The position numbers were made by a program, and so were the translations under genes. A stretch of DNA of 64,000 nucleotides from the IMG/VR virus record IMGVR_UViG_3300017725_000001, positions 1-64,000 of that record. The stretch is one strand, 5' to 3'. The notes under the pieces were generated by a model. That model did not search any database. It worked only from the letters and a program-made list of their open reading frames with translations, and was not told where the DNA came from. Of the stretch, positions 1-64,000 are shown one piece after another. Every line of letters starts with the position of its first letter. Within the stretch, counting starts at the first letter, position 1. The DNA comes from a virus.

Positions 1-852
1 ATCAGCACGTAACAAATCATAACAAGGATTTTTATTTTTATCTATTGCTAATATCTGCATATGTTCTATTCCATTATGACGCCAGTTATAACCAACTCTA
101 GTATCTTCACCTTTTATAAATCCATCATATCTAATTACATCCCACAACATAAATCTAATATCTTTAGGATCTGCTTCTAATACTTTTTGATTATCTGTTT
201 CAATTATTTCTACGTCTTTTGTTACTACTGCGTGACCGTCAAATACTGTATTGTTACCTTGTGCAAGATTAATAAACTGTTTGTCATATATATTCCAACC
301 TTCTATGTCCTGGCCTGATTTGTCCTTATATGAAACTTTGTTTTTGTGAATTATTATGTTTACTCTTAGTCCTCTACTAATGGGCTGTACTGCCGCTGGA
401 AACTGATTAAACGTTTTATAATCTCCTGCACCTGGGTAACTTATAGGATAACTCATTATAAGTCCAGGCCAAACTTTGTTAATAGTTTCGCTTGTTAATC
501 CTAAATCTAAATCTTGTCTAATTAGCTTTATAAAAAGTGGTGCTTCTGTAATGTTTATATGCATCATTGCCATTTGACAAGAAAATTCTTTTTCTTTTTG
601 TGTAAATTTATCGTCAACAATATCATCAATGATATGTAAGAATTTAGGTATACTCATACCAAACTTTTTACCCATTCTTTTAGGTTCAAAGTTTTGCATT
701 TCAAGATTAATCCAAGGATTGTATGCTATGCTTATCACTCTTTTTAAGATAGCTTCTTTTTCGTATTGACACAATAAGTCATACTTGTCTTGTTGACTAG
801 TTTGTTGTTGCAGATTAGTGATGACTTGTGATAATAGGTGTACCTTGCTCAT
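1..852 (-). CDS. T4 gp30-like DNA ligase homologue with a lost active site (partial, C-terminus outside window)
   Basis: The frame is open from an ATG at 852 to the window edge (284 codons); the C-terminal part is missing. The segment INKVWPGL and a later FMLWDV...RYDGF...GYNWRHNGIEHM stretch align by eye with the T4 gp30 ligase N-domain and motif IIIa. Where gp30 has the nucleophile lysine (QLKADGAR) this protein reads QPISRGLR, and motif III DGE is DGH. The adenylation chemistry should therefore be lost. A separate intact ligase is encoded at 12837-13949, so this copy may have a structural or DNA-binding role. Family call is by motif order; loss of the lysine is read directly. Confidence 0.6.
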   Translation of the reverse strand, partial: MSKVHLLSQVITNLQQQTSQQDKYDLLCQYEKEAILKRVISIAYNPWINLEMQNFEPKRMGKKFGMSIPKFLHIIDDIVDDKFTQKEKEFSCQMAMMHINITEAPLFIKLIRQDLDLGLTSETINKVWPGLIMSYPISYPGAGDYKTFNQFPAAVQPISRGLRVNIIIHKNKVSYKDKSGQDIEGWNIYDKQFINLAQGNNTVFDGHAVVTKDVEIIETDNQKVLEADPKDIRFMLWDVIRYDGFIKGEDTRVGYNWRHNGIEHMQILAIDKNKNPCYDLLRAD

Positions 853-856
853 ATAA

Positions 857-865
857 CTATTTATG
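857..865 (-). promoter_or_regulatory. Late-type promoter box CATAAATAG
   Basis: CATAAATAG on the minus strand matches the T4-like late box. It lies five bases before the ATG of the ligase-like gene, so a transcript from it would have almost no 5' leader. Confidence 0.4.
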
Positions 866-897
866 CTAGTTAACACTATAGTTTATGAGCAAGGGTA

Positions 898-942
898 TTA
901 TTTACTTAAAAAGTCGTTTTCTTCTTCTGTGTATGGCCACAT
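898..942 (-). CDS. 14-residue mini-protein
   Basis: The frame reads MWPYTEEENDFLSK then TAA. Its ATG overlaps the stop of the upstream small gene in a TAATG arrangement, and AGAG sits about 5 bases before the start. Overlapping stop/start is the usual packing in this genome, which supports translation. The Trp-Pro start and acidic body resemble very short proteins often seen in T4-like marine phages, but no function is known to me. Confidence 0.4.
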   Translation of the reverse strand: MWPYTEEENDFLSK

Positions 943-1076
943 TATACTCTAAATCCTCTAGTTTGTAGCTTTCGTTGTCTTCTTTCGAGGTCAACTAAAT
1001 CTACTGAATTTGCTAGATAACGTTCACTTTCAGACATAGTGATATTTCTAAAAAATTTCTTAATTGCTTGTATCAT
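942..1076 (-). CDS. Small DUF3563-like protein
   Basis: The 44-residue product has a basic N-terminus (KKFFRN) followed by ERYLANSVDLVDLERRQRKL, a pattern like the DUF3563 small proteins of alphaproteobacteria. I place the start at the ATG at 1076, which overlaps the end of the upstream gene by 17 bases; a longer frame to 1166 would overlap that gene much more. Function is unknown. Confidence 0.55.
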   Translation of the reverse strand: MIQAIKKFFRNITMSESERYLANSVDLVDLERRQRKLQTRGFRV

Positions 1077-1248
1077 CTGATAGTAACGCCTTTGCTTCTT
1101 TATAGTAACCTTGTCTTGATAATTCAGCCGCCGCTCTTGCTCTGCCAATTGTTTCGAAGGTTTCAATTAACCTTGCAAAAAAGTTTTTTGTCCATTCTGC
1201 TACTGCATCGCACATAGCACAATAATTAGACGCCAAAGTATTCATCAT
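1060..1248 (-). CDS. Small protein of YjiS/DUF1127-like type
   Basis: 62 residues. The C-terminal half, GRARAAAELSRQGYYKEAKAL, resembles the short Arg-rich helical motif of DUF1127-like proteins common in alphaproteobacteria. An AAGGA lies 8 bases before the ATG. It overlaps both neighbours, so the three small genes at 898-1459 appear translationally coupled. Role unknown; an RNA-binding role has been suggested for some relatives, so this is only an inference. Confidence 0.6.
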   Translation of the reverse strand: MMNTLASNYCAMCDAVAEWTKNFFARLIETFETIGRARAAAELSRQGYYKEAKALLSDDTSN

Positions 1249-1459
1249 TTGTTATATCCTTTTTAATCGCTGTTTTTATTACGGCTGGTGTTTTAAATGG
1301 TACCGCACCTGGGTTATCTTTCATCCATTGAAAGGCATAACGCCAGTCATTACCATATTCTGTTTTTGCCCATAGTAGTAAGTCTGCATCTGATGACTTG
1401 TGTTTGGTAACAAAAACATCAGAAATAGCCGTTACAAGAGCACTCAAAGTTCGAGTCAT
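1226..1459 (-). CDS. Hypothetical small protein
   Basis: 77 residues with an amphipathic start and a Trp-rich middle (LLLWAKTEYGNDWRYAFQWM). GGAG lies 7 bases before the ATG. It is the first gene after a 240-base untranslated region that holds a late promoter and a folded RNA element, and it overlaps the next gene by 23 bases. I do not recognise the family. Confidence 0.6.
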   Translation of the reverse strand: MTRTLSALVTAISDVFVTKHKSSDADLLLWAKTEYGNDWRYAFQWMKDNPGAVPFKTPAVIKTAIKKDITNDEYFGV

Positions 1460-1494
1460 CTTATTACTCCATTATATGTTTGGGATACGTTCTC

Positions 1495-1569
1495 GGGAAA
1501 GCATCCATTTGTTCCAGTCTTTTCCGGTGTCAGTCGGTTTTGAGGCGTCGGCACGCCCTGGTCTTTCCC
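1495..1569 (-). promoter_or_regulatory. Structured 5' leader RNA candidate
   Basis: A locally GC-rich stretch in an AT-rich genome. Pairs visible in the sequence: GGGAAAG 1495-1501 with CTTTCCC 1563-1569 (closing stem), CCAG 1514-1517 with CTGG 1558-1561, and GGCGT 1544-1548 with ACGCC 1553-1557 around a four-base loop. A weak CCG/CGG pair lies at 1524-1537. A late promoter at 1620-1628 would place this in the leader of the gene starting at 1459. No riboswitch class I know matches. Confidence 0.45.
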
Positions 1570-1619
1570 TAGTGCCTTCTCATTTTTTAAAAGCTGAGGT
1601 CGCTTTTTTGTATTCACTT

Positions 1620-1628
1620 TTATTTATC
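1620..1628 (-). promoter_or_regulatory. Late-type promoter box GATAAATAA
   Basis: GATAAATAA on the minus strand. Predicted start near 1610, giving a leader of about 150 bases that contains the folded element at 1495-1569. Confidence 0.45.
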
Positions 1629-1699
1629 ATCGCCATGCAAAAAATGCAGTCTATTTAGCAATGCCTGTGTGCAAGGCTGTTATGCTATTTGAGCAACAA

Positions 1700-2821
1700 T
1701 TATTTTACAGTGAATTGTTCGTAAGTTCTGTTGATGACATTATGCGTTCTTACAAATGTTGCACATTTTGGCATATCTTTTAAACGCCTTGCTCCAATGT
1801 AAGTAGCCGCAGATCTAACTCCACCTAGTATGTTTTCTACTGTATCGTTAATAGGTCCTCTATAAGGCATAACAATATGTCTACCTTCATTCCCTCTATA
1901 GCCATCTTTTCGTTTGCCATGTTTCTCTCTAGCACGATCTGAGCTCATACCATAAAACTCAACAAACTGTTGTTCTTCAAAGTGTGGAACATATGTTCCA
2001 TTATCTAGCTTATGAGCTCCACCAGTAGCAGTATGTTTAGTAATAATATTACCACCACCTTCTTTATGACCAGCTAACATTCCACCAATCATTACCATAT
2101 GAGCTCCACCGCCAAGTGCTTTAGCAATATCTCCTGGATGTACACAACCACCATCTGCCATAATATGTCCATCAACGCCATTTGCCGCATCTGCACATTC
2201 TAATATAGCTGAAAACTGTGGTACTCCAATACCTGTCATTGTTCTTGTAGTACATACTGATCCAGGCCCAATACCAATTTTAACTACGTCAGCACCATTT
2301 ATAATTAGTTCTTCTACCATTTCTGGAGTTACTACGTTGCCTGCTACAATAACTTTATCTGGATATTCTTCTCTTACCATTTTAATAAAGTCTACAAAAT
2401 TCTCGTGATAAGCATTGGCAACATCAACAGTAATCATTTTTACATCAGGAAATGATTTTAATACTGCCTGCATATTGGAATAATCTTCTGCGTCTGGATC
2501 GTACATACGATTTGTTCCTGTACATACACTTACACTCTGTAAACGTAAACCTGTACCTGCGGCCGCTTTCCATTCATCTAGTGTTGTACTTTTTGTAATT
2601 ACAGTCATCATTTTGTGTTCTTGTAATACTTTAGCAACTTCAAACGTACCTACACCATCCATATTACTAGCAAATATAGGGCAGAAGTCAATCACTTTAC
2701 CAGAGTTTCGGAATGTAAACTTTCTAGTCATTTGTACATCACGTCTACTTGATAGTGTAGAACGTTTTGGTTCCATTAATACATCTTCAAAATTTAGTTT
2801 AACTTCTTCACGCACTCTCAT
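1700..2821 (-). CDS. guaC: GMP reductase
   Basis: 373 residues, close to the usual length for GuaC. It converts GMP to IMP with NADPH, feeding purine salvage from degraded host nucleotides. Seen: the (beta/alpha)8 loop GIGPGSVCTTR with the catalytic Cys near residue 190, and the phosphate-binding IMADGGCVHPGDIAKALGGG and VMIGGMLAGHKE segments. The TTR after the Cys and the ECADAA motif favour GMP reductase over IMP dehydrogenase, and there is no CBS domain. AAGGA lies before the ATG, which overlaps the end of the upstream cytidylyltransferase by 14 bases. It fits with the phage NrdAB genes as nucleotide supply. Confidence 0.88.
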   Translation of the reverse strand: MRVREEVKLNFEDVLMEPKRSTLSSRRDVQMTRKFTFRNSGKVIDFCPIFASNMDGVGTFEVAKVLQEHKMMTVITKSTTLDEWKAAAGTGLRLQSVSVCTGTNRMYDPDAEDYSNMQAVLKSFPDVKMITVDVANAYHENFVDFIKMVREEYPDKVIVAGNVVTPEMVEELIINGADVVKIGIGPGSVCTTRTMTGIGVPQFSAILECADAANGVDGHIMADGGCVHPGDIAKALGGGAHMVMIGGMLAGHKEGGGNIITKHTATGGAHKLDNGTYVPHFEEQQFVEFYGMSSDRAREKHGKRKDGYRGNEGRHIVMPYRGPINDTVENILGGVRSAATYIGARRLKDMPKCATFVRTHNVINRTYEQFTVK

Positions 2822-3236
2822 TTTTCATTTCCTTTGTGTTAACCCGTTGCCTCAATTCTGTTGAACTGAATCTATGGTCTCGTTTATTAAAGTATAGAGA
2901 AATATCTCTCTGTTTACAGATATCTTTTCCTGTAAAATCTTTTTCTTTATATTCTTCACCTAATACTCGTACATTAATATTATACTTAGAAAGTATATCT
3001 TCTAAATCTTGTTCAGTAGTATATGGAATTATTTCATCTACATACCCTACTGCTTTTAATTGTGTATATCTTTCTACTACTGTTTGTATAGGTGAATTCT
3101 TTGTTGGTCTACTTATTGTAGGATCTGTTTGTAGTCCTACTATTAAATAATCACATTGTGCCTTAGCTTCTCGCAACATAGCAATATGCCCGGCGTGTAG
3201 TAAATCAAATGTTGAACAAGTAAATCCTATTTTCAT
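2808..3236 (-). CDS. Glycerol-3-phosphate cytidylyltransferase-like nucleotidyltransferase
   Basis: 142 residues. It has the HxGH nucleotide-binding motif (FDLLHAGH, His14 and His17) and the C-terminal SSTELR motif (residues 124-129) of the TagD/cytidylyltransferase family. The enzyme would transfer CMP or AMP from a nucleotide to a small phosphorylated alcohol or sugar; the substrate cannot be read from sequence. It is followed by guaC and preceded by a small membrane protein and an amidotransferase-like protein, suggesting a surface-polymer or small-molecule modification role. Confidence 0.8.
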   Translation of the reverse strand: MKIGFTCSTFDLLHAGHIAMLREAKAQCDYLIVGLQTDPTISRPTKNSPIQTVVERYTQLKAVGYVDEIIPYTTEQDLEDILSKYNINVRVLGEEYKEKDFTGKDICKQRDISLYFNKRDHRFSSTELRQRVNTKEMKNESA

Positions 3237-3247
3237 TTAAATAATCC

Positions 3248-3523
3248 TTATAATATAAACAACTGTATAAAAGCCCAGCCGTTCATTAGAGTAAACCACG
3301 TACATAGTACAACTGCACTACTACCACGTCTGTATGTACTGAATACTGCAAGTATACTACCTACCAAATATAATGGAATAAAAATTTCTGTAGCAGGGTC
3401 AAGTATTGTAAAACTTAATATTGCACTTGCCATAATGAGAACTGTTGTCTCTACTATTTCTGCATAAAAGGCTAGCCTATCTTTAGCATAGCTTTCTTTA
3501 AAAAAATTTAATATTTTTGTCAT
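3248..3523 (-). CDS. Small membrane protein
   Basis: 91 residues with three hydrophobic stretches at roughly 22-41, 48-64 and 70-90, so probably an inner-membrane protein. It lies between the amidotransferase-like gene (whose stop overlaps the start region) and the cytidylyltransferase gene, with AGGA before the ATG. No family recognised. Confidence 0.65.
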   Translation of the reverse strand: MTKILNFFKESYAKDRLAFYAEIVETTVLIMASAILSFTILDPATEIFIPLYLVGSILAVFSTYRRGSSAVVLCTWFTLMNGWAFIQLFIL

Positions 3524-4093
3524 TTATATTCCTAATATTCCGTATGCTTCATATGGTAACCAATGTGTATTCATTCTTTCTGGGTGCCATAATACTGTTA
3601 TAATGTTATCTAACTTCCAACTTTCGCAATTACCATCTTCATCTGTAGCTAAACAAGTGGCACCTGCAGGTATCTTATCTAATACTTCTTCGTGCCTACT
3701 ACAAACTTTAACTTCACTATCATTATAATATACGATATGATCGTGAGTATGTCTACCATTTTCTTTAATACTGCCTCCTAGGCTAGTAGTTAAGAATTGG
3801 CAACCTCTACTTATTCCTAAAATAGGTTTGTTGTACAGTCTTGCTAAATCTAACGTGTGCTTTTCGACTCTTAATCTATTTTCATTGTACTGCCAATTTC
3901 CGGGTATCATGCTATTGCCACCTGTGAACACTATAATATCGCTACTGACTATTAAATCTGTTTGATAATGATCTAAGTGATTTGGAATAGGCCGTAAAGT
4001 ATGTCCATTGAACATATCATAAAATCCGTGATCTATGCTGTCATATGGACCGTTTCGAAAGTCAATCACACGTTGCGTGATTGCTATTTTCAT
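3524..4093 (-). CDS. Class I glutamine amidotransferase-like (peptidase C26-like) protein with Ser at the nucleophile position
   Basis: 189 residues with the GATase1 layout: an oxyanion-type VFTGGNSM, a nucleophile elbow GISRGCQF near residues 93-100, and WHPE near 169-172 giving His170 and Glu172. The family norm is G-x-C-R-G; here position 95 is Ser and the nearest Cys is residue 98. The fold call is good, but activity as a normal amidotransferase is doubtful. It neighbours the cytidylyltransferase gene. In Campylobacter a cytidylyltransferase and a C26-type hydrolase act together to make CDP-amidate; the parallel here is only suggestive. Confidence 0.7.
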   Translation of the reverse strand: MKIAITQRVIDFRNGPYDSIDHGFYDMFNGHTLRPIPNHLDHYQTDLIVSSDIIVFTGGNSMIPGNWQYNENRLRVEKHTLDLARLYNKPILGISRGCQFLTTSLGGSIKENGRHTHDHIVYYNDSEVKVCSRHEEVLDKIPAGATCLATDEDGNCESWKLDNIITVLWHPERMNTHWLPYEAYGILGI

Positions 4094-4104
4094 ATTTGTT
4101 TAAC

Positions 4105-4407
4105 TTACTCTGTTTTTTCTAATGTAACATCTAAAGGAAAACCATTTCTTCTGGCTTCTGTTACAGTTTCTACGCATTTTTGTTCTGCTACTTCGTAGCT
4201 ATAGGTGCCTGCTACACCTTTACCTTTTTTATGTACTTCTAACGTAATAGCTTCTGCTTTTGTTTTTGTTTTATTAAAAATAGTTTGGCATATATTAATA
4301 ACAAATTCCATAGGTGTAGAATCGTCATTGAGTAGTATTACACAATACTTAGGTGGAGATTTTAACTTTGTAATCTCTGCTACATCACTTGTCTGAGTTC
4401 TTGTCAT
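4105..4407 (-). CDS. clpS: ClpS adaptor protein
   Basis: 100 residues. The core PPKYCVILLNDDSTPMEFV and the HKKGKGVAGTYSYEVAE segment are the ClpS fold, including the NDD region that binds N-degron substrates. ClpS delivers N-end-rule substrates to ClpAP in bacteria. The phage also encodes ClpX and ClpP, so this could redirect host degradation. AGGAAGG precedes the ATG and a late promoter box lies at 4427-4436. Confidence 0.9.
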   Translation of the reverse strand: MTRTQTSDVAEITKLKSPPKYCVILLNDDSTPMEFVINICQTIFNKTKTKAEAITLEVHKKGKGVAGTYSYEVAEQKCVETVTEARRNGFPLDVTLEKTE

Positions 4408-4426
4408 AATTATGCCTTCCTATAAA

Positions 4427-4436
4427 GATATTTATA
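4427..4436 (-). promoter_or_regulatory. Late-type promoter TATAAATATC
   Basis: A consensus TATAAATA box in the gap between rpsU and clpS, about 20 bases before the clpS ATG. It gives clpS and the genes to its left a late start separate from the clpX-infC-rpsU transcript. Confidence 0.6.
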
Positions 4437-4439
4437 GAT

Positions 4440-4721
4440 CTATTTTGGTTTGTCCATAGCAATTCGTCTACGATGTCTAGCTTTACCAGCCGCTTCTGCT
4501 TTGATTCTTTTTTCCGTGTTACTTACAAAGTGTCTACGGTCACGAACTTCTTGCATTATACCTTCTTTTGCTATCATCTTTTTAAGTCTTCTCATAGCTT
4601 GTTCAAGGTTTCCGTTTCTAACTTCAACAGTTAAACCTTTTACTTTGGGTTGATCGTCACGTCTAGTAGGCCGTCTATCATTTGACTGCCAATTTTTTGT
4701 ATAGTTTTTATTATATGCCAT
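4440..4721 (-). CDS. rpsU: Ribosomal protein bS21
   Basis: 93 residues. The segment VEVRNGNLEQAMRRLKKM followed by EVRDRRHFVSN and a basic tail is unmistakably bS21. bS21 sits on the 30S platform next to the anti-Shine-Dalgarno end of 16S rRNA and affects mRNA selection. Phage bS21 has been reported from pelagiphage HTVC008M. Here it lies seven bases downstream of the phage IF-3 gene, so both would be made from one message. The first 25 residues are an extra polar extension relative to short bacterial S21. Confidence 0.93.
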   Translation of the reverse strand: MAYNKNYTKNWQSNDRRPTRRDDQPKVKGLTVEVRNGNLEQAMRRLKKMIAKEGIMQEVRDRRHFVSNTEKRIKAEAAGKARHRRRIAMDKPK

Positions 4722-4728
4722 ATGTTTT

Positions 4729-5250
4729 CTATGTTTTTCCAGTTACTCTGTGACTTTGAACACTAATATGTTCAAATTTGATATTAAGTTTTTCTGCAAA
4801 CTTATTTAGCACTTCTTTAGCGGACTCAGGTCTGCCACGTTCTCTGCCTTTCATTGTCACCATAACTGTTAGTTTGTTATTTTTATCTAAGAATTTACGA
4901 GCCATATTAGCTTTTGTTTCCAAATCATGGATATCAATGTTTACACCCATTCGTATTTCCTTAATTTCTACAATGCTTTCGCGTTGTTTCTTTTTAGCCA
5001 GCTTTTGTTTTTGCTTTAGCTCATACAAATGTTTATTGAGTGCGATAATTCTGCATACTGGTGGCTGAGCTTTTTCAGCTATTAGTACTAAATCTAACTC
5101 CATTTCTTTTGCTTTTGCTAAGGCTTCCTTTGTAGACATGACCTGACTATCGCCATCTGGAAAGGAAACTCGTATTTCTGCAAATTTAATACGTTCATTT
5201 GCAGTATACAAAGGTTTTGTATCTCTTCTTCTAAAATTCCTATTTTGCAT
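4729..5250 (-). CDS. infC: Translation initiation factor IF-3
   Basis: 173 residues from the ATG at 5250, which has AAGAG before it and overlaps the clpX end by 11 bases; a longer start at 5295 lacks these signs. The N-domain (YTANERIKFAEIRVSFPDG...PPVCRI), a Lys-rich linker (KQKQKLAKKKQRES) and the C-domain (EIKEIRMGVNIDIHDLETK, GRERGRPESAKEVL) are in normal order, so the protein looks full-length. IF-3 prevents 50S joining and proofreads the start codon and initiator tRNA on 30S. A phage copy beside bS21 suggests control of initiation. Confidence 0.92.
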   Translation of the reverse strand: MQNRNFRRRDTKPLYTANERIKFAEIRVSFPDGDSQVMSTKEALAKAKEMELDLVLIAEKAQPPVCRIIALNKHLYELKQKQKLAKKKQRESIVEIKEIRMGVNIDIHDLETKANMARKFLDKNNKLTVMVTMKGRERGRPESAKEVLNKFAEKLNIKFEHISVQSHRVTGKT

Positions 5251-6454
5251 TGGTGCTCTTAATGTAATGGGGTTCTGCGTTTTTAGAAATAACATCTTTT
5301 GTAATAATAATTTTGTTTATACCTTCACTGGACATTTCTGGTAACCTATATTGTAATTCAAGTAATGCACCATCAAGTATCTTACGCAACCCTCTGGCCC
5401 CTATTTCTTCTTTTATTGCTATGTCTGCTACCTCTTCCAATGCTTCCATTTTAAACTCTATTTGTATTTTGTCAAGTAAAAATAATTCTTTAATTTGCTC
5501 TACAATAGCATCTTTTGGTTCTGTTAATATCTTTACCAAGTCTTCTTTGCTTAGATGGGATAATACGTTGGTACTTGCAAACCTACCAATAAATTCTGGT
5601 ATTAATCCATACTTTACCAAGTCTTTGGTTTGTAAGTACTCTGTCCAATTTTCTATCTTATGACCTTCTTCACCATTAAAGCCTATTTTTGATTTACCAA
5701 GTCTATTAGCAACTACTTCTTCTAAACCAACAAATGCACCACCAACAATAAACAATATATTGGTTGTATCAACAATTACTTTTTCTGGATTACTTTGAGG
5801 CTTATTAGGTACTGTTACTTTACTACCTTCTATTAGCTTTAATAAACTTTGCTGAACTCCTTCACCACTTACATCTCTACTTAAACTTACAAAGTCATTA
5901 CGTTTTGCTTTTTTATCTATTTCGTCAACATAAATTATACCACGTTCTGCTCTTTCTACGTTGTAATCTGCCGCTTGAAATAATTTATGTATTAATACTT
6001 CTGCATCTTCTCCTGCATAACCGCTTTCGGTAATAACTGTAGCATCTGTTACAACAAATGGAACATCTAAATGATTGGCTAGTGTTTGTGCCATTAATGT
6101 TTTACCAGTTCCTGTAGGACCTGCAATAAACACATTTCCTTTTTGTAATTTTGTTTTTGTATCTGATGTAATTCTTCTATAATGATTATAAACTGCTACA
6201 CTTAAAGTTTTCTTTGCTTTATCTTGACTTATAACATAATCATCTAAATGCTTGTGTATTTCTCTAGGTGTAGGAAGATTAAATTTCTTTTCTATTGTAT
6301 TTTCTATTTTAATTTCATTGTTCTGTAATATGCCGTGACATAACTCTACACAATCAGAACAAATGTGCATAGCATTTTCACCTGCTAATAATTTTTTTAC
6401 TTGGTTTCTACCTTTTCCGCAAAAATTGCAGATTATATCATTTGGTCTCATCAA
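5240..6454 (-). CDS. clpX: ClpX unfoldase
   Basis: 404 residues. N-terminal zinc-binding domain with Cys9, Cys12, Cys32 and Cys35; Walker A GPTGTGKT at about 112-119; Walker B IIYVDEIDKK; and the sensor/C-terminal GARGLRKI segment. ClpX unfolds tagged proteins and feeds them to ClpP, which the phage also encodes at 9118. An N-terminal domain this complete suggests adaptor recognition is kept. Its start overlaps the upstream gene by 17 bases and its end overlaps infC. Confidence 0.95.
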   Translation of the reverse strand: MMRPNDIICNFCGKGRNQVKKLLAGENAMHICSDCVELCHGILQNNEIKIENTIEKKFNLPTPREIHKHLDDYVISQDKAKKTLSVAVYNHYRRITSDTKTKLQKGNVFIAGPTGTGKTLMAQTLANHLDVPFVVTDATVITESGYAGEDAEVLIHKLFQAADYNVERAERGIIYVDEIDKKAKRNDFVSLSRDVSGEGVQQSLLKLIEGSKVTVPNKPQSNPEKVIVDTTNILFIVGGAFVGLEEVVANRLGKSKIGFNGEEGHKIENWTEYLQTKDLVKYGLIPEFIGRFASTNVLSHLSKEDLVKILTEPKDAIVEQIKELFLLDKIQIEFKMEALEEVADIAIKEEIGARGLRKILDGALLELQYRLPEMSSEGINKIIITKDVISKNAEPHYIKSTNAK

Positions 6455-6890
6455 AATACTCTGGGTTCATTTGTAACCTTATATAGTTATGTACATCTTC
6501 CATCTTAGTGACTACTAAATTTTCGCCTGTTGCGTTTATTAGTTTTATCGTATCTCTTCTAGTGTACTTATCACTGTAAAACAGTACAACTTTTTCATCG
6601 TCTCTTGGTTTCATTAATCCTGCAATTATATCTGCTTCTGCACAGGTATCAAGATCAATAATCATAAATTCACAAGTTTTTGATACGTTCCATAGCCATG
6701 GTAGGGTATTTGAGTTAGTTAGTTTATTTTGTATATAGAATACAATGCTTGTTGCAATATATTTTTCAAATATATCTTTTACTTTTGTTATTAACTTTTG
6801 ATTGGTACTGGTTATTAGTACACTTACACCGTGTTCAGTCAACATTAAATCAGGAGGTGTGACTGTGTAAGAACTATTGTCTAATTTCAT
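6438..6890 (-). CDS. Hypothetical protein upstream of clpX
   Basis: 150 residues, alpha/beta in appearance (VSVLITSTNQKLITKVKDIF, CEFMIIDLDTC, EKVVLFYSDK), which suggests a Rossmann-like or receiver-like fold. The ATG overlaps the upstream stop as ATGA and its end overlaps clpX. I do not recognise the family; the coupling suggests a function with ClpX or the membrane protein upstream. Confidence 0.6.
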   Translation of the reverse strand: MKLDNSSYTVTPPDLMLTEHGVSVLITSTNQKLITKVKDIFEKYIATSIVFYIQNKLTNSNTLPWLWNVSKTCEFMIIDLDTCAEADIIAGLMKPRDDEKVVLFYSDKYTRRDTIKLINATGENLVVTKMEDVHNYIRLQMNPEYFDETK

Positions 6891-8677
6891 TTCTTAATAT
6901 CTTTTAATATTGTGTTATACACTTCTTGTAATACTTTTTCATCTGCTCTTGATATAAGTTCTTTTAGTTCTAAAGATGCATCATCAGCAAATATTTGTTC
7001 AATTTTCTTTTTAACAACACCTTCGCCTTCCATATAACTTGTACCTGGCCAACTTCCGGTGCTTTTCATTTCAGCAACAATTTTATTTACTAATTCTTTT
7101 TTTTCTTTCTTTGCCGCTGATCTCTCTTTACTATTTAGTTCCCATTGAACCTTGTTGACTACATACTTACGTTCGCCGGTTTTAATGTCTACTGTATATT
7201 CTTCACCCTTCTCGTCTTTAAAAATTTCTGGTGGAGTATCTTTAGATTCAAGATATCCTTCTGATTCAGTATCTTTAGCAAGTGCCTCAAGAATTTCTTT
7301 ATCTTCTTCTTGAATTTTTTCTGCTATTTCGAGTGTTTGTTCCAAAACTTTATCTTGTACATCAGACTCTTTGGTAGTCTCTGGCTCGATCTCAATATCT
7401 GTATCATCTTCTCTGATGTTGCTGTCTTCGCTAGATTCAGTTTGTTCTTCTTGTACTGTTTTTTCATTTAAGATTTTTGTTTTCTTGCCCGGCCTGGGAT
7501 ACCTTTCTACCAATATAATACCTGAGATAACAAGTACAATGGCCAACGGATCGAAAACACAAACAAGAATTAACATAACAAATCTAACGGCATCTTCTAA
7601 CATATTTCTTGTTGCTTCGTCACCGTAAATTAATTCTGCAATGTATTTAACCGGGCCAACTTCTGCTTCTAATTGTCTGCTTTCGCCTTCTAACGCAATT
7701 TTCTTGCTATATAGATCGCCAAGCTCTACATTAGATGCTTTGATATTATCTCTTAATGCAATTATTTCTTCTGTACTATCTTCAACCTGTCCCTGGCCTA
7801 ATTGTGCTCTGAGTCTAGTAATTAACTCATTTGAGTCAGCAATTTGTTGTTCAGCTAGTGCTCTTAGTCTCTTGATCTCATTTCTAGCATCAACAATTAC
7901 TGGATCTTCTTGTGTTTTTATGTTGTTTATAATTTTTAAAATTTCGTCTTTACGTTCATCTTTAGCTTGTCTAAACTCTTTAACTGCTTTAGCAGTTCTA
8001 CTACCATATCTACCATCTTGTCTAGCACCAATCATGCCTTGTAGCTTCTTAATATTTTCTGTTGCTACATACATATCTATTAGTTCTAAGTCTTTTTGAA
8101 TTTTATCTAATTCACGAGTGTATGGCTCTATAGTTTTTTCTCTATCAGCTAATTGCTTTTCTATACGTTCATTTAATTCTTCAATAGAAGGATTAACACC
8201 ATCATATGCAGTATTAATTCTTTCTTGCTCTTGATTAATTTTATCTTGTATTGTAGTATCAATTTTATCATCTTTATTTTCAAAGTTTGAAATCTTTGTC
8301 TCAAATCTAACTACATCTTGTTTAATTCTAACAATACTGTCTTCTATAATCTCTATTTGAGCTACGTTCTCTGTGGCTAGACTTGTTTGCTGGATATGAG
8401 CTTTACTTAAAAAGCCAAATATACCCATACTCGTGATAAACATGAGCAACAGTACTGCCACGGAGAGATACGTTCTAATAAGAATGGGTGCCTGTCGCCA
8501 ATGTAAATGTAACCATACTGCCGACGTTAGTTTACCAATTTCTAGTACGGAACCCATGATAATAATAGGTATCATAGCCGCGGAGAATATAGCAACCAAG
8601 CCAACGATACTGTAGTAGGCCGCTACTGCACTAATTGCCAGAGCCACTAATATTGTCCAATAACCAAAATACCTCAT
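6887..8677 (-). CDS. Large coiled-coil membrane protein with a peptidoglycan-binding-like motif (DUF4407-like architecture)
   Basis: 596 residues. Three hydrophobic segments lie at about 7-30, 32-50 and 68-90. A long charged coiled coil covers roughly 105-350 and contains LQGMIGARQDGRYGSRTAK (about 212-230), which resembles the DG.YG..T.KAV.EF core of peptidoglycan-binding-1 domains. A further membrane segment at about 363-390 leads to an acidic cytoplasmic tail. This layout resembles DUF4407 proteins. It could span the envelope and influence lysis or superinfection; that role is inference. ATGA coupling joins it to the next gene. Confidence 0.6.
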   Translation of the reverse strand: MRYFGYWTILVALAISAVAAYYSIVGLVAIFSAAMIPIIIMGSVLEIGKLTSAVWLHLHWRQAPILIRTYLSVAVLLLMFITSMGIFGFLSKAHIQQTSLATENVAQIEIIEDSIVRIKQDVVRFETKISNFENKDDKIDTTIQDKINQEQERINTAYDGVNPSIEELNERIEKQLADREKTIEPYTRELDKIQKDLELIDMYVATENIKKLQGMIGARQDGRYGSRTAKAVKEFRQAKDERKDEILKIINNIKTQEDPVIVDARNEIKRLRALAEQQIADSNELITRLRAQLGQGQVEDSTEEIIALRDNIKASNVELGDLYSKKIALEGESRQLEAEVGPVKYIAELIYGDEATRNMLEDAVRFVMLILVCVFDPLAIVLVISGIILVERYPRPGKKTKILNEKTVQEEQTESSEDSNIREDDTDIEIEPETTKESDVQDKVLEQTLEIAEKIQEEDKEILEALAKDTESEGYLESKDTPPEIFKDEKGEEYTVDIKTGERKYVVNKVQWELNSKERSAAKKEKKELVNKIVAEMKSTGSWPGTSYMEGEGVVKKKIEQIFADDASLELKELISRADEKVLQEVYNTILKDIKK

Positions 8678-8680
8678 ATA

Positions 8681-9040
8681 TTATTTCCCTTGAATAGTAT
8701 ACTTTACTGCATGGCCTTCTGTGACCATCAGTTCGTTAACGTTTACTTCTTTACCTGTGTCTTTTTCTGTTATGAATATAGTTCCTAACACTCTACCATA
8801 CTTTCCTCGCTTATTAAGGATAGTAATAATTTTAAACTGTCTTGGTAACAATTCTGTTAAACGTTGTTTTGCTTCTAAACCTTTTTGTTTAGTATTAGAG
8901 TCAGCGGATCTGCTATCTGGAGTACCAACTCCATACAACTTTAGTCGTTGTCTAACAGATAAATCAAACCCTAGATCTATTTCTAAATCTACAGTATCTC
9001 CATCTATTACTCTAATTAATCTAGCATTATAGGTATACAT
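8681..9040 (-). CDS. Staphylococcal nuclease-like (SNase) protein, cytoplasmic
   Basis: 119 residues with no signal peptide. The SNase pattern is present: RLIRVIDGDTVDLEIDLGF, RLKLYGVGTPDS, and KRGKYGRVLGTIFI with the second catalytic Arg. The usual D-x-P-E of the active site reads GTPD, so both the metal-binding Asp and the general-base Glu positions differ from the family norm. It may be weakly active or bind nucleic acid. A second SNase with intact residues and a signal peptide is at 21242-21712. Confidence 0.8.
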   Translation of the reverse strand: MYTYNARLIRVIDGDTVDLEIDLGFDLSVRQRLKLYGVGTPDSRSADSNTKQKGLEAKQRLTELLPRQFKIITILNKRGKYGRVLGTIFITEKDTGKEVNVNELMVTEGHAVKYTIQGK

Positions 9041-9085
9041 ATAATTTCACATTTCTTTTAATAACATAGATATAGTCTATGCCAT

Positions 9086-9094
9086 GTATTTATT
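9086..9094 (-). promoter_or_regulatory. Late-type promoter box AATAAATAC
   Basis: AATAAATAC in the 77-base gap between clpP and the SNase gene, about 46 bases before the SNase ATG. The first base departs from the GATAAATAC form seen at most other sites. Confidence 0.4.
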
Positions 9095-9117
9095 CAATAT
9101 TTAAGATTTAAAAACTA

Positions 9118-9705
9118 CTATGTTTTGCGAGAAACTACTTTATCTGCTAAACCAAAGGCAACTGCCTCGTCTGCACTTAGATAATTGTCTCTCTCCATAG
9201 CTTTTGATAGTTCATCATACGACTTATTAGCAGTATTATGCTTTTCATAGATTTTTGTTAAATTTTCTTTTATTTTAATAATCTCTTTTACTTGTATTTC
9301 CATGTCAGTAGCCTGCCCACCTGCACCACCACTTGGTTGGTGTATCATAGTTCTAGCATTAGGTAATATATTACGTTTACCTGGCTCACCTGCCATTGCA
9401 AGGAAACTACCCATACTACAAGCCTGCCCTATTACGATTGTACTTACTGGAGATTTAATAAATTGCATCGTATCATAAATTGCAAGACCTGATGTTACTG
9501 CACCTCCAGGACTATTGATATAAAAATTAATATCTTCTGCGTTGTTTTGTGACTCACAAAATAGCATTTGTGCTACTACTAATTGAGCTGAATGATCGTT
9601 AACTTCGCCATTAAGCATTACAATTCGATCTTTAAGCAAACGACTGTAAATGTCGTATGCACGTTCACCGCGACCTGTTGTTTCTATTACTGTTGGTATA
9701 AGCAT
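9118..9705 (-). CDS. clpP: ClpP protease subunit
   Basis: 195 residues, normal for ClpP. The catalytic triad is visible: Ser97 in [14 protein letters not shown], His122 in [12 protein letters not shown], and Asp173 in [23 protein letters not shown] gives the oxyanion and dimer region. ClpP forms the proteolytic barrel that ClpX or ClpA feeds. TAGGAG lies 6 bases before the ATG. The phage set ClpX, ClpP and ClpS is split across 4.1-9.7 kb. Confidence 0.95.
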
Positions 9706-9713
9706 TTTATCTC

Positions 9714-10544
9714 CTATTGTTTATATCTTGCTTGTAAATCAAATATTATACTATATCTAGTATTTAAGTCTTTACCTGGGTTATGTTGCATTCCGTGGTA
9801 TGTTGGTATTAGTCCACTACGTTCTGCATTTTCTCCAAACATCCATAGCATCTTATTTCCAGCTAATTGATGTATAAGTTCCCATTTATTTGACTTTGTA
9901 TTCTTAGCTCTAAACTCAGCATAATTTTCACCTAAATGTAAACCACCTAACGTTTCATCACAATGTTCGTCACCAAATCTTTCTGTGTTGAACTTCCTAT
10001 GTTGAACTCTATTTTGTTCTGTGGCTATAGGAGTATTATACTGTATTATCATAAGTTTGTAAAGTAATTTCTCAATTAAATCAAGTTGGTCTGAATAACA
10101 TTCATACAAATAGTGTTCTAATACCGGTTTAAAAGCTTCATGCATACCCGTAAAATAGCTTATAGCTTCTGTGGTATGTTGTAGCCCATCTTTAGTCCAA
10201 TCGTAAATATACGCCTTTCTACGTTGCACGTAATCGCCTATATTCACCTCACTATCCCAATCATGTGGACCAACCATATAATCATCATCATAACTTAGAG
10301 CTGATCCTGAATATTTTTTTGAATAACTCTTTTCTGGTATTTCTGGGTCCTGCCAATCTTGGTATTGTTTTTCTTTATTTACTTTATCAAAAAGATCTTT
10401 ATCTAATTCTTTGAATAATTTATCTGCCATTTCCCATCTATTGTTATAGGTAGTAGATAGCAAGTGTGAGTCAACCATTGGCCACTCACCTGTGTCTTGA
10501 TATGCAAATATATCTTCTAATGAAATTAGATTATGACTTGTCAC
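9714..10544 (-). CDS. 2-oxoglutarate/Fe(II)-dependent oxygenase-like protein
   Basis: 276 residues from a GTG at 10544 with GAGG seven bases upstream. An ATG frame to 10595 would overlap the upstream gene by 65 bases and has no ribosome site, so I prefer the GTG. The C-terminal half shows the double-stranded beta-helix signature: H-C-D in [14 protein letters not shown] as the iron ligands, then HGMQHN and [11 protein letters not shown] with the distal His and the Arg that would bind 2-oxoglutarate. The substrate is unknown. Confidence 0.6.
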
Positions 10545-10740
10545 TGTGAACCTCGATGGGACGAATTTCTTCATTACCATCTTTGGTTCGAACAATTCTT
10601 ATCTTATTGTCAGCTTCTAATAACCTTAATGTAAGTTCCATACCTTGCATTACACCTTCACGATGCCCACTTCTAAAATTGAAATAAGCACAGGCAATGG
10701 TAAATGCAACTAGAACGATAGTCATCTCTATTGATATCAT
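10531..10740 (-). CDS. Small membrane-anchored protein
   Basis: 69 residues from the ATG at 10740. A single hydrophobic N-terminal helix (TIVLVAFTIACAYFNF) precedes a charged tail, so it is likely a membrane-anchored cytoplasmic protein. The start directly follows the stop of the 40-residue gene at 10742-10864, consistent with coupled translation. A longer frame from 10779 would overlap that gene. Confidence 0.55.
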   Translation of the reverse strand: MISIEMTIVLVAFTIACAYFNFRSGHREGVMQGMELTLRLLEADNKIRIVRTKDGNEEIRPIEVHSDKS

Positions 10741-10741
10741 A

Positions 10742-10864
10742 TTAATATTTATCCCTATTTTTTGTGTCTTTGAATACATGGTATAGTATTGCTACCAACC
10801 ATACTAATAAAGTTATCTGCAATTCAATACGTGCTGACACAAATATATCAAAAATTTCAATCAT
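10742..10864 (-). CDS. 40-residue membrane microprotein
   Basis: The frame encodes a short acidic start, one membrane helix (LQITLLVWLVAILYHVF) and a basic end (KDTKNRDKY). Its ATG overlaps the end of the alarmone hydrolase gene, and its stop is one base from the next ATG, so it fits exactly between two genes. That packing supports it as real. Function unknown. Confidence 0.55.
   Translation of the reverse strand: MIEIFDIFVSARIELQITLLVWLVAILYHVFKDTKNRDKY
10744..10753 (-). promoter_or_regulatory. Possible late-type box GATAAATATT
   Basis: GATAAATA placed so that the predicted +1 falls on the ATG at 10740. It overlaps the end of the 40-residue gene, so chance cannot be ruled out. Confidence 0.3.
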
Positions 10865-11405
10865 GAATTTCCATAAGTTGAAGGTTAGCTTTCATATATA
10901 GATCTGTGCCATGTACTTTATCCATAGCTTCTAATAGATTTATTTTTTCTTTTATATAAACTTCAGCAAATTTTGGATCATGCTCAACTATTGATTTTGT
11001 GTTGTCAATAAGATCTGCTAGTTTAATCATTTGTGCTTCTTTACTAGCCATACCCAAACGTTTAGCTTCAATAGCCTTACGTATTGCTCTGTTGCCATCT
11101 TCTGGTTTAGTTACATCAGTTAATTCTACAACTAACTTAAAAACTTTCCAACCAAATTCTTCAGCAATTTGCTCTCTGGTTACATTAGTATCTTCAACTG
11201 TATCATGTAAAAGGGCCGCGGCAATCATTTCTTTTGTACCGCCAAATGCCGCAACAATTTCAGAAACGGCAATAGGGTGAACAATATAATCATCACCTGT
11301 GTACTTCCGTTTCTGGTTTACTGCGGCGTGTGCCGCAGTAGAAAATTTAAGTGCTCTATCAATCAATTGCATATCCTCTAGTTTAAGTAAAGTGGGCCTG
11401 TCCAT
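10857..11405 (-). CDS. HD-domain small alarmone hydrolase (Mesh1/SpoT-hydrolase-like)
   Basis: 182 residues made of one RelA/SpoT-type HD domain: AHAA near residue 26, YIVHPIAV with His43, AALLHDTVEDT with His67/Asp68 and the following Glu-Asp, FGWKVFKLVVELTDVTKP, and MIKLADLIDN. The family removes pyrophosphate from (p)ppGpp. There is no synthetase domain. A phage hydrolase would keep the stringent response off during infection. An alternative start at Met12 (11372) has AGAGG close upstream. Confidence 0.8.
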   Translation of the reverse strand: MDRPTLLKLEDMQLIDRALKFSTAAHAAVNQKRKYTGDDYIVHPIAVSEIVAAFGGTKEMIAAALLHDTVEDTNVTREQIAEEFGWKVFKLVVELTDVTKPEDGNRAIRKAIEAKRLGMASKEAQMIKLADLIDNTKSIVEHDPKFAEVYIKEKINLLEAMDKVHGTDLYMKANLQLMEIHD

Positions 11406-11713
11406 CTAACAGTATATCCACCATCTAAAATATTACCTCTTGGAGCATTAAGTGCAGGAGCATTCCAACCTGCCGCTTTAAGAATATCACCTTTTTTAAA
11501 ATGTTTGAAGTCTACTTTAGATATAAAACCCCAAACACTATTTTCTCTAATAATCTTGATGTATTTCTTACCTTCTTTAACTTGAATGTTATCTTCCATT
11601 GAATCAACTACACCTTGACTATAACTACTCATTTCTTTTGTCCCATTTGAAGTAGTCCAATTAATGTAGTCTGTTTTAATTGCTTGGATTAAAGTGTCTA
11701 TTTCTTTTTGCAT
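11378..11713 (-). CDS. Hypothetical conserved phage protein
   Basis: 111 residues: helical N-terminus, then KKYIKIIRENSVWGFISK and GDILKAAGWNAPALNAPRGNI, which looks like a small beta-rich domain. I have seen similar sequences in phages but know no function. It is the first gene after an early promoter at 11746-11774, with AGGAG upstream of the ATG, so it is likely expressed early together with the alarmone hydrolase. Confidence 0.6.
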   Translation of the reverse strand: MQKEIDTLIQAIKTDYINWTTSNGTKEMSSYSQGVVDSMEDNIQVKEGKKYIKIIRENSVWGFISKVDFKHFKKGDILKAAGWNAPALNAPRGNILDGGYTVRWTGPLYLN

Positions 11714-11745
11714 TTATATTCTCCTTTGTTTCTAACTATACTTAT

Positions 11746-11774
11746 ATAATAAGACATCTTGGTATAAATGTCAA
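11746..11774 (-). promoter_or_regulatory. Early (host sigma70-type) promoter
   Basis: TTGACA 11769-11774, 17 bp, TATTAT 11746-11751 on the minus strand. The spacer is nearly identical to those at 14469-14497 and 49580-49608. Drives the gene at 11378-11713 and those to its left. Confidence 0.8.
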
Positions 11775-11794
11775 CCTTTTAATCAAAAAAAGTT

Positions 11795-11825
11795 AAATAA
11801 AAAACCCTTTAATTACAAGGGTTTT
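11795..11825 (-). terminator. Rho-independent terminator
   Basis: Stem AAAACCCTT 11801-11809 with AAGGGTTTT 11817-11825, followed on the minus strand by a T-rich run. It ends the transcript of the small genes at 11813-12122; the last gene's stop lies inside the loop. Confidence 0.85.
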
Positions 11826-11974
11826 CTCATCCTTTCAAGTTTTTTTGTAATTTTTGATGCAGTTTGCATCCAGAAATTGTAAGCCCAAGTGTCTTTTTTT
11901 GACATATTTGCCGCTTTTATACAATTAGCTACTCTTTTTTTATATAGCTGAATTGTTTCATTAGTTATTTCCAT
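11813..11974 (-). CDS. 53-residue hypothetical protein
   Basis: A basic, Lys-rich protein (YKKRVANCIKAANMSKKDTW, ITKKLERMRK). It has a strong AAGGAGC ribosome site 7 bases before the ATG. It overlaps the upstream 53-residue gene by 14 bases and ends in a terminator hairpin. Likely a helical nucleic-acid-binding or host-takeover protein, which is inference from charge and position only. Confidence 0.6.
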   Translation of the reverse strand: MEITNETIQLYKKRVANCIKAANMSKKDTWAYNFWMQTASKITKKLERMRKPL

Positions 11975-12122
11975 CTTCTTGCTCCTTAATATAATGATGT
12001 GGATATGCTTTTGGTCTTTTTTCTTTAATCAATTCCATATAGGCTTCAGCTTCATTTTTGGTTGCAAATTGTGCTACTGCAACTTCATCATGAATACGTG
12101 GTATATAAATTATTTGAAACAT
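11961..12122 (-). CDS. 53-residue hypothetical protein
   Basis: The frame begins MFQIIYIPRIHDEVAVAQF and continues into a helical NEAEAYMELIKEKRPKAYPHH segment. AGGAG stands five bases before the ATG. A TTGACA-17-TATAAA promoter at 12140-12168 ends just upstream and would give an 11-base leader holding that site. Unknown function. Confidence 0.6.
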   Translation of the reverse strand: MFQIIYIPRIHDEVAVAQFATKNEAEAYMELIKEKRPKAYPHHYIKEQEDGNN

Positions 12123-12130
12123 TTTTTCTC

Positions 12131-12487
12131 CTATTTCCATTTATAATTTTCGTTAAAGTATTTGTCAACTTTGACCGGGTCTCCACCCTGCTCTTTACAA
12201 GACTTTATAAAATGTTCTACTAGTTTACCTGCATATTCTCTATATGGAGGTATAGATTTATCCATAGCTTCTCGTACTACCGGTTGAGGTATATTTGCTA
12301 TAATCATTGTAGGTTGATCTAACAATCTCAAATAATCACCTGCCTTGCACATATCATTCTGTATCTTGTGTGCTTCAGGTGTAGGATCAAATTTCTTGTC
12401 ATCTTCTTTTAGCAATCGCCTTGATTCATCTACTAAACGACACATTAATGTTCCAAAATAATTACCTGTTGTTATATCAAATTGCAT
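12131..12487 (-). CDS. Hypothetical protein
   Basis: 118 residues from the ATG at 12487, where the upstream stop and this start overlap as TAATG. Mixed helical sequence (MCRLVDESRRLLKEDD, YAGKLVEHFIKSCKEQGG) with no motif I recognise. The longer frame to 12505 has no ribosome site. Part of a run of short, tightly packed, early-type genes left of the DNA ligase. Confidence 0.55.
   Translation of the reverse strand: MQFDITTGNYFGTLMCRLVDESRRLLKEDDKKFDPTPEAHKIQNDMCKAGDYLRLLDQPTMIIANIPQPVVREAMDKSIPPYREYAGKLVEHFIKSCKEQGGDPVKVDKYFNENYKWK
12140..12168 (-). promoter_or_regulatory. Internal early-type promoter
   Basis: TTGACA 12163-12168, 17 bp, TATAAA 12140-12145, inside the 3' end of the gene at 12131-12487. 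The predicted +1 near 12133 leaves an 11-base leader with AGGAG for the gene starting at 12122. Confidence 0.5.
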
Positions 12488-12837
12488 TAATCTTCTTTCT
12501 TCCATCTAAAGTCATCTGATGTCCATTCAGGGTCATCATAATATATTCCTTCGCTATCTTCATAAGGAACACATTCTTCTATTTTCTTTGTGCTATATAA
12601 ATCTTGTGAATAGTCTGTATTCCAATCATTAGCATATACTGATACTTCTTCGCCTTCATGGAATCCATCTTTCCATTCAATTTTTTCAATACCGCCTTCT
12701 TCTAATACAGCCTCTTCAGCTTCATCTTTAGAATTAGCTACTACATCATACTCTACCCATATGTTATAGTTTTGTCTTATTCTATATTTCTTTTTACCAA
12801 TATCCTGGTGTGGATTATCTTTGCTATAGTCTTTCAT
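12487..12837 (-). CDS. Acidic hypothetical protein
   Basis: 116 residues, strongly acidic (DDPEWTSDDFRWKKED end). The middle, YRIRQNYNIWVEYDVVANSKDEAEEAVLEE, looks like a small beta-alpha domain of the kind with a repeated degenerate motif in phages. It shares its start base with the stop of the ligase gene (ATGA-type overlap). No function known to me. Confidence 0.55.
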   Translation of the reverse strand: MKDYSKDNPHQDIGKKKYRIRQNYNIWVEYDVVANSKDEAEEAVLEEGGIEKIEWKDGFHEGEEVSVYANDWNTDYSQDLYSTKKIEECVPYEDSEGIYYDDPEWTSDDFRWKKED

Positions 12838-13949
12838 TAGTCCTCCCTTTGTCCTTTTCCATAATCAACTATTACAGGAAATCTTGGAACACCATCTGGA
12901 GTATAATCAAAAAATCTACAAGTAGCCCAGTCTGGAGCATCTTTAGATTCCCATAAAGCCTTTAATTGTGCTTGTTGTCCTCTTATACCACTTCCAAACT
13001 TTCTTCCATCTGGAAGTTCTAGCATAAACCTTTTTGCATATCCAGCCCAATTACCTGAGCCTTCTAACATTTCAACAACCTTATATTCTTCAGATTTGAA
13101 CTCTTTTCTTTTTAGCAAGTTCTTACTTCTTTTGTTTTCATAAGGTGTATTATTTCTAACCATTTGTCCTTCGTAACCATTTTCCATATAATCACTATAA
13201 CAAACATCAAGCTCTTCTTGTGTCTCACAAATATCTGTTCTTACAGGTCTAATAATATCTGATCTAAGAGACTTTAATACTTTAACTCTATCTACAAAAT
13301 TAGCAGTAGGATTATTACTATCAAAACAATCATATATATGATATTGTACCAACTCAGCACTTTCAGCAATCTCTTCTGGTCTACATTTTACTTTTCTAAC
13401 AAGACTTGTAATTTTATTAAAATCTGCTTTTAATTCATGATTATAAAGTTCACCATCTATAATCATATTTGGATTATCTTCAATAAACTTTTTTAATGAT
13501 TCAAGAATATGAGGACAACTATTAATTGGCTTTCCAGCTCTAGTCCACATTCCATTTTTATCAACTACACATCTAATACCATCTAGCTTTGGCTGACTGT
13601 ATCCACTACTTTGTGGTCTTTTAGTATAGTCATGTGCCAACATAGGCTTAAACTTTTCATAGCTATCAATTTTATTTACATCTGTAAAATATTCTTTTTC
13701 AGCTTTCTTATCCCATAAAGCCTTTGCTTCTGCTTCTGCTTGTGTTAATGCAGTAGTGGCATTTACTTTGCCAACATTTTTAGGAGTGCTTAGGTTCCAT
13801 TCACTGGTAACTTTTTGACCATCTTGTGTACCACTAATAGTTCTTGTACCAGCAGTATCACCTGTGTATCCATATTCAACTTCCCATATACGAACTTTAC
13901 CTGTTGTATCTCTTTTATATAAAGTTTCTAGTTTTGTAATGTTTTCCAC
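12837..13949 (-). CDS. ATP-dependent DNA ligase with N-terminal WGR-like domain
   Basis: 370 residues. An N-terminal WGR-like domain (about 1-90: LYKRDTTGKVRIWEVEY, TISGTQDGQKVTSEW) precedes the nucleotidyltransferase domain. Motif I is PKLDGIR with Lys121; motif III is IIDGELYNH; IIIa is VQYHIYDCF; IV is YEGQMVRN; V is LLKRKEF. A C-terminal OB-like part follows. It seals nicks in phage DNA during replication and recombination. All catalytic residues are present, unlike the gp30-like gene at 1-852. Confidence 0.9.
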   Translation of the reverse strand: MENITKLETLYKRDTTGKVRIWEVEYGYTGDTAGTRTISGTQDGQKVTSEWNLSTPKNVGKVNATTALTQAEAEAKALWDKKAEKEYFTDVNKIDSYEKFKPMLAHDYTKRPQSSGYSQPKLDGIRCVVDKNGMWTRAGKPINSCPHILESLKKFIEDNPNMIIDGELYNHELKADFNKITSLVRKVKCRPEEIAESAELVQYHIYDCFDSNNPTANFVDRVKVLKSLRSDIIRPVRTDICETQEELDVCYSDYMENGYEGQMVRNNTPYENKRSKNLLKRKEFKSEEYKVVEMLEGSGNWAGYAKRFMLELPDGRKFGSGIRGQQAQLKALWESKDAPDWATCRFFDYTPDGVPRFPVIVDYGKGQRED

Positions 13950-14212
13950 TAAACAATCTCCCCATAGTAATTTTTGTTATACCAAATATCTCCATTTGGT
14001 GTCTTAGCTGGACCGTGTACTGCATATTCCATTGGATCAGTATTAAATTTACTTTCCAGAATTTCGTGTGCTCTTTTAGCAGTCTTAAAAGGACCTGCTA
14101 CAACATCACTTGAAATAAGTTCAAATCCATCACCAGGTATATCTCCCCAATTCATTGAACTTACATAAAAACCTTTTTTAACCAAATATGGATTAATTTT
14201 AAAATGTCTCAT
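13949..14212 (-). CDS. Hypothetical protein
   Basis: 87 residues with aromatic-rich short strands (YLVKKGFYVSSMNWGD, DIWYNKNYYGEIV). It overlaps both neighbours by single-base stop/start junctions, so it belongs to the early operon that runs from 14439 through the ligase gene. No recognised domain. Confidence 0.5.
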   Translation of the reverse strand: MRHFKINPYLVKKGFYVSSMNWGDIPGDGFELISSDVVAGPFKTAKRAHEILESKFNTDPMEYAVHGPAKTPNGDIWYNKNYYGEIV

Positions 14213-14439
14213 TATTGTGCCTCCATATAAGTTTCAGTAATATCACCTTTTTCAATTAATTCATCTTGTATTTCTTGAGCAGTATAATCAGCAAATCCGC
14301 TTTCCTGTCTCCAATCAATTTCATCTTCTATATTATGCATTCTCATAACGTCTTTTGTACCGATTCCACCTAAACCTAATTTAAGTTCGTTTAACTCTCC
14401 CCTTAAATCTTCCATTTCCATTTGTTCTACTGTTTTCAT
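14212..14439 (-). CDS. Hypothetical acidic protein, first gene of the ligase operon
   Basis: 75 residues, acidic and helical (QMEMEDLRGELNELKLG). It is the first gene after the early promoter at 14469-14497, with AGGAG before the ATG. Its stop overlaps the next start. Function unknown. Confidence 0.55.
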   Translation of the reverse strand: MKTVEQMEMEDLRGELNELKLGLGGIGTKDVMRMHNIEDEIDWRQESGFADYTAQEIQDELIEKGDITETYMEAQ

Positions 14440-14468
14440 ATATTCTCCTTTTTTCTAACTATACATAT

Positions 14469-14497
14469 ATAATAAGACATCTTGGTATAAAAGTCAA
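14469..14497 (-). promoter_or_regulatory. Early (host sigma70-type) promoter
   Basis: TTGACT 14492-14497, 17 bp, TATTAT 14469-14474. Spacer and flanks nearly match the promoters at 11746 and 49580. Drives the operon with the DNA ligase. Confidence 0.8.
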
Positions 14498-14543
14498 CCA
14501 GAAAAAGAGAAAAAAATACCCTTATTTTATGCGATTTTTTGGA

Positions 14544-15647
14544 TTATTGCCAAGGAAATGTTTGAAATTTAGGTAGCATATCTTGTGGTTCAATATCATC
14601 TACCCATATTGGTTTTGGCTTGTATTGACCTTGTGGATCTACATATGCTATCATAACCTTTTTGCCAAGGTTATTTGTTTTTATTAAACTTATAAAATTA
14701 TTCAATAATTGTACTCTTGTTTTTAAACTGTAGTAAAACGCCGTAGCTTGATAATCAAATATATTGCTTAAATGTATATAAACGTTACCTACGTTATCAG
14801 CTATTGTTCTTACTAATTTTTCATTATCTTTAGTATTAAAGAAATCATGTTTGTAATAATTATATTCTATTCCAGGAAATTCAGAATCAAACCATAGATC
14901 AAAACCTTCTTGTTCATCTAGTAAGTATTGCATATCATTTTTCATCCTAGCACCACGTGTTATAAATGCTTCTTGATGTATACTAGGTGACATAGATTTA
15001 ATTAATTTGTCTACAAAACTTAAAACATCTTGTTGATGTCCATCCCATTCAGTAACCCAACGTTTTGCATTTATTAATGCTATGTTGCTTATATCTACAA
15101 CATCTACATTTGTACCTGCTCTAAAGTTTAAAGAAAATGGATACAGTATAGGATTTAATCCACCAGCACTTGTAATTAATTTTGTAAACTTAATATCTTT
15201 ATCTGCTGACATATAACGTCTAGCAAGATTTGCATTATCTGTATTTGCTACAAATGAAACTTGTAAATTTAACATATCAATTAATCTTGACATATTATTA
15301 GTATCTGGATTATTAAAGTCTAACACACCATCAAATGAACTAGGAAATATTACCGTACCAGTTTCTGCTTTTGATACCTCTGTCATAAACTGGCTAAAGT
15401 TAGGAAATACTTGTCCTTGCTTTATAACTAATACTCTTTTAAAACCATTTATGTCAGCTATATTTCTCAAGTCATCTACAGAGTCTCCAATGAATTGTTG
15501 TACTCCATAATCTTCTAATTGTTTATGATAATACTCAATTAAATTCTGAGAAAAGCCTTTCACAAAGCCATCTAGATCATCATGTAGGTGCCAACCTACA
15601 CATATATCTAAACTGTGTGCTTTTAAATTTTTTAAATGTTCTCTCAT
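14544..15647 (-). CDS. Hypothetical protein of the accessory island
   Basis: 367 residues from the ATG at 15647, which overlaps the upstream stop as ATGA; a TTG nine bases earlier is less likely. It appears two-domain alpha/beta: an N-terminal part with FKRVLVIKQGQVF and TGTVIFPSSFDGVLDF, and a C-terminal part with VDVVDISNIALINAKRW and GNVYIHLSNIFDYQ. The latter recalls class I methyltransferase strands, a weak impression only. No family assigned. Confidence 0.55.
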   Translation of the reverse strand: MREHLKNLKAHSLDICVGWHLHDDLDGFVKGFSQNLIEYYHKQLEDYGVQQFIGDSVDDLRNIADINGFKRVLVIKQGQVFPNFSQFMTEVSKAETGTVIFPSSFDGVLDFNNPDTNNMSRLIDMLNLQVSFVANTDNANLARRYMSADKDIKFTKLITSAGGLNPILYPFSLNFRAGTNVDVVDISNIALINAKRWVTEWDGHQQDVLSFVDKLIKSMSPSIHQEAFITRGARMKNDMQYLLDEQEGFDLWFDSEFPGIEYNYYKHDFFNTKDNEKLVRTIADNVGNVYIHLSNIFDYQATAFYYSLKTRVQLLNNFISLIKTNNLGKKVMIAYVDPQGQYKPKPIWVDDIEPQDMLPKFQTFPWQ

Positions 15648-16027
15648 TCGTCCCAATGCATTTTGTTATTTTTCTGCCTAGAATACTCTATTTTTAATTT
15701 TAACATTTCTGCTACAGAAAATCTAAAGTTATATCTTTTAAAACTTACAGTTACATAACTTGCTGGTAAACGTGCTGGTCTAGGACCACAGTCATTGTAA
15801 TACCACCAAATCTTACCACAGTCTTTTGATTGCATACCTTGTATGCCATCTTCTGTTTTCCATTTAGCAAGTATTTCTTCAAATTGATCTTGTGTTACTG
15901 CAAAATTTGTAACTATGTAATCAGTAATTTTAAAAGATACTTTTACTTTCTTTTCTTCTTTAAAAAGATATATTTTAATTAAATCAGAAAATAAAACTAC
16001 GTTGTTATGATCTAAGATTGTATTCAT
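15644..16027 (-). CDS. Hypothetical protein of the accessory island
   Basis: 127 residues, with a Trp/Tyr/Cys-rich middle (DCGKIWWYYNDCGPRPARL) between beta-like segments. It overlaps the upstream gene by 23 bases and the downstream one by four, so it is coupled to both. No family recognised. Confidence 0.5.
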   Translation of the reverse strand: MNTILDHNNVVLFSDLIKIYLFKEEKKVKVSFKITDYIVTNFAVTQDQFEEILAKWKTEDGIQGMQSKDCGKIWWYYNDCGPRPARLPASYVTVSFKRYNFRFSVAEMLKLKIEYSRQKNNKMHWDE

Positions 16028-16757
16028 TTGTTAACTCTGTTGCTACTGTTTCATCAATCTCTTGATGAGTTTGAAAATCTTCATAATATTGATTTATCCA
16101 ATTTTGATCTGGTGCATCAATACCTATAGTTTTCCATAATGTATCTAAACCTTCTAGTGTTGTCCATTGACTTTGTTTAAGAATAATATCTCCTTCACAC
16201 TCGTCAATAAGATTGTTATAAGCCTTTTTAGATTGAAACTTATCTACTACTTCTTTTACTCCAGGCCATGCATGACTATCTGTACTATTATTATTATTTT
16301 TTGAGTCTAACATAAGAGTATTATATTCTCTTGCCGCCCAATGTACTACGTTTCCATCCCATTCGTCTATAGCAGTTCTAATCATAATAACAGGAAGTTC
16401 TCTACTCCACTTCCAAATGTCTTTATAATTTTGGGCGTGTAATAGTACTGCAATACTTTTATTATTAATTAAGTTTAATAGTCCATCTAATTGTGGTACT
16501 GTAATTTCCATGGTGTTTCTTATGTTGTAATTGTAATATTGACTGTCACCTCCTTCTATATTCCAATAATCATCATGTACTCTTATTTTACCTAAGATAC
16601 CAGGTTCGTGATCTATAGATTTGCCGTCAAGTTCATATGAAGCCCAATGTTCTCCTGCTTGACTTGTGCCATGTAGATTTGGACTGTTGTTTAGCAAATA
16701 AGGTACTTCCATTTGACTAAGACAGCTATGACTGCATACTAGATATAATGTGTTCAT
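16005..16757 (-). CDS. Hypothetical protein, possibly related to the P-loop-like family of 18795-20205
   Basis: 250 residues. It begins MNTLYLVCSHSCLSQMEVPYL, a short strand plus Ser/His loop in the place where sulfotransferase-like proteins hold phosphate, and has ELPVIMIRTAIDEWDG in the middle. The resemblance to the two related genes at 18.8-20.2 kb is weak. No function can be claimed. Confidence 0.45.
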   Translation of the reverse strand: MNTLYLVCSHSCLSQMEVPYLLNNSPNLHGTSQAGEHWASYELDGKSIDHEPGILGKIRVHDDYWNIEGGDSQYYNYNIRNTMEITVPQLDGLLNLINNKSIAVLLHAQNYKDIWKWSRELPVIMIRTAIDEWDGNVVHWAAREYNTLMLDSKNNNNSTDSHAWPGVKEVVDKFQSKKAYNNLIDECEGDIILKQSQWTTLEGLDTLWKTIGIDAPDQNWINQYYEDFQTHQEIDETVATELTNEYNLRS

Positions 16758-16758
16758 T

Positions 16759-17010
16759 CTATTCCTTTGTTAATTTTCTTTTTTCTCTAATGGCTTCTTG
16801 TAAATCAAGTATTTGTTCGTTTTCTATTAGTCTGATAATAGTTTCAGTTACGCCAATGTCTTGTTGTATCATACCTAATTTAGCCATTAGTTTTTCAAGC
16901 TCTACAGTATAAAACTTTAATTCTTTTTTCTTTCGGTCACGTTGATCATAGATATCGGTAATATCTATTATTAATTTAGTTGACTTTGAGTTGTGTCCTA
17001 TTAAACTCAT
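16759..17010 (-). CDS. Coiled-coil small protein
   Basis: 83 residues from the ATG at 17010, which has GGAG at the right distance; a GTG at 17022 would overlap that site. Most of the protein is a charged heptad-like helix (YTVELEKLMAKLGMIQQDIG, LIENEQILDLQEAIREKRK). A folded leader element lies just upstream. Role unknown. Confidence 0.55.
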   Translation of the reverse strand: MSLIGHNSKSTKLIIDITDIYDQRDRKKKELKFYTVELEKLMAKLGMIQQDIGVTETIIRLIENEQILDLQEAIREKRKLTKE

Positions 17011-17020
17011 CTTACTCTCC

Positions 17021-17099
17021 ACTAAATAGGTTTTTCCGATGGCTTTAGTCCTATAGGATTTTCAATCCCGGGCCAAGATAACCTACTATACTATTTAGT
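17021..17099 (-). promoter_or_regulatory. Late-type box and folded leader candidate
   Basis: The minus strand has CTAAATAG near 17091-17098, then a leader with TAGGTT 17027-17032 pairing with AACCTA 17080-17085, and inside it GGATT 17056-17060 pairing with AATCC 17064-17068. ACTAAATAG 17021-17029 can alternatively pair with CTATTTAGT 17091-17099. It ends just before the GGAG of the gene at 17010. Confidence 0.35.
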
Positions 17100-17814
17100 T
17101 AAACTCTTTAGCCGTAAATATACTATAACCTATCTTATGAGTTATACCTTCAGCTACAAAGTTTGATGCAGAATGTATTCTACCCATATCAAATATAATA
17201 GCATTTCCTGGTACCCATGGAATTACTTTTTCTACAGTTAAACCATGTAATGACTCATAAGGTAAATGACTCAAGTACTTTTGATGTATTTCTTTGTCAA
17301 AAGGTTTATCAGTATAATTAATGATATTTGAATAATCAGTTAAACTTTTATTGTAATAGCTTTCAGGTACCGGATCGTATCCTCTAAATAATTTAACAGG
17401 ACCATCTAAATATGCTTGATCAAATGTTACAAAATTTGTTTGCTTACTTATTTCTAAAGGTAATACCAAAGTTTTATATATAGGATAAATTTTTTCTTCA
17501 TAGTCGTCATTGTGTGCAATATGAGGTTTTTCAACTCTAAATATATTACTACCCCATACATAACAATTTGATCCTAAAATATCCCATACTAACTCTTGAA
17601 CTGGATTAAACCATTCTTGTTTCTCGTCTCTATCTGGACTATAATTCATTACAACAGGTCCTTGTGATCCTGATTGTTTATATTTTATAATTTTTTCAGA
17701 TCCACGAAAATACTCTAACAAATATTCAATCATTGACGGTGTAACTGCACCAACTAGATACTTAGAAGGTTTATATCTGTCTAATATTTTTTCTTTATCT
17801 TCTTGCGTTCTCAT
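17095..17814 (-). CDS. 2OG-Fe(II) oxygenase-like protein
   Basis: 239 residues from the ATG at 17814, which has AGGAG seven bases upstream and overlaps the previous stop as TAATG. The beta-helix oxygenase pattern is visible: HND in KPHIAHNDDYEE, a strand YKTLVLPLE, then GNAIIFDMGRIHSASNF with the distal His. The usual 2-oxoglutarate-binding Arg appears replaced by Lys (THKIGYSIF), as in some relatives. Substrate unknown; it follows the FNR and a small membrane protein gene. Confidence 0.65.
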   Translation of the reverse strand: MRTQEDKEKILDRYKPSKYLVGAVTPSMIEYLLEYFRGSEKIIKYKQSGSQGPVVMNYSPDRDEKQEWFNPVQELVWDILGSNCYVWGSNIFRVEKPHIAHNDDYEEKIYPIYKTLVLPLEISKQTNFVTFDQAYLDGPVKLFRGYDPVPESYYNKSLTDYSNIINYTDKPFDKEIHQKYLSHLPYESLHGLTVEKVIPWVPGNAIIFDMGRIHSASNFVAEGITHKIGYSIFTAKEFN

Positions 17815-18023
17815 TACCATACTCCTAACACTTTACCATTACCTGCTATAATAAAAATACAAGTAACAATGTGTAGTACTATCCAAAACGTTCTTGCTAT
17901 TAATGCTTTCTTTACATCAGTTTGTCTAATAGGAAGGAACTCTGGCTTGTCTTCATCATTGAGCCCAATTGGCATACCAACTGTCCTTGCCCAAGTTTTA
18001 AGCCAACGTCGTTGCCCACTCAC
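17814..18023 (-). CDS. Small membrane protein following ferredoxin reductase
   Basis: 69 residues starting at a GTG that overlaps the FNR stop as GTGA. A basic N-terminus (SGQRRWLKTWARTVG), a polar middle and one membrane helix (TFWIVLHIVTCIFIIAG) near the end. The direct coupling to FNR suggests it may anchor or support the reductase, which is inference. Confidence 0.6.
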   Translation of the reverse strand: MSGQRRWLKTWARTVGMPIGLNDEDKPEFLPIRQTDVKKALIARTFWIVLHIVTCIFIIAGNGKVLGVW

Positions 18024-18802
18024 CCTACAAACGCCTTTTCTAGTACATAACTTCCTGGCTCCTTCATGGTGCCTTCTGTGAATCCTCGATCTTCTAAGAA
18101 TTCTTTTAATTCTAAATTCATAGGCATTGAACCGCAAATCATGACTCTATCGTTTTCCGCATCTAACGGTTCTAGCCCTAGTTTCTTTTGAATCTTACCT
18201 TCGTATAGTGCGGTTGTAACTCGTCCTTCGTTTTCACTTTCCTCACGTGTAGTGGTCATATATGTACAAAGTTTGTTTTGTGTTATCTGTCCATATATTG
18301 GATCATCGTTCAACCCTTCTAAATATTCTTTAAAAGGTAGTTCTTTTAAATTTCTTGCTCCCCATACTATAATAACCTTTTCATAATGTTTATAAGTATC
18401 TAATCCTCTAGCAATACTCATAAATGGTGCTATACCAGTACCTGTAGCCATCAAGTATAAGTTACGTCCAGGTAACATATTTTGATTAATTAATGTTCCT
18501 GTACTTTTTGTATTTACTTCAATTTCGTCACCAATTTTAATATCTTTTAACTTACTAGTTAGTGGTCCATCTGGAATTTTAATACTATAAAACTCTAAAT
18601 GCTCTTGATGATTAGGGCTTACTACACTATAAGCTCTCATGATGGGTTTATTTCTTTGTAATTTTTCTGACCAATTATCTAACCCTACCATCATAAACTC
18701 ACCATCAATGAATCTAGTTCCTGGGTCTCTTGTAGTCTTAAAATAAAACAATGTGTCAGTATAATGTTTTACTTCTAATACTCTTTCTTTTATTTTAGCC
18801 AT
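18020..18802 (-). CDS. fpr: Ferredoxin--NADP+ reductase
   Basis: 260 residues, the length of bacterial Fpr-type reductases. FAD-binding RAYSVVSP, NADP-binding ATGTGIAPFMS and VMICGSMPMNLELKEFL, and a C-terminal aromatic/hydrophobic end (YVLEKAFVG) are all present. It moves electrons between NADPH and ferredoxin or flavodoxin. In a phage it could supply reductant to ribonucleotide reductase or oxygenases, or shift host redox; no ferredoxin gene is seen in the window. Confidence 0.92.
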   Translation of the reverse strand: MAKIKERVLEVKHYTDTLFYFKTTRDPGTRFIDGEFMMVGLDNWSEKLQRNKPIMRAYSVVSPNHQEHLEFYSIKIPDGPLTSKLKDIKIGDEIEVNTKSTGTLINQNMLPGRNLYLMATGTGIAPFMSIARGLDTYKHYEKVIIVWGARNLKELPFKEYLEGLNDDPIYGQITQNKLCTYMTTTREESENEGRVTTALYEGKIQKKLGLEPLDAENDRVMICGSMPMNLELKEFLEDRGFTEGTMKEPGSYVLEKAFVG

Positions 18803-19523
18803 CGTATACGTCCATTTTATCCTTAATTAATTCTTTCCAATTTCTTAATGGGGCTGAATTTAATGCTTTAGCAACTTTACTGTATTCTTCATCATCGTAA
18901 TCAAACATTAATTTTCCTATGTCAACAGTACATACCGGACAATATTTTTTAATCATTTCAGTTTGAACCCGTTGCTCTTGTAGGTTGTCTTCTAATAATA
19001 ATTTATTCTTTAATTCACCGTACGGTCTTAATTTATTTGCTCTTTTAATTATCTTTCTAAAATGCTGAGGATCTCTAGCATCTAACAGATACAAACAATC
19101 TGGTCTTACTTTATCTAATATTTGTTCAAAACCGCCTTCCTTAATAGCTTCTTTTACATTATGTAATAAGTTTGGTTTACAAGCAATCTTAGTAAAATTT
19201 GTTACATTTTTAAGTCTTCTTTTTTCTTTACTAGCAGTTATATATGAATGTATAACGTGTTGTTCCCAATCTCTGGTATCATCATTTGAATGTAAATGAG
19301 ATGTATGCCTAGATTTTCCTTTTATTACTTTCCAAAGATTATGTTGCTCTATTGAATAGTGTAGAGGCTTATCAGTTTTTTGCCCCCAAAATTTATCTAT
19401 CATTCTATCTCTACCCCAACATTGGGAATCTAAAAATCCATCATGTTGAGACATAAACCACAAAAACATATTACCACTCATACAGGCTGTATGCATAAGT
19501 AAATGACATTCTACTTTATTCAC
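18795..19523 (-). CDS. P-loop/sulfotransferase-like protein, paralogue A
   Basis: 242 residues. It shares with the next upstream gene an N-terminus of the form ECHL..H....GN.F.WF...H.G and a C-terminus D(I/V)..L.F.YD.E.Y..V...L.S.P..NW. The strand-loop-helix start and D-x-x-x-L-F end resemble sulfotransferase-type P-loop proteins, but a clear phosphosulfate site is not proven. It overlaps FNR by eight bases. Confidence 0.5.
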   Translation of the reverse strand: MNKVECHLLMHTACMSGNMFLWFMSQHDGFLDSQCWGRDRMIDKFWGQKTDKPLHYSIEQHNLWKVIKGKSRHTSHLHSNDDTRDWEQHVIHSYITASKEKRRLKNVTNFTKIACKPNLLHNVKEAIKEGGFEQILDKVRPDCLYLLDARDPQHFRKIIKRANKLRPYGELKNKLLLEDNLQEQRVQTEMIKKYCPVCTVDIGKLMFDYDDEEYSKVAKALNSAPLRNWKELIKDKMDVYDG

Positions 19524-20205
19524 CTATTAATTCCTTTGCATATTTTAATTTGTAATTCCAGTTATCTATAGGTCCTGATTTTAAGTATCTTAAAACATTT
19601 CTATATTGTTCTATATCGTATTTAAATAAAAGACCATCAACATCTACATCACATATTGTATAATCTTTTCTAATATTATTTATAGCTTCACTTGCAATGT
19701 CGTGTTGCTCTAAAAGATAGTCAACACTAAACTCTTCATTATGTGTATTTAATAGTTTTAATCTAGCTACAAGTTTCTCAAAAAATTCTGTATTATTTCT
19801 ATCAACTGTTAAATTATATATAACTGTTGGATTAATTTTTTTATATAAATCTAATTTATATAATTTATGTGGTGCATGAATATGTGTTTTTAATACTATC
19901 TTACGAAAATTAAGTTCTGGCAACCAATCGTGTTCTTTTTGTCTTTTAATGATACTTTCTAAAAACTCTTCCCAAGTATTATCTTCTACAAACCATTTAT
20001 GATAATCATCTGGTCTAAAATGAAAGTAACCTTTATCAAAGTTTTCTTTACTGTAGTCTCCTTGATCTTCAGTATTACTTTTTACTGTAAGTCTTGGACG
20101 TAAAGGGGCAGGTAAGCCTCCTTTATGTAGGTTAAAGAACCATGTAAATAAATTTCCATAATACCCTTGACTGTGTACACACAGATGGCATTCTATATTT
20201 TTCAT
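19516..20205 (-). CDS. P-loop/sulfotransferase-like protein, paralogue B
   Basis: 229 residues from the ATG at 20205, which overlaps the upstream stop as ATGA; the longer frame to 20241 is not needed. It starts MKNIECHLCVHSQGYYGNLF and ends with CDVDVDGLLFKYDIEQYRNV, parallel to the neighbouring gene at 18795-19523, so the two look like an old tandem duplication. Activity unknown. Confidence 0.5.
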   Translation of the reverse strand: MKNIECHLCVHSQGYYGNLFTWFFNLHKGGLPAPLRPRLTVKSNTEDQGDYSKENFDKGYFHFRPDDYHKWFVEDNTWEEFLESIIKRQKEHDWLPELNFRKIVLKTHIHAPHKLYKLDLYKKINPTVIYNLTVDRNNTEFFEKLVARLKLLNTHNEEFSVDYLLEQHDIASEAINNIRKDYTICDVDVDGLLFKYDIEQYRNVLRYLKSGPIDNWNYKLKYAKELIGE

Positions 20206-20447
20206 TGAATCCAGTTTATTATTCCTCTGATTGCAAGACACAAATACATAAGTTCCATTAGAGCTCTAGGTATGTCTTTATCTTTATATCCCATATAAAC
20301 CCATATGCTACAACTAAAACAGGCTATACCCCAACCAATCCATTGAACTTCTGCATTACCACCTGACAAAAGAAATGCACTTAACATAGCAAGAATAAAT
20401 CCTACCCATCTCCATCCATCAATTTTATGATAGTAACGTATCTTCAT
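20202..20447 (-). CDS. Small membrane protein
   Basis: 81 residues from the ATG at 20447 with two to three hydrophobic segments (WVGFILAMLSAFLLSGG, WIGWGIACFSCSIWVYMG, LCLAIRGIINWI). The overall pattern recalls small transporter-like phage membrane proteins. It is the first gene after tRNA-Glu and a late-type box at 20478-20487, and is coupled to paralogue B. Confidence 0.55.
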   Translation of the reverse strand: MKIRYYHKIDGWRWVGFILAMLSAFLLSGGNAEVQWIGWGIACFSCSIWVYMGYKDKDIPRALMELMYLCLAIRGIINWIQ

Positions 20448-20477
20448 ATTTAGAATTTCTTTCAAAGTTAATTATAT

Positions 20478-20487
20478 GTTATTTATG
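20478..20487 (-). promoter_or_regulatory. Late-type promoter box CATAAATAAC
   Basis: CATAAATAAC lies in the gap between tRNA-Glu and the membrane protein gene at 20202-20447, about 30 bases before its ATG. Confidence 0.45.
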
Positions 20488-20500
20488 AAATTCTAAAGTT

Positions 20501-20576
20501 TGGTAGTCCGTAGGGGAATCGAACCCCTCTTTTCGCCGTGAAAGGGCGATGTCCTAAACCGATAGACGAACGGACC
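20501..20576 (-). tRNA. tRNA-Glu (UUC)
   Basis: Full cloverleaf on the minus strand, with anticodon loop CTTTCAC on a GGCGA/TCGCC-type stem, T-arm GGGGTTCGATTCCCC and an encoded CCA end. Read by eye; all four arms pair. Confidence 0.93.
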
Positions 20577-20581
20577 TTATA

Positions 20582-21097
20582 TTACTCGTGTTCACCTCCA
20601 GGATCATTTGGATCCAATGGAACTTTTTGTGCATTACCATGTTTATCTCTATAGATAGTATATGTTCTGCCTCGACCATATGAAGTATATCCACTAGCAA
20701 AATTTATTAATTTTGTAGGATTACGTTTTGCAGTTTCAAATGTTGCTACTGTAACTGCAATAGCACCTAACAATAGTGTATGTAATACCATGCTGAACAC
20801 ACCCATATACATACTACCTACAATAATGCCAAATACTGTACACCACATCCATGCCAATACTTGCATAATCATATGTCGTGTACTAAAATCTGGAATATTA
20901 CTTAATGGATTTCTCTTATCATCCATTACACTATTCCAACAATCATAAACCCATTCTCTCATATCTTTCACCTTTTCAAATTTTACTTTTTTAGGATAGT
21001 TAGCATCTGCACTATCTCTAAAATCTATTGCATCATACAGATCGTGAAACTTTTCAACAACCTTGTGATCTCTAAAGTATGCTGATACTTTATACAT
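20582..21097 (-). CDS. Membrane protein between tRNA genes
   Basis: 171 residues. A soluble N-terminal part with FRDHKVVEKFHDLYDAIDF, then hydrophobic helices at about 77-118 (MQVLAWMWCTVFGIIVG, HTLLLGAIAVTVATF), then a Gly/Tyr-rich tail (GYTSYGRGRTYTIYRD). It lies between tRNA-Glu and tRNA-Asp, probably in the same transcript. No family recognised. Confidence 0.6.
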   Translation of the reverse strand: MYKVSAYFRDHKVVEKFHDLYDAIDFRDSADANYPKKVKFEKVKDMREWVYDCWNSVMDDKRNPLSNIPDFSTRHMIMQVLAWMWCTVFGIIVGSMYMGVFSMVLHTLLLGAIAVTVATFETAKRNPTKLINFASGYTSYGRGRTYTIYRDKHGNAQKVPLDPNDPGGEHE

Positions 21098-21115
21098 TAC
21101 TTCTCCAATTCTTAA

Positions 21116-21192
21116 TGGCGAGAGTGAAGGGACTCGAACCCTCGGCCTTCTGCGTGACAGGCAGACGCTCTAACCAACTGAGCTACACCCCC
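21116..21192 (-). tRNA. tRNA-Asp (GUC)
   Basis: Cloverleaf with acceptor GGGGGTG and two G-U pairs, anticodon stem-loop TCTGC-CTGTCAC-GCAGA, T-arm GAGGGTTCGAGTCCC-type and encoded CCA. It starts about seven bases after the predicted +1 of a consensus promoter. Confidence 0.93.
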
Positions 21193-21205
21193 AATTTAAG
21201 TTTTA

Positions 21206-21234
21206 ATTATACTACTGTTTTACTGAAATGTCAA
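21206..21234 (-). promoter_or_regulatory. Early (sigma70 consensus) promoter for tRNAs
   Basis: TTGACA 21229-21234, 17 bp, TATAAT 21206-21211: a perfect consensus. It drives tRNA-Asp, the membrane protein gene and tRNA-Glu. Confidence 0.85.
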
Positions 21235-21241
21235 GACTAGA

Positions 21242-21712
21242 TTATTTTCGTTTTGGTTTGCACCAAGTCTCTTTTTTGTCGCCATAATATTCTCTGGCAA
21301 AGCCGTTTTCAATAAGCATATGTCTAAGACTTTTACCATCAATAATAATGTCGCCTAACACTCTGCCACCAAATTTATCCCATTTAGCAATCGCTACTTG
21401 TAATTTTTTAGCATTGTTTAATTGATCTTTGGTAAACTGTGATGCTTCTTCACCCCACTTGGCTTCTGATTCGCATTCAGCTCTCCAACCTTTTTCTGGC
21501 GTGTCAACTCCATATACTCTTATACTTAATTCTTGTTTGAGTGGTGCCGGAAGAAATGGCGCCGCAAATGCTACTGTATCTCCATCAATCACTCTAGTAA
21601 TTTCGTAATTGTATACTTTCATTTCAACTTCTTTTGCTACTGCTGGCCCAAATAATAATTGAGCTATTGTAAGTATTGTTGCCAATCCTAGTATAATATA
21701 TACGTTTCTCAT
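21242..21712 (-). CDS. Exported staphylococcal nuclease-like protein
   Basis: 156 residues. An N-terminal signal-like helix (VYIILGLATILTIAQLLFG then PAVAKE) implies export or membrane anchoring. The SNase core is intact: ITRVIDGDTV, RVYGVDTPEKG with Asp and Glu, and DKFGGRVLGDIIIDG with Arg. Two cysteines flank the end and may form a disulfide. It could degrade DNA in the periplasm. Compare the leaderless, altered copy at 8681-9040. Confidence 0.85.
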   Translation of the reverse strand: MRNVYIILGLATILTIAQLLFGPAVAKEVEMKVYNYEITRVIDGDTVAFAAPFLPAPLKQELSIRVYGVDTPEKGWRAECESEAKWGEEASQFTKDQLNNAKKLQVAIAKWDKFGGRVLGDIIIDGKSLRHMLIENGFAREYYGDKKETWCKPKRK

Positions 21713-21735
21713 TTTAATGTTTTCCTATTCTATTA

Positions 21736-21744
21736 GTATTTATA
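21736..21744 (-). promoter_or_regulatory. Late-type promoter TATAAATAC
   Basis: Consensus box at the end of the gene at 21740-22684 and about 24 bases before the exported nuclease ATG. Confidence 0.55.
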
Positions 21745-22684
21745 GATATTGTGAAAATGTTTCTGTATATAACTGTTTTTTCTGTTTATATACTTTAATA
21801 TAATCAATTAAATATTTTTTTAGTCTAAAAGAATTAACTATTCCCAAATATGCCATAATGTCTTCTGTTTTAGTAAACCAGTCATCTCCAACAACAATAT
21901 GATCTATTTCTTTATTTGTATATGAGAAAAGTGTTTCTGTAAAATCTGCTTCTTGGCTTTTTACTTCAAATAGTCTTTTATGATCTTCTGCATCAATAAA
22001 ATCAATATCATCTTTACCATTTTCTAATGCAGTTCTTAAATCGTTATGAGCAAAATTTAATTGCCACATATATTTTAAATCTCCATCTTTCCATCTACGT
22101 AACATAGCATCATGATATTTTTTATACCAAACTTCTTTCCAATTTTCAACACTGGTATGTTCTTGTATCCATGATTCAGTTTGTTCAATAATATCATCTG
22201 GAGTTTCAATCCAAGCGAATGCATACTGGCTTATATAAAAAAACATCTGTTCTTCAACACTATTATCAACTAATAAAGTTTTGTCTGCTTTGATTATAGT
22301 TTCTGGATTAACTAAATTGCCGCCATAGTTACTCCAAACAAAATAATCAAATTTACTTTTATCTTTAATAAAAGGTTTTGTTACATCAATAGTTCCTTCA
22401 TGGGCTGGATTGTGCTTAACTAGTTTTCCATTTACTACAACACTCTGCGGTACATTGCTAGGCTGTTGATTTGTTGTTTCTAGTAGTGTTAATGATTTTC
22501 TATGTTTTTCATGATAAGGCGATTGACTATCTTCTATTAATACACCGCCTACGTGATGTCCTCTAGGTCTACAATACCCATCATTAAATGCATATAGTTC
22601 TGGACCTATGTTTAATTCTTGTGATAACCACCAGTTAATTGCTGGTGCTGAACCTGTATTATTTTGGTATATAATTATATCCAT
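21740..22684 (-). CDS. Hypothetical protein between tRNA genes
   Basis: 314 residues from the ATG at 22684. A longer frame runs back through tRNA-Ala and is rejected. The start MDIIIYQNNTGSAPAINWWL has a strand-loop-helix form like the P-loop-like proteins at 18.8-20.2 kb, and the middle is acidic and aromatic. No firm family. It sits directly after tRNA-Ala. Confidence 0.55.
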   Translation of the reverse strand: MDIIIYQNNTGSAPAINWWLSQELNIGPELYAFNDGYCRPRGHHVGGVLIEDSQSPYHEKHRKSLTLLETTNQQPSNVPQSVVVNGKLVKHNPAHEGTIDVTKPFIKDKSKFDYFVWSNYGGNLVNPETIIKADKTLLVDNSVEEQMFFYISQYAFAWIETPDDIIEQTESWIQEHTSVENWKEVWYKKYHDAMLRRWKDGDLKYMWQLNFAHNDLRTALENGKDDIDFIDAEDHKRLFEVKSQEADFTETLFSYTNKEIDHIVVGDDWFTKTEDIMAYLGIVNSFRLKKYLIDYIKVYKQKKQLYTETFSQYL

Positions 22685-22701
22685 ATGAATCTCTTTTTTA
22701 A

Positions 22702-22777
22702 TGGTGGAGGATACAGGAATCGAACCTGCGACCTCCTGAATGCAAATCAGGCGCTCTCCCAACTGAGCTAATCCCCC
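22702..22777 (-). tRNA. tRNA-Ala (UGC)
   Basis: Cloverleaf with acceptor GGGGGAT, anticodon stem-loop CCTGA-TTTGCAT-TCAGG, T-arm GCAGGTTCGATTCCTGT and encoded CCA. Confidence 0.94.
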
Positions 22778-22812
22778 AAAAAAAAGTTAACACACCTAAA
22801 TGTGTTAACTAA
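22778..22812 (-). terminator. Rho-independent terminator
   Basis: Stem AGTTAACACA 22785-22794 with TGTGTTAACT 22801-22810, six-base loop, followed on the minus strand by eight Ts. It ends the gene at 22816-23022 immediately before tRNA-Ala, whose expression must need read-through or another start. Confidence 0.9.
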
Positions 22813-22815
22813 AGT

Positions 22816-23022
22816 TTAGTCTTTGAAATATTTGTTAAGCATTTCAAGTCTGTCATGTGCAGTAGCCATTTTATCTAGCTCTTTTTGGATCGTTTCAACG
22901 ATGTCTGAATGTTCGCCAATACCTACTACTTGCCTCATATAAACCTCAATGTTAGCTTTATGAAGGTCAATTTCTGCTTCTGCGTGTTTCTTTGCCGCCG
23001 CTAAAATTATTTCTTTCAACAT
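22816..23022 (-). CDS. Hypothetical helical protein
   Basis: 68 residues, almost entirely helical and charged (LAAAKKHAEAEIDLHKANIEV, DKMATAHDRLEMLNKY). AGGAA lies before the ATG and a strong terminator follows the stop. Function unknown. Confidence 0.6.
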   Translation of the reverse strand: MLKEIILAAAKKHAEAEIDLHKANIEVYMRQVVGIGEHSDIVETIQKELDKMATAHDRLEMLNKYFKD

Positions 23023-23263
23023 AAATTCCTTTCCTAGCTACACCGTCTATAAACCTACTTGAGTGCTTACTCCAATGTTATTCATTTACTTCTTGTAATT
23101 TTGTACTTCTTTATATTTAGTCTTTGTTTTGTATGTCCTGCGTTGGGCTTTGTTTCAAAAGGGCCCTGTCCTGTAATATCCTTTGTGTGTATTTTATTTT
23201 AGTTATATGTCCTTAACACTTAACCGTGAGTGTTAAACGTGTGTATTACGGCACAACCCGATT
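23023..23263 (-). other. Untranslated region between tRNA-Leu and the next gene
   Basis: About 240 bases without a convincing frame. It contains an 8-bp hairpin, TTAACACT 23213-23220 with AGTGTTAA 23229-23236, and a late-like CTAAATAT at 23113-23120. On the minus strand the short word AGGACA or AGGATA recurs. It may be a trailer for the tRNA transcript plus the leader of the gene at 22816. Confidence 0.4.
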
Positions 23264-23348
23264 TGGTGCCCTCGGAGAGACTCGAACTCTCACGTCTTGC
23301 GACACAGGTTCCTAAGACCTGCGTGTCTACCAATTCCACCACAAGGGC
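23264..23348 (-). tRNA. tRNA-Leu (UAG)
   Basis: Class II tRNA with long variable arm (TGTCGCAAGACG). Acceptor GCCCTTG, anticodon loop CTTAGGA on a CAGGT/ACCTG stem, T-arm GAGAGTTCGAGTCTCTC, encoded CCA. Confidence 0.93.
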
Positions 23349-23358
23349 AAATACTTAA

Positions 23359-23434
23359 TGGTGCCGTTACACGGATTCGAACCGCGGACCTACTGATTAC
23401 AAATCAGTTGCTCTACCAGCTGAGCTATAACGGC
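23359..23434 (-). tRNA. tRNA-Thr (UGU)
   Basis: Cloverleaf with acceptor GCCGTTA, anticodon stem-loop ACTGA-TTTGTAA-TCAGT, T-arm CGCGGTTCGAATCCGTG and encoded CCA. Ten bases separate it from tRNA-Leu. Confidence 0.94.
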
Positions 23435-23449
23435 ATAATTTTATTTAGT

Positions 23450-23659
23450 TCAGTCTTGAACTTGTCTATTAACCTTTGCCACTTGCAGTAATATATCTAC
23501 TCCAAGTACATCTTCTAACTTTGACCAGGGATCAATGAAGGTATCTCTTTCATCATCATAAGTGTAAGTTCCTATAAGATCTTCTGACTTCTGATATATA
23601 TCATTAATATCATTAGCTAGTTTCTCATATCTGTTGATAAGATCTAAATCGTCGCCCAC
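23450..23659 (-). CDS. Hypothetical acidic protein
   Basis: 69 residues, acidic and helical (DDLDLINRYEKLANDINDIY), joined to the upstream gene by a single-base stop/start overlap and followed by tRNA-Thr 16 bases later. No family recognised. Confidence 0.55.
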   Translation of the reverse strand: MGDDLDLINRYEKLANDINDIYQKSEDLIGTYTYDDERDTFIDPWSKLEDVLGVDILLQVAKVNRQVQD

Positions 23660-23940
23660 TATTGTAACTCAGGAAACATCTGCTTTACATAGTTCTTTAC
23701 TATGACTTTTGTATCATTATCAACAGTTTCTATAGAAATTTTACCGGTACCCTTGTCTCTTACTTCGTCTTTTGCTAATTGCAATAATTCTCTTTTGTTT
23801 AGTTTCTGAATTTTTGCTAAATCAACAATATTACTAGTAAAAGCACTTAAGATATATGTGCTAACATCGTCAATACACATAGGTACTTCGATCTTAGCTT
23901 TTATCCTTTTGATCCCATCTTCATATTTTGTTGCTCTCAT
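23659..23940 (-). CDS. Hypothetical protein
   Basis: 93 residues. A beta-like start (IKRIKAKIEVPMCIDD) precedes helical IQKLNKRELLQLAKDEVRD and a strand-rich end (IETVDNDTKVIVKNYVKQM). A late-type box at 23971-23979 lies upstream. No recognised family. Confidence 0.55.
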   Translation of the reverse strand: MRATKYEDGIKRIKAKIEVPMCIDDVSTYILSAFTSNIVDLAKIQKLNKRELLQLAKDEVRDKGTGKISIETVDNDTKVIVKNYVKQMFPELQ

Positions 23941-23970
23941 ATTATTTTACTCTATTAGCCTTTAATTGCC

Positions 23971-23979
23971 GTTCATACT
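23971..23979 (-). promoter_or_regulatory. Late-type promoter TATAAATAA
   Basis: TATAAATAA just past the stop of the secreted protein gene at 23981, about 30 bases before the ATG at 23940. Confidence 0.45.
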
Positions 23980-23980
23980 T

Positions 23981-24403
23981 TTATTTATAAGGTGTATGAC
24001 ACTTACTTACAAGTATACCTACTGTATTATTTGAAGTTGATGTAATAGTATGAATCATTGTAACAAAGTTCATTTCTGCTACAGTTTCTACACCATTTAC
24101 ATTTTTAACTCCAATCCAAGTATGATCAGGACCGCCTACATCTTGTTTTACGTTATACTCGTTTGTGTACAACCAAATTGATGTTTCGTTGTTTGTAATA
24201 CTTGCATTTAGTATTTGTTTACTCATTTCTTCATTTATTACGCCATCTGTTGTAGCTGTCGCACTATCTGGCAAACATACCAAAGTATGTTGTAGATCAT
24301 CTTGTGCAACATCTAGTGATGTTTGATGTTTTGCCTTTTGTCCTGCAAATACAGAACTTGACATTCCCATTATTAACGCCATTGTAAAGATTACTTTAAT
24401 CAT
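23981..24403 (-). CDS. Secreted or periplasmic hypothetical protein
   Basis: 140 residues with a clear signal peptide (IFTMALIMGMSSSVFAG). The mature part is Ser/Thr-rich and beta-like, with two cysteines (LVCLPDS and VSKCHTPYK) that may form a disulfide. It has its own early promoter at 24434-24462. Possibly an early envelope modifier, for example in superinfection exclusion; this is inference. Confidence 0.65.
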   Translation of the reverse strand: MIKVIFTMALIMGMSSSVFAGQKAKHQTSLDVAQDDLQHTLVCLPDSATATTDGVINEEMSKQILNASITNNETSIWLYTNEYNVKQDVGGPDHTWIGVKNVNGVETVAEMNFVTMIHTITSTSNNTVGILVSKCHTPYK

Positions 24404-24433
24404 AATTACCTCTTTTGTTAGTTATTAAGTATT

Positions 24434-24462
24434 AATATACAGGCAAGAGCTTCTTTTGTCAA
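24434..24462 (-). promoter_or_regulatory. Early (sigma70-type) promoter
   Basis: TTGACA 24457-24462, 17 bp, TATATT 24434-24439, upstream of the secreted protein gene. Confidence 0.75.
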
Positions 24463-24515
24463 CCAAGAAATGTTATTTTTATTGGTTTTTTTAAACTTTT
24501 TTACTTTTATGTACA

Positions 24516-26030
24516 TTAACTGGTCTTTATAGGATAACCACTGTTAAAAGGCGTATATAGCAGTTTATTCGCCGAATTTAGTATGGATCTACTGTTGGAA
24601 TAATCGTCATCTAGTCCTGATGAATATATATTATCTTGGCTTGCCAAGTTTCTAATTTTTTGTTTCAATGATGCGGCGGTATGGTAAGGTTCTAACTGTA
24701 GTATACACGCACCTAGTCCACAAACCTGTGGACTTGCCATACTTGTACCAGTAATATTATTTTGTTTATAATTACTATTAGCATGATATGTACTTCCTCC
24801 GCTCTCATTTGTCCATGCACTCATTATATTTGTTCCTGGTGCATATACTGTAATTCCTGGTCCTGTTTCGCTTGAACTTGCTTTTTGTTCTAGTCCACCA
24901 CTGTGCAAGTTACTATCTAAATTACCAATCATCATTGCGTTATTACCAAATGGTGATCCACCTCTGTGATAATAATTTTTTGTTCCGTTAGTATTAGTAT
25001 AATAGTTATTATAATCTATACCACCTGTTTCATCTATTTTTTGTCTTGAATTTCCTGCCGCTATACAAACGTGTATACCTTCATCGGCTAATTCCTGCAC
25101 ATCTGCATCTGTACTAATTACTCTTATTGGATGTCTACTAAAAAATCCACCACCTATCATTCCATAGTCTGCTCTTTTACTAGTTCCTGTCCAATTTGTT
25201 CCTCTGTAATTACCACCTGTAATATTAACAAACCCTGTACCTGTTCCCCAACTCATATTAACTATTGTTGGTCTTCTGTATCCTGTACTTGTAATTGGTT
25301 TATTTCTATGCCATAGTTTAATGATATCAAATGCTCCTGAAACTGGAAAGCCTTGTGTATCACCTGACAAATTTACTCTAACACTATAGATATGTGCATT
25401 TTTAGCCCAGCCATAATTTAGACCTGCTACTGTTCCTGCACAATGTGATCCATGTCCATTCCAATCTGAATAATGTCCAGAAGGCATTGAACCACTTATA
25501 CCACTTTCAGCATACCAATCAATTTGTTTTATTCTACTATTACCATCTGCATCATTAAACTCTGGGTGACCTATTTGTATACCTGTGTCTTGTATTACAA
25601 CATCAACTCCTGTACCGTCTAATGTATAAGCAAATTGATCATCACTTGGAGATGAGAATGTATAAGGATTATTTTGTTCTATGCATCTACGCATACCCCA
25701 ATTCATATAATTGCCACTATCTGATGTTGTTTTTGAAAAATTTCCTGTTTGGATAGCAAGGGGTTCAATAATTAAATTGTCGTCTTGCTCTGGTGGTAGT
25801 TCTACTGCATCTACTCTTGAATCTTTTCTTAATTTAATTACTTCTAATGCGTTCAAGGCATAGTGTGTATTTCTTTTACTACCTGGTCTAGCATTTGCTA
25901 CATCTACAGTTCTATTAGGAATATCACCTGCGCCAGTAGACGCAATCATTTCTTGATTAAACTGTGCATAATCAACGTCTGATTTTAATGTAACAATATA
26001 TTCACGTTCTATCAATTTAAATCTACCCAC
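24516..26030 (-). CDS. Subtilisin-like serine protease (peptidase S8)
   Basis: 504 residues. A propeptide-like N-terminus (REYIVTLKSDVDYAQFN) is followed by the S8 catalytic triad: Asp148 in IQDTGIQIGH, His193 in NGHGSHCAGT and Ser430 in GTSMASPQV, with oxyanion Asn327 in AAGNS. The start is uncertain: GTG at 26030 or TTG at 26015 overlapping the upstream stop. It follows a fibre-like structural gene, suggesting a virion-borne protease that matures tail parts or attacks the host surface; this role is inferred. Confidence 0.9.
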   Translation of the reverse strand: MGRFKLIEREYIVTLKSDVDYAQFNQEMIASTGAGDIPNRTVDVANARPGSKRNTHYALNALEVIKLRKDSRVDAVELPPEQDDNLIIEPLAIQTGNFSKTTSDSGNYMNWGMRRCIEQNNPYTFSSPSDDQFAYTLDGTGVDVVIQDTGIQIGHPEFNDADGNSRIKQIDWYAESGISGSMPSGHYSDWNGHGSHCAGTVAGLNYGWAKNAHIYSVRVNLSGDTQGFPVSGAFDIIKLWHRNKPITSTGYRRPTIVNMSWGTGTGFVNITGGNYRGTNWTGTSKRADYGMIGGGFFSRHPIRVISTDADVQELADEGIHVCIAAGNSRQKIDETGGIDYNNYYTNTNGTKNYYHRGGSPFGNNAMMIGNLDSNLHSGGLEQKASSSETGPGITVYAPGTNIMSAWTNESGGSTYHANSNYKQNNITGTSMASPQVCGLGACILQLEPYHTAASLKQKIRNLASQDNIYSSGLDDDYSNSRSILNSANKLLYTPFNSGYPIKTS

Positions 26031-27736
26031 GCATTATTGGCGTAACCTTGAAACTTGTTAATATCAGTATTATAAATCATATCGCCACTTTCAGGTGATG
26101 ATATTTGATTTCTTTCTACTGTTGTCATTGTTGCAAGTTTCATTGGCACCTTTCCTGTTACTTCTACTCTTTGTGTTGCAGTTAGTGATAAGTTATTACC
26201 ACTTGCGAGTACTATGTTGCCTGTACCTGTGACTGTAAAATTATTTGTTGTTACACTTGTAAATGTTGGGTTTGTTGGATAACTTCCACCGCCACCACTT
26301 GACAGTAAATTATTATTATCTGTTAGCTGGCTTAGGTCTGTTGGAATAGTTGGTAAGTTAGTTAGGCTATTATAGTTTCCATCAAATAAGTTTGGTTTAT
26401 TTGTTAAATCTATATAACTGCCTGAAAATAATTGTGTTTGTAAAGCATACGGAGTCAAATCTATCGAAGGTTGATAGTTTGCTAATTCTGTTTGTAATTG
26501 TGTGCTTGTTACATAATTAGATAGTGTTGTTTGTAATTGTGTATTTGTTATTGCACCACTTGCTGAACTTGCTGACGAGCCTGAGCTTGTGCTACCGCCG
26601 CCACCTAAATTTGTTGTTGTAGCAGGTGATGATGTAACTACTGTACCACTTTCAGCTAATCCTGCCAATCCTGGTTGTGTATTAGTTTGTTCTGGATCAC
26701 CTACACTTGTTTCTTGTACTGCTTGAATACTTCTTTGTGTATAGCCTGTTACTCTACCACAATGATCATATATTGGTTGTCTTTCTGCTAGTGCTACTGT
26801 AGGAGCACCGTCGTTTTCTAATTTTGCTAATAGTTCTGGTTCAAGTAGATATGCAAATATATTATTTCCTGCTTCATCTACTTCGTATGCTTTTAAACTG
26901 TTATACAATGATTGTAAATTACTAGCATATTGTTGACTTTTTGCTAGTGTCATATTTTCGTTATCTACTGCTACACCAACATTTGTGTTTACTCTATTTG
27001 TAGGAGCAAATATACTTCCACCTGTTGAACTTGAACCTTTAAAATTATTTTCAAATTCAATTAAGTTTTCCATATCAGTTTTAAAAGCATTTAAATCATC
27101 AATTAATCCTTGTTGAATGTTAGCTGGTAAGTTAGCAAGATTGCCAACTTGATCACCTAGACGTTTTAAGATACCACTCGTAAATAAATTTGGATTAAAT
27201 TTCCCATCAGTTCCTATACAGCCACCTATGTCACCGTCTGCCATAGTTCCTAGTGTGTCAAGTATATCTTTACCTGCTCCTACAAAACTACCCATTGCAT
27301 CTCTAAGAACATTTGGAATAGCACGTGGAACAACTGGTGTACCACAGAAGTTAATCATATTTGCAATGGCCGCAAATTCAGCAACGGCAGAATTTAATCT
27401 ACCTAATGCATTATCAATATTTGTGTGTGCTATAAAATCATCAAGAGCTTTTTCAGCATCTTCTAATGCTCCTCTTAGATCTGCTAGTGCTTCTGGAATT
27501 TCTGGTATTAGTCTACCAAGATTTACTTTTAAACATATTTGTAAATTAGGTAACTTAATTCCGTTACCTGCTAGTAAACTACAAATAATTTCTTTTAAAC
27601 TGTATGCTTGAGTTTGTGCGGTGATTGTGCCATCATTAACATCTACATCAACTTGACCAGTTGGTATGTCAACTTTGGTTCCGTTGATATAATCATTAAA
27701 ATCTTCTAAACCGTCTTTAAAATCACCTACACTCAT
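26012..27736 (-). CDS. Virion structural protein with fibre-like C-terminus
   Basis: 574 residues. The N-terminal 250 residues are helical with several Cys. A low-complexity Gly/Ser/Thr stretch (GGGGSTSSGSSASSASG) leads to fibre-type repeats (TNTQLQTTLSNYVTSTQLQ) and the common ending GDMIYNTDINKFQGYANNAW found at the end of many phage fibre and baseplate proteins. Likely a baseplate or fibre component. It overlaps the protease gene by 19 bases. Confidence 0.65.
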   Translation of the reverse strand: MSVGDFKDGLEDFNDYINGTKVDIPTGQVDVDVNDGTITAQTQAYSLKEIICSLLAGNGIKLPNLQICLKVNLGRLIPEIPEALADLRGALEDAEKALDDFIAHTNIDNALGRLNSAVAEFAAIANMINFCGTPVVPRAIPNVLRDAMGSFVGAGKDILDTLGTMADGDIGGCIGTDGKFNPNLFTSGILKRLGDQVGNLANLPANIQQGLIDDLNAFKTDMENLIEFENNFKGSSSTGGSIFAPTNRVNTNVGVAVDNENMTLAKSQQYASNLQSLYNSLKAYEVDEAGNNIFAYLLEPELLAKLENDGAPTVALAERQPIYDHCGRVTGYTQRSIQAVQETSVGDPEQTNTQPGLAGLAESGTVVTSSPATTTNLGGGGSTSSGSSASSASGAITNTQLQTTLSNYVTSTQLQTELANYQPSIDLTPYALQTQLFSGSYIDLTNKPNLFDGNYNSLTNLPTIPTDLSQLTDNNNLLSSGGGGSYPTNPTFTSVTTNNFTVTGTGNIVLASGNNLSLTATQRVEVTGKVPMKLATMTTVERNQISSPESGDMIYNTDINKFQGYANNAWVDLN

Positions 27737-27737
27737 T

Positions 27738-27935
27738 TTATTTTGATCCTATGTAGCCTGCAATAATTCCAATCATTCCTGTTAATGACATTTTCATTAA
27801 AGTAATTACTGATTCGTCTACTGGTCTATTTTCTTGCAAGGCAACATAATAGTCACCAATTATAATAACACCTAGTAATGTAAGTACCCCTACAGTTAGA
27901 GCTACTATAACTAGGTCTTTTAAATTCTTAATCAT
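27738..27935 (-). CDS. Small two-helix membrane protein
   Basis: 65 residues with two hydrophobic segments (LVIVALTVGVLTLLGVIII and TGMIGIIAGYIG) and a short loop. The size and layout could suit a holin, but similar proteins are common in T4-like phages without assigned function, so this stays open. Confidence 0.55.
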   Translation of the reverse strand: MIKNLKDLVIVALTVGVLTLLGVIIIGDYYVALQENRPVDESVITLMKMSLTGMIGIIAGYIGSK

Positions 27936-27936
27936 G

Positions 27937-28221
27937 TTATTGTCCTATATAAACGTCAGGACTACCACTATCTGATTTTGGATTGCAATGTCCAGGTAAT
28001 GGACAAAATCTATCTGCATCGGAATCGTTTGGAACGACAACAACTAATTTGTTGCCTACAAATACATTTTTGCATTGTGCGTTAAGAGCACCTCCGCCAT
28101 GACTATTTGGATCTCTATCAACACTAATAGGTTGATTATTTACATGAACGTTACTATGTCCTTGTGCTTCTGTTGAGGCACCACATGAACGTTTATCTCC
28201 GTGTCTATGAACTGGTTGCAT
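27937..28221 (-). CDS. PAAR-motif tail spike tip protein
   Basis: 94 residues, rich in His, Gly and Cys (VHRHGDKRSCGAST, HSNVHVNNQPI, VFVGNKLVV, GSPDVYIGQ), the pattern of PAAR proteins that form a sharp metal-bound cone on the central spike of contractile tails. The equivalent T4 part is gp5.4. It overlaps the end of the Sm-like gene by 17 bases. Confidence 0.8.
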   Translation of the reverse strand: MQPVHRHGDKRSCGASTEAQGHSNVHVNNQPISVDRDPNSHGGGALNAQCKNVFVGNKLVVVVPNDSDADRFCPLPGHCNPKSDSGSPDVYIGQ

Positions 28222-28510
28222 TTGCTACTGTTAATCCTGTACTTTGTTTGATATACATATCACTTGCGTCTTTAGCAGACTTAACTATGCATATAATACT
28301 ATTTATCTTTAATTTGATCTTAGTATCTGGACTAACGGTAAACATATAAGGCGCTAAGGCCATGCCGTTTTGAGCGGCAACAAGTATGTAAGGTTTAGCT
28401 AACGTAACTGTTTCATCAGTTTCTGTATCTAATCTTGCAATCATTTCTTCACCAGAAGAAAGTTTAATACTTACTACATCACCTACTTGGTATTGTGTTT
28501 CTATTAACAT
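28205..28510 (-). CDS. Sm-like/small beta-barrel protein
   Basis: 101 residues. The first half, YQVGDVVSIKLSSGEEMIAR, then DTETDETVTLAKPYILV, matches the strand order of Sm-like barrels. An Sm-like protein of putative cyanophage origin is known from a crystal structure, and this may be of that family. It lies between glutaredoxin and the PAAR gene. Whether it binds RNA is unknown. Confidence 0.5.
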   Translation of the reverse strand: MLIETQYQVGDVVSIKLSSGEEMIARLDTETDETVTLAKPYILVAAQNGMALAPYMFTVSPDTKIKLKINSIICIVKSAKDASDMYIKQSTGLTVANATSS

Positions 28511-28513
28511 ATA

Positions 28514-28768
28514 TTATCCTGTTGATTCACCAGTTCCATTAAAACCAGTGTCTTCAATGTATTTTAGAAACTGATCATATCCACCAACTACTTTACCATA
28601 TACTTTAATTTGTGGAAATGTTCTAGCTTCAGGGAAGTTTTCAAAAACTTGCTCCCTATTGAAATCTACGCCTAACTGTTTATAGACGAATTCAAATTTT
28701 CTTGATTCACATAATCTTTTTGCGGCATCGCAATAACCACATTGTGGTTTACCCCATATCTCTATCAT
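28514..28768 (-). CDS. Glutaredoxin
   Basis: 84 residues with the CxxC active site (PQCGYCDA), the cis-Pro loop TFPQI and the GGYDQF glutathione-binding segment. It reduces ribonucleotide reductase, whose beta subunit gene lies immediately upstream and shares one base with it. Equivalent in role to T4 NrdC. Confidence 0.9.
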   Translation of the reverse strand: MIEIWGKPQCGYCDAAKRLCESRKFEFVYKQLGVDFNREQVFENFPEARTFPQIKVYGKVVGGYDQFLKYIEDTGFNGTGESTG

Positions 28769-29895
28769 TATAAACTCATTCCTTCAAAGGTGTCTTCACC
28801 TACATCTTTTTTAACACCACCAATAACGTAACTACTAATTTCTGTTTCTTGTGGTGCAACTTGAACCTCTGCTCCTGCTATCCATTTTTGTGTCCAAGGT
28901 AACGGGTTAGCTTGGCCAGGACTATAAGGACACTTCATACCTAAAGCTGTCATACGTTTACAACAAATCCATTCAATATAATCTTGTAATAATTTTGAAT
29001 TAAGACCAATCATTGATCCATCTTTAAACAGATAATCTGCCCATGCTTTTTCTTGATCAACTGCGTCTATAAACATTTTTGTAACTTCATCTTCGCATTC
29101 TACTCTAATTTTTTCAAAGTCTGGATCTTCTTTTGGCAATACTTTTGTTAATGCATATTGCGTACTTGCTAGGTGAACATTCTCATCACGTGCAATAAAC
29201 TTAATAATCTTTGCATTACCTTCCATTTTCTTAAGCTCAGCAAACGCCCAACTACAAGCAAATGAAACATAGAATCTAACACCTTCTAAAATGTTAACAC
29301 TATTTAAAGTTAACCATAATTTTTTCTTTAAGTCATACAGATCAACATTAACTTCTTTTCCGTTTACTTTATGCTTACCTGTTCCTAACAAATTATAATA
29401 ACTTGTTAGTTCAATTAAATCATCATAGTATTTAGAAATATCACCTGCACAATCAACTATCTCTTTACTGTCAGTTAGCTCATCAAAAACTTTAGTAGGA
29501 TCAGCATATACATTTCTAATAATATGAGTATAGCTTCTACTGTGAATTGTTTCTGAGAATGTCCAAGTAATAATCCAATTTTCTAATTCTGGTAAACTAA
29601 CGATAGGACTAAATGCTTCATTAGGAGCTCTACCTTGAACACTATCTAAAAGAATTTGACGTTTTAGATTACTTGTAAAAATATGTTGTTCATGCTCTGT
29701 AAGATCTTTAAAGTCTTTTGCATCTTTACTTACATCAACTTCTTCAGGTCTCCAAAAGAAACCTAATTGTTTATCAGTCAATTTATCAAACTGTTTATAT
29801 TTTAAAGTATCGTATCTTTGAAATCCTAAATCACCATCTAAAAAAGCATTTGCTTCTGTATGATATTTTTCATTCTTAATATTAATAACGCCCAT
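28768..29895 (-). CDS. nrdB: Ribonucleotide reductase class Ia, beta subunit
   Basis: 375 residues. The diiron and radical residues fall at the same numbers as in E. coli NrdB: Asp84 (LLDSVQGR), Glu115 and His118 and Tyr122 (SETIHSRSYTH), with the later metal site in FIARDENVH. The C-terminal end binds NrdA. Thirteen bases separate it from nrdA. It makes deoxynucleotides for phage DNA. Confidence 0.96.
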   Translation of the reverse strand: MGVINIKNEKYHTEANAFLDGDLGFQRYDTLKYKQFDKLTDKQLGFFWRPEEVDVSKDAKDFKDLTEHEQHIFTSNLKRQILLDSVQGRAPNEAFSPIVSLPELENWIITWTFSETIHSRSYTHIIRNVYADPTKVFDELTDSKEIVDCAGDISKYYDDLIELTSYYNLLGTGKHKVNGKEVNVDLYDLKKKLWLTLNSVNILEGVRFYVSFACSWAFAELKKMEGNAKIIKFIARDENVHLASTQYALTKVLPKEDPDFEKIRVECEDEVTKMFIDAVDQEKAWADYLFKDGSMIGLNSKLLQDYIEWICCKRMTALGMKCPYSPGQANPLPWTQKWIAGAEVQVAPQETEISSYVIGGVKKDVGEDTFEGMSL

Positions 29896-29908
29896 TTTAT
29901 TCCCTCTA

Positions 29909-32227
29909 CTAAATTACGCAACTTTCACAATAGTCGTCGTACTGTTCATCTGATTCAAAGTCTTCACGGCCTTTAAGTGGTTTGCTTTTAAATTCAATCT
30001 CACCTTGACCATCATATGTATTAAAATAATACAACTGTTTACCACCGTACTTGTAAAACATTACAAGATGTTGTAGCATAACACTTAATGGAATCTTCTC
30101 GTCTGGAAAAAACTCCGGGTTATAACTTGTATTTACCGATATGCCCTGATCAATATACTTCTGGAGAACGGCCATAATCTTTAAATAACCTTCTGGACTT
30201 TTTTGAGTCCATAGTAGATCATATTTATTCTTTAGACGTGCATATCCAGGTACAACCTGTTTCAAAACACCATGTTTTGATTGCTTTACACTTACAAATG
30301 CACGTGGTGGCTCAATACCGTTAGTACTATTGCTTATTTGTGCTGACGTTTCAGCAGGCATAAGAGCCATTAATGTACTGTTACGAATACCACTATTTCT
30401 TAATCTTTCACGTAGTTCTTCCCAAGGCATACGTTCTTTGTGTGGTACTAGTTCATCTAATTCTTTTTTGTATGTCATATTAGGTGTAATACCATCACCG
30501 TATCTTGTTTCACCTGTACCAGTTATTGGTCCATATTCTTCTGCAAGTTCTACACTTGCTTCTATTAAGTAATAACTCCAAGCTTCTGCCCATTCGTCTA
30601 CTTTAGCTAATCCACGTTTGCCAATATTCTGATATGTTAAATCATTTTTTGCTAACCAATATGCAAAGTTAATAATACCTATACCTAATGGTCTACGTTT
30701 CATTGTGCTTAATTCTGCCGCTAATACTGGATATTGTTGATAGTCTAATAATGCATCTAATCCACGTACTGCTAATTTACAAACTTTTTTAAACTTACTA
30801 GGTTCACTAATATTTCCCCAATTGATTGCACTTAACGTACATAAACTAATTTCACCTTCTTTGTCTCTAACACTATACAAAGGTTTAGTAGGTAAATTAA
30901 TTTCACAACATAAGTTACTTTGTTTAATAGGTGCTAGTTCAGGCTTGAACGAACCATGCGAATTAGCATGATCTACATTCATCAAATAAACTCTTCCTGT
31001 ATTTTTACGTTCTTCCATAAACATTCCAAATAACTCAGATGCTTTAAGAACTTTTTTTCTAATTCCAGTTTTCTTTTCAGCTTTCTCATATATTTCTTTA
31101 AACTTATCTTGATCAGCAAAAAATGCATCATATAAGCCTGGAACATCTGCAGGTGAGAAAAGTGTAATATTACCATTTGTAAGTAAACGTTCATACATTA
31201 ATTTATTAAACTGTACGCCATAATCCATATGTCTTACACGATTATCTTCTGTACCTTTATTATTTTTAAGTACAAGCAAGTCTTCAACTTCTAAGTGCCA
31301 AATAGGATAGTATAACGTAGCCGCTCCACCACGAACACCACCTTGACTACATGACTTGACTGAACTTTGAAATAATTTATAAAAAGGAATAACACCTGTA
31401 TGTGTTGCATCACCGTTTCTAATTTTTGAACCAATGGCACGAATAGAACCACCGCCAATACCAATACCTGCTTTCTGTGAAACATATTTTACAATAGCAG
31501 ATGATGTAGCATTAATACTATCTAAATCGTCATCAGTTTCTACTAGAACGCAAGAAGAGAATTGTCTTTGTGGTGTACGTACACCTGCCATTACTGGCGT
31601 AGGCAAACTAATATCAAAATTACTAATTGCGTCATAGTAATCTTTAACCCATTTCATTCTTTCTTCTTTTGGATATTGACTAAACAATGTTGCTGAAATC
31701 ATCATATAACATACTTGTGGTGTTTCAAATATTTCACCTGTTGCTCTATTTTGTACTAGATACTTTCCACGAAATTGTTCCATGGCCGCATATGTCATAT
31801 CTTCATCACGTTCATGTTTAATAAACTCTTCCATTTGATTAATTTCATTTTCATCATAAGCAGAAAAAAATTCTGGATCATATAAACCACGATCAACATT
31901 CATACGAGCTATCTCTCGTAAATGTGGTGGTTCAAATTTATCATAAACTTTTTTACGTAAATGGTAGTTAATAAGTCTACCAGCTACCCATTGATAATTT
32001 GGTGTTTCTTCTGATATAAGATCAGCCGCCGCTTTAATTAATGTTTCTTGAATATCTGCACTCTCAATTCCATTATAAAATTGTAAGTGACTTTTAATTT
32101 CTACTTCACTAGCACTTACACCTGTAATATTTTCGCAGGCGTAAAATACAACCTTATGCATCTTCTCAAGGTCAAGTTCTTCTTCTGTACCATCTCTTTT
32201 TTTGATTATTGTTTTTATTGCTGTCAT
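29909..32227 (-). CDS. nrdA: Ribonucleotide reductase class Ia, alpha subunit
   Basis: 772 residues from the second of two adjacent ATGs, with AGGA upstream. An N-terminal ATP-cone, the redox Cys in FSSCVLVETDDD near residue 226, the SNLCCEINLPTKP loop with the thiyl Cys and Glu, SLCTLSAINWG, and the C-terminal CESC pair are all present, so it looks complete and allosterically regulated. Works with NrdB and glutaredoxin downstream. An internal promoter at 32367-32395 probably drives this three-gene set. Confidence 0.96.
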   Translation of the reverse strand: MTAIKTIIKKRDGTEEELDLEKMHKVVFYACENITGVSASEVEIKSHLQFYNGIESADIQETLIKAAADLISEETPNYQWVAGRLINYHLRKKVYDKFEPPHLREIARMNVDRGLYDPEFFSAYDENEINQMEEFIKHERDEDMTYAAMEQFRGKYLVQNRATGEIFETPQVCYMMISATLFSQYPKEERMKWVKDYYDAISNFDISLPTPVMAGVRTPQRQFSSCVLVETDDDLDSINATSSAIVKYVSQKAGIGIGGGSIRAIGSKIRNGDATHTGVIPFYKLFQSSVKSCSQGGVRGGAATLYYPIWHLEVEDLLVLKNNKGTEDNRVRHMDYGVQFNKLMYERLLTNGNITLFSPADVPGLYDAFFADQDKFKEIYEKAEKKTGIRKKVLKASELFGMFMEERKNTGRVYLMNVDHANSHGSFKPELAPIKQSNLCCEINLPTKPLYSVRDKEGEISLCTLSAINWGNISEPSKFKKVCKLAVRGLDALLDYQQYPVLAAELSTMKRRPLGIGIINFAYWLAKNDLTYQNIGKRGLAKVDEWAEAWSYYLIEASVELAEEYGPITGTGETRYGDGITPNMTYKKELDELVPHKERMPWEELRERLRNSGIRNSTLMALMPAETSAQISNSTNGIEPPRAFVSVKQSKHGVLKQVVPGYARLKNKYDLLWTQKSPEGYLKIMAVLQKYIDQGISVNTSYNPEFFPDEKIPLSVMLQHLVMFYKYGGKQLYYFNTYDGQGEIEFKSKPLKGREDFESDEQYDDYCESCVI

Positions 32228-32282
32228 CATTGTCCTAAATCTCAAATAGTCTTGTATTTACATCGGCTGTAGCTATAGATAA

Positions 32283-32720
32283 CTATTTGCTTAATGTACT
32301 AACATCAATATCTTTTAAAACTTCTAGTTCTTTGTCTATAATGTCAGTGGTGTCTATATTGTTATAATTATAGTTTAAAACGTACTTGTTGTCAACTAAA
32401 ACTATTAACTTTATATCATTTTTTTCCACAGTTTGTACAAGCAATATTCTACAGGCTATATTACTATAGTGTAACGTGTATGCCATACCCAACGACACAA
32501 CATTTTCGTCGTAATCATTCTGATGTAGCATTTCCCAAGGTGTACTCCATGTTGACTCATCAAATGGATCAACTTTTCTAGTACCTACTGGTGTTGTATT
32601 CCAAAAGTCTAAAACAACTTGTAATTGTTCTAAAATATTGGAAACACCACAAATCCGTTTCCTTAATTCACGCCACCTTTGAATTCTTTGTCTAGGAGGC
32701 AATTGCCATACTTCGTCCAT
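32283..32720 (-). CDS. Hypothetical virion-associated protein
   Basis: 145 residues. WQLPPRQRIQRWRELRKRI at the start and the central TPWEMLHQNDYDENVVSLG segment look like conserved marine T4-like phage proteins found near structural genes. Function is not known to me. The nrdA promoter lies inside its 3' third. Confidence 0.55.
   Translation of the reverse strand: MDEVWQLPPRQRIQRWRELRKRICGVSNILEQLQVVLDFWNTTPVGTRKVDPFDESTWSTPWEMLHQNDYDENVVSLGMAYTLHYSNIACRILLVQTVEKNDIKLIVLVDNKYVLNYNYNNIDTTDIIDKELEVLKDIDVSTLSK
32367..32395 (-). promoter_or_regulatory. Internal sigma70-type promoter for nrdA-nrdB-grx
   Basis: TTGACA 32390-32395, 17 bp, TATAAT 32367-32372: a perfect consensus within a coding region, placing +1 near 32360, upstream of nrdA. 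Confidence 0.65.
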
Positions 32721-32724
32721 TTAT

Positions 32725-33480
32725 TTAAAATGATTTTTGTACGTATTTTAATGTGTGTACGGTATCAAGATCTGTAGTATCAAACATTAAACTAAATTTG
32801 TCTGTACTATTATGTGAAAGACTAAAGACTAAAGGCATTGCGCCATTGCTGATGTCATATACGTCTTTGATTGAGCTTGTTGTAGGAACGCCAGCATTGT
32901 CATCAATTAGGATTGATAACTGTCCGTGTCTTGAAGCTGACGTTGTTGTTAAACTATAATCAATAGTAATCTTATCTTTATTTGCACAAATAAATTCAAT
33001 TCCTGATTCTTTAGGTCCTGCAGAATCTGCTGTCAGTTTGTTTAGACTTTGAGACTGTACTGGATTTGGGAATGCTTCTGCATGGTAGCCAACTTCTTTA
33101 TTATAGTAAAGTTCAAAAACTGTACTAGATGTAGGAGTTGAAGATAAGCCATGCGAGAATGATGCAACTGCATCCTTGAATGTTATGTTATTACCTGTTA
33201 TAGAAATATTATCACTTGCTGGGTTAACTGTGATTCCATAAGTATACTGATCTAAATTAGCGATTAAATCTAAATCAATAGGATCGCCGTTTGCTGAAGT
33301 AAATTCTACTTTAGCTGTCGTTGCATCACTATTACTTACTTGGCAAGTTCCATTTACTGAAGCTTGTCCTATGAATAATCTTTGAATGTCTTGTGCAAGT
33401 CCAAATTCACCTGGTAGTAATTTTGGCAAATCTGCCAAATTACCTTTTCTAACTGTCATTCTAGCTGTCGTTGTTGTCAT
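32725..33480 (-). CDS. Virion structural protein, fibre-type N-terminus
   Basis: 251 residues. The N-terminus, RKGNLADLPKLLPGEFGLAQ then RLFIGQ, is the attachment-type motif seen at the start of many phage tail-fibre and tropism proteins. The rest is beta-rich and Ser/Thr/Asp-rich. Probably a minor tail or fibre part. Confidence 0.65.
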   Translation of the reverse strand: MTTTTARMTVRKGNLADLPKLLPGEFGLAQDIQRLFIGQASVNGTCQVSNSDATTAKVEFTSANGDPIDLDLIANLDQYTYGITVNPASDNISITGNNITFKDAVASFSHGLSSTPTSSTVFELYYNKEVGYHAEAFPNPVQSQSLNKLTADSAGPKESGIEFICANKDKITIDYSLTTTSASRHGQLSILIDDNAGVPTTSSIKDVYDISNGAMPLVFSLSHNSTDKFSLMFDTTDLDTVHTLKYVQKSF

Positions 33481-33500
33481 TGTTTATTCCTTAATATAAT

Positions 33501-33509
33501 GTATTTATC
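33501..33509 (-). promoter_or_regulatory. Late-type promoter GATAAATAC
   Basis: GATAAATAC between the exonuclease gene and the fibre-type gene at 32725-33480, about 20 bases before its ATG. Confidence 0.65.
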
Positions 33510-33510
33510 T

Positions 33511-34191
33511 TTATAGATTATAAAATTGTTCTAAACGTTCGGCCCATTTAAGTTCCCATTGTTTAAATTCTGTACTATCTGCTTCAAATAATTGAAACTC
33601 ACCTGCTCTACTGCACATAAAAACAGCTATGTTTGATATGTTTGTTCCATACATTTCATTGTGGGCGTTTGCATAGGCCGCTCCTTGTAGGAAATAATCA
33701 TCAATCCATTCACGTTTTTTAGGTTTATTGGTCTGTTTAAAGTCCATGATAGTTTGTTTACCTTTATATACTCCAACTAAATCTGTTGTACCTGCATATA
33801 AATCTTTTGCTACTAAATTAACCTCTGATCCCCACACTTCGCTAATATCAGGTTCCACATTGTCTATTACAACTTGTGCCATACCTTTTGCTTGTTTATG
33901 GACCATATTGTTTCCTGGATTGTATTCTTCATTTTTAAACCATTTTTCTAATATATTATGCATTACAGATCCAACATTAGATGCTTCAGTTACAATACGT
34001 TGTGCTTCAGCATCTCCTACACGTTTTTTCCATCTAGCCAATCCTGCTTTTTTATCTGCTGATTGGGTTGCACTTAAAATAGTGGTTACACTTGGAACAG
34101 GATCGCCCCAAGGATTCTCATATAGACGTTTCCCGTCTACTGAGGTTCTTTTAAATTCTTTATAATCATAAGGGGATTTTATTTTTAACAT
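33511..34191 (-). CDS. PD-(D/E)XK exonuclease (RecB/Cas4-like)
   Basis: 226 residues. The nuclease core is seen in GSVMHNILEKWF, AGTTDLVGVYKGKQ and TIMDFKQTNK, giving the Asp and Asp-x-Lys metal ligands, followed by the QGAAYANAH helix. I choose the ATG at 34191, six bases after the -10 box of its promoter, because the first ATG at 34197 touches the -10. It probably processes DNA ends for recombination or degrades host DNA. Confidence 0.85.
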   Translation of the reverse strand: MLKIKSPYDYKEFKRTSVDGKRLYENPWGDPVPSVTTILSATQSADKKAGLARWKKRVGDAEAQRIVTEASNVGSVMHNILEKWFKNEEYNPGNNMVHKQAKGMAQVVIDNVEPDISEVWGSEVNLVAKDLYAGTTDLVGVYKGKQTIMDFKQTNKPKKREWIDDYFLQGAAYANAHNEMYGTNISNIAVFMCSRAGEFQLFEADSTEFKQWELKWAERLEQFYNL

Positions 34192-34197
34192 ACTCAT

Positions 34198-34226
34198 AGT
34201 ATATGTGCCTTCTATAGAAATGTCAA
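34198..34226 (-). promoter_or_regulatory. Early (sigma70-type) promoter, leaderless output
   Basis: TTGACA 34221-34226, 17 bp, TATACT 34198-34203. Six bases lie between the -10 and the ATG at 34191, so +1 is predicted at that A. Confidence 0.75.
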
Positions 34227-34249
34227 TGAGTTATTTGAGATTTTGTTGA

Positions 34250-34867
34250 TTACCAATATACATACCATTTAAAAGTTTTACTGGTATTAGTATTAGTTAG
34301 TCTTTCTATTTTGTATCCTAGGTTTTGAAAATATTTAATTACTTGTTCCATTTGATTTGTTAGTCCACGATCAGTGGCAGTACCTTGCCAAATATTAAAA
34401 TAATCAACACTTGTAGGATTAGATATACTGTATACACCTGCTACAAATCCTAGAGCTGTATTTGCAGTTCCTGCACCTATCTCATATGACCAAGTTGAAC
34501 CTTGTGGCTCAGTTATAGTAAGTATCAAGTAATTACTATCCTTTGAAGCCGTTAAACCTGCAACTCCTGCATCGTTGATATCTGCTACTATTGCGTTTAA
34601 TGATGTTCCTGTAGTGCCTAATGTTATTGTATTATTATCAAAAATTAAAGTGTCACCTACTGTTATTGTTGGATTTAGTGCAGTTCCTATTTTTTGAACA
34701 CTTGGCGTAGCTTCTGTCATTGTTGTAGTATCATCTACATATGCTTCAAAATTACCTAATGCACTCTGTGAAATAATTTCTTTCATTATTTCTTGTGTTT
34801 CAGTAAACACAATCATATCTTGTGATGCTTTTGATCTAGCTTGTGCCGCGTTTAGTCCTACACTCAT
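34250..34867 (-). CDS. Virion structural protein
   Basis: 205 residues. A helical start (ARSKASQDMIVFTETQEIMK) precedes a compact beta domain (NPTITVGDTLIFDNNTITLG, LNAIVADINDAGVAGLTASK). Similar domains occur in marine T4-like structural proteins. Exact position in the virion unknown. Confidence 0.6.
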   Translation of the reverse strand: MSVGLNAAQARSKASQDMIVFTETQEIMKEIISQSALGNFEAYVDDTTTMTEATPSVQKIGTALNPTITVGDTLIFDNNTITLGTTGTSLNAIVADINDAGVAGLTASKDSNYLILTITEPQGSTWSYEIGAGTANTALGFVAGVYSISNPTSVDYFNIWQGTATDRGLTNQMEQVIKYFQNLGYKIERLTNTNTSKTFKWYVYW

Positions 34868-35193
34868 TTGTTTAACTCTTTTTTAACTTGCTTCTTAGCC
34901 ATATTAGTTACGGTCTTATCTGCTTTTTCGGGGTCAACCTTGTTTAAATTACTAGCATCAAGACTTGAAGTATTAAAATAAACCATTCCATCTTTTATAT
35001 TATTAACTATAGGTAAATTTGATATCTCATCAAATAATGATTCGTTATCAGCATCAACACCCATAGCTTTAAGTTCTTTAACTAAAGATTCTAGAGGAAT
35101 ACTATCTACACCTTCACTACTTAGAATTGAGAGTAGATCAATAACTTTTGAATCTACTTCAGAATTTAATTCGAAGAGTTGAGAGTACCTCAC
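34864..35193 (-). CDS. Hypothetical protein, possible internal-head protein
   Basis: 109 residues, helical, beginning MRYSQLFELN, which resembles the short N-terminal capsid-targeting peptides on T4-like internal proteins. Overlaps the next gene by four bases. Function unknown. Confidence 0.5.
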   Translation of the reverse strand: MRYSQLFELNSEVDSKVIDLLSILSSEGVDSIPLESLVKELKAMGVDADNESLFDEISNLPIVNNIKDGMVYFNTSSLDASNLNKVDPEKADKTVTNMAKKQVKKELNK

Positions 35194-35198
35194 GTTAA

Positions 35199-35966
35199 TT
35201 ACCTCTTTAGTTCCGCAAATGCTTTTTTAAGAACGTCTTTGCTAATTTTACCTTCTGATTGTGCTTCTTTAACCATCTTGATTGCTTTTAGGTAAGGATC
35301 AACTGATTCTTCTTTCATCTCTCTACCTTCAGCATCTGACTCTGCACTAGCGGCATCAGCACCTTCAAAATCATCACCAGCTGGTTCTTCAGCAGGTGCA
35401 TCAATTGCATCCATATCCATAGGTGCTTCAGGTGCAGGCTCCATACTCATATCTGTTGCTGGTGCTTGACCTTGTGCTACTAATACTGCGTTACTTACAT
35501 CATCATTGGCTTTTTTAACTGCATCAAGAGCTGTACCAATTGCCATTTCAGCACTCTGTGAGAATGCTTCAGCTTCAGCAGTACCAACTTCTTCTTTCAT
35601 TGCGTTAGTAATACTCATTAGTTCTTCTACTTGCATACTTGCTAAATTTTCAGCCATTTTTTGTAAGTCGTCAGCCATTTGTTTTGCGGCTAGAAGTACT
35701 TCAGCTTGGTCCAATTCGCTTTCCATTACTGGTTTATTTGACATAGCTTCTTTTATACCTTCTAATACTAACAATAACTTCTGATATTGTTTGTCATTTA
35801 CTGCGATACCATTATCACGTAATGACTTGATTTTAGATTCTGTAAATGTCTTAACTTTTTGTAGTTTGGCACCGTCTGCACCAAAGTTAAAGTTAACACC
35901 AAATACTTCTTTTAGAACTGAATCTAATTTCGTTATTTTGTTTACTTCTAAATTTTTTAAATCCAT
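35199..35966 (-). CDS. Acidic coiled-coil protein, scaffold or core-like
   Basis: 255 residues. Helical N-terminal two-thirds (ELDQAEVLLAAKQMADDLQK), then a Pro/Ala/Asp/Glu-rich linker (APEAPMDMDAIDAPAEEPAG) and a helical end. Composition is that of T4-like prohead core or internal proteins. A late promoter at 36000-36008 precedes it. Confidence 0.5.
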   Translation of the reverse strand: MDLKNLEVNKITKLDSVLKEVFGVNFNFGADGAKLQKVKTFTESKIKSLRDNGIAVNDKQYQKLLLVLEGIKEAMSNKPVMESELDQAEVLLAAKQMADDLQKMAENLASMQVEELMSITNAMKEEVGTAEAEAFSQSAEMAIGTALDAVKKANDDVSNAVLVAQGQAPATDMSMEPAPEAPMDMDAIDAPAEEPAGDDFEGADAASAESDAEGREMKEESVDPYLKAIKMVKEAQSEGKISKDVLKKAFAELKR

Positions 35967-35999
35967 AATTTGACCCCTTCAGGTTTTTCTTAATATATT

Positions 36000-36008
36000 G
36001 TATTTATG
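36000..36008 (-). promoter_or_regulatory. Late-type promoter CATAAATAC
   Basis: CATAAATAC about 35 bases before the ATG at 35966, in the gap after the 36010-36618 gene. Confidence 0.5.
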
Positions 36009-36009
36009 C

Positions 36010-36618
36010 TTATAGGCAGGATTTGATCTGTTTTTTGGCTTCGTTCATCTTCTGAACCGCTTGACCTTGCTTGGCCATTGCTAAATCTAGCTTAAATCCT
36101 TCACTTACTTTGGATTTTTGCTTGTAAAACGCCGCTTCAGCTAGTTGACTACCATAACGTACATCTAAATCAAGTAATTGTTTAATATTACTTGTCTTGC
36201 CATGCATCATACCTTTTACTATTCCCATTGCCGTTTCAAATAATGCAATTTGTTCGTGCAATACTTTACCATCTTCCTTGATAGTATAAAACATCTTTTT
36301 AATACCTGGAACAACTTGTTCTTTGTCCATAGTGATCTCATATTCTGCAATCTTTACACTATTTCCTTGCTTTGTTGCTACAGCCATTGTAGGATCTTCA
36401 TATGTTTCTTCTACTGCTTCTTTAGCCACTTGTGTTGTAGCTTCGTCTAGTTTTTGCAGTATGTCATACATACCTTTAGCATTTTTGCTAACACTATTCA
36501 ACAAATTTGCTTTTAATTCTGGATTGCTTTTTTGTTCAGTTTCTGTAGGAACTTTTGAACTCTCATTTAACTTTTGAATAAGTTCTTTCATTCCTTTTGT
36601 TTCTTCGTGTGTTGGCAT
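36010..36618 (-). CDS. Hypothetical helical protein
   Basis: 202 residues, helical and Lys/Gln-rich (TKGMKELIQKLNESSK, MAKQGQAVQKMNEAKKQ), with a beta-like middle (KIAEYEITMDKEQV). It belongs to the block of structural genes at 34-40 kb and shares a base with the upstream gene. Likely an internal or core protein. Confidence 0.5.
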   Translation of the reverse strand: MPTHEETKGMKELIQKLNESSKVPTETEQKSNPELKANLLNSVSKNAKGMYDILQKLDEATTQVAKEAVEETYEDPTMAVATKQGNSVKIAEYEITMDKEQVVPGIKKMFYTIKEDGKVLHEQIALFETAMGIVKGMMHGKTSNIKQLLDLDVRYGSQLAEAAFYKQKSKVSEGFKLDLAMAKQGQAVQKMNEAKKQIKSCL

Positions 36619-36827
36619 TATAGGCTCCCTTTCATTCTTTCATAGAATACTTTATTATTCTCAACTATTTTTTTAACAACATTTTTGTTAACCAAGTTTT
36701 GAATTAAAATTAAATCTCGTTCGTTTAGATCGTCTTTGCATTTACGTTCTAACAAATTCTCATAACATTCACTTTCGTGAACTGAGATGAATACTGGAAT
36801 GCCTCCGGGTTGTTCAATCGTTTTCAT
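36618..36827 (-). CDS. Hypothetical small protein
   Basis: 69 residues with a winged-helix-like feel (NERDLILIQNLVNKNVVKKI). Start and stop each overlap a neighbour by one base, so it is embedded in the structural operon. Unknown role. Confidence 0.5.
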   Translation of the reverse strand: MKTIEQPGGIPVFISVHESECYENLLERKCKDDLNERDLILIQNLVNKNVVKKIVENNKVFYERMKGSL

Positions 36828-37339
36828 TAACGACCTCCCATTGCCAATTGTTTAAGTCTTTCAATTTCTTGTGCATTTATATTTGATTGTTGCTGGTTTG
36901 CATCTGATTTATATTTGTTTTCAGCTCTTTCAATATCATCTGGATCTGCACTACCTGCTCTTACTGCTCCTTGACCAGTTGGTTGTTTATTTGAACCCGC
37001 TACATATCTTTGTGGGTTACTTGAATCTCTTTTTGCATCTTGTTGTGCATTAGTAAAGTCTCTTTGATCATTGCCGTTGTTTGATGCTCTAATTGTAGCA
37101 TTACTTGGCTTGGCTGTTTGTATTGTTCCATACCCAGCTTCATTGACTCTACTTAAATCTATAATTGATGAAAATTTATCATTGTCTTCATTTTTAATTG
37201 AATCTAATAAGTTAAGTGTATCGCCAAAAGATAACCCTTTTAATTGTTCCATGATGTCATCTTTTTTAAGTTCTAATCCGAACTTAACGTTAGCATAATC
37301 TATTACACTATCTACTGTACTATTATTTACTATTTCCAT
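36827..37339 (-). CDS. Hypothetical Gln/Asn-rich protein
   Basis: 170 residues. A short helical head (DDIMEQLKGLSFGDTLNLL) is followed by a low-complexity Asn/Gln/Ser/Asp region (NAQQDAKRDSSNPQRYVAG). Disordered composition suggests a core or internal virion protein. No family recognised. Confidence 0.5.
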   Translation of the reverse strand: MEIVNNSTVDSVIDYANVKFGLELKKDDIMEQLKGLSFGDTLNLLDSIKNEDNDKFSSIIDLSRVNEAGYGTIQTAKPSNATIRASNNGNDQRDFTNAQQDAKRDSSNPQRYVAGSNKQPTGQGAVRAGSADPDDIERAENKYKSDANQQQSNINAQEIERLKQLAMGGR

Positions 37340-37340
37340 C

Positions 37341-37628
37341 TTAACCTCTAGCTTTGTTTAATCTAGCAACAATACGACTTGCAGGATTTAACCTTTTAGA
37401 ACGTACTGCCGCCTTTTGCATACGAGCACCTTTTTGTGCTCTTGTTTTTCTCATTACGAATCTCTTTTTGAGATCCATAGGTGCCGCACATTGACTAGGA
37501 TTTGCTACAATTCTATTCTTACGAATACCAACTGTGCAACGAAACTTCCTAGTTACAGCTTTACCTCTTCTAGCAAAAATTAATTTTGCTTCAGAAATTA
37601 CTGTATTGTACGACTCATTTAATAACAT
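37341..37628 (-). CDS. Small basic protein, probable DNA-binding virion protein
   Basis: 95 residues, very basic (KKRFVMRKTRAQKGARM, KAAVRSKRLNPASRIVARL) with two Cys in FRCTVGIRKNR and NPSQCAAP. The first 14 residues (MLLNESYNTVISEA) look like a capsid-targeting or propeptide segment. Probably bound to packaged DNA; this is inference. Confidence 0.55.
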   Translation of the reverse strand: MLLNESYNTVISEAKLIFARRGKAVTRKFRCTVGIRKNRIVANPSQCAAPMDLKKRFVMRKTRAQKGARMQKAAVRSKRLNPASRIVARLNKARG

Positions 37629-37915
37629 TAACCTGCACCCAATAACGGAGTTACTGTATTTAAATTTAGTAACAACAATACTATTGTTGAGAGCAATCCT
37701 GCAATAACCGTTGCCGCGGCTCCAATGATTAGCTTGTTACTAGACATACTTGCTGATGTTTGCTTTTCTGCTACTTTACTCATAGCCGTAGTTAAGCCAT
37801 CCACTTTAGTTTCTAATCTATTTAATTTTTCTTCCAACACGCGATACCTTTCCGCACACAGATCAACGTGTGCCTCTAGATTTTCACGCTCAAGCCTTGA
37901 CTGATTCATTGCCAT
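37628..37915 (-). CDS. Coiled-coil protein with C-terminal membrane anchor
   Basis: 95 residues: an acidic coiled coil (YRVLEEKLNRLETKVDGLTT) then a single C-terminal hydrophobic helix (LIIGAAATVIAGLLSTIVLLL). The layout resembles XhlA-type haemolysin/lysis proteins, a suggestion only. A late promoter lies upstream at 37991-37999. Confidence 0.55.
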   Translation of the reverse strand: MAMNQSRLERENLEAHVDLCAERYRVLEEKLNRLETKVDGLTTAMSKVAEKQTSASMSSNKLIIGAAATVIAGLLSTIVLLLLNLNTVTPLLGAG

Positions 37916-37990
37916 ATTATGTTCTCACATTCTTTGACAGCGTCTTATTAAGAGCTGATTTGTATGAGTACAATCATTCGTACTCTACTA

Positions 37991-37999
37991 CTATTTATA
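37991..37999 (-). promoter_or_regulatory. Late-type promoter TATAAATAG
   Basis: TATAAATAG at the 3' end of the gene at 37995-38453, about 75 bases before the ATG at 37915. Confidence 0.5.
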
Positions 38000-38453
38000 T
38001 GTTTTCACTATATTTAAAGTAAGTATTTTTCTTATTCACTGTATTTGTGTCAATTATCTCTGGATCAATGCTTATTGTTTCGTTTAAATCTTCGTGTATT
38101 GGCATTTTATCAAAGTCTTCTTTTAACATATAAACGTCATTATTATCTTTTTTCCATGCATCTGCTGTCTCACTAGCAAATTTTAACACCCATACGGTAT
38201 GAGTGCCTGTAAAATTTGTGCCAAATTCATATTTGCTTATATCTTGCGAATCTAAAATTTGTACACTACTTAAAACTGGTTGAGATCTTAGACTAATACT
38301 TTGGATAAATGTATTCAAGTTCTGTGCTTGGAAATACCCACTTGCACTTGTTTTTGGACTTACTACACCAGAATCTGTTATATCAATCAAGGTGTAAACC
38401 GTATAAAAATCAGTTGAGCCTGTTAATACTTCAACTGGCCTTGAAACTGCCAT
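37995..38453 (-). CDS. Virion structural protein
   Basis: 152 residues, beta-rich with a Ser/Thr-rich first half (VSRPVEVLTGSTDFYTVYTL, SSVQILDSQDISKYEF) and an acidic end. Likely a minor head or tail protein from its setting. Confidence 0.5.
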   Translation of the reverse strand: MAVSRPVEVLTGSTDFYTVYTLIDITDSGVVSPKTSASGYFQAQNLNTFIQSISLRSQPVLSSVQILDSQDISKYEFGTNFTGTHTVWVLKFASETADAWKKDNNDVYMLKEDFDKMPIHEDLNETISIDPEIIDTNTVNKKNTYFKYSENI

Positions 38454-38454
38454 A

Positions 38455-39219
38455 TTACATACCTGTCATTTTACCAGCAGTATATCCAGCCGCAAATGCC
38501 GCCGCTCCACGTGCAATACGTTTACCTATACTACCTTTTTTCTTATTGTCTATCTCTAATCCTGCTTCGTTTGCATACTTTGTAAATATTGGATTTAAAT
38601 CACTTCTTCTAGCATTTAATCTAAAATATTTTGTTAATTGTGTAGCCGCTAATTGTCTTTGAGTAGTATTTAAAGTATCCCACTCACCTACTAGTCTTCT
38701 AGCCGCTTTTAGTTTTGGATCTTGTATTGCTAAATTTTTTTCTAATCTATAAAAGAAAGCCTGTGCTTGTCCTGTGTTTATCTTTCCTGATTCAATTTGT
38801 TTTAAAAAGTTTCTAATTCTTTTTTGTTCTACATTAACTTTAGCAAGTAATAACTTATCTGCTTCTGAATCAGCTAATCCTGTGGGTTTTAATGTAGAGT
38901 GTATTGTTTGATATAAATCTGTTCCACTAGGACTAGGTTTATTCCAATTTGAAAACATACTTGTTCTACGTGCATATTCTTTTGCTACTGGTGCATATTT
39001 GTAATCATTTGCCATTGCGTATAAACTCATCATACTTACAAAAACATGATCTGTTAATGATCTAGCACCTTGAGCTTTAATCATATCACGAGTTCGAAAC
39101 ATTCTAGCTTCGCCTAATGAATTAATAAATTCTAAATACGGCTCTTCGCTATCTTTGGGCATTTCGTGTCCGCCTTGCATTGCCGAATATTGTTCTAATG
39201 TATATTTTTCTTTGCTCAT
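38455..39219 (-). CDS. Hypothetical helical protein with glycine-zipper end
   Basis: 254 residues, strongly helical, ending in a small-residue stretch (GAAAFAAGYTAGKM) that could insert into a membrane. Overlaps the upstream ligase-fold gene by four bases. Function unknown; possibly an internal virion protein. Confidence 0.5.
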   Translation of the reverse strand: MSKEKYTLEQYSAMQGGHEMPKDSEEPYLEFINSLGEARMFRTRDMIKAQGARSLTDHVFVSMMSLYAMANDYKYAPVAKEYARRTSMFSNWNKPSPSGTDLYQTIHSTLKPTGLADSEADKLLLAKVNVEQKRIRNFLKQIESGKINTGQAQAFFYRLEKNLAIQDPKLKAARRLVGEWDTLNTTQRQLAATQLTKYFRLNARRSDLNPIFTKYANEAGLEIDNKKKGSIGKRIARGAAAFAAGYTAGKMTGM

Positions 39220-40367
39220 GGATTATTCCTTGCAAAATTTGCTTGTGAGAATGTTGATCTATTAACCAACTTAACATCTTTATCTACTACATAACCTTCG
39301 CCATCTTTTACTGCTTGTATATCAGCTTTTTGATTATCTAATAATTCAATTACTTTATTTTTTACAGTCTTAATTCCCTTAATAAAACTAAATGTAGCAT
39401 TAAAGCCTTTTGCTTTAGTATTTACATAATCTAATAATCTCTCTTTTTTAGGTTCAGATAAATTACTACTTTGTACCCATTGTACAAAATTTGCTCCTAG
39501 ATTATCTAGTGATTTATTTTTTACACTAGCATTTATATATTGATAAAGTATCTCACCAAAATTTTTCATTTTAAGTTCTGCTGGTACATTGAATAAATCA
39601 TCTATTGCTTTTGCATTCTTATTTAAATAATTTTCTAATTCATCTACTTGAGGTAGATCTACTCCAGGTGATTTTTGCATTGTAACTGGTGGCATAATCA
39701 TTGTTGCTCCTTGTTGGAACTGTCCCATATCAACATTGCTAGTAGTACCATCTAATCCTATAGCTTTATGTATTACAACTCCTACTTCACTTGCGAGTAT
39801 CTTTTTGCCAATATCACTATTAGCAACAACTTCATACTTTGTAGTATTTGGCATAAGAGTAATTTTATTATTTTCTTCAGTAGGCTTGTTCATCCATAAT
39901 AGGTCACCTATAACGTAACCTCTGAATCCTTCTGGAACTGTGCTTTCTACTTTATCCCATATACCACCCATTGTTTTTGCAAAGTCTGCATTATCTGGGT
40001 TTCTGTTAACTATCATATCTTCTAGTCCTTTAGAACTAGTTACTCTACCATTATATTTTACTGCACCAAATCCTGATTTATCAGTTAAAACAAATTCACC
40101 TTTTTCATTACGCCCAAATACTATTGCTGGTCTTCCGTCCCATTTAATAGTAACTGAACCAGGATTTTGTTCAACTTGATGTAGTGTACTGATTGCTTTT
40201 TTACCGCCTGCTACCCCATCACGAAGAATTAAATCTTCAAGATGTTGTATTCTTGCGTTTTCTTTAAGATTTGCTTTGTACAAATCTTTTTGAATAATTC
40301 TGTGTTTTCTGTTATCTCTGGATTTACGTTTCTTAGACCCAACAAATAGTATTTCTTTTATTTTCAT
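39216..40367 (-). CDS. Nucleotidyltransferase (ligase)-fold protein, DUF6267-like
   Basis: 383 residues. A short basic start (MKIKEILFVGSKKRKSRD) is followed by SVTIKWDGRPAIVFG, which fits nucleotidyltransferase motif I (Lys75-x-Asp-Gly), GYVIGDLLW as motif III, and near the C-terminus GEGYVV (Glu357) with VKLVNR (Lys366) as motifs IV and V. These are the conserved landmarks of DNA/RNA ligases and capping enzymes. The III-to-IV spacing is long. It may join or adenylate nucleic acid, or be an internal-head protein given its position. Confidence 0.5.
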   Translation of the reverse strand: MKIKEILFVGSKKRKSRDNRKHRIIQKDLYKANLKENARIQHLEDLILRDGVAGGKKAISTLHQVEQNPGSVTIKWDGRPAIVFGRNEKGEFVLTDKSGFGAVKYNGRVTSSKGLEDMIVNRNPDNADFAKTMGGIWDKVESTVPEGFRGYVIGDLLWMNKPTEENNKITLMPNTTKYEVVANSDIGKKILASEVGVVIHKAIGLDGTTSNVDMGQFQQGATMIMPPVTMQKSPGVDLPQVDELENYLNKNAKAIDDLFNVPAELKMKNFGEILYQYINASVKNKSLDNLGANFVQWVQSSNLSEPKKERLLDYVNTKAKGFNATFSFIKGIKTVKNKVIELLDNQKADIQAVKDGEGYVVDKDVKLVNRSTFSQANFARNNP

Positions 40368-40612
40368 CTTGATGTCCTGATTTTTTTGATACCTCGATTA
40401 AAACGTTCGGGATCTCTATTTTTAATACTTAACATAATCCTTTTGTTTAAATCTTGAGCTGTTTCAGAATCAAAATTTGCATCAATCATTTCAAGAATAT
40501 TGATAATACTACTGATAGCATTGGTACCTCTACTCTCAAGGATTGCGTTTTTATCTTTCTTAGGTGCTAAAGAGTTTATTTCCTCTAACAAGCTACGAGT
40601 GCGTTTTTTCAT
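40364..40612 (-). CDS. Small helical protein, possible capsid-targeted
   Basis: 82 residues starting MKKRTRSLLEEINSLAPKKD, a basic-acidic helix of the type seen on T4-like internal-head proteins, then ILEMIDANFDSETAQDLNKR. Overlaps the ligase-fold gene by four bases. Late promoter upstream at 40645-40653. Confidence 0.5.
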   Translation of the reverse strand: MKKRTRSLLEEINSLAPKKDKNAILESRGTNAISSIINILEMIDANFDSETAQDLNKRIMLSIKNRDPERFNRGIKKIRTSR

Positions 40613-40644
40613 TGTATCTCTCCAGTAATAATTTACTTATAACT

Positions 40645-40653
40645 GTATTTATC
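40645..40653 (-). promoter_or_regulatory. Late-type promoter GATAAATAC
   Basis: GATAAATAC in the gap between gp41 and the gene at 40364-40612; it marks the boundary between replication genes and the late block. Confidence 0.65.
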
Positions 40654-42053
40654 TAATTATTACTTCTTTTCAGCATACTTCGAAGTTTGTCGTGTCCAGA
40701 TAATGTGTTCTCTACTACACTATTTTCAGCTATACTCTTCTCTTGATGGGTTACTTTGTTCTGTGCTTTAATTTTTTCAAACATAGCACTAGGTTGATTA
40801 GCTACAGATCCTTGCTCTTCTTCTGCTAAATCGCTAATACGAAGCCCAGATACGTCAAATGCTAGGTCTACTTTTTGCCCCACTCCACTACTACTTCTAG
40901 TCTTCATAAACTGTATTTGATATCTGCCTCTTTCACGCATTGCTTGGCTACTAAAAATACCAATAACGTTATCTGCTGTCTGAATTTTACTTAAACCACC
41001 AGCAATATGAGAGTGATCAAATTCTACTTCTTCTACTGCACTTCTGTTTAACTGAGATGCTGTCGCTAGTAATATATCATTTTCTACTGCAAAATTACGC
41101 AATTCTTCTGATACAAACTTGTCTTTAATAAACAGATCACTTGGACTTACTTTGCTCTGTGCTGGCATCATTAAGTCTAAGTAATCAACACATACTCCAT
41201 CAATTTTTATATTGTTTTTTACTTCATACTCTTTAATAAAACTTGTAATAGTGTTAACTGTAATACCATTAGGTAATTGTACAATTTGCAATTTACCCGC
41301 ATCTTTACCTTGCATACGAACTTTTAAATCTACATCATCTGCATTTTTAAATACTTCTCTGGTATTCATTCCTGTTAGCATACTATCTAATCGCATACTA
41401 CATAGTTCTTCACTTAATTCTAAACTAATATAAATTACATTTTGCCCTGCTAGTGCCCAGTTCAATGCCAAATTCTGTAAGAACAAACTTTTACCACCAC
41501 CTGACGGTGCGGCAAATATATTTAATTCTCCTCTGTTAAATCCACCATATAGTTTTTTATCTACTTCAGCCCAACCTGTGCTAATACCACCTCTTTGATT
41601 TCTTATACGTTCAATACGTTCAGCTGGACTTTTCCAATAATCTGTACCCATATGTTTTGCTAAACCTAATTGTACTGCTTCTTTTACCATTCTTTCTACA
41701 GGACCATATTCGCCCTTTTCTAAAAGATCAGCACTTTTTAAAATTGCACTTTCTAATGCTTTATGTCTACAAAATATTTCAAACTCATCTATAAACCATT
41801 TCTTATGTCTATCATCAACATCTTTTAATGGCTGTAGTTCTAAATTTGAGATTGCTTTAATTTGATCTAGTGTAGGCAATGCTTGATATTCTGTTGCATG
41901 ACTTTGTACAAATTCGACGGTTTTACGTAGCTCTCTGTCAAAGAATTCAGGATTTAATATTGCATTTACTCTAACAAATAAATCTTGATCTTGTGACAAG
42001 AATTCTACAAACAATCTTTGTAGATCTACTGAATATTCTTTACCTTCGTTCAT
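40653..42053 (-). CDS. Replicative DNA helicase (T4 gp41, DnaB-type)
   Basis: 466 residues from the ATG at 42053, with AGGAAGG upstream and an ATGA overlap with the primase stop. Walker A APSGGGKS near residue 183, the RecA-fold GVCVDYLDLMMPA Walker B and TASQLNRSA are DnaB-type. The hexamer unwinds DNA at the fork with gp61 primase. Distinct from UvsW at 47116. Confidence 0.93.
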   Translation of the reverse strand: MNEGKEYSVDLQRLFVEFLSQDQDLFVRVNAILNPEFFDRELRKTVEFVQSHATEYQALPTLDQIKAISNLELQPLKDVDDRHKKWFIDEFEIFCRHKALESAILKSADLLEKGEYGPVERMVKEAVQLGLAKHMGTDYWKSPAERIERIRNQRGGISTGWAEVDKKLYGGFNRGELNIFAAPSGGGKSLFLQNLALNWALAGQNVIYISLELSEELCSMRLDSMLTGMNTREVFKNADDVDLKVRMQGKDAGKLQIVQLPNGITVNTITSFIKEYEVKNNIKIDGVCVDYLDLMMPAQSKVSPSDLFIKDKFVSEELRNFAVENDILLATASQLNRSAVEEVEFDHSHIAGGLSKIQTADNVIGIFSSQAMRERGRYQIQFMKTRSSSGVGQKVDLAFDVSGLRISDLAEEEQGSVANQPSAMFEKIKAQNKVTHQEKSIAENSVVENTLSGHDKLRSMLKRSNN

Positions 42054-43060
42054 TTGCAAACCTTCCTCATTAATAGTTCAATTTTTGTTGGATTTTTGTG
42101 CCTACTATTTATAATACTTCTTATTGTATACAATCTTCCGTATTTTGTCAAGGCATCACTTGCATCTTTACAATCTTTCCATTCTGGAAAGGATACACTG
42201 AAACCATGTTTTATAGCAGACTTACACATCATTTTACCAGGTTCATCTAAATCTGGTAATACTATAATTTCTTTATCAAGGCTTTTTAATATCTCAGCCT
42301 GTTCTTCGTTTATATTATTTCTACCTGTAGCACAACCATCTGTTACTATAGCATCAAGTTGACCTTCTGTAACTATAACCATTTCTCTATTTCTTGTTTG
42401 CCTATCAAGCCCATATACAAAATCTGCTTTAGGTTGTTGATTATAATATTTTGCTACTTCCTTAGGTGGAGTTCCTATCCATCTAGCAGTATAGCCTACT
42501 ATATCATTCTTATACGTAAATGGTATAATAAATCTTCTGTTCATTCTACCAAATTGTTTACTAGGGCTATACATAAGTCTAGAGTCAGTTACATCAAATC
42601 CTCTACTAGTTAAATATGATACTGCATCAATCCAATTTTGATCAGGATCTTTAAATTCCATAAACGGCTTTGCACCCTCTGGTAAATCTTTTTTATCCCA
42701 ACCAATATTTAATTGCTTTGGTTTTTCTTTTTTAATTAATAACGTAGCAACATCTTGCTCACGTAATAACTCTAGTTGAATACGATGTATATCGTTTTCA
42801 TCTGCACCTAATATAGTTAATAATTTTTTTAATTTGTTTGTTATTCTATTATGTTGTGTATACCCTGTTTTATAATTGCAATTAAAACAATTATATTGAA
42901 AATGATCTTCTTCAAAATAAAAACCACCTCTGCCTTTTGTATCTGGCCTGCTTTCACCGTTTCTTACACACATAGGACAATTACCAGAAACCCACCCATT
43001 GGGGTTACTTCGCCAGTTAGTAGGTATCAGAGTTCGAACGTAGTCATTCATTAAAGTCAT
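42050..43060 (-). CDS. DNA primase (T4 gp61)
   Basis: 336 residues. N-terminal zinc ribbon (GNCPMCVRNGE and YNCFNCNYKTG), a TOPRIM-like part (MVIVTEGQLDAIVT, IIVLPDLDEPGK with acidic residues) and a helical end. It makes RNA primers on the lagging strand with gp41. Its ATG at 43060 is six bases after the -10 of a TTGACA promoter, so its mRNA may be leaderless. Confidence 0.92.
   Translation of the reverse strand: MTLMNDYVRTLIPTNWRSNPNGWVSGNCPMCVRNGESRPDTKGRGGFYFEEDHFQYNCFNCNYKTGYTQHNRITNKLKKLLTILGADENDIHRIQLELLREQDVATLLIKKEKPKQLNIGWDKKDLPEGAKPFMEFKDPDQNWIDAVSYLTSRGFDVTDSRLMYSPSKQFGRMNRRFIIPFTYKNDIVGYTARWIGTPPKEVAKYYNQQPKADFVYGLDRQTRNREMVIVTEGQLDAIVTDGCATGRNNINEEQAEILKSLDKEIIVLPDLDEPGKMMCKSAIKHGFSVSFPEWKDCKDASDALTKYGRLYTIRSIINSRHKNPTKIELLMRKVCK
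42123..42151 (-). promoter_or_regulatory. Internal sigma70-type promoter for gp41
   Basis: TTGACA 42146-42151, 17 bp, TACAAT 42123-42128 inside the primase gene, about 65 bases before the gp41 ATG. Confidence 0.45.
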
Positions 43061-43066
43061 AAGTGT

Positions 43067-43095
43067 ATATTACACTCTAATTACGACTTTGTCAA
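43067..43095 (-). promoter_or_regulatory. Early (sigma70-type) promoter, leaderless output
   Basis: TTGACA 43090-43095, 17 bp, TAATAT 43067-43072, then ACACTT and the primase ATG at 43060. The +1 is predicted at the A of ATG. Confidence 0.75.
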
Positions 43096-43903
43096 GTGTT
43101 CCTGCTGATTGAGTAAATTTTGCTCTTAGATATTTAACGTTTGTTCGAAAAGTCCAAGGATCTATACCTGTATGGTTTAAATATGGAAAATATGTTTGAG
43201 TATTTGTACCAAGTGTGATATCAAACCAATCTGGTTCTGTAGGGTTATCACTTAAAGTACCTTGCATATAAAAATTACCAGTATAACCTGTACCATATAC
43301 TCCTATTGTTACTAATCCATTTGGTTTATCATAATAACCTGTTGCTTTTAATGAACTACTGTAATAGAATGTTTGATTGTTTACTGTTTGTTGTTGAAAG
43401 TTCTCATCTGCTTGTGTAGTAAGTGGTAATGCGTCACCTTCTTCACTTACATCTACAGTAAAGTTAGGTCTCATATTTAAATCACAAAATAATGGAACTG
43501 TTAGTCCTGTATCCGTAGTATAACTAAACACTAAATCATAATGTCCTTGTGAAAATCTTCCACTTTCACCTACTGTTATTATTACTTTAATACCACCTTG
43601 TATATAATCTGTGATAATTGCTTTCTTACTTATTGTAGTTGACCTATCGTCTCTATCAATAAAAGAACAATATACTGTTGTACCTTGTAACATTACTGGT
43701 TTTCTATCTTGATTTTTAATAAAAAAGAAAAACTCATTATCAAATCCACGAAACAGTTTTAAGAATCTATAATTCATAGGACTATTAACTGCGGTACCTT
43801 TTGCACCTGCGTATTTTGCTTGTCCTGCTGGTGTTCCGTGATCTTCTAATGTATAAAGATCGCCTTCTTGATTAACTTGGTATGTAGTTCCGTAATTTGA
43901 CAT
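43070..43903 (-). CDS. Virion structural protein
   Basis: 277 residues, beta-rich (YRFLKLFRGFDNEFFFFIK, VFSYTTDTGLTVPLFCDL, NGLVTIGVYGTGYTGNFYMQ) with an IgG-like flavour, probably a tail or baseplate part. It has a late promoter at 43920-43928 and its 3' end contains the primase promoter. Confidence 0.6.
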   Translation of the reverse strand: MSNYGTTYQVNQEGDLYTLEDHGTPAGQAKYAGAKGTAVNSPMNYRFLKLFRGFDNEFFFFIKNQDRKPVMLQGTTVYCSFIDRDDRSTTISKKAIITDYIQGGIKVIITVGESGRFSQGHYDLVFSYTTDTGLTVPLFCDLNMRPNFTVDVSEEGDALPLTTQADENFQQQTVNNQTFYYSSSLKATGYYDKPNGLVTIGVYGTGYTGNFYMQGTLSDNPTEPDWFDITLGTNTQTYFPYLNHTGIDPWTFRTNVKYLRAKFTQSAGTLDKVVIRV

Positions 43904-43919
43904 ATATTGCTCCTATGTA

Positions 43920-43928
43920 GTATTTATC
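43920..43928 (-). promoter_or_regulatory. Late-type promoter GATAAATAC
   Basis: GATAAATAC about 16 bases before the structural gene ATG at 43903; divergent from the plus-strand late box at 43949-43957. Confidence 0.65.
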
Positions 43929-43948
43929 CAAAGTGGAGATTTCAAAAG

Positions 43949-43957
43949 GCTAAATAC
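43949..43957 (+). promoter_or_regulatory. Late-type promoter GCTAAATAC, plus strand
   Basis: GCTAAATAC on the plus strand. The predicted +1 falls about three bases before the ATG at 43965, giving almost no leader. Confidence 0.5.
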
Positions 43958-43964
43958 CTATAGA

Positions 43965-44336
43965 ATGCAAACCAAACATCAGAAACTCTTAGAGCAATAT
44001 CCATTCTTAACCGTCATTGAGTATGCCAACAACGAATACCTGGGTATAATGCAGAATATAGATAGTCACGTGGCTAGTATGTACATCTACGATCGTCTTA
44101 GCGAAGAGTATGAAAAAATGAAATTTTTAGAATTAGGTGAAGAATGGTGGTGGGAAACTAATAGAAAACTTCCAATAAACATTGCATTACTTAATAGATG
44201 GAACTTTGCCCATTGTGTACAAAGTTTTAATGTTAAACAAATGGAAGTAATTGCTGGGCCCGAAGTTAGATTAAGTAATAGTATTACTAAACGTATAAAA
44301 CGTAGAAGTATTAATCTTGTAAAGAAAGGCCCGTAG
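43965..44336 (+). CDS. Hypothetical protein, the only plus-strand gene
   Basis: 123 residues: acidic, helical first half (HQKLLEQYPFLTVIEYAN, EYEKMKFLELGEEWWWET), then VLRLSN-like basic end (SITKRIKRRSINLVKKG). Codon use and length suit a real gene and it has its own late box. It converges on, and overlaps by 26 bases, the gene at 44311-44895. Function unknown. Confidence 0.65.
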   Translation: MQTKHQKLLEQYPFLTVIEYANNEYLGIMQNIDSHVASMYIYDRLSEEYEKMKFLELGEEWWWETNRKLPINIALLNRWNFAHCVQSFNVKQMEVIAGPEVRLSNSITKRIKRRSINLVKKGP

Positions 44337-44895
44337 CCATCATATTTAATTGTAAGACAATAGCTAATGCATATGCATGAGCATGAGCTTTTTTAAAAAA
44401 GTATTCATCGCCTGATGGCTTTTTCCAAACATTTTCATTTATATTATTCCAATTTTGTTTTAACAAATGACGTTTAGCAGGTCTTATTACTGCTAGTACT
44501 GCCGCTAATTGTTCAACACTTTTAGGTTTTAAAGTGTTAACTATATCAAAATGTTTATGTATATGAAAGCATTTTTCTACTACCTCTTTATGCTCTAACA
44601 ACTCCCACATTGGCTCCATTGCTAACAGTTGATTAAGATGTTCTTTTGATTTTATATCTTTATACAAGCCAACATTAAGTACATCAATTTTAAAGTAACC
44701 CATATCTTCTGCTTCTTTGTAGTCTACACTAGATAGTCCTGTAAATGGATTACTAGGCATATCATGAAAGTATACGCCTGTATTATGTTTTGTTTGTTTG
44801 TTTTCTTTTAATATCATAGCAGTAGTACCTTTAATTAATTTTAAAAGTCTGTTTCTATCTGCTACATCAATATCAATATCTGTATTAACTATCAT
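44311..44895 (-). CDS. Hypothetical protein with a DNA polymerase III alpha-like segment
   Basis: 194 residues. Three pieces recall DnaE: DIDIDVADRNRLLKLIKG, EDMGYFKIDVLNVGLYKD (like DnaE K-x-D-x-LGL) and LKPKSVEQLAAVLAVIRPAKR (like LKP-s-feDl-AL-RPG). It is far too short to be a polymerase. GAGG precedes the ATG. It may be a conserved fragment with a new role. Confidence 0.5.
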   Translation of the reverse strand: MIVNTDIDIDVADRNRLLKLIKGTTAMILKENKQTKHNTGVYFHDMPSNPFTGLSSVDYKEAEDMGYFKIDVLNVGLYKDIKSKEHLNQLLAMEPMWELLEHKEVVEKCFHIHKHFDIVNTLKPKSVEQLAAVLAVIRPAKRHLLKQNWNNINENVWKKPSGDEYFFKKAHAHAYALAIVLQLNMMATGLSLQD

Positions 44896-44977
44896 TTGGA
44901 TCCTCTTTATTCATTTTGTATAACAAGTATACAGGAATTATAAAACAACACAATATACAAAGTATTGGTATTATCAT
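44885..44977 (-). CDS. 30-residue membrane microprotein
   Basis: The frame reads MIIPILCILCCFIIPVYLL then a short polar tail. Its ATG overlaps the zinc-finger gene stop as ATGA, and it overlaps the next gene start, so it exactly bridges two genes. Very hydrophobic with three Cys. Function unknown. Confidence 0.45.
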   Translation of the reverse strand: MIIPILCILCCFIIPVYLLYKMNKEDPNDS

Positions 44978-45645
44978 AATTCTGCTTTTTGCAATATCTC
45001 CGTAACCCATCTACTATCTTGTGGGTTTACACTCATGGCTCTTTGCCAATAGTCTATTTCTAAAAATTCATTAACCATTTTTAATTGTTCTGTACTAAAA
45101 TTATCAATCATAACTTGTGCTTCGCTACTATGAAACAATACCCAAGGAGATATCTTTCCACTACAAATATGAAATACGGCTAAATTTGTAGATATTTTTG
45201 TAAAATATTTGTTATAGGTTGTATCGTTTTCTTTTGCCCATTCTTGTAAAAATAATATAGTACGTTCTACACCTCTATCTACACTTTCTGTTTTTAAACG
45301 TTCTTTCATCCACTTCTTAAATTGTGAATCTCTATTCCAATGATCTAGCCTTACTGAATTCCTAACTAGCCATTCTGTAAATGCTGGAACATCATCTATT
45401 CCAATATCTCTACAATAATAACCAAATTTTACAAATGCAGTATAATATGGACTTGTTGCAAATTCATCATATGTCTTTTCATTTTTAGAATTAGTACCTA
45501 TTCTATAAAATAATTGATAAGACCTAAATCCTAATTGTACGTGCTTTTCATCTTTTTGCATGAACCTACGTTTTTGTTCACACATATGTACTGATAGTGT
45601 GCTTTCTTTTGCAAATGATTTTCCACAATAGTTACACTTAAACAT
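44974..45645 (-). CDS. C2H2 zinc-finger protein
   Basis: 223 residues. A classical N-terminal finger, CNYCGKSFAKESTLSVHMC, is followed by a helical domain with many aromatics. Similar zinc-finger proteins occur in marine T4-like phages. It probably binds DNA or RNA. It shares one base with the upstream cupin gene. Confidence 0.7.
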   Translation of the reverse strand: MFKCNYCGKSFAKESTLSVHMCEQKRRFMQKDEKHVQLGFRSYQLFYRIGTNSKNEKTYDEFATSPYYTAFVKFGYYCRDIGIDDVPAFTEWLVRNSVRLDHWNRDSQFKKWMKERLKTESVDRGVERTILFLQEWAKENDTTYNKYFTKISTNLAVFHICSGKISPWVLFHSSEAQVMIDNFSTEQLKMVNEFLEIDYWQRAMSVNPQDSRWVTEILQKAEL

Positions 45646-45971
45646 TAATGATTCCTTTTGCCATCAAATACACAAACAAAATATAAACCTTGTGGTCCAC
45701 ATTTGACTCTATGATGCACTCCATCTTCAATTAACACAACATCACCAGCTTGTACAAACATCTCTTTATCATCTAGCCACATAGTACCAGCTCCTTTAAC
45801 AAAGTAATATACTTCTTCTTGTCCACTATGGTTATGCCCACGTGTTGACTTATATGGGTGTAATTCTGTACTGCTTAATACTAGGTTGTTTAATAACTTG
45901 TTATCTTTTAATATGTAAGTTTCGTTATCTTTAATAACTTCTCCACCAATATCCATTATATTGTATTTCAT
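45645..45971 (-). CDS. Cupin-domain protein
   Basis: 108 residues. The cupin metal motif is GHNHSGQEEVYYFVKGAG with two His and Glu, and motif 2 is GDVVLIEDGVHHRV with the distal His. Cupins bind a metal and have many functions; the substrate cannot be told. It overlaps both neighbours. Confidence 0.75.
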   Translation of the reverse strand: MKYNIMDIGGEVIKDNETYILKDNKLLNNLVLSSTELHPYKSTRGHNHSGQEEVYYFVKGAGTMWLDDKEMFVQAGDVVLIEDGVHHRVKCGPQGLYFVCVFDGKRNH

Positions 45972-46426
45972 TTTAATAACTCTTTTATTTCTTTTTTAGT
46001 CATTCCGTATTCCTCAAATAACTCAATAAAGTCTTCTTTAGTTTTATTGCTTATAAAAATATCAACTTCGTCATCATTTAATTGACTGTAGTTTTTAACT
46101 ACCCACTCTTGTATCTTATTTTTCTTACCTCGTTTACCCGGTGCTATCCAAGGATGAAATGTAGGTTTGCCAAGTCCTACTAATTGTAATAGTTTAAACT
46201 GTAATTCAGGATGTTGTCGTAATTTATTAAAATGAACATTGACTACTTCATTAGTCCATTCTAAGTAATGCTCTGTAAAGTTTTTATCACCTGCACTACT
46301 TGTATATCTCATTAACGGCCAAAGACTTAATTTACCTTTTTCTTCATCTGTAAGACTATTGTACCATTTTCTATCTTTGGTATCAATTGCTCTCATTTCA
46401 CTCTTAATATCTAGCTTACTCATCAT
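45968..46426 (-). CDS. Hypothetical conserved marine T4-like protein
   Basis: 152 residues, helical: LTDEEKGKLSLWPLMRYTSS, EHYLEWTNEVVNVHFNKL, GLGKPTFHPWIAPGKRGKK. I recall this pattern in cyanophage genomes but no function. Overlaps the downstream cupin gene by four bases and the upstream gene by 11. Confidence 0.6.
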   Translation of the reverse strand: MMSKLDIKSEMRAIDTKDRKWYNSLTDEEKGKLSLWPLMRYTSSAGDKNFTEHYLEWTNEVVNVHFNKLRQHPELQFKLLQLVGLGKPTFHPWIAPGKRGKKNKIQEWVVKNYSQLNDDEVDIFISNKTKEDFIELFEEYGMTKKEIKELLK

Positions 46427-46601
46427 TTGCCTTTATGTCTTGTGCTATCATATCGTATATGCTACTGTAACACCATTCACAAAATGTAACTGGTAATATA
46501 CCAAAGTGTCCTTGTATTCCACCTGCATCTTCATTGTACTTACTATCACATATGCTACAAGTATCTTTTGGTTTAAATGGATCTTCTTGTTGTTTCTTCA
46601 T
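46416..46601 (-). CDS. Small zinc-binding protein
   Basis: 61 residues from the ATG at 46601, directly after the upstream stop. Two CxxC pairs (CSICDSKYN and FCEWCYSS) suggest a single zinc ribbon. Likely nucleic-acid or protein binding; function unknown. Confidence 0.55.
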   Translation of the reverse strand: MKKQQEDPFKPKDTCSICDSKYNEDAGGIQGHFGILPVTFCEWCYSSIYDMIAQDIKANDE

Positions 46602-46628
46602 AATACTACCAAAGTTCACTTATGTCAA
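46600..46628 (-). promoter_or_regulatory. Possible internal sigma70-type promoter
   Basis: TTGACA 46623-46628, 17 bp, TATTAT 46600-46605. The -10 overlaps the ATG at 46601, so it would serve genes further left, or be chance. Confidence 0.3.
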
Positions 46629-47106
46629 GTACCTCCGGTAGTTTATTTGCTTCTTTAACAAATAATACACATGGTGCATTTGGTTTATCACTTAATGGAA
46701 CATTTAGTAAATGTCCAAATTTTAATTTAGGTGCATACCATTTTACGTCAGTATAAATATTGGTAATTTGAATATCCATAAACTTGGGTGTATATCCTGT
46801 AATAGGATTAAATGCAAATACACTAAATCCTCTATCGTTTAAGCTCATTAAACTTACTACTTCTGGATCTCCAACACTTGGATCGCATATTACTACACTC
46901 CAGTCTAATGGCATAGTAATTTGGTATTCACCAATTTTAAGTACTGCCGCTGGTGCATAAAAACTTTCTAAGAATACAAGTGGTATAAAATAATAATCTA
47001 TATGACTAGGATTACTATAATCTAAAATACTGTATCTTAAATCTTCTATTGTATCTGGTATGTCGTCAAGTTCATACGTATTGTTGTCTACTGTTAATAT
47101 TTTCAT
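46606..47106 (-). CDS. Hypothetical conserved protein downstream of uvsW
   Basis: 166 residues, beta-rich (HIDYYFIPLVFLESFYAP, GEYQITMPLDWSVVI, GFSVFAFNPITGY). It directly follows uvsW with a nine-base gap and may be co-expressed with it. No recognised domain. Confidence 0.55.
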   Translation of the reverse strand: MKILTVDNNTYELDDIPDTIEDLRYSILDYSNPSHIDYYFIPLVFLESFYAPAAVLKIGEYQITMPLDWSVVICDPSVGDPEVVSLMSLNDRGFSVFAFNPITGYTPKFMDIQITNIYTDVKWYAPKLKFGHLLNVPLSDKPNAPCVLFVKEANKLPEVLDISELW

Positions 47107-47115
47107 TTTTATTCC

Positions 47116-48567
47116 TTAAAGCCAATTTACTTTTTCAATAGTAAATGGATAATTTGCTTCTTTGTAAAATTTCTTACGTTCTGTAAGATGTCTTTTACTA
47201 AATTTAGCTGAACTTGTAATATCCCATATCTGCACATTATCTTTGTCTTCTGCTTTTCTAATACCACGTCCAATACTTTGTATTACTCTAACAAAGCTCT
47301 TTCCTGGTTCTATTAAAACAAGATTAAATATACGTGGAATATTAATACCTACTGCCGCAACACCATATGTTGCTACAACAATTTGATTAGTTCCCTCATT
47401 AATGTCGTCATAATGATCTTTACGTGTAGTAGTTTTCATCTCACCACTAACAAAGTTAGCTTCAGCTATATTATCGCATATTAGCTGACCTGCTTTGATT
47501 CTATCTACTAATACAAGAGTATTACCAGAAGCAGATACTTTTTTAATTAAACCACTTATATACTTCATACGTGAAGCATTAGTAGTTAGGTAAGTTAGTT
47601 CGCTTTGATAATTGTTGTATTCTGATACTTCTTTTAATTGCACTACATTAACATGACATTGACTTAGAACTTCTTTTTCTTGTAGTTCACTTGCCGCCAG
47701 TTTGTGTGTAACTTCTCCTAAACAAGCCTGTAAACTAACCTTCTCATGATCAGCTTTTGGTATAGTGCCTGTTAAACCCCATCTTAGTGGAATGTTTGAA
47801 AAATCTTTTGTTAGTAATTCTTTTAATACTTCTGCTTTTGCTTGATGTACTTCGTCAACTATTACACATACTACATCTTCTGCAAAATCTACTAAACTTA
47901 AATCTGATTCTCCTTCTTTAAATCTTTTTCTTATACTGTTTAAACTCTGCCAAGTACAAATAGTATGGGTGTGTCCTAATTCTTTTTTGTCGCCATAATA
48001 AACGCCAACATCTAATCCTAAATTTGCATAATCAGCATATGTTTGTGTAACTAAATCTTTATTAGGTACAATAACAATGCTCCTTCCATACTTTTCTACT
48101 TTGTTGCTTAATGCCGCGGTTATTAACGTCTTACCGGCACCTGTAGCTATCTCCTGTAGACAATGTGGTGTTGCTAGATACTTGTTAATAATTTCTACTT
48201 GATAGTCTCTTAAAATTACAGGCTCGCCTGCAACAACATGACCTTCTGGCCACACTTTGTTTTCAAATGTGTTTTCATCTACAGGATCAAATTGAAAGTC
48301 ATATTTAAAACGTAAGTCATTTAGATCTATTTCATAACCCTGTCCCATAATAATAGGCAATACTTTATCTAATAGGTTAGTATACGTAATTCCACCTATA
48401 GTGAAATAAGACGTACATCCATCCCATCTACCTAGCTTAAAAGCTGGTACGTGATATGCATAAGGAAGAAAAAACTTTAATTCTTTTTCACACTTTCTAC
48501 GTGTGTCTATATCTAAGCCTTCTACTTTGCAATTCACTTCATCTTTCAGAGTTATCTTACATTTCAT
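47116..48567 (-). CDS. uvsW: UvsW-type RNA-DNA helicase
   Basis: 483 residues, superfamily 2. Walker A ATGAGKT near 141-147, DEVHQ Walker B, TGTIP, VVATYGVAAVGIN and QSIGRGIRK motif VI are all present. In T4 UvsW shuts down origin-dependent initiation, unwinds R-loops and moves branches. The ATG at 48567 is six bases after the -10 of its promoter, implying a leaderless mRNA. Confidence 0.93.
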   Translation of the reverse strand: MKCKITLKDEVNCKVEGLDIDTRRKCEKELKFFLPYAYHVPAFKLGRWDGCTSYFTIGGITYTNLLDKVLPIIMGQGYEIDLNDLRFKYDFQFDPVDENTFENKVWPEGHVVAGEPVILRDYQVEIINKYLATPHCLQEIATGAGKTLITAALSNKVEKYGRSIVIVPNKDLVTQTYADYANLGLDVGVYYGDKKELGHTHTICTWQSLNSIRKRFKEGESDLSLVDFAEDVVCVIVDEVHQAKAEVLKELLTKDFSNIPLRWGLTGTIPKADHEKVSLQACLGEVTHKLAASELQEKEVLSQCHVNVVQLKEVSEYNNYQSELTYLTTNASRMKYISGLIKKVSASGNTLVLVDRIKAGQLICDNIAEANFVSGEMKTTTRKDHYDDINEGTNQIVVATYGVAAVGINIPRIFNLVLIEPGKSFVRVIQSIGRGIRKAEDKDNVQIWDITSSAKFSKRHLTERKKFYKEANYPFTIEKVNWL

Positions 48568-48573
48568 ATTTAT

Positions 48574-48602
48574 ATATTACAGTACTTATGTTGAATTGTC
48601 AA
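48574..48602 (-). promoter_or_regulatory. Early (sigma70-type) promoter, leaderless output
   Basis: TTGACA 48597-48602, 17 bp, TAATAT 48574-48579, then ATAAAT and the uvsW ATG; +1 predicted at that A. Confidence 0.75.
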
Positions 48603-48625
48603 TGAATTTGAGAAAAAACATTGAA

Positions 48626-48654
48626 AAGCGAAGAGGGGAATTTCACCCCTCTTC
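48626..48654 (-). terminator. Rho-independent terminator
   Basis: Stem GAAGAGGGG 48630-48638 with CCCCTCTTC 48646-48654, then GCTTTTC on the minus strand. Ends the AAA ATPase gene just before the uvsW promoter. Confidence 0.75.
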
Positions 48655-48672
48655 TATAGTTAGAAAACTGTT

Positions 48673-49536
48673 TTAAGAAACAGTTCGCCTCATACAAGTA
48701 ACTTCAGCGGTTCTTTTCCACTTGTCACCCATAGACTTTTTAAGATCTGCAAGTTTGGTAACCATTCTCAAACTTATTTCTCTCATCTTATCTTTGTTAT
48801 CGATCATGAAATTCATTACATCATCTTTTTCAGCTTCGCTGAACATATACTCGTTAAGCATACCGTCTTTAACTATTTGCTTACATCTAAGAACTTTCTC
48901 CCTAGTTGTATCCATAGTAAGATCTAAGTAATGACATCTTGACATTATAGCATCAAGGTGATCTTTAATTTTACCTCTTACATTATCAAACTTAAGGTTA
49001 GTGATGAATATAACTGAACCATTAAATTCAAATGTATCAGGTATACCTTCACGTCTTAATAGAGCTGAATCTGTATTCCAACATAGCTTTCTTTTCTTAC
49101 TAGAATCCAAAGCCGCTTTCAACAAGTTCAAACTAGTTTCATCATATAGTACTGTATCACAGTCATCAAGTACTAATACGTTTGATTTGTCTGCATTATT
49201 GTAAAGAACTTTGTACAAACCTATTGCACTTGAAGCACCCTTTACAGTTTCAAATTTTGCTTTATTACCACCTAGTACATCAAACAATGAATTCTTTTCT
49301 AGAACTTGTTCAACACCAAATGATTTACCTACGCCTGGAGGGCCTGTTACTACCATACCTCTAACAACACCATCTATTGAAGCTTGTGTCATATCATCAA
49401 GTATAGAGAACCTTTCTCTCATACGTTCTATGATTTGCTCATCAGTCTCGTTAGGATTGTCTTTTACTTTAGTAGGAAGAACTTCAACGATTGTCTCGCC
49501 TTTTTTGTTTTTTCTTTGTCTTTTTAATTGTGCCAT
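48673..49536 (-). CDS. AAA-family ATPase
   Basis: 287 residues. Walker A VTGPPGVGKSFG, Walker B VLVLDDCDTVL, a sensor-1 VIFITNLKFDN and an arginine-rich MSRC region. Similar single-domain ATPases are conserved in marine T4-like phages without assigned function. It is a one-gene unit, with its own early promoter and terminator, so it is likely important early in infection. Confidence 0.75.
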   Translation of the reverse strand: MAQLKRQRKNKKGETIVEVLPTKVKDNPNETDEQIIERMRERFSILDDMTQASIDGVVRGMVVTGPPGVGKSFGVEQVLEKNSLFDVLGGNKAKFETVKGASSAIGLYKVLYNNADKSNVLVLDDCDTVLYDETSLNLLKAALDSSKKRKLCWNTDSALLRREGIPDTFEFNGSVIFITNLKFDNVRGKIKDHLDAIMSRCHYLDLTMDTTREKVLRCKQIVKDGMLNEYMFSEAEKDDVMNFMIDNKDKMREISLRMVTKLADLKKSMGDKWKRTAEVTCMRRTVS

Positions 49537-49579
49537 TTACGACTCCTATTTCTTAATGTTTATTTCTAACTATACATAT

Positions 49580-49608
49580 ATAATAAGATATCTTGGTAGA
49601 AAAGTCAA
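49580..49608 (-). promoter_or_regulatory. Early (sigma70-type) promoter
   Basis: TTGACT 49603-49608, 17 bp, TATTAT 49580-49585, with spacer sequence nearly equal to those at 11746 and 14469. Drives the AAA ATPase gene. Confidence 0.8.
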
Positions 49609-49683
49609 CCTTTTTATGCACTTTTTTTTAATTTTTTTTGGAGTGTAAACCCTTGATTTTATTGGGTTTTTTGTTTTTCATAG

Positions 49684-49713
49684 AAAAAGGCCCAAAAAAA
49701 ATGGGCCTTTTTT
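49684..49713 (-). terminator. Bidirectional rho-independent terminator
   Basis: Stem AAAAAGGCCCA 49684-49694 with TGGGCCTTTTT 49702-49712. It ends the winged-helix gene; a weaker AACCC/GGGTT hairpin follows at about 49650-49670. Confidence 0.85.
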
Positions 49714-49728
49714 CTGTTAGTAACTTAA

Positions 49729-49989
49729 TTATGCTACTACTCTTCTTCTTGGAATTGAATATTCCATCTCAGGTCTGCCTACTGCGCCTGAATCAACTGC
49801 TTTAGCTTTTACGTTAAAGCCAGCTTCTTTTAGCTCAAGTAACCTTGCCGCTGGAGAAGCAATATCTAAGTCATTTCTTAGATCGTTCATTGTGAACGTA
49901 CTTCCTGTACCCCAGAAATTAGCTAGGATTCTTTGATTTTGTGTACCTTCTGAAAAGAAAGTAGCACCTTTTGCATTTGATCTTGCCAT
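49729..49989 (-). CDS. Small winged-helix-like DNA-binding protein
   Basis: 86 residues: NQRILANFWGTGSTFTMNDL, then helical DIASPAARLLELKEAGFNV and a beta wing (RPEMEYSIPRRRVV). This looks like a single winged-helix domain. It has a strong own promoter and terminator, suiting an early regulator. Promoter targets unknown. Confidence 0.6.
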   Translation of the reverse strand: MARSNAKGATFFSEGTQNQRILANFWGTGSTFTMNDLRNDLDIASPAARLLELKEAGFNVKAKAVDSGAVGRPEMEYSIPRRRVVA

Positions 49990-50042
49990 TTTATTTCTCC
50001 CTTGTTTTTATTAAATTAATTTAATAAATTAAATTAACTATT

Positions 50043-50071
50043 ACTATATAATAAAATGCGAAATATGTCAA
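50043..50071 (-). promoter_or_regulatory. Early (sigma70-type) promoter
   Basis: TTGACA 50066-50071, 17 bp, TATAGT 50043-50048. Overlaps the stop of the membrane protein gene and drives the winged-helix gene. Confidence 0.75.
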
Positions 50072-50394
50072 GCAATTATTTTTGCTAGGATTGCCATCAT
50101 TATACCAACACCTGTTGCACTAGAAATAAGTGCTACCCAAAATCCACCTGGATAAAACCAAATGAATAAAGGAAAGAAAACTAGGCTTACCAATACAAAG
50201 TATACGGTTTGATAACTAAATGTTTTTAAAGTTTGAAAATCTACTCCACTATAATGCATAATTACCAATGTAATAAAACTTACCAATGGTATTCCCATTA
50301 TAAATGCACCGGCTGTTGGATTCTTTTGTGCTAATGTACTTACTATACCAATTAGTAATCCACCTACAACAGATTTTATAAGTATATCAACCAT
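50068..50394 (-). CDS. DUF3147-like membrane protein
   Basis: 108 residues with four hydrophobic helices. KNPTAGAFIMGIPLVSFITL and VFFPLFIWFYPGGFWVALI match the DUF3147 pattern of small bacterial inner-membrane proteins. It shares a base with the upstream gene. Function unknown. Confidence 0.65.
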   Translation of the reverse strand: MVDILIKSVVGGLLIGIVSTLAQKNPTAGAFIMGIPLVSFITLVIMHYSGVDFQTLKTFSYQTVYFVLVSLVFFPLFIWFYPGGFWVALISSATGVGIMMAILAKIIA

Positions 50395-51107
50395 TATGCA
50401 ATACTTAAAATTTTAACACGGTTTACCATAGTTTCTTTAGCACCTGTATATTTAGATAGTTCATGCTTGTTAACTGTAGCACGAATCTTAATAGTTTTGT
50501 TAGCAATAATATCACTAATATCTGGTTGATCTCTCCACCAAAACTTAACAATATCTTTTTCTGCATAACAAGTAGAAATCATATAGACATTACTAGTTTG
50601 AATAAATTTAACATCAAGTACTTCTACATCAATATCAAAACGTTTACCTTTTTCACCAAAATATTGGCTACTGTGTTTTAGACCTGACATACGATCTGCA
50701 ATAACTTCACGTTTTTTGTCAATACTAACACTATGTGGTAAACTTGCAATAATGCTTATTGAAAACTTATTCACGTCAGCTTCTGATAATGCTTTAACAA
50801 CATTGCTCTCAAAATTGTTAAGAGTATTTGTCATCTTTTTTAGCATTAATTTACCATTAATACTATTAATTAGATTATTAGCTTCTTCTACAGTTTCTGT
50901 TGTGAAATTTGTTTTACCAGCATCTTTTGCTTTTAATAGAGATAACATCATAGTTTTATTATCATCTATTTTTACTGGTTCACCACTCGCATGATCAGTA
51001 TCTGTATAACCATGTCCACTTTTAATGAATCCTTGTGACTTGTATACTTCAACAGAAGCACACATCACATCTAATGTAGTGATATTATTAAATAAATTTT
51101 TTGGCAT
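50394..51107 (-). CDS. Hypothetical conserved protein
   Basis: 237 residues, with a Cys-containing start (TLDVMCASVEVYKS) and a beta-rich C-terminal half ending in ATVNKHELSKYTGAKETMVN. It has a perfect consensus promoter upstream, so it is probably made early and in quantity. I do not recognise it. Confidence 0.55.
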   Translation of the reverse strand: MPKNLFNNITTLDVMCASVEVYKSQGFIKSGHGYTDTDHASGEPVKIDDNKTMMLSLLKAKDAGKTNFTTETVEEANNLINSINGKLMLKKMTNTLNNFESNVVKALSEADVNKFSISIIASLPHSVSIDKKREVIADRMSGLKHSSQYFGEKGKRFDIDVEVLDVKFIQTSNVYMISTCYAEKDIVKFWWRDQPDISDIIANKTIKIRATVNKHELSKYTGAKETMVNRVKILSIA

Positions 51108-51163
51108 AGTTTGCTCCTGTGTTTGGGATGTCCGCCCTGTTGGTTTTTACAATCTATACGTTA

Positions 51164-51192
51164 ATTATACGGCTTAAAAAAATTTTTGTCAA
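51164..51192 (-). promoter_or_regulatory. Early (sigma70 consensus) promoter
   Basis: TTGACA 51187-51192, 17 bp, TATAAT 51164-51169: perfect consensus; about 50 bases of leader with CAGGAG before the ATG at 51107. Confidence 0.85.
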
Positions 51193-51206
51193 CCAATAAT
51201 ATGGCG

Positions 51207-51665
51207 TTATAACGAAATATCTTCTAAACCAGCCGCTCTTAGCTTAACTATGTTGTTTATTTGAAATCCTTTAGCTTCTAAAGCCTTAATAATTCCTATG
51301 TATCGATTACGTACTAAACTAAAATCATTGATTAGGTACTGCAAATCAACCACTTCTTGTTCTCCATCCACATACTTTTCTGCATCTCTACTGCTTAATG
51401 CTTTATTATAATTTTCCAAGTATTTTCTGAACGTTTTAGCACGTAGTTTTCTCATTTCAGTATTGAGAAACTCTAGTATTGCTTCTACTTCCTGTAACTG
51501 ATTAAATCTATGCTCCACAACACCAGGCATCTCTCTACTATGCTTTTCGAGATTACCTTTCATTCCACATTCAAAACGAGCTTGATCAATTTCTTTCTCA
51601 AAATGAGAAATAGTTTCAACTATCTCGCTTAAATTTGCAGTTACTTTACGATACCATACACTCAT
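51207..51665 (-). CDS. uvsY: UvsY recombination mediator
   Basis: 152 residues, close to T4 UvsY in length. It is helical and matches the marine T4-like UvsY pattern (FNQLQEVEAILEFLNTEMRK, FRKYLENYNKALSSRDAEKYV, DLQYLINDFSLVRN). UvsY loads UvsX on gp32-coated ssDNA. It lies in one operon with uvsX, separated by a small acidic gene. Confidence 0.82.
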   Translation of the reverse strand: MSVWYRKVTANLSEIVETISHFEKEIDQARFECGMKGNLEKHSREMPGVVEHRFNQLQEVEAILEFLNTEMRKLRAKTFRKYLENYNKALSSRDAEKYVDGEQEVVDLQYLINDFSLVRNRYIGIIKALEAKGFQINNIVKLRAAGLEDISL

Positions 51666-51667
51666 AA

Positions 51668-51946
51668 TTAATATTGCTCATCGTCATCATCACTATAGCC
51701 TTCACTATAGTCATCATACGGATCTTCATCATCATCGTTGTTTTCTATATATTCGTCCATTGCATCTGCAAGGTAATCACAATGATCAGCTATTTCTTTT
51801 GCCGCAGTTTTAATTTCAAAACCATAGTCAGCTAGATGATAAACGAATTTATTAGCAAATTCAGGTTTATCCTTTTCACTAATAAATTCTTTAGCTTCAT
51901 CATACAGATTAAACAATAATTCAAAGTCTCCATCTGTTATATTCAT
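51668..51946 (-). CDS. Small acidic protein between uvsX and uvsY
   Basis: 92 residues with a very acidic tail (YIENNDDDEDPYDDYSEGY). It is two bases from each neighbour, so it is co-translated with the recombination proteins. The tail could mimic DNA or bind gp32-type proteins; this is inference. Confidence 0.55.
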   Translation of the reverse strand: MNITDGDFELLFNLYDEAKEFISEKDKPEFANKFVYHLADYGFEIKTAAKEIADHCDYLADAMDEYIENNDDDEDPYDDYSEGYSDDDDEQY

Positions 51947-51948
51947 CT

Positions 51949-53040
51949 TTACTCCTCTGTTACTTCAGGTGCTTCTTGTTCTGGAAGTGCATCTTGCACA
52001 TCTTGAGGTTGCTTATCCCATTCCGACATAACTAGATCCAAGTGATCTGCTTCATTACTTGCCCAAGCCTTACGGAACTTTGTTACTACTTCTCCTGTAA
52101 CAGGACTAGTATATTCTAATCTGTTTCCAGTTTTTTTGAGGGCACCTTTACCTTCAAAGAAGTCTACTAAACCACTGTGTGGACTCATTCCTGTTTCATA
52201 AGGAATTTCAACTTGTACACTTTCAAATGGTTTACTATATCTTGTTTTCATTACTTTACAGGCCGCTCTAATACCATGTACTTCACTGGTCTTATTACCG
52301 TCTGCATCAACTTTTAATTTGAGTTTACGCATTGCAATAACAATACTACTTGCATAGATAAAGCCTTGTCCACCTGATATTTTATCATCTGGATCAAACA
52401 TATCTTGCGATGCATATGTATGGTTAGTACACAACATACCAACATTATATTCACCAAACATATTAACAGTATTTCTAACAAGTGATGTTAGTGCTTTAGG
52501 CTTACGACCCATGTCACCTTTCATATCACCTTTTTGAAACTGATCAACATCTGTTGGTGTTAACAACATACCCAAACTATCTACAACAAACAACACCTTA
52601 GGTCTTTCTTCTTTTTCTTTTTCAGCATATTCTGCTTTGTAATCTCTCATAAAGTCACTAACTGTTTTAGCAACATCATCAATCATACTCATGTTTAGTT
52701 TTAGTAGTTTATCTGGATCTGTATTTACGTCCAAGGCGTGTAGCCATTTCTCATCTAGTGCATTCTCACTATCAATTAGAATAACAAATATGCCTTGGTC
52801 TTGTGCATTTTTTACAACATTTCCTGCCGCAATAAATGATTTACCAGCACCTGATTCTCCTGCAAGTACTGTTACCTTACCAAGTGGAATACCTTTATGA
52901 AAGTCATCACTGATAAGTTTATTTAATGTATAATTTCCTGTAGATATCCAAGTGTCAGGATCATTAAAGCCTACTGAAAGACCTGGAACTGACTTTGTAA
53001 TACTCTTACGGAATTTACTTACGTCAAATGGTTTTGCCAT
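51949..53040 (-). CDS. uvsX: UvsX recombinase (RecA family)
   Basis: 363 residues. Walker A GESGAGKS at 61-68, Walker B VLFVVDSLGMLLTP, the ATP-cap-like GNKTSEVHGIRAACK and the mobile-loop region are as in UvsX. It drives strand invasion in recombination-dependent replication. A strong UUCG-loop terminator separates it from gp32. Confidence 0.93.
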   Translation of the reverse strand: MAKPFDVSKFRKSITKSVPGLSVGFNDPDTWISTGNYTLNKLISDDFHKGIPLGKVTVLAGESGAGKSFIAAGNVVKNAQDQGIFVILIDSENALDEKWLHALDVNTDPDKLLKLNMSMIDDVAKTVSDFMRDYKAEYAEKEKEERPKVLFVVDSLGMLLTPTDVDQFQKGDMKGDMGRKPKALTSLVRNTVNMFGEYNVGMLCTNHTYASQDMFDPDDKISGGQGFIYASSIVIAMRKLKLKVDADGNKTSEVHGIRAACKVMKTRYSKPFESVQVEIPYETGMSPHSGLVDFFEGKGALKKTGNRLEYTSPVTGEVVTKFRKAWASNEADHLDLVMSEWDKQPQDVQDALPEQEAPEVTEE

Positions 53041-53057
53041 ATGTTTTTTCTCCTTGT

Positions 53058-53085
53058 TAAAAGAGTGTAGCCGAAGCTACACTCT
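53058..53085 (-). terminator. Terminator hairpin with UUCG tetraloop
   Basis: Ten-base stem AGAGTGTAGC 53062-53071 with GCTACACTCT 53076-53085; the minus strand loop is TTCG, followed by TTTT. Lies between gp32 and uvsX. Confidence 0.85.
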
Positions 53086-53093
53086 AGATTTAA

Positions 53094-54116
53094 TTACTGC
53101 TTTCTATTTCTAATAGCCGCTAAAATGTCTTGAGCACTCGGTGCATCACCTGCTGGTGCCGCAGTAGCAGTTGCCATTTCTGGTTCCTTGTTAACTACTG
53201 GTGCCGCTGGTGCTGGCGTTGGCGTTGGAGCAACGGGTGCTACTGGCGCCGGTTGAGGTGCTGGTTGCGGTGTACTAGCAGTAGTTTCAATTACCTTAGC
53301 TTCTGGCTTAGGTGAACTACCACTTGGTGCATCTACACCATATGGACGATAATAAGAACCAAAACGTTCTGGATCATATAGTTGTCCATCTACACTCGCT
53401 TCAAACATTTCAAAAATTGCATTTAGCGATTCTGCATCTGGCTTCTTAGGAAGGAAGTCATTTAGATTAAACAAACCGTGTTTTGCAATAGCATCACGTT
53501 CTGCTTGATCTAGACTACGTTCTCTACGAGCCCAATTAGATGTTGAATAATCAGCATACTGACCTTTGGTAGATTTCTTAACTGTGAAATCAGTACCTGC
53601 TTCGTAATCAGTTGGTATCTCCTGAAATTCAGGATCCATTAATGCTGAGCTGATAATTTTATAAATCTGTGGTGAAATAACAAATCGTCTGATTGGATTT
53701 TCTGGAAGACTGTCTTCTTGCATATCACTTGCAGTTACAAAACCTTGGAAAATGTATGAACGTTTTTTCCAATATTTACGACCCATATCTTCCATAGTCG
53801 TATCTTTAAACCAAGGACGGATTTCTGCATGAACTGGGCATTGTTCTCCCCACATTTCCACACACGGAACCTGTACTGTTACTGGTTTAGTTTCGTCTTG
53901 ACCCTTTACACCAGGAAAACTCAAACGAATCATTTGTCTTTCTTTCCAAAAGAAAGTATTGTTCTCGTCTGCGTCTGGTAAGAATCTAAGTGTTGCTGAT
54001 GTGCCCTCTGGTATGTTCCAGTGAGCGAAGATGGCGTTATCTGACGCCATGTTAGAGCTTGTGCTCTTTGTTTCTTGTGCCTGTAATTTAGCACGGATAT
54101 CTGCTAAAGATGCCAT
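53094..54116 (-). CDS. Single-stranded DNA-binding protein gp32
   Basis: 340 residues. The core shows aromatic DNA-contacting segments (FFWKERQMIRLSFPG, YWKKRSYIFQGFV) and a Cys/His zinc site (PCVEMWGEQCPVHAEI). A Pro/Ala linker (near residue 290) leads to the C-terminal tail that binds gp41, gp61 and UvsY partners. Expressed from an early promoter with a leader of about 90 bases, as expected for a self-regulated gp32 message. Confidence 0.92.
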   Translation of the reverse strand: MASLADIRAKLQAQETKSTSSNMASDNAIFAHWNIPEGTSATLRFLPDADENNTFFWKERQMIRLSFPGVKGQDETKPVTVQVPCVEMWGEQCPVHAEIRPWFKDTTMEDMGRKYWKKRSYIFQGFVTASDMQEDSLPENPIRRFVISPQIYKIISSALMDPEFQEIPTDYEAGTDFTVKKSTKGQYADYSTSNWARRERSLDQAERDAIAKHGLFNLNDFLPKKPDAESLNAIFEMFEASVDGQLYDPERFGSYYRPYGVDAPSGSSPKPEAKVIETTASTPQPAPQPAPVAPVAPTPTPAPAAPVVNKEPEMATATAAPAGDAPSAQDILAAIRNRKQ

Positions 54117-54211
54117 AATGTATCTCCTTTATTAGCCTATAATAGTAAGTTAACTCTGTGTTAACTTTTTAGTGTAATCTATTGATTACGTTTGCCTTTG
54201 TTAGCCTGTAC

Positions 54212-54240
54212 AGTATACAGTTTATAGTACTTACTGTCAA
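54212..54240 (-). promoter_or_regulatory. Early (sigma70-type) promoter of gp32
   Basis: TTGACA 54235-54240, 17 bp, TATACT 54212-54217. Confidence 0.8.
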
Positions 54241-54247
54241 GTACTTT

Positions 54248-55723
54248 TTACGCAACTTTTCTACGTAAACTTTTTACCGATGATTCTACTATGCTTTCAG
54301 CTGGTGCTTGTTCTTTAGACGGTGCTTTATAATGCTTGTCTAAGAATATAGCCATTTTGTTTACCAGACTAAGTTTTTGTTGTGGTAAACGATGTAATTC
54401 GCTACCAATTAAACTTAAATGGTTAAATGCTTCATCATTCTTACTGTTCATAGCAAGGTAAGATAGTAAACTACTTAATTTTGCTTGAGCACCCATTCCA
54501 CCTGAGTATTTAATAGGATCTTCGTTATCTGGATGATCCGGATCTGCTGGATCAATATTAAGTTTAAAATCAACTTTATCTTTGATCATTCCGTATAACT
54601 TCATAATTGCGTCATTAACCATATCATCCATAGAATCTGCTTCCTTTACTATACGAGCTATTGTTTCAAGAACTGCATTCATATCTGCATTCTTAAACGT
54701 ATTGTACATGAATTTATCCGCAATGTCAACCGGTTTATCTGAATTTTCAACGATTGGAGTTTTAGCTTCAAAATTACTGTAACCTTTTGATGTTTGTAAA
54801 CTTTCTATAGTATGTTTTAAACCTTTTAATTTGCTCTTACAAGTTTCTACAATTTTTTCGTTAGTTTCGTTAACTAATTTGTTTGAACGAACGTGTTTAA
54901 CAAATGTATTCACTTGAGCTATTTCTTCACAAAGTTGTAAAATTGATTCACCAATTGCATCATATGGTGTACCACCATGACTTACATGGTTGGCCATAGC
55001 TTTTGCACCATTTAAATATTTGTATGGGAATTTAAATCTTTCACCTGTTGAATTTTCAATAAACAAGCCTTTGATGTTACGTGATCTACTACCACGTACT
55101 TCTTCATCTACTGCTTTATTGTGTCTGATAACTAATCTTGTTGATTCTGGAAACATAACATAACTTGATTTTAATGTACCTGTTGCTTTTCTATATGCTT
55201 CATTTACTGTTTCAGTAAAATCATTCATTCCATAATAGTCTGTATCTTTAGCAATAGGTGGTGCTTTGTAAATATCTGGTTCAGCTTGTATAGCTTCTCT
55301 AGCTGATTGTACATCAGCTTTACCACCTTCAATGTATAATGTTCCATTATTAAAGAAACCATCTAGTCCTGCATCTTTAATAGTATTTAAACAAGTTTTT
55401 TCATAGCCTTCAGCTACAAAGTCTTTTGGAACTATGTTTTTATCAAATTTTCTTACGTTATATTCTGCCATGGCGTTATGTCCTGCTTTCTTTATACTGT
55501 CAAGCATGGCTTTGTTTTTATCAAAACTAAAGTCTGCACCTGCTTGAACTACAATTTCAGTATCTTCATTTTCAATTCTTTTTGTTACTAAAAAGTCATC
55601 TTCGTATGCATAAAATCTAGATGCTGATTCAGGATCTAGTGTTTTAGCACCCATTGCATCAAAAAGTTTTAATTTGATATTAGCGCCTTTTAGTATATTA
55701 AAAATTTCTGTCGATAATTCCAT
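54248..55723 (-). CDS. Hypothetical virion-associated protein
   Basis: 491 residues, helical in the C-terminal half (EKIVETCKSKLKGLKHTIE, ADKFMYNTFKNADMNAVLE), with an alpha/beta first half. The gene lies between gp32 and gp17 and has its own late promoter, so it is probably a head or packaging-associated protein conserved in marine T4-like phages. No specific function. A possible TTGACA-17-TACAAT promoter lies inside at 54701-54729. Confidence 0.55.
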   Translation of the reverse strand: MELSTEIFNILKGANIKLKLFDAMGAKTLDPESASRFYAYEDDFLVTKRIENEDTEIVVQAGADFSFDKNKAMLDSIKKAGHNAMAEYNVRKFDKNIVPKDFVAEGYEKTCLNTIKDAGLDGFFNNGTLYIEGGKADVQSAREAIQAEPDIYKAPPIAKDTDYYGMNDFTETVNEAYRKATGTLKSSYVMFPESTRLVIRHNKAVDEEVRGSRSRNIKGLFIENSTGERFKFPYKYLNGAKAMANHVSHGGTPYDAIGESILQLCEEIAQVNTFVKHVRSNKLVNETNEKIVETCKSKLKGLKHTIESLQTSKGYSNFEAKTPIVENSDKPVDIADKFMYNTFKNADMNAVLETIARIVKEADSMDDMVNDAIMKLYGMIKDKVDFKLNIDPADPDHPDNEDPIKYSGGMGAQAKLSSLLSYLAMNSKNDEAFNHLSLIGSELHRLPQQKLSLVNKMAIFLDKHYKAPSKEQAPAESIVESSVKSLRRKVA

Positions 55724-55742
55724 TGTTTAGTTATCCTTTAAT

Positions 55743-55751
55743 GTATTTATC
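55743..55751 (-). promoter_or_regulatory. Late-type promoter GATAAATAC
   Basis: GATAAATAC about 20 bases before the ATG at 55723, with AAAGGA between. Confidence 0.65.
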
Positions 55752-55761
55752 ATTTTAAGCA

Positions 55762-57318
55762 TTATAGTAGGCTAAATGGCATTGGTTCCATACCGTCATC
55801 ATCTTCAAAGTCGTCATTAAGGTATTCAAATGCACTTTCTTCGTATTTTGATACTTCCATACTCATACGTACTATTAATACTAATGACATTACCAAGTCA
55901 TCATTTTCGCCATCTTTAGCTGAATAGCTATTTCCTCTAGCTATAAATGTTTTTAATTCTCTTAATAGAGGCTTACTTGCTACCTCTAACTTATCAGTTT
56001 CAATCCAATGCTTTAGTTTAGCACAAGCTGATATTTTTGATTTATGTGTTGTAGTAAAGCCTCTTCTGTATCTTCTAGCATTTCCATGCTGTCTTGTTTC
56101 AGTTAAAAATGTACCAGGAAAGTTTTCTTCTCCTTGTTCTTCTACTGTAACCAGAGCCGCTTCACCAAGTGTATTATTTTCCATGCTATAATATATTTCA
56201 CAATCGTTATTTGTTTCACTTTCAATGTATTGTGCAATCTCACGTAAAATTTTAATCTGTCCTTGTACAGTAGTTCTATTGTGCATCCACTCTGCCATTT
56301 GTTTCATTCCTGGCATTTGATAAACTTGTATAGCACTATTATCTCCTCCTGTGCCTAAACTTGGATCCAATGCTATCATATAAAGTTTACCTTTTGCTAA
56401 TGGTGCATACCACCTAACTTGACCTGCTGTTGCGTAAGGGTCCCTTGCTTCCATATTTGCAAGTCTAATACTATCAATTAGTGTTTCATCAAATGCAATA
56501 AATTCACATTTATGTTCACGTCTAAATCTTTCTTCGCCAATTTTTCCTAATTCAACTTCAGCCCAATCTTCATCTCTATCTGGGTGAGCTTCCCAAGTTG
56601 CTTGATAATGAGCAAATCCATTTATACCAGTAGCAGTTTCGTTTCCAAATTCATCTTGATTCTTTAATGAGTCTCGCCAAATTTGTGCAAACTGATCGTC
56701 ATCCATGTTTGGTGTACTTGTAATAATACATTTACCACCTGTTGCTAGTGTAGGTGAAAGTGAGGTCCAAAACTCTTTAGCTATGTTTGGTCTAACAAAT
56801 GCAAACTCGTCTAAGTATACTAATGAAATAGATAAACCTCTACCTGTGTTTTCTGTTGTTGACTGTGCAATAATACGACTACCGTTATCAAACTCTAAAC
56901 TACCTTTATTGTAACTTGTTACACCAGCACGTATAAAGTCTGGAAGTGTTTCGTATGCAAATCTAACACGTTGCATAATTTCACTAGCACCTGCATATTT
57001 GTGTGCCGCTACTAAAATTGTTTGATCAGGATTAAACATAGCATACCATAACAGGTAACCTGCCGCACAGGTACTCTTACCCATTTGTCTGGCTAACATA
57101 CTAATACTGTATCTATTTTTATGATATACGTCTACTAGCTCGTCTTGAAAATTATATAGATCAAATTTTAGACGTCCTTGAGTAGGATGTTGAATATAAC
57201 AATGCTCCCTCATAAAATATTTTGGGTCATTGGCACATCTAGCTAACTCAGTAAGTTGAGCTTCTGTATATTTTTCTTTTCTATAAGGGGTTTTGGTTAA
57301 TTTTGTGTCTACTGCCAC
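55762..57318 (-). CDS. Large terminase subunit gp17
   Basis: 518 residues. The ATPase Walker A variant LARQMGKST lies near 75-83, Walker B is SLVYLDEFAFV, coupling TSTPN follows, and the nuclease domain begins at MIALDPSLGTGGDNS with further Asp in GENDDLVMS. It drives and cuts DNA during packaging. A late promoter at 57336-57344 precedes it. Confidence 0.95.
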   Translation of the reverse strand: MAVDTKLTKTPYRKEKYTEAQLTELARCANDPKYFMREHCYIQHPTQGRLKFDLYNFQDELVDVYHKNRYSISMLARQMGKSTCAAGYLLWYAMFNPDQTILVAAHKYAGASEIMQRVRFAYETLPDFIRAGVTSYNKGSLEFDNGSRIIAQSTTENTGRGLSISLVYLDEFAFVRPNIAKEFWTSLSPTLATGGKCIITSTPNMDDDQFAQIWRDSLKNQDEFGNETATGINGFAHYQATWEAHPDRDEDWAEVELGKIGEERFRREHKCEFIAFDETLIDSIRLANMEARDPYATAGQVRWYAPLAKGKLYMIALDPSLGTGGDNSAIQVYQMPGMKQMAEWMHNRTTVQGQIKILREIAQYIESETNNDCEIYYSMENNTLGEAALVTVEEQGEENFPGTFLTETRQHGNARRYRRGFTTTHKSKISACAKLKHWIETDKLEVASKPLLRELKTFIARGNSYSAKDGENDDLVMSLVLIVRMSMEVSKYEESAFEYLNDDFEDDDGMEPMPFSLL

Positions 57319-57335
57319 GTTAATCCTCCTGCATT

Positions 57336-57344
57336 GTATTTATA
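57336..57344 (-). promoter_or_regulatory. Late-type promoter TATAAATAC
   Basis: TATAAATAC about 20 bases upstream of the gp17 ATG. Confidence 0.7.
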
Positions 57345-57349
57345 TGAAT

Positions 57350-57379
57350 TAACCGTGCAGTTAATACACCGCACGGTTA
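57350..57379 (-). terminator. Hairpin between the acidic core gene and gp17
   Basis: Nine-base stem TAACCGTGC 57350-57358 with GCACGGTTA 57371-57379. On the minus strand it is not followed by a T run, so it may be a weak terminator or a processing/stability hairpin. Confidence 0.45.
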
Positions 57380-57398
57380 TTTTTCGGGAGGGAAAATG

Positions 57399-58874
57399 TT
57401 ATTTCTTGTCTTTTTTATCTTTTTTTGACTTCTTATATGCTTCTTTGATATCTTCAACTTTATGTTCTTTTAAGCCTACTTTGAAATCTTCTGCATCTAA
57501 GTATTTTTTCAAACTTAAATTAACTGATTGTGCAAAATTCTCATATGGTTCACCATGACTAGTTTCTTTGTCTTCTGATGCACCTACTTCTGGTGTGTTT
57601 GCCCACTCGTCAACTCTTTGTTTGATCTCAGCTTCAGTTAAACCTGAATTTTTAAGAAGTGTAATTAGTTGTGTTGTATCCATAGTTGGAGCCTCTTCAA
57701 TTGTTTCTTCTTCTTTTTCTACTTTATCTTCTTCATTCATGCCTTTTGGCATATCTTTAAATCTGTTTGGTTTGTAGTTTGCGAAAGCTTCTGATTTGAT
57801 ACTATCATTCATCATACCTTCCATACTAGCTAAACCGTCTTCTTGCATACCTTGTTCTGTAAAGCCTACTTCAAAACCAACTAGTTCAGAAATTGCTTTT
57901 TCAAAACCTGAGTCTGTGTAGATGTCCCAAGGTCCATCATGTTCAACGGTTACTGATCTATAACTATCGTCTTCTTCGTCGTTCATATATCCGCCATCTT
58001 CATATGGATTCATAATAGTAATTGAATCTACTTTAACTTGTTTTGGGTTTTCACCTTCTTTATCCCAGATACTATCTCCTGCTAATGGAATTAATTTATT
58101 AACTGGAATAGATTTATTTGCTTCTTGTACTGGTGCTTCTTCTGCTGGAGTTTCTTCTGCTGGAACTTCTTCTACTGGAACTTCTTCTACTGGAGTTTCT
58201 TCTTCAATTGAAGACATTCCTGAAAGCTCTCTTAATCTGTTTGCTTCTTTAACCCAGTTGTCTTGACTTGCGTCATGTGCATCATTTGGGCAATCGCAAC
58301 CTGGTTTAGGGTTGTCTATAATACAACCACAGTCTTCGCATTTACCAGTTGCTTCTTCAATTTCTTCTACTGATTCATCTTTTTTAGCTTCTTTTTCTTC
58401 TTTGTCTTTAATAGCTTTTTGTAATGCTGGTGGTAATGTTTTTTGTTTATCAGTAATTTCTTCTAAATCATCTTCTTCTAAATCATCAATAAATTCTTCT
58501 TTTTTAACTTTATATTTTTCACCATCTACTTCAAACTCATCTTCGCCATCTTTTTTTGCTTGTGCTAATTCGCCTGAAAATTTATTACCTTCTTCTGTTG
58601 ATGGTTCAGTTGGTTCAACTGACTCTTCTGTATCATTCATTTCATGATGACGTCTAAAATCTGCTACAAAATCTTTAATTTGATCGCCGCTCATATATCT
58701 GATTAATTCATCTAATACTGGGTTATTAGCATCTGCACCTAATTCATCAATTAAATCATAAATTGGTTTTGCAAACTCACCTACGGCTTCTTTGAATTCT
58801 CTATTATCTGTTTCTTGAGTCTGGTTCTGAGCGTTCATTCCAGACAGCTTTAGTAATCTATCTAAATCACTCAT
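57399..58874 (-). CDS. Large acidic protein, head core or internal-head-like
   Basis: 491 residues, very acidic with Glu/Pro repeats (ETPVEEVPVEEVPAEETPAE near 220-240), two CxxC-type clusters (CEDCGCIIDNPKPGCDC) and an extremely Lys-rich end. The motif LLKLSGMN at the N-terminus recurs as LRELSGMSS later, each after a helical stretch. The composition suggests a prohead core or internal protein. It precedes gp17 with a hairpin and late promoter between. Confidence 0.55.
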   Translation of the reverse strand: MSDLDRLLKLSGMNAQNQTQETDNREFKEAVGEFAKPIYDLIDELGADANNPVLDELIRYMSGDQIKDFVADFRRHHEMNDTEESVEPTEPSTEEGNKFSGELAQAKKDGEDEFEVDGEKYKVKKEEFIDDLEEDDLEEITDKQKTLPPALQKAIKDKEEKEAKKDESVEEIEEATGKCEDCGCIIDNPKPGCDCPNDAHDASQDNWVKEANRLRELSGMSSIEEETPVEEVPVEEVPAEETPAEEAPVQEANKSIPVNKLIPLAGDSIWDKEGENPKQVKVDSITIMNPYEDGGYMNDEEDDSYRSVTVEHDGPWDIYTDSGFEKAISELVGFEVGFTEQGMQEDGLASMEGMMNDSIKSEAFANYKPNRFKDMPKGMNEEDKVEKEEETIEEAPTMDTTQLITLLKNSGLTEAEIKQRVDEWANTPEVGASEDKETSHGEPYENFAQSVNLSLKKYLDAEDFKVGLKEHKVEDIKEAYKKSKKDKKDKK

Positions 58875-59368
58875 TGTCCATTCTCCTTTTGGTCTTTCTT
58901 ACGTAACTTTAAAAGTTCTTCAATAAATTTCGATTTATGATCTTCACCATAATGATCTTTATGGTCGACTTTTTCTTGTTCTGAATATTTTTCATCTGCT
59001 AACTTAACTTTATATTCTTCTTGCTTACCTGCTGGAATTTCTTCATCCGGTTCGTGTTCGCCTTTTACTTTAAAGCCTGTATGCGATACTCCCATCATAT
59101 TACGGATATCATTTTGTATTTGCCATCCACTTGCTACTCTATCAGTTTCAAATTCATATGTAAATACTTCATATCCTTTATGATTAGGGAAATCACGTGG
59201 TGCACTTTGTAGTATTGTTTTCTTCACAGCACCAAGTCCTGTTGAGTCATACTTTGTAAGGTGCTTCTCAATACGATCACATTGTTCGTCGGTAAGTTCA
59301 TGTACAGTTTTAATTTTAAACTTCCATGATTTTTTAGATTCTGTTAAATATTCTTTAAACGTCTTCAT
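58871..59368 (-). CDS. Probable internal-head protein with capsid-targeting N-terminus
   Basis: 165 residues starting MKTFKEYLTES, closely like the capsid-targeting sequences of T4 internal proteins. The rest is beta-alpha, then a charged helical end rich in Lys and Asp/Glu (HKDHYGEDHKSKFIEELL). It would be packed in the prohead and possibly cut by the prohead protease. Overlaps the following gene by four bases. Confidence 0.6.
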   Translation of the reverse strand: MKTFKEYLTESKKSWKFKIKTVHELTDEQCDRIEKHLTKYDSTGLGAVKKTILQSAPRDFPNHKGYEVFTYEFETDRVASGWQIQNDIRNMMGVSHTGFKVKGEHEPDEEIPAGKQEEYKVKLADEKYSEQEKVDHKDHYGEDHKSKFIEELLKLRKKDQKENGQ

Positions 59369-59388
59369 TACGTATTTCTCCTATAATA

Positions 59389-59397
59389 CTATTTATC
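59389..59397 (-). promoter_or_regulatory. Late-type promoter GATAAATAG
   Basis: GATAAATAG at the stop of the gp16-like gene, about 20 bases before the ATG at 59368. Confidence 0.6.
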
Positions 59398-59931
59398 ATT
59401 TTCAGGAAGATTTTTCATAATTTCTGCCAACATTGCAGTTCTATCGCCAATAATACGTCCTTCGGCTATTTCTTCTTCATCTAATCCTGCTTCTCTGCGT
59501 CTAGCCTGCACATATGCATCTATTTTTTCGCTATCTTTAATAAGTCTAGCTTGACGCATTTGTAATTCTATCATTTTCATCTTTTTAGTCATTTTAGCTT
59601 CTTTAGCCTGTAGTGCCGCAGTTAACATTTTACTTGCACTATCAAATATAGGAGCCGCGTGTCTGTCTTCAACATTTTTACCAAGATCAACTAAATCTTC
59701 AAATGTATCCATTGCTTTACCTGCATATTCATCCATTTCTCTATCTAGTTGTTCTAAACCTTCTACTGTTGGTAGTGCCGCATCTGCTCTTTCAACCATA
59801 CTTAGGTCGCCTTTATACTTTTCAATTTCTTGTTTAATTTCGTCAGCAGTTGGTGCTTTTTCAGGTTCATCGTCAGGAAGTAATTCTTCCAAACTTGGTA
59901 AGTTTAATTCTTCCTCTAATTTTTTTGTCAT
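59389..59931 (-). CDS. Small terminase subunit (gp16-like)
   Basis: 180 residues. An acidic N-terminus, then the long helical region (LDREMDEYAGKAMDTFEDLV, FDSASKMLTAALQAKEAK, KKMKMIELQMRQARL) that parallels the central coiled domain of T4 gp16. It recognises and hands DNA to gp17. Its position close to gp17 supports the call. It overlaps the head-completion gene by four bases. Confidence 0.75.
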   Translation of the reverse strand: MTKKLEEELNLPSLEELLPDDEPEKAPTADEIKQEIEKYKGDLSMVERADAALPTVEGLEQLDREMDEYAGKAMDTFEDLVDLGKNVEDRHAAPIFDSASKMLTAALQAKEAKMTKKMKMIELQMRQARLIKDSEKIDAYVQARRREAGLDEEEIAEGRIIGDRTAMLAEIMKNLPENDK

Positions 59932-60374
59932 TTTCGTTTCCTTTTAGAATTCTGCGGTTTATTAAAGATTTGTTTTTCAGTTATTACTCTAAAACCCATG
60001 CCTTTAGCTTTGCAGTATGCATTAGCCGCTTTCCACTTTTCGTGATTAACTACTGCCGCCGCTTTTTGTGCCTGTGTTTTTGCTTCACCTAATGTTTGAC
60101 TTGCTGGTTTTATCTCTACAAACTCTGCGTGGTTTGTACCTTTTTTATCTTTATAGACAATTAGCAAGTCTGGCACATATGTACTCTGTTTACCAGTAAG
60201 TGGATTCTTATATGGAATTCTGTGTGTTTCACTACCCCAACCTAATATAGAAGGATGATTATCACACATTCGCATAACTGCAAGTTCCCATCCACTTCTG
60301 TACTTTGGAACTCTTTTACCTAAGTATTTAGCTGGGTTACTAGGTGTGTATTGTCCTTGTTGAAATTTTTTCAT
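59928..60374 (-). CDS. Head completion protein (gp4-like)
   Basis: 148 residues. RSGWELAVMRMCDNHPSILGW then a nuclease-like core, YVPDLLIVYKDKK and FVEIKP, giving Asp and Glu-x-Lys as in the PD-(D/E)XK fold. This matches T4 gp4 (gp50), which closes the head after packaging and before tail joining. Confidence 0.75.
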   Translation of the reverse strand: MKKFQQGQYTPSNPAKYLGKRVPKYRSGWELAVMRMCDNHPSILGWGSETHRIPYKNPLTGKQSTYVPDLLIVYKDKKGTNHAEFVEIKPASQTLGEAKTQAQKAAAVVNHEKWKAANAYCKAKGMGFRVITEKQIFNKPQNSKRKRK

Positions 60375-60387
60375 TTACCTAACCTTA

Positions 60388-61269
60388 TTATCTTTTAATT
60401 GGTGCAGGTACTATATATGATACTCCATTAATGTTTCTAATTGCTTCACCTGTCTTGAGTTTACCTTTAAATCTCTTTAGGTTGTCTGGATTAGAAGTTT
60501 CATTAACATCCGGTAACTCTTTTAACTGTTTCTGATTACTAGTTACTTTACCTGTTGTTTTTAAGTCTTCAATATTTTCAGCATCATTTTTATCAACTTC
60601 ATACTCTGCAAAGTCATCAACTTCTACAAATCCATCATCAGCAGTAGCCGCATTTGCAAATTCTTCTGCTTGTAATATTTCAGCTTCTGTTGTAGCTTGA
60701 CCTTCACTTAAAATTTTAAAACCTTCATATGTAAATGTAAGTCTATAAATTGCTGGAGAACTATCTGAATAATCTAATGTATCAGCATCAATATTTGTAA
60801 TGTATGGATTATATATTTCAATAACGTTTTCTAGATTTTTTGCATCTTTTCTAGTAATAATTATGCTTCTTATAAAGTTTCTAGATTCAGGAGTTTTAAT
60901 TCCTTTTGGATTAGTTAAGAATGCACTATAATCGTCGTTGTTTAAAGGACCATCAACATAATGAGCTGTATAGTCTTTTAAAAACTTTTCTAAAACTGCG
61001 TCTTTAGTATCATATGCGGTAAGAGTTATAGGAGTATAATCAATACCAGTAAGAACAGTTTTCTTTGCGTTATATGCATTCAGTGTTTGCGACCTATAAA
61101 CATAGGTTGGTATCTGCACGTTTGCAATTCTAACAAGACTCAACGGAGTTGGGCTGTCTATATAATTTAATGAAACAGTAAAAGAATATTTATTTCTTGG
61201 TACTGCGTCGATTTCACCTCTTCGCTGATCTTGACTATAGACTTTATATGCTGAGTCGCCGATTGCCAT
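60388..61269 (-). CDS. Tail tube-like protein (gp19/gp54 superfamily)
   Basis: 293 residues. YSFTVSLNYIDSPTPLSLVR and RIANVQIPTYVYRSQ, then ESRNFIRSIIITRKD and YRLTFTYEGFKIL, fit the tube fold. It is longer than the tube protein beside it, with an extra acidic C-terminal part. Likely a tube initiator, cap or terminator. It lies directly after the tube gene with a 16-base gap. Confidence 0.6.
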   Translation of the reverse strand: MAIGDSAYKVYSQDQRRGEIDAVPRNKYSFTVSLNYIDSPTPLSLVRIANVQIPTYVYRSQTLNAYNAKKTVLTGIDYTPITLTAYDTKDAVLEKFLKDYTAHYVDGPLNNDDYSAFLTNPKGIKTPESRNFIRSIIITRKDAKNLENVIEIYNPYITNIDADTLDYSDSSPAIYRLTFTYEGFKILSEGQATTEAEILQAEEFANAATADDGFVEVDDFAEYEVDKNDAENIEDLKTTGKVTSNQKQLKELPDVNETSNPDNLKRFKGKLKTGEAIRNINGVSYIVPAPIKR

Positions 61270-61285
61270 CAGTGGTTCCTATCTG

Positions 61286-61894
61286 TTATCTAGTAGCGCC
61301 AGATTGTGCTGAGTCGCTAGATGCAGATTTTTCACTTAATGCGTCGTTACCATCGATTGAATGAACCGCACTATCATATCTTAATTGGATAGTTACTTGG
61401 ATCATTGTTGAATCTGCATAGTTTAGATCACCGTACTGAACGTTAGCAATATAACAACCTTGCAATTCCCACTTATCAAATACAGTTGGTGATGTACTAC
61501 CATTTGCACCATCTAGTGTTTCTAATGTTACACCAAATTTATATGCATTACCTGAAATTGAACTGTGTTGATCTGCATGGTCAACTTGTCTATTTAATTG
61601 GTTACCAATTTTCTTAATAACATTTGATTTCATGTCATCTCTGAATACGATTGAAATTGGTTCCCAGGCGTGTTTACCTGCAAGATACATTTTTGAGTTG
61701 TAAGAATCTACTACGACTTCTTCATGTGTCATTGACGGTCTGCCTGCACTAATAACGTTCTGAGTTACTTCATCTGTTGATGTTGCACCACCAAGATCTT
61801 CAAAGGTAACTCTGAACCTATAACTTAATTTAGGCATTAAAGTTGTTCCTGCTGAAGAGTCTGTTGGTACTCCAAAATTTGTAATTACAGCCAT
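61286..61894 (-). CDS. Tail tube protein gp19
   Basis: 202 residues, the size of T4-like gp19. LMPKLSYRFRVTFEDLGG, HEEVVVDSYNSKMYLAGKH and STMIQVTIQLRYDSAVHS match the tube fold. It forms hexamer rings inside the contractile sheath. Late promoter at 61939-61947 and terminator upstream make it highly expressed. Confidence 0.85.
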   Translation of the reverse strand: MAVITNFGVPTDSSAGTTLMPKLSYRFRVTFEDLGGATSTDEVTQNVISAGRPSMTHEEVVVDSYNSKMYLAGKHAWEPISIVFRDDMKSNVIKKIGNQLNRQVDHADQHSSISGNAYKFGVTLETLDGANGSTSPTVFDKWELQGCYIANVQYGDLNYADSTMIQVTIQLRYDSAVHSIDGNDALSEKSASSDSAQSGATR

Positions 61895-61938
61895 TTTATT
61901 TCTCCTATATACTACTGTAGTATTGTTTATCTTATATT

Positions 61939-61947
61939 GTATTTATC
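61939..61947 (-). promoter_or_regulatory. Late-type promoter GATAAATAC
   Basis: GATAAATAC about 45 bases upstream of the gp19 ATG, directly after a terminator hairpin. Confidence 0.7.
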
Positions 61948-61960
61948 AAATCAGTGTTCA

Positions 61961-61994
61961 AAAAGATAGGCTTCAGTAAAAGAAGCCTATTTTT
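61961..61994 (-). terminator. Rho-independent terminator
   Basis: Stem ATAGGCTTC 61966-61974 with GAAGCCTAT 61982-61990, T-run on the minus strand. A second imperfect stem, TTTGACAGG with CCTGCCAAA, lies just upstream near 62000-62032. Confidence 0.8.
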
Positions 61995-62044
61995 AGGTAA
62001 TTTGACAGGCTACTAGTTGTAACCTGCCAAATTGTGTAATAATA

Positions 62045-62359
62045 TTATGCTAAAAATCCGTATGTAGGGAAGGACTCGTGATCCATTCCTAATCTACCCG
62101 GAGTATCGCCAAGATCAATGCCAGCGTCTAGTATGTATTGTCTAAATGCTAGTCTTGCATCTTCGTCGTCAAAATCATATCTTACCCATACTGATCCTTC
62201 ATATAATTTATATGAAACATATACAGTACCTACTGATTCAGGTTTTCCTGCTACTGCATTTGTGATTGTAGTAAATGCAGGAGATGCTTTAAAAGCGTCA
62301 ACTGATGCGTGAGGATTACCTGGGGCTTTTCTGATTCTAAATCTAAATTCATCGGCCAT
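62045..62359 (-). CDS. Hypothetical protein between sheath and tube genes
   Basis: 104 residues. FRFRIRKAPGNPHASVDAF and a beta-rich centre (GTVYVSYKLYEGSVWVRYDF) followed by DEDARLAFRQYILDAG. Possibly a small tail-associated protein. It lies between the 2OG-type oxygenase gene and the tube gene with strong terminators around it. Confidence 0.55.
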   Translation of the reverse strand: MADEFRFRIRKAPGNPHASVDAFKASPAFTTITNAVAGKPESVGTVYVSYKLYEGSVWVRYDFDDEDARLAFRQYILDAGIDLGDTPGRLGMDHESFPTYGFLA

Positions 62360-62370
62360 TTTAGTTCTCC

Positions 62371-63039
62371 TTAGTTTCTTGCACAGTCAACACCCTTACG
62401 GTCTGTTGCTGGGTGAGCATATGGTAATTTGTCTAATAACCATTCTACTGTGTTTGCACGTAAATTGTCATCGAGACTTAATGCACACGATAAGTGATAT
62501 ACACCATCAACAAAAGAAAATCCATAATGAACTTTTCTTGTGTTAATTGCATACCATCTACGTGCTTCTGGTTTGAAAATTTTACCGTCAACTACAAAAT
62601 GAAATTCTGCAGAATTAGTATGATTTAAATGGCAAATCATTCTAAATGAATCGCCTGTTATTCCGTCTGGAGTTACTTGTCTCCACTTATCTCTATGTGG
62701 TGCAAGATAATCACCTTTGTTGTAAATTAAACAACCTAGTGATTCTGTGTGTGCTGGTAAATCCCAATTTTCTGGAATTACACTATATTCATGACCTTCT
62801 TTAGGACCATTATAATCGCCACTTACACGAGAACGTAGAATTTTTGCTGGGTCAGCATTCATAGCATCAATTTGCTCGACTGCGTTGTTAGGTACCCACG
62901 CATCTAATTCAATGATGTCACCTGCTGAACCAAAAAGGAAGTTTGTATCAAACGCCATATCAGTTGTCTTCGCTGGATTAAAAGTTAATCCTTCAGAAAC
63001 TGGAGTAGCGATGATTTTGTTTTGTTCTATTTTTACCAT
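62371..63039 (-). CDS. Aspartyl/asparaginyl beta-hydroxylase-like 2OG oxygenase
   Basis: 222 residues from the ATG at 63039, with AAGGA seven bases upstream; the longer frame to 63108 runs over the late promoter leader. LGCLIYNKGDYLAPHRDKW supplies His-x-Asp, FRMICHLNHTNSAEFHFVV and INTRKVHYGFSFVDGVYHLS the distal His and a beta-helix core. This matches AspH-type hydroxylases that act on protein side chains. Placed between sheath and tube, it may modify a tail protein. Confidence 0.65.
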   Translation of the reverse strand: MVKIEQNKIIATPVSEGLTFNPAKTTDMAFDTNFLFGSAGDIIELDAWVPNNAVEQIDAMNADPAKILRSRVSGDYNGPKEGHEYSVIPENWDLPAHTESLGCLIYNKGDYLAPHRDKWRQVTPDGITGDSFRMICHLNHTNSAEFHFVVDGKIFKPEARRWYAINTRKVHYGFSFVDGVYHLSCALSLDDNLRANTVEWLLDKLPYAHPATDRKGVDCARN

Positions 63040-63110
63040 GGTATTGTCCTTTTTAATTTTTAAAAAAAACTGTAGTCCATCTGAACTACAATGCATTGCA
63101 ATTTGCATTA

Positions 63111-63119
63111 GTATTTATC
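63111..63119 (-). promoter_or_regulatory. Late-type promoter GATAAATAC
   Basis: GATAAATAC about 70 bases upstream of the oxygenase ATG, after the gp18 terminator. Confidence 0.7.
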
Positions 63120-63134
63120 AGAAAGTACTAAAAG

Positions 63135-63163
63135 AAAAAGGCTACTATTAAAAAATAGTAGCC
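63135..63163 (-). terminator. Rho-independent terminator after gp18
   Basis: Stem GGCTACTATT 63140-63149 with AATAGTAGCC 63154-63163, four-base loop, then TTTTTC on the minus strand. Confidence 0.88.
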
Positions 63164-63190
63164 CTTTAATTTATTATTGTAAGTGTCTTA

Positions 63191-64000
63191 TTAGCTTAAT
63201 TCGCCAGTGTTTACAATTCTAATTGGAATGTAAATAAACTCTGCCGCTTTAGTTGGCTCAATAGCAACATCAATGTAAAATTCATTGGCGTCTATTCTAG
63301 CCGGCGTATTGTTTGTTGTATCACAAACTACTGCAAAGTCATATATTCCACGTTGTTGTAAAATATTAGCTAGGAAACCGTCAAATACTTGTTTAGCATT
63401 TGCTCTAGTACTAGTATCATTTGGCTCAAACAAGAACGGTCTTGAAATAACTGCAAAACGTTCTCTTAGGTAAGCTGTTAATCTAGCAACATTAACTCTG
63501 TCTAATGCTGAGGCACTCGCGTGTAATGATTTTTGTCCAAATACTACAACACCTTCTGCAGGAAATTTAGCTATTGGGTTTAATTTTTTATCATACATTG
63601 AGTCTCTTTGACCTTGAGTTACTGCTAGTGACACAAACTCATCTTCGCTATTTAAGTATCCAACATTTGATGCATTTTGTACAACACCACGTGTTAGACC
63701 AGCTGGTGCAAACCATTGAAATGATACATTGTCACTATACGCATAAGTGTATAATGCAATGTGTGATGCTGGTGCTACAACGTTATCACCTGTTACAGGA
63801 TTAGTTGTGTATGCGTGTGGATAATAAACTGCTGAGTAAGTATTCTTTGTTACTAGGCCGTTTTCACCATTTGTAGTTGCGCCTGTTCCTTGAATCCAAG
63901 ATACTGCTTCTGTTGGATTTAAACGGAATGGTGCATCAACAATGATAAATGCAGTTTCATCTCTATTACTGTTCAATGAAACCATTTCATCATATAGTTC
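63191..64000 (-). CDS. Tail sheath protein gp18 (partial, N-terminus outside window)
   Basis: The frame is open to the window edge; the last 269 or so codons are seen. VVVFGQKSLHASASALDRV, LRERFAVISRPFLFEPND and the closing IDVAIEPTKAAEFIYIPIRI match T4-like gp18, including the C-terminal insertion strand that links neighbouring sheath subunits. It contracts to drive the tube through the envelope. Confidence 0.9.
   Translation of the reverse strand, partial: ELYDEMVSLNSNRDETAFIIVDAPFRLNPTEAVSWIQGTGATTNGENGLVTKNTYSAVYYPHAYTTNPVTGDNVVAPASHIALYTYAYSDNVSFQWFAPAGLTRGVVQNASNVGYLNSEDEFVSLAVTQGQRDSMYDKKLNPIAKFPAEGVVVFGQKSLHASASALDRVNVARLTAYLRERFAVISRPFLFEPNDTSTRANAKQVFDGFLANILQQRGIYDFAVVCDTTNNTPARIDANEFYIDVAIEPTKAAEFIYIPIRIVNTGELS

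Follow-up and report, generated by a model that had tools for sequence, protein, structure and literature searches.

A conserved clpX-infC-rpsU-clpS array joins translation initiation genes to Clp genes in large T4-like phages

Layout, conservation and transcription of the block

The DNA analyzed here, hereafter the window, corresponds to positions 1 to 64,000 of the IMG/VR virus record IMGVR_UViG_3300017725_000001, which is 124,177 bases long. On its minus strand, four genes follow one another in the order clpX-infC-rpsU-clpS. All four are intact, real genes according to Pfam, PHROGs and NCBIfam, and all pass the gathering cut-offs of Pfam. clpX (5240..6451) encodes a ClpX unfoldase of 403 aa, infC (4729..5250) a two-domain IF-3 of 173 aa, rpsU (4440..4721) a bS21 protein of 93 aa and clpS (4105..4407) a Clp adaptor of 100 aa. 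The tight packing reported in a first-pass annotation of this DNA was borne out by measurement: clpX and infC have 11 bases in common (5240-5250, infC being counted from the Met at 5250) and infC is separated from rpsU by 7 bases (4722-4728). An in-frame ATG is also present upstream of the infC start, at 5295. The same annotation placed the start of clpX at 6454, where an in-frame TTG is indeed found, but the ATG just after it, at 6451, is most likely the start codon.

On the clpP side, the interval between clpP (9118..9705, minus strand; peptidase of 195 aa) and clpX holds a nuclease gene, TM596 and orf150, as judged from family searches and predicted fold. TM596 (6887..8677, minus strand) encodes a 596-aa membrane and coiled-coil protein with no assigned putative function and no PHROG match; it is conserved upstream of clpX or rpsU even in phages lacking IF-3. 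The conserved neighbor orf150 (6438..6890, minus strand; 150 aa) overlaps clpX by 14 bases. It is conserved in the clade, has no family match, and its AlphaFold model (pLDDT 80) weakly resembles response-regulator receivers (best E 1.6e-3, TM ~0.5). One may speculate that it is a ClpX adaptor in the manner of RssB. On the other side of the array lie a class-I glutamine amidotransferase gene (3524..4093, minus strand), also a syntenic neighbor, and, in the same syntenic block, the GMP reductase gene gmpR (1700-2821, minus strand; NCBIfam 447.5 bits, above cut-off); family searches also place a cytidylyltransferase near the block. Five tRNA genes (Glu, Asp, Ala, Leu, Thr) are located at 20501-23434 of the window, on the minus strand. 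Since the nearest cultivated terminases to that of the window (55762-57318) are those of PA5oct (54%), then of Phosso and Atu_ph07 (48-50%), the phage can be described as a large T4-like phage.

The four genes belong to a larger conserved block, clpP ... clpX-infC-rpsU-[hsp20]-clpS ... gmpR, which is kept in related IMG/VR contigs. All 25 IMG/VR relatives retrieved with IF-3 show it in synteny, as far as the contigs extend. Among the 110 loci of a wider set, 60 of them distinct in their profile scores, the complete order clpP-TM596-orf150-clpX-IF3-bS21-hsp20-clpS occurs 19 times, and the same set also holds many versions of the block that are cut by contig ends or miss one gene. In nearly all relatives hsp20 stands between rpsU and clpS; it is absent from this place in the window and in the nearest relative, L003, whose genome encodes Hsp20 elsewhere. 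Gene order is retained where IF-3 is only 30-50% identical, with reading frames overlapping and flanking genes changing. The first-pass annotation had made its proposal depend on conservation of the infC-rpsU pair in close relatives, and the pair is kept both in these and in more distant ones. Comparison of the window with L003 indicates purifying selection, with dN/dS values of 0.18 for IF-3, 0.15 for bS21, 0.10 for ClpX, 0.07 for ClpS and 0.05 for ClpP. The grouping of IF-3, bS21 and Clp genes noticed at first pass is real, conserved, tightly packed and under purifying selection.

A candidate T4-type late promoter matching the consensus, TATAAATA, is found on the minus strand before clpS (4429..4436). 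A late promoter had been announced at this place, and the box is present, but the motif was rejected as a window-wide late promoter, with 8 occurrences on the minus strand against 8.8 expected. In the relatives, which are not independent of one another, the motif immediately precedes 6 of 35 distinct hsp20 genes and 4 of 22 clpP genes, more than the background of about 0.007 per 90 nt would give, and it was found upstream of none of 45 infC and none of 51 rpsU genes. Because of this distribution, a late promoter after rpsU appears plausible, and clpX-infC-rpsU would plausibly form one transcription unit up to rpsU, with a late start after it. In another study, phage bS21 was reported to be transcribed together with genes for late structural proteins (PMC9723584). 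Of the 76 minus-strand genes of the window, 40 have a Shine-Dalgarno-like motif before them, compared with 7% of internal start codons. Such a motif is missing before orf150, clpX, infC and rpsU, too few genes for an interpretation.

Features of the encoded proteins

Both domains of IF-3 are recognized by Pfam (IF3_N, 76.8 bits; IF3_C, 68.6 bits) and the NCBIfam infC equivalog gives 132 bits, above cut-off. These searches, the AlphaFold model and PDB fold matches agree on a complete N domain, linker helix and C domain. The model covers both domains with a mean pLDDT of 84; its low pTM (0.47) would follow from an uncertain positioning of the domains with respect to each other. Its top structural matches are IF-3 structures, among them the 30S-bound 5lmn. 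A truncated IF-3 was considered, Pfam covering 63 of 86 C-domain positions, but was dropped in favor of divergence and a C-terminal tail shorter than that of E. coli IF-3, because the last strand is present in the model at residues 168-172. The description of the factor as full-length and two-domain can thus be retained, with this shorter tail, but its presentation as unusual in this phage type was overstated: many large T4-like phages were already known to have IF-3 (PMC7162821; PMC7824862). In an alignment with E. coli IF-3, uncertain in the tail, residues K110, R133, E134 and Y75 are kept, and R99, R112, R147 and R168 are changed in the clade. R99, R147 and R168 are ribosome contacts in E. 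coli, so that 30S binding of the phage factor could be altered.

In a tree of 81 IF-3 sequences, the window copy lies inside a phage-only clade (support 100/98). Mimasvirus-type IF-3 is placed next to this clade with weaker support (86/95), and the IF-3 of Atu_ph07 and Phosso are placed elsewhere. The highest bacterial identity found is 47%, in a bacterial sample that is biased by the search pattern. Given the phage-only clade and this identity, the gene seems not to have been captured recently from a host represented in that biased sample. A host call from IF-3 was likewise given up, the nearest bacterial copies of this sample (at most 47% identical) being spread over phyla. Finally, a frameshift fusion of IF-3 and bS21 was envisaged, the bS21 frame of the window being open a few codons before its ATG, but was rejected in view of the varying infC-rpsU spacing and frame in relatives such as L004.

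The S21 domain of bS21 scores above cut-offs (Pfam, 51.7 bits; NCBIfam S21p, 52), and alignments reveal an N-terminal extension of about 30 residues, basic and aromatic. Work on another viral bS21, that of a pelagiphage, showed its incorporation into 70S ribosomes in E. coli (PMC6375957); by analogy, ribosome entry of the window's protein is plausible.

ClpX matches the Pfam zinc finger (52.2 bits) and AAA_2 (102.6 bits) families and the NCBIfam ClpX equivalog (502 bits, above cut-off). Comparison with E. coli ClpX shows that the C4 zinc finger, Walker motifs, Arg finger, sensor 2, pore-1 tyrosine and IGF ClpP-docking loop are all present. In the E. coli enzyme, V154, T199, R228 and H230 read the ssrA tag (PMC7652416). 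The window protein has A, S, Q and N at these positions and thus lacks the ssrA-type recognition set; V154A and T199S are uniform across the close clade, and the RKH loop is shorter and changed. Because the degron-reading channel is changed at these positions, the phage ClpX is predicted to prefer substrates that probably differ from those of E. coli ClpX. ClpP (Pfam CLP_protease, 256 bits) keeps the Ser-His-Asp triad positions in an alignment with E. coli ClpP.

ClpS passes the Pfam cut-off (102.6 bits); the NCBIfam ClpS models match at 95.7 bits but below their own cut-offs. Aligned to solved ClpS structures, the protein retains the NDD-TPMEFV motif and the conserved histidine, so that the N-degron pocket motif is kept. 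It is established that this adaptor serves ClpA and not ClpX; its action with ClpA is also mentioned in PMC6102473. A profile search of the window's 124 kb record did not find the ClpA N domain (Clp_N). However, L003 and L004, whose records measure 222 and 184 kb, encode ClpA-like proteins of 752-753 aa, and the genome of L034 (205 kb record) has a Clp_N match within a 755-aa frame. The best NCBIfam match of the relatives' ClpA-like proteins is ClpA, yet below the cut-off of that model. In relatives, such genes are sited elsewhere in the genome (L236:1108-3366, L237:554-2812). Because the larger relatives (184-222 kb) carry ClpA, its absence from the window's record is probably due to incompleteness of the record, and the idea of a ClpS without partner was abandoned. 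Relatives having a ClpA-like protein may possess both ClpAPS and ClpXP.

Possible roles of the module

The identity of the genes, their intact folds and motifs, their conserved order and purifying selection are observations. Ribosome loading, an effect on initiation, timing and a functional link between the two halves of the module are inferred. On balance, it appears somewhat probable that large T4-like phages assembled this block themselves and passed it on vertically, as a module combining 30S-acting initiation parts (IF-3, bS21) with a Clp/Hsp20 proteostasis set belonging to the phage. The two initiation proteins of the phage, of which bS21 is an exchangeable ribosomal protein, would associate with the 30S subunits of the host: bS21 would occupy the platform, close to the anti-Shine-Dalgarno, and IF-3 a position next to the P site. 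The initiation rate or the choice of start sites would then shift to phage messages during heavy virion-protein synthesis. In parallel, ClpX, ClpA and ClpS, with ClpP and Hsp20, would manage protein folding and turnover in the same burst. Such a customization of the ribosome is the likeliest reading and a plausible one, resting on the bS21 experiments of others and on homology. The parts of the module are separable, since the PA5oct cluster lacks IF-3 and Mimasvirus IF-3 has no bS21 beside it, and ancestry rather than joint function may lie behind the conserved order.

This latter view can be carried further. Large T4-like phages may simply gather host-like accessory genes at this place, IF-3, bS21 and Clp each acting alone in an order due to common descent. 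The neighbors are indeed functionally unrelated (GMP reductase, cytidylyltransferase, amidotransferase, nuclease) and the parts are found separately in other phages, but we consider an absence of coupling unlikely, as order and overlapping frames survive the strong divergence of IF-3 while the flanks change. A little less likely again, IF-3 would keep ribosomal subunits from associating and help to recycle them, Clp would turn over incomplete products, and the module would sustain late ribosome supply rather than message choice. Anti-association is a general role of IF-3, the Hsp20 and Clp neighbors suggest protein quality control, and ClpX, ClpP and, in relatives, ClpA make up a full protease set. 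We know, however, of no recycling role of bS21, and the case for a rescue-coupled role is weakened by the ClpX channel, where the residues with which the E. coli enzyme reads the ssrA tag are missing.

Two further proposals give proteolysis a part in the exchange of initiation components. In one, the conserved clpX-infC-rpsU-(hsp20)-clpS array would be a functional takeover unit, IF-3 and bS21 building altered 30S initiation complexes and a Clp with changed channel selectively removing host counterparts or other ribosome-associated factors of the host, and the initiation parts would in this way co-evolve with the specificity of degradation; we regard this as improbable. The other, which follows the first-pass annotation, is that IF-3, bS21 or further factors of the host would be degraded by Clp and replaced by the phage copies. 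The ClpX motor and IGF docking loop are intact, ClpP is the phage's own, the modified degron channel points to other substrates, ClpS retains its N-degron motif and relatives have ClpA. Nevertheless, ClpS serves ClpA and not ClpX, Clp_N is absent from the window's record, nothing points to a substrate, and in PA5oct clpX and clpS stand next to bS21 although IF-3 is missing. Moreover, phage Clp proteins have been suggested to act in virion assembly or in DNA replication (PMC6102473, PMC7824862, PMC11242549). This version is the most improbable of the readings considered here.

Comparison with known phages

Several cultivated phages carry parts of the array. PA5oct (Arenbergviridae, MK797984), whose terminase is the closest, has clpX-rpsU-x-x-hsp20-clpS with a 14-base clpX/rpsU overlap; unlike in the window, infC is missing from the cluster and bS21 has no long N-terminal extension. 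Vibrio phage 2.275.O (MG592671) shares the order infC-rpsU-clpS, but has neither clpX nor hsp20 beside it, a KTSC-domain gene coming next. In the Mimasvirus phages GAP32, CBB and XbC2, infC is followed by clpS in an array devoid of clpX and rpsU. In Agrobacterium phage Atu_ph07 and Sinorhizobium phages Phosso and AP-J-162, clpX immediately precedes infC, as already noted in a Sinorhizobium phage (PMC11242549), whereas rpsU is not adjacent and IF-3 belongs to a different branch of the tree; Atu_ph07 has ClpS and ClpA elsewhere in its genome (PMC6102473). Because cultivated phages keep such ordered subsets, an old phage-assembled cluster with lineage-specific partial losses would best explain the block.

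In the accessible text of a study of huge phages, translation genes comprise IF1, IF3, S1, S4, S21 and L7/L12 (Al-Shayeb et al., 2020, PMC7162821). As in the window, IF-3 and bS21 are carried and the N-terminal extension of bS21 is basic and aromatic, but in that text the genes are reported separately and the clpX-infC-rpsU-clpS array is not described. Among 900 bS21-encoding phages, genes for Hsp20 (127) and for Clp proteases (50 and 47) were often found within ten genes of bS21 (Chen et al., 2022, PMC9723584). The presence of Hsp20 and Clp genes near bS21 is common to these phages and the window; there, however, bS21 lies among virion genes, hosts are Bacteroidetes and IF-3 goes unmentioned in the main text. 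The searchable literature, which covered few subscription papers, yielded no description of the combined array. Its newness is limited to arrangement and breadth, the parts (IF-3, bS21, and Clp/Hsp20 near bS21) being already known from phages. Phage IF-3 and bS21 have so far been listed as separate curiosities, and the conserved array joins both to a Clp set. Together with its subsets, it shows where 30S customization and the part played by proteolysis could be tested in phages that can be grown, namely Vibrio phage 2.275.O, with infC-rpsU-clpS, and PA5oct, with clpX-rpsU-hsp20-clpS.

Follow-up and report, generated by a model that had tools for sequence, protein, structure and literature searches.

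To our knowledge, the leaderless mRNAs described in Gram-negative phages mostly concern individual genes, with lambda cI as the classical example. The cI message is transcribed from a host σ70 promoter, carries the AUG at its 5′ end and lacks a Shine-Dalgarno (SD) sequence. Recognition of the 5′-terminal AUG by 70S ribosomes is the known mode for leaderless mRNAs. In contrast to what is predicted below for a marine phage, the replication genes of phage T4 are expressed from leadered, SD-bearing messages. Translation of such leaderless mRNAs by 70S ribosomes and their sensitivity to IF3 have been described (review PMC9031893). In the alphaproteobacterium Sinorhizobium meliloti, 171 leaderless transcripts were mapped, all of them AUG-first (PMC3616915).

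The DNA analyzed here (the window) comprises 64,000 of the 124,177 bases available for a marine phage (IMG/VR virus record IMGVR_UViG_3300017725_000001). The phage carries a T4-like replication gene set, and its late genes have ATAAATAC boxes as in T4 late promoters. Judged by primase, UvsW and exonuclease, the closest cultured phages are jumbo phages of the RaK2/121Q/GAP32/PA5oct type (approx. 30–56% protein identity), which share the gene order structural gene, primase, helicase. We predict with high confidence that the primase mRNA is leaderless and belongs to a small set of leaderless DNA replication genes. As in lambda cI and the alphaproteobacterial transcripts, its 5′ end would coincide with the first base of the AUG. 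Whereas cI represents one gene, the repressor of a temperate phage, the predicted set consists of four replication, recombination and nucleotide genes in a large marine group. The S. meliloti transcripts, in turn, come from host genes and were mapped by RNA-seq, whereas the leaderless messages considered here belong to phage genes and are predicted only.

On the minus strand, the region upstream of the primase gene reads CTTGACA AAGTCGTAATTAGAGTG TAATAT ACACTT ATG (43095–43058) with a spacer of 17 bases. It thus contains TTGACA, a spacer within the range of 16–18 bases and a TATAAT-like hexamer as expected for a σ70 promoter. The −35 element matches the consensus perfectly, the −10 element at four of six positions only. 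T−12, A−11 and T−7 of this −10 element are retained among primase relatives; two alternative −10 elements, TGTAAT (15-base spacer) and TATACA (20-base spacer), are not and were rejected. Bacterial transcription usually starts seven bases past the −10 element. As counting seven bases leads to the first base of the primase start codon, the 5′ end is predicted to fall there. An AGGAG-like or SD tract is absent 5′ of this ATG but present at most other genes of the window. The first-pass annotation had reported this promoter arrangement, the absence of a ribosome binding site and the same geometry at uvsW and the exonuclease gene. The first two points were confirmed, and at uvsW the geometry recurs exactly. 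At the exonuclease gene the claim holds for the second in-frame ATG (34191) and fails for the first (34197), which abuts the −10 element. Since the proteins of relatives start with M-L-K-I at the second ATG, this position is favored, and the first ATG is probably unused.

Table 1. Positions of the genes and predicted expression signals discussed in the text (window coordinates).
Feature	Position	Strand	Remarks
Translation initiation factor IF-3	4729–5295	−	N and C domains both present
RecB-like PD-(D/E)XK exonuclease ORF	33511–34197	−	predicted start 34191
Exonuclease, predicted leaderless promoter and ATG	34189–34226	−	TTGACA-17-TATACT-6-ATG; predicted start 34191
DnaB-like replicative helicase	40653–42059	−	3′ of primase; SD precedes ATG at 42053
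Primase ORF	42050–43060	−	DNA primase, 336 aa; matches to PHROG 47 DNA primase and Toprim_2
Primase ATG, predicted transcription start	43058–43060	−	inferred from geometry
Primase discriminator ACACTT	43061–43066	−	final base is the −1 pyrimidine
Primase promoter, −10 element TAATAT	43067–43072	−	TAA doubles as stop codon of the upstream gene
Primase promoter, −35 element TTGACA	43090–43095	−	within the 3′-terminal codons of the structural gene 5′ of primase; retained in all 21 distinct relatives
Virion structural gene 5′ of primase	43070–43903	−	own SD and ATAAATAC late-promoter-like box
UvsW-like helicase	47116–48567	−	483 aa
uvsW, predicted leaderless promoter and ATG	48565–48602	−	TTGACA-17-TAATAT-6-ATG

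A fourth site of the same record precedes a deoxynucleoside monophosphate (dNMP) kinase gene located 3 kb past the window. Further cases, each occurring once in related records, include a DNA-polymerase-like fragment (G002), a kinase-like gene (G007) and a gene of 152 aa (G012) with homology to window positions 45968–46426. A terminase-like ORF (G004) and a radical-SAM-like ORF (G001) were left out of the set, membership being reserved for genes with checked orthologues. The predicted leaderless set comprises a small number of genes and is likely linked with DNA replication.

For comparison, relatives of the four genes were gathered from IMG/VR (primase, 55 loci; uvsW, 80; exonuclease, 60; dNMP kinase, 80). 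Exactly six bases separate the −10 element from the ATG in 104 of 122 distinct upstream sequences, and seven bases in four. Six-base spacing was found in 21/21 primase, 30/31 exonuclease, 30/34 uvsW and 23/36 dNMP kinase sequences; seven bases occurred in 2/34 uvsW and 2/36 dNMP kinase sequences. The spacing is maintained despite divergence of the spacers, the discriminators and even the N-termini of the proteins. Relatives of the exonuclease and the primase gain or lose N-terminal codons, and the ATG stays six bases past the −10 element. In the marine relatives, ATG is the start codon at the leaderless position, and no SD was found upstream of the leaderless starts at the window genes or in the relatives inspected. 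Collapsing the collection to sites less than 70% identical left 42 sites (uvsW 19, dNMP kinase 11, exonuclease 9, primase 3). Numbered from the A as +1, the most conserved blocks across them are −35 to −30 and −12 to −7, which are the textbook σ70 positions, and the spacer center is near random. The −35 and −10 boxes belonged to the pattern by which these sites had been selected, position −1 did not. The base at −1 is T or C in all 42 divergent sites, as compared to 40% at the SD-bearing genes of these genomes. Bacterial RNA polymerase favors a pyrimidine at −1 and a purine at +1. The near-invariant spacing in four unrelated genes, the co-moving start codon and the −1 pyrimidine/+1 A step strongly support the prediction of a leaderless primase mRNA, which had been put forward from the single sequence.

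Several relatives deviate from this arrangement. In uvsW of L074, L075, L079, L085 and L110, the −10 element is followed by 23–26 bases containing AAAGGAT, and a comparable stretch with CGGAGC follows the −10 element of the dNMP kinase gene in the L329/L330 group. A purine-rich tract was found instead at the exonuclease gene of L185/L186. Eight dNMP kinase sequences from another phage group lack the promoter and carry a GAGG tract directly 5′ of the ATG, and a single sequence (L290) exhibits neither the promoter geometry nor an SD-like tract. With SD-like tracts judged by eye, each gene thus appears to carry either the leaderless geometry or, one exception aside, an SD-like tract. An SD-containing leader is present in two upstream variants each of uvsW and the dNMP kinase gene, which indicates that leaderlessness is not obligatory. 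L079 belongs to record G004, whose primase, exonuclease and kinase genes retain the geometry. Therefore, the switch occurs gene by gene. Such natural exchanges of a single gene to an SD leader in otherwise leaderless genomes are ready-made comparisons.

At most primase loci the −35 element and the spacer also code for the C-terminus of the upstream protein; together with the TAA of the −10 element they read LDKVVIRV followed by the stop codon. Part of the −35 and spacer conservation at primase could therefore be due to coding. The Asp codon within the −35 element is GAC in the overlapping relatives, and GAT outnumbers GAC by 245 to 69 (3.5-fold) in the genes counted. The upstream frame of L030 and L031 stops 42 bases short of the primase ATG, leaving the retained promoter in non-coding DNA; here, where the promoter has moved out, the coding copy of the Asp codon is GAT. 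By reading, TTGACA directly follows the upstream stop codon in L042. Alternatively, primase might be mainly translated from a longer read-through message of the upstream structural gene, on which ribosomes terminating at the TAA nine bases 5′ of the primase ATG would re-initiate (translational coupling), with the promoter-like sequence playing a minor role. The upstream ORF indeed ends inside the −10 box in most relatives, the structural gene has a late-promoter-like box and an SD, and SD-less translational coupling is known in general. However, the promoter is retained in L030 and L031 despite the distant upstream stop, uvsW and dNMP kinase share the geometry without an adjoining upstream stop, and some uvsW genes sit directly behind a terminator-like hairpin. 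In the uvsW relatives L099–L103 a hairpin followed by a T-run abuts the −35 element, so that read-through is unlikely to supply a leader. Moreover, the exact six-base spacing and the −1 pyrimidine would be meaningless for coupling. We regard read-through with re-initiation as very unlikely to be the main source of primase.

A further alternative retains the promoter and places the start a few bases off the A, which would result in a leader of 1–5 bases or in a transcript lacking the ATG. Such a message would be SD-less and not strictly leaderless, and translation might alternatively begin further inside the ORF, for example at the ATG that forms codon 4 of primase. The start selected by RNA polymerase can vary by one or two bases, four of the distinct upstream sequences have seven bases instead of six, and codon 4 of primase is indeed an ATG. 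On the other hand, the mode is exactly six, the pyrimidine-A step is invariant and the codon 4 ATG is not retained in relatives, whose proteins begin with, e.g., MSLITNY or MIVLDFV. Codon 4 was therefore rejected as the primase start, and both an offset transcription start and internal initiation are considered very unlikely.

That AT-rich DNA produced promoter-like strings beside ATGs by chance is a negligible explanation already refuted by conservation: although the sequence has 33% GC and the −10 pattern is loose, TTGAC-N18-TANNNT-N6-ATG occurs three times in the window (primase, uvsW and exonuclease) as compared to 0.08 expected, with at least three matches in 0 of 100 shuffles, matches in 16 related records number 58 versus 1 for a reversed-pattern control, and the geometry is conserved in four gene families. 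The earlier statement that coincidence is unlikely is consistent with these counts. Distances between the −10 element and the first ATG of ORFs of at least 60 aa, taken from seven long records, displayed a spike at six bases (27 sites), flanked by two sites at five and one at seven, the script having picked the in-frame ATG closest to six bases, which matters for the exonuclease. A separate broad hump was observed at approx. 25–36 bases. Spike and hump are as expected from two message classes, leaderless and leadered.

Cultured phages differ from the marine group in this respect. In 121Q, GAP32, RaK2, BF, K64-1, Munch, PHA46, Vibrio 2.275, Atu_ph07 and Phosso, no leaderless site was found in any of the 15 regions inspected 5′ of primase, uvsW or exonuclease genes. 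Most of these regions carry an SD-like tract; the uvsW start of K64-1 was not settled. Cultured relatives were rejected as general users of the geometry, their pattern matches being only about twofold above the reversed control (26 versus 12). The primase of PA5oct is the only case among them. It has the perfect sequence TTGACA-17-TATAAT-6-GTG without an SD (MK797984.1 145855–145892); the GTG that would fall at +1 is located six bases downstream of the annotated GTG start. Three of the four pattern sites in PA5oct do not meet an annotated start. GTG is a poor leaderless start in E. coli (noted in PMC3616915), and the PA5oct primase is therefore an uncertain case.

The first-pass annotation had also pointed to the IF-3 of the phage in view of the IF-3 sensitivity of leaderless mRNAs. 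The phage does encode this factor, which aligns with Thermus IF3 and has a C-terminus approx. 10 residues shorter. Leaderless translation is inhibited by excess IF3 and sometimes helped by low levels (review PMC9031893). As evidence for leaderless messages, however, the gene failed. Of 11 cultured jumbo phages surveyed (RaK2-like and rhizobial), 10 encode IF-3, and it is the IF-3-bearing phages whose 15 upstream regions lack the site, while PA5oct shows the reverse, having the primase geometry without IF-3. Among the marine records, which are fragments, 9 of 16 contain IF-3. Neither presence nor absence of the factor tracks the geometry, and a specific link between IF-3 and the leaderless genes is not supported.

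An alphaproteobacterial-type permuted tmRNA was found in 7 of 16 marine records, including G009, whose primase is identical to that of the window. This suggests an alphaproteobacterial host, and in view of the leaderless transcripts of S. meliloti such a host would be expected to translate leaderless mRNAs. The tmRNA of G001 is located at positions 162260–162602 (L226:2260–2602) and encodes the tag AEDNFAIAA; six other related records also carry one.

In the mechanism we propose, primase would have its own host σ70-type promoter, from which transcription initiates at the first base of the start codon. The resulting mRNA would begin with AUG and have neither a 5′UTR nor an SD, and the 5′-terminal AUG would be recognized directly, most likely by 70S ribosomes. 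The helicase gene is the probable second cistron of this message and would use its own SD. The same architecture would drive uvsW, the RecB-like exonuclease gene and the dNMP kinase gene, so that leaderless replication, recombination and nucleotide genes would presumably be expressed in addition to two other classes, ordinary early genes whose leaders measure roughly 20–30 nt and late genes with ATAAATAC boxes and SDs. A second primase message may arise at late stages of infection if transcripts of the upstream structural gene read through.

A broader reading would be a widespread leaderless regulon of marine jumbo phages, in which replication genes are translated via a separate SD-independent 70S route and tuned up or down as a class during infection, for instance when phage IF-3 or an altered supply of free 70S ribosomes favors initiation at the SD-led late genes. 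We consider such a regulon unlikely. This kind of message is already known, but its conserved use for a phage replication gene set was not found in the literature searched, mostly openly accessible papers, and no report of such a set in phages turned up there. If the prediction is correct, essential replication genes with the start codon on the transcription start represent a natural, repeated test of abandoning the SD route. Gene prediction programs relying on an SD may assign such starts incorrectly, as exemplified by the first ATG of the exonuclease ORF.

Three additional sequence features were observed in the window. A palindrome, AGTGTA-ATA-TACACT (43062–43076), spans the −10 element and the discriminator of primase. 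A looser GTGTA/TACAC version exists in several relatives and is absent in others; the palindrome could be an operator or a product of chance. Late-promoter-like boxes, ATAAATAC and CTAAATAC, lie in opposite orientations between positions 43903 and 43965, where they separate the structural gene on the minus strand from a 123-aa ORF on the plus strand (43965–44336). Finally, a near-identical promoter-like repeat block around TTTATACCAAGATGTCTTATTATATATGTATAG precedes the genes at 11378–11713, 14212–14439 and 48673–49536, which have leaders and SDs.
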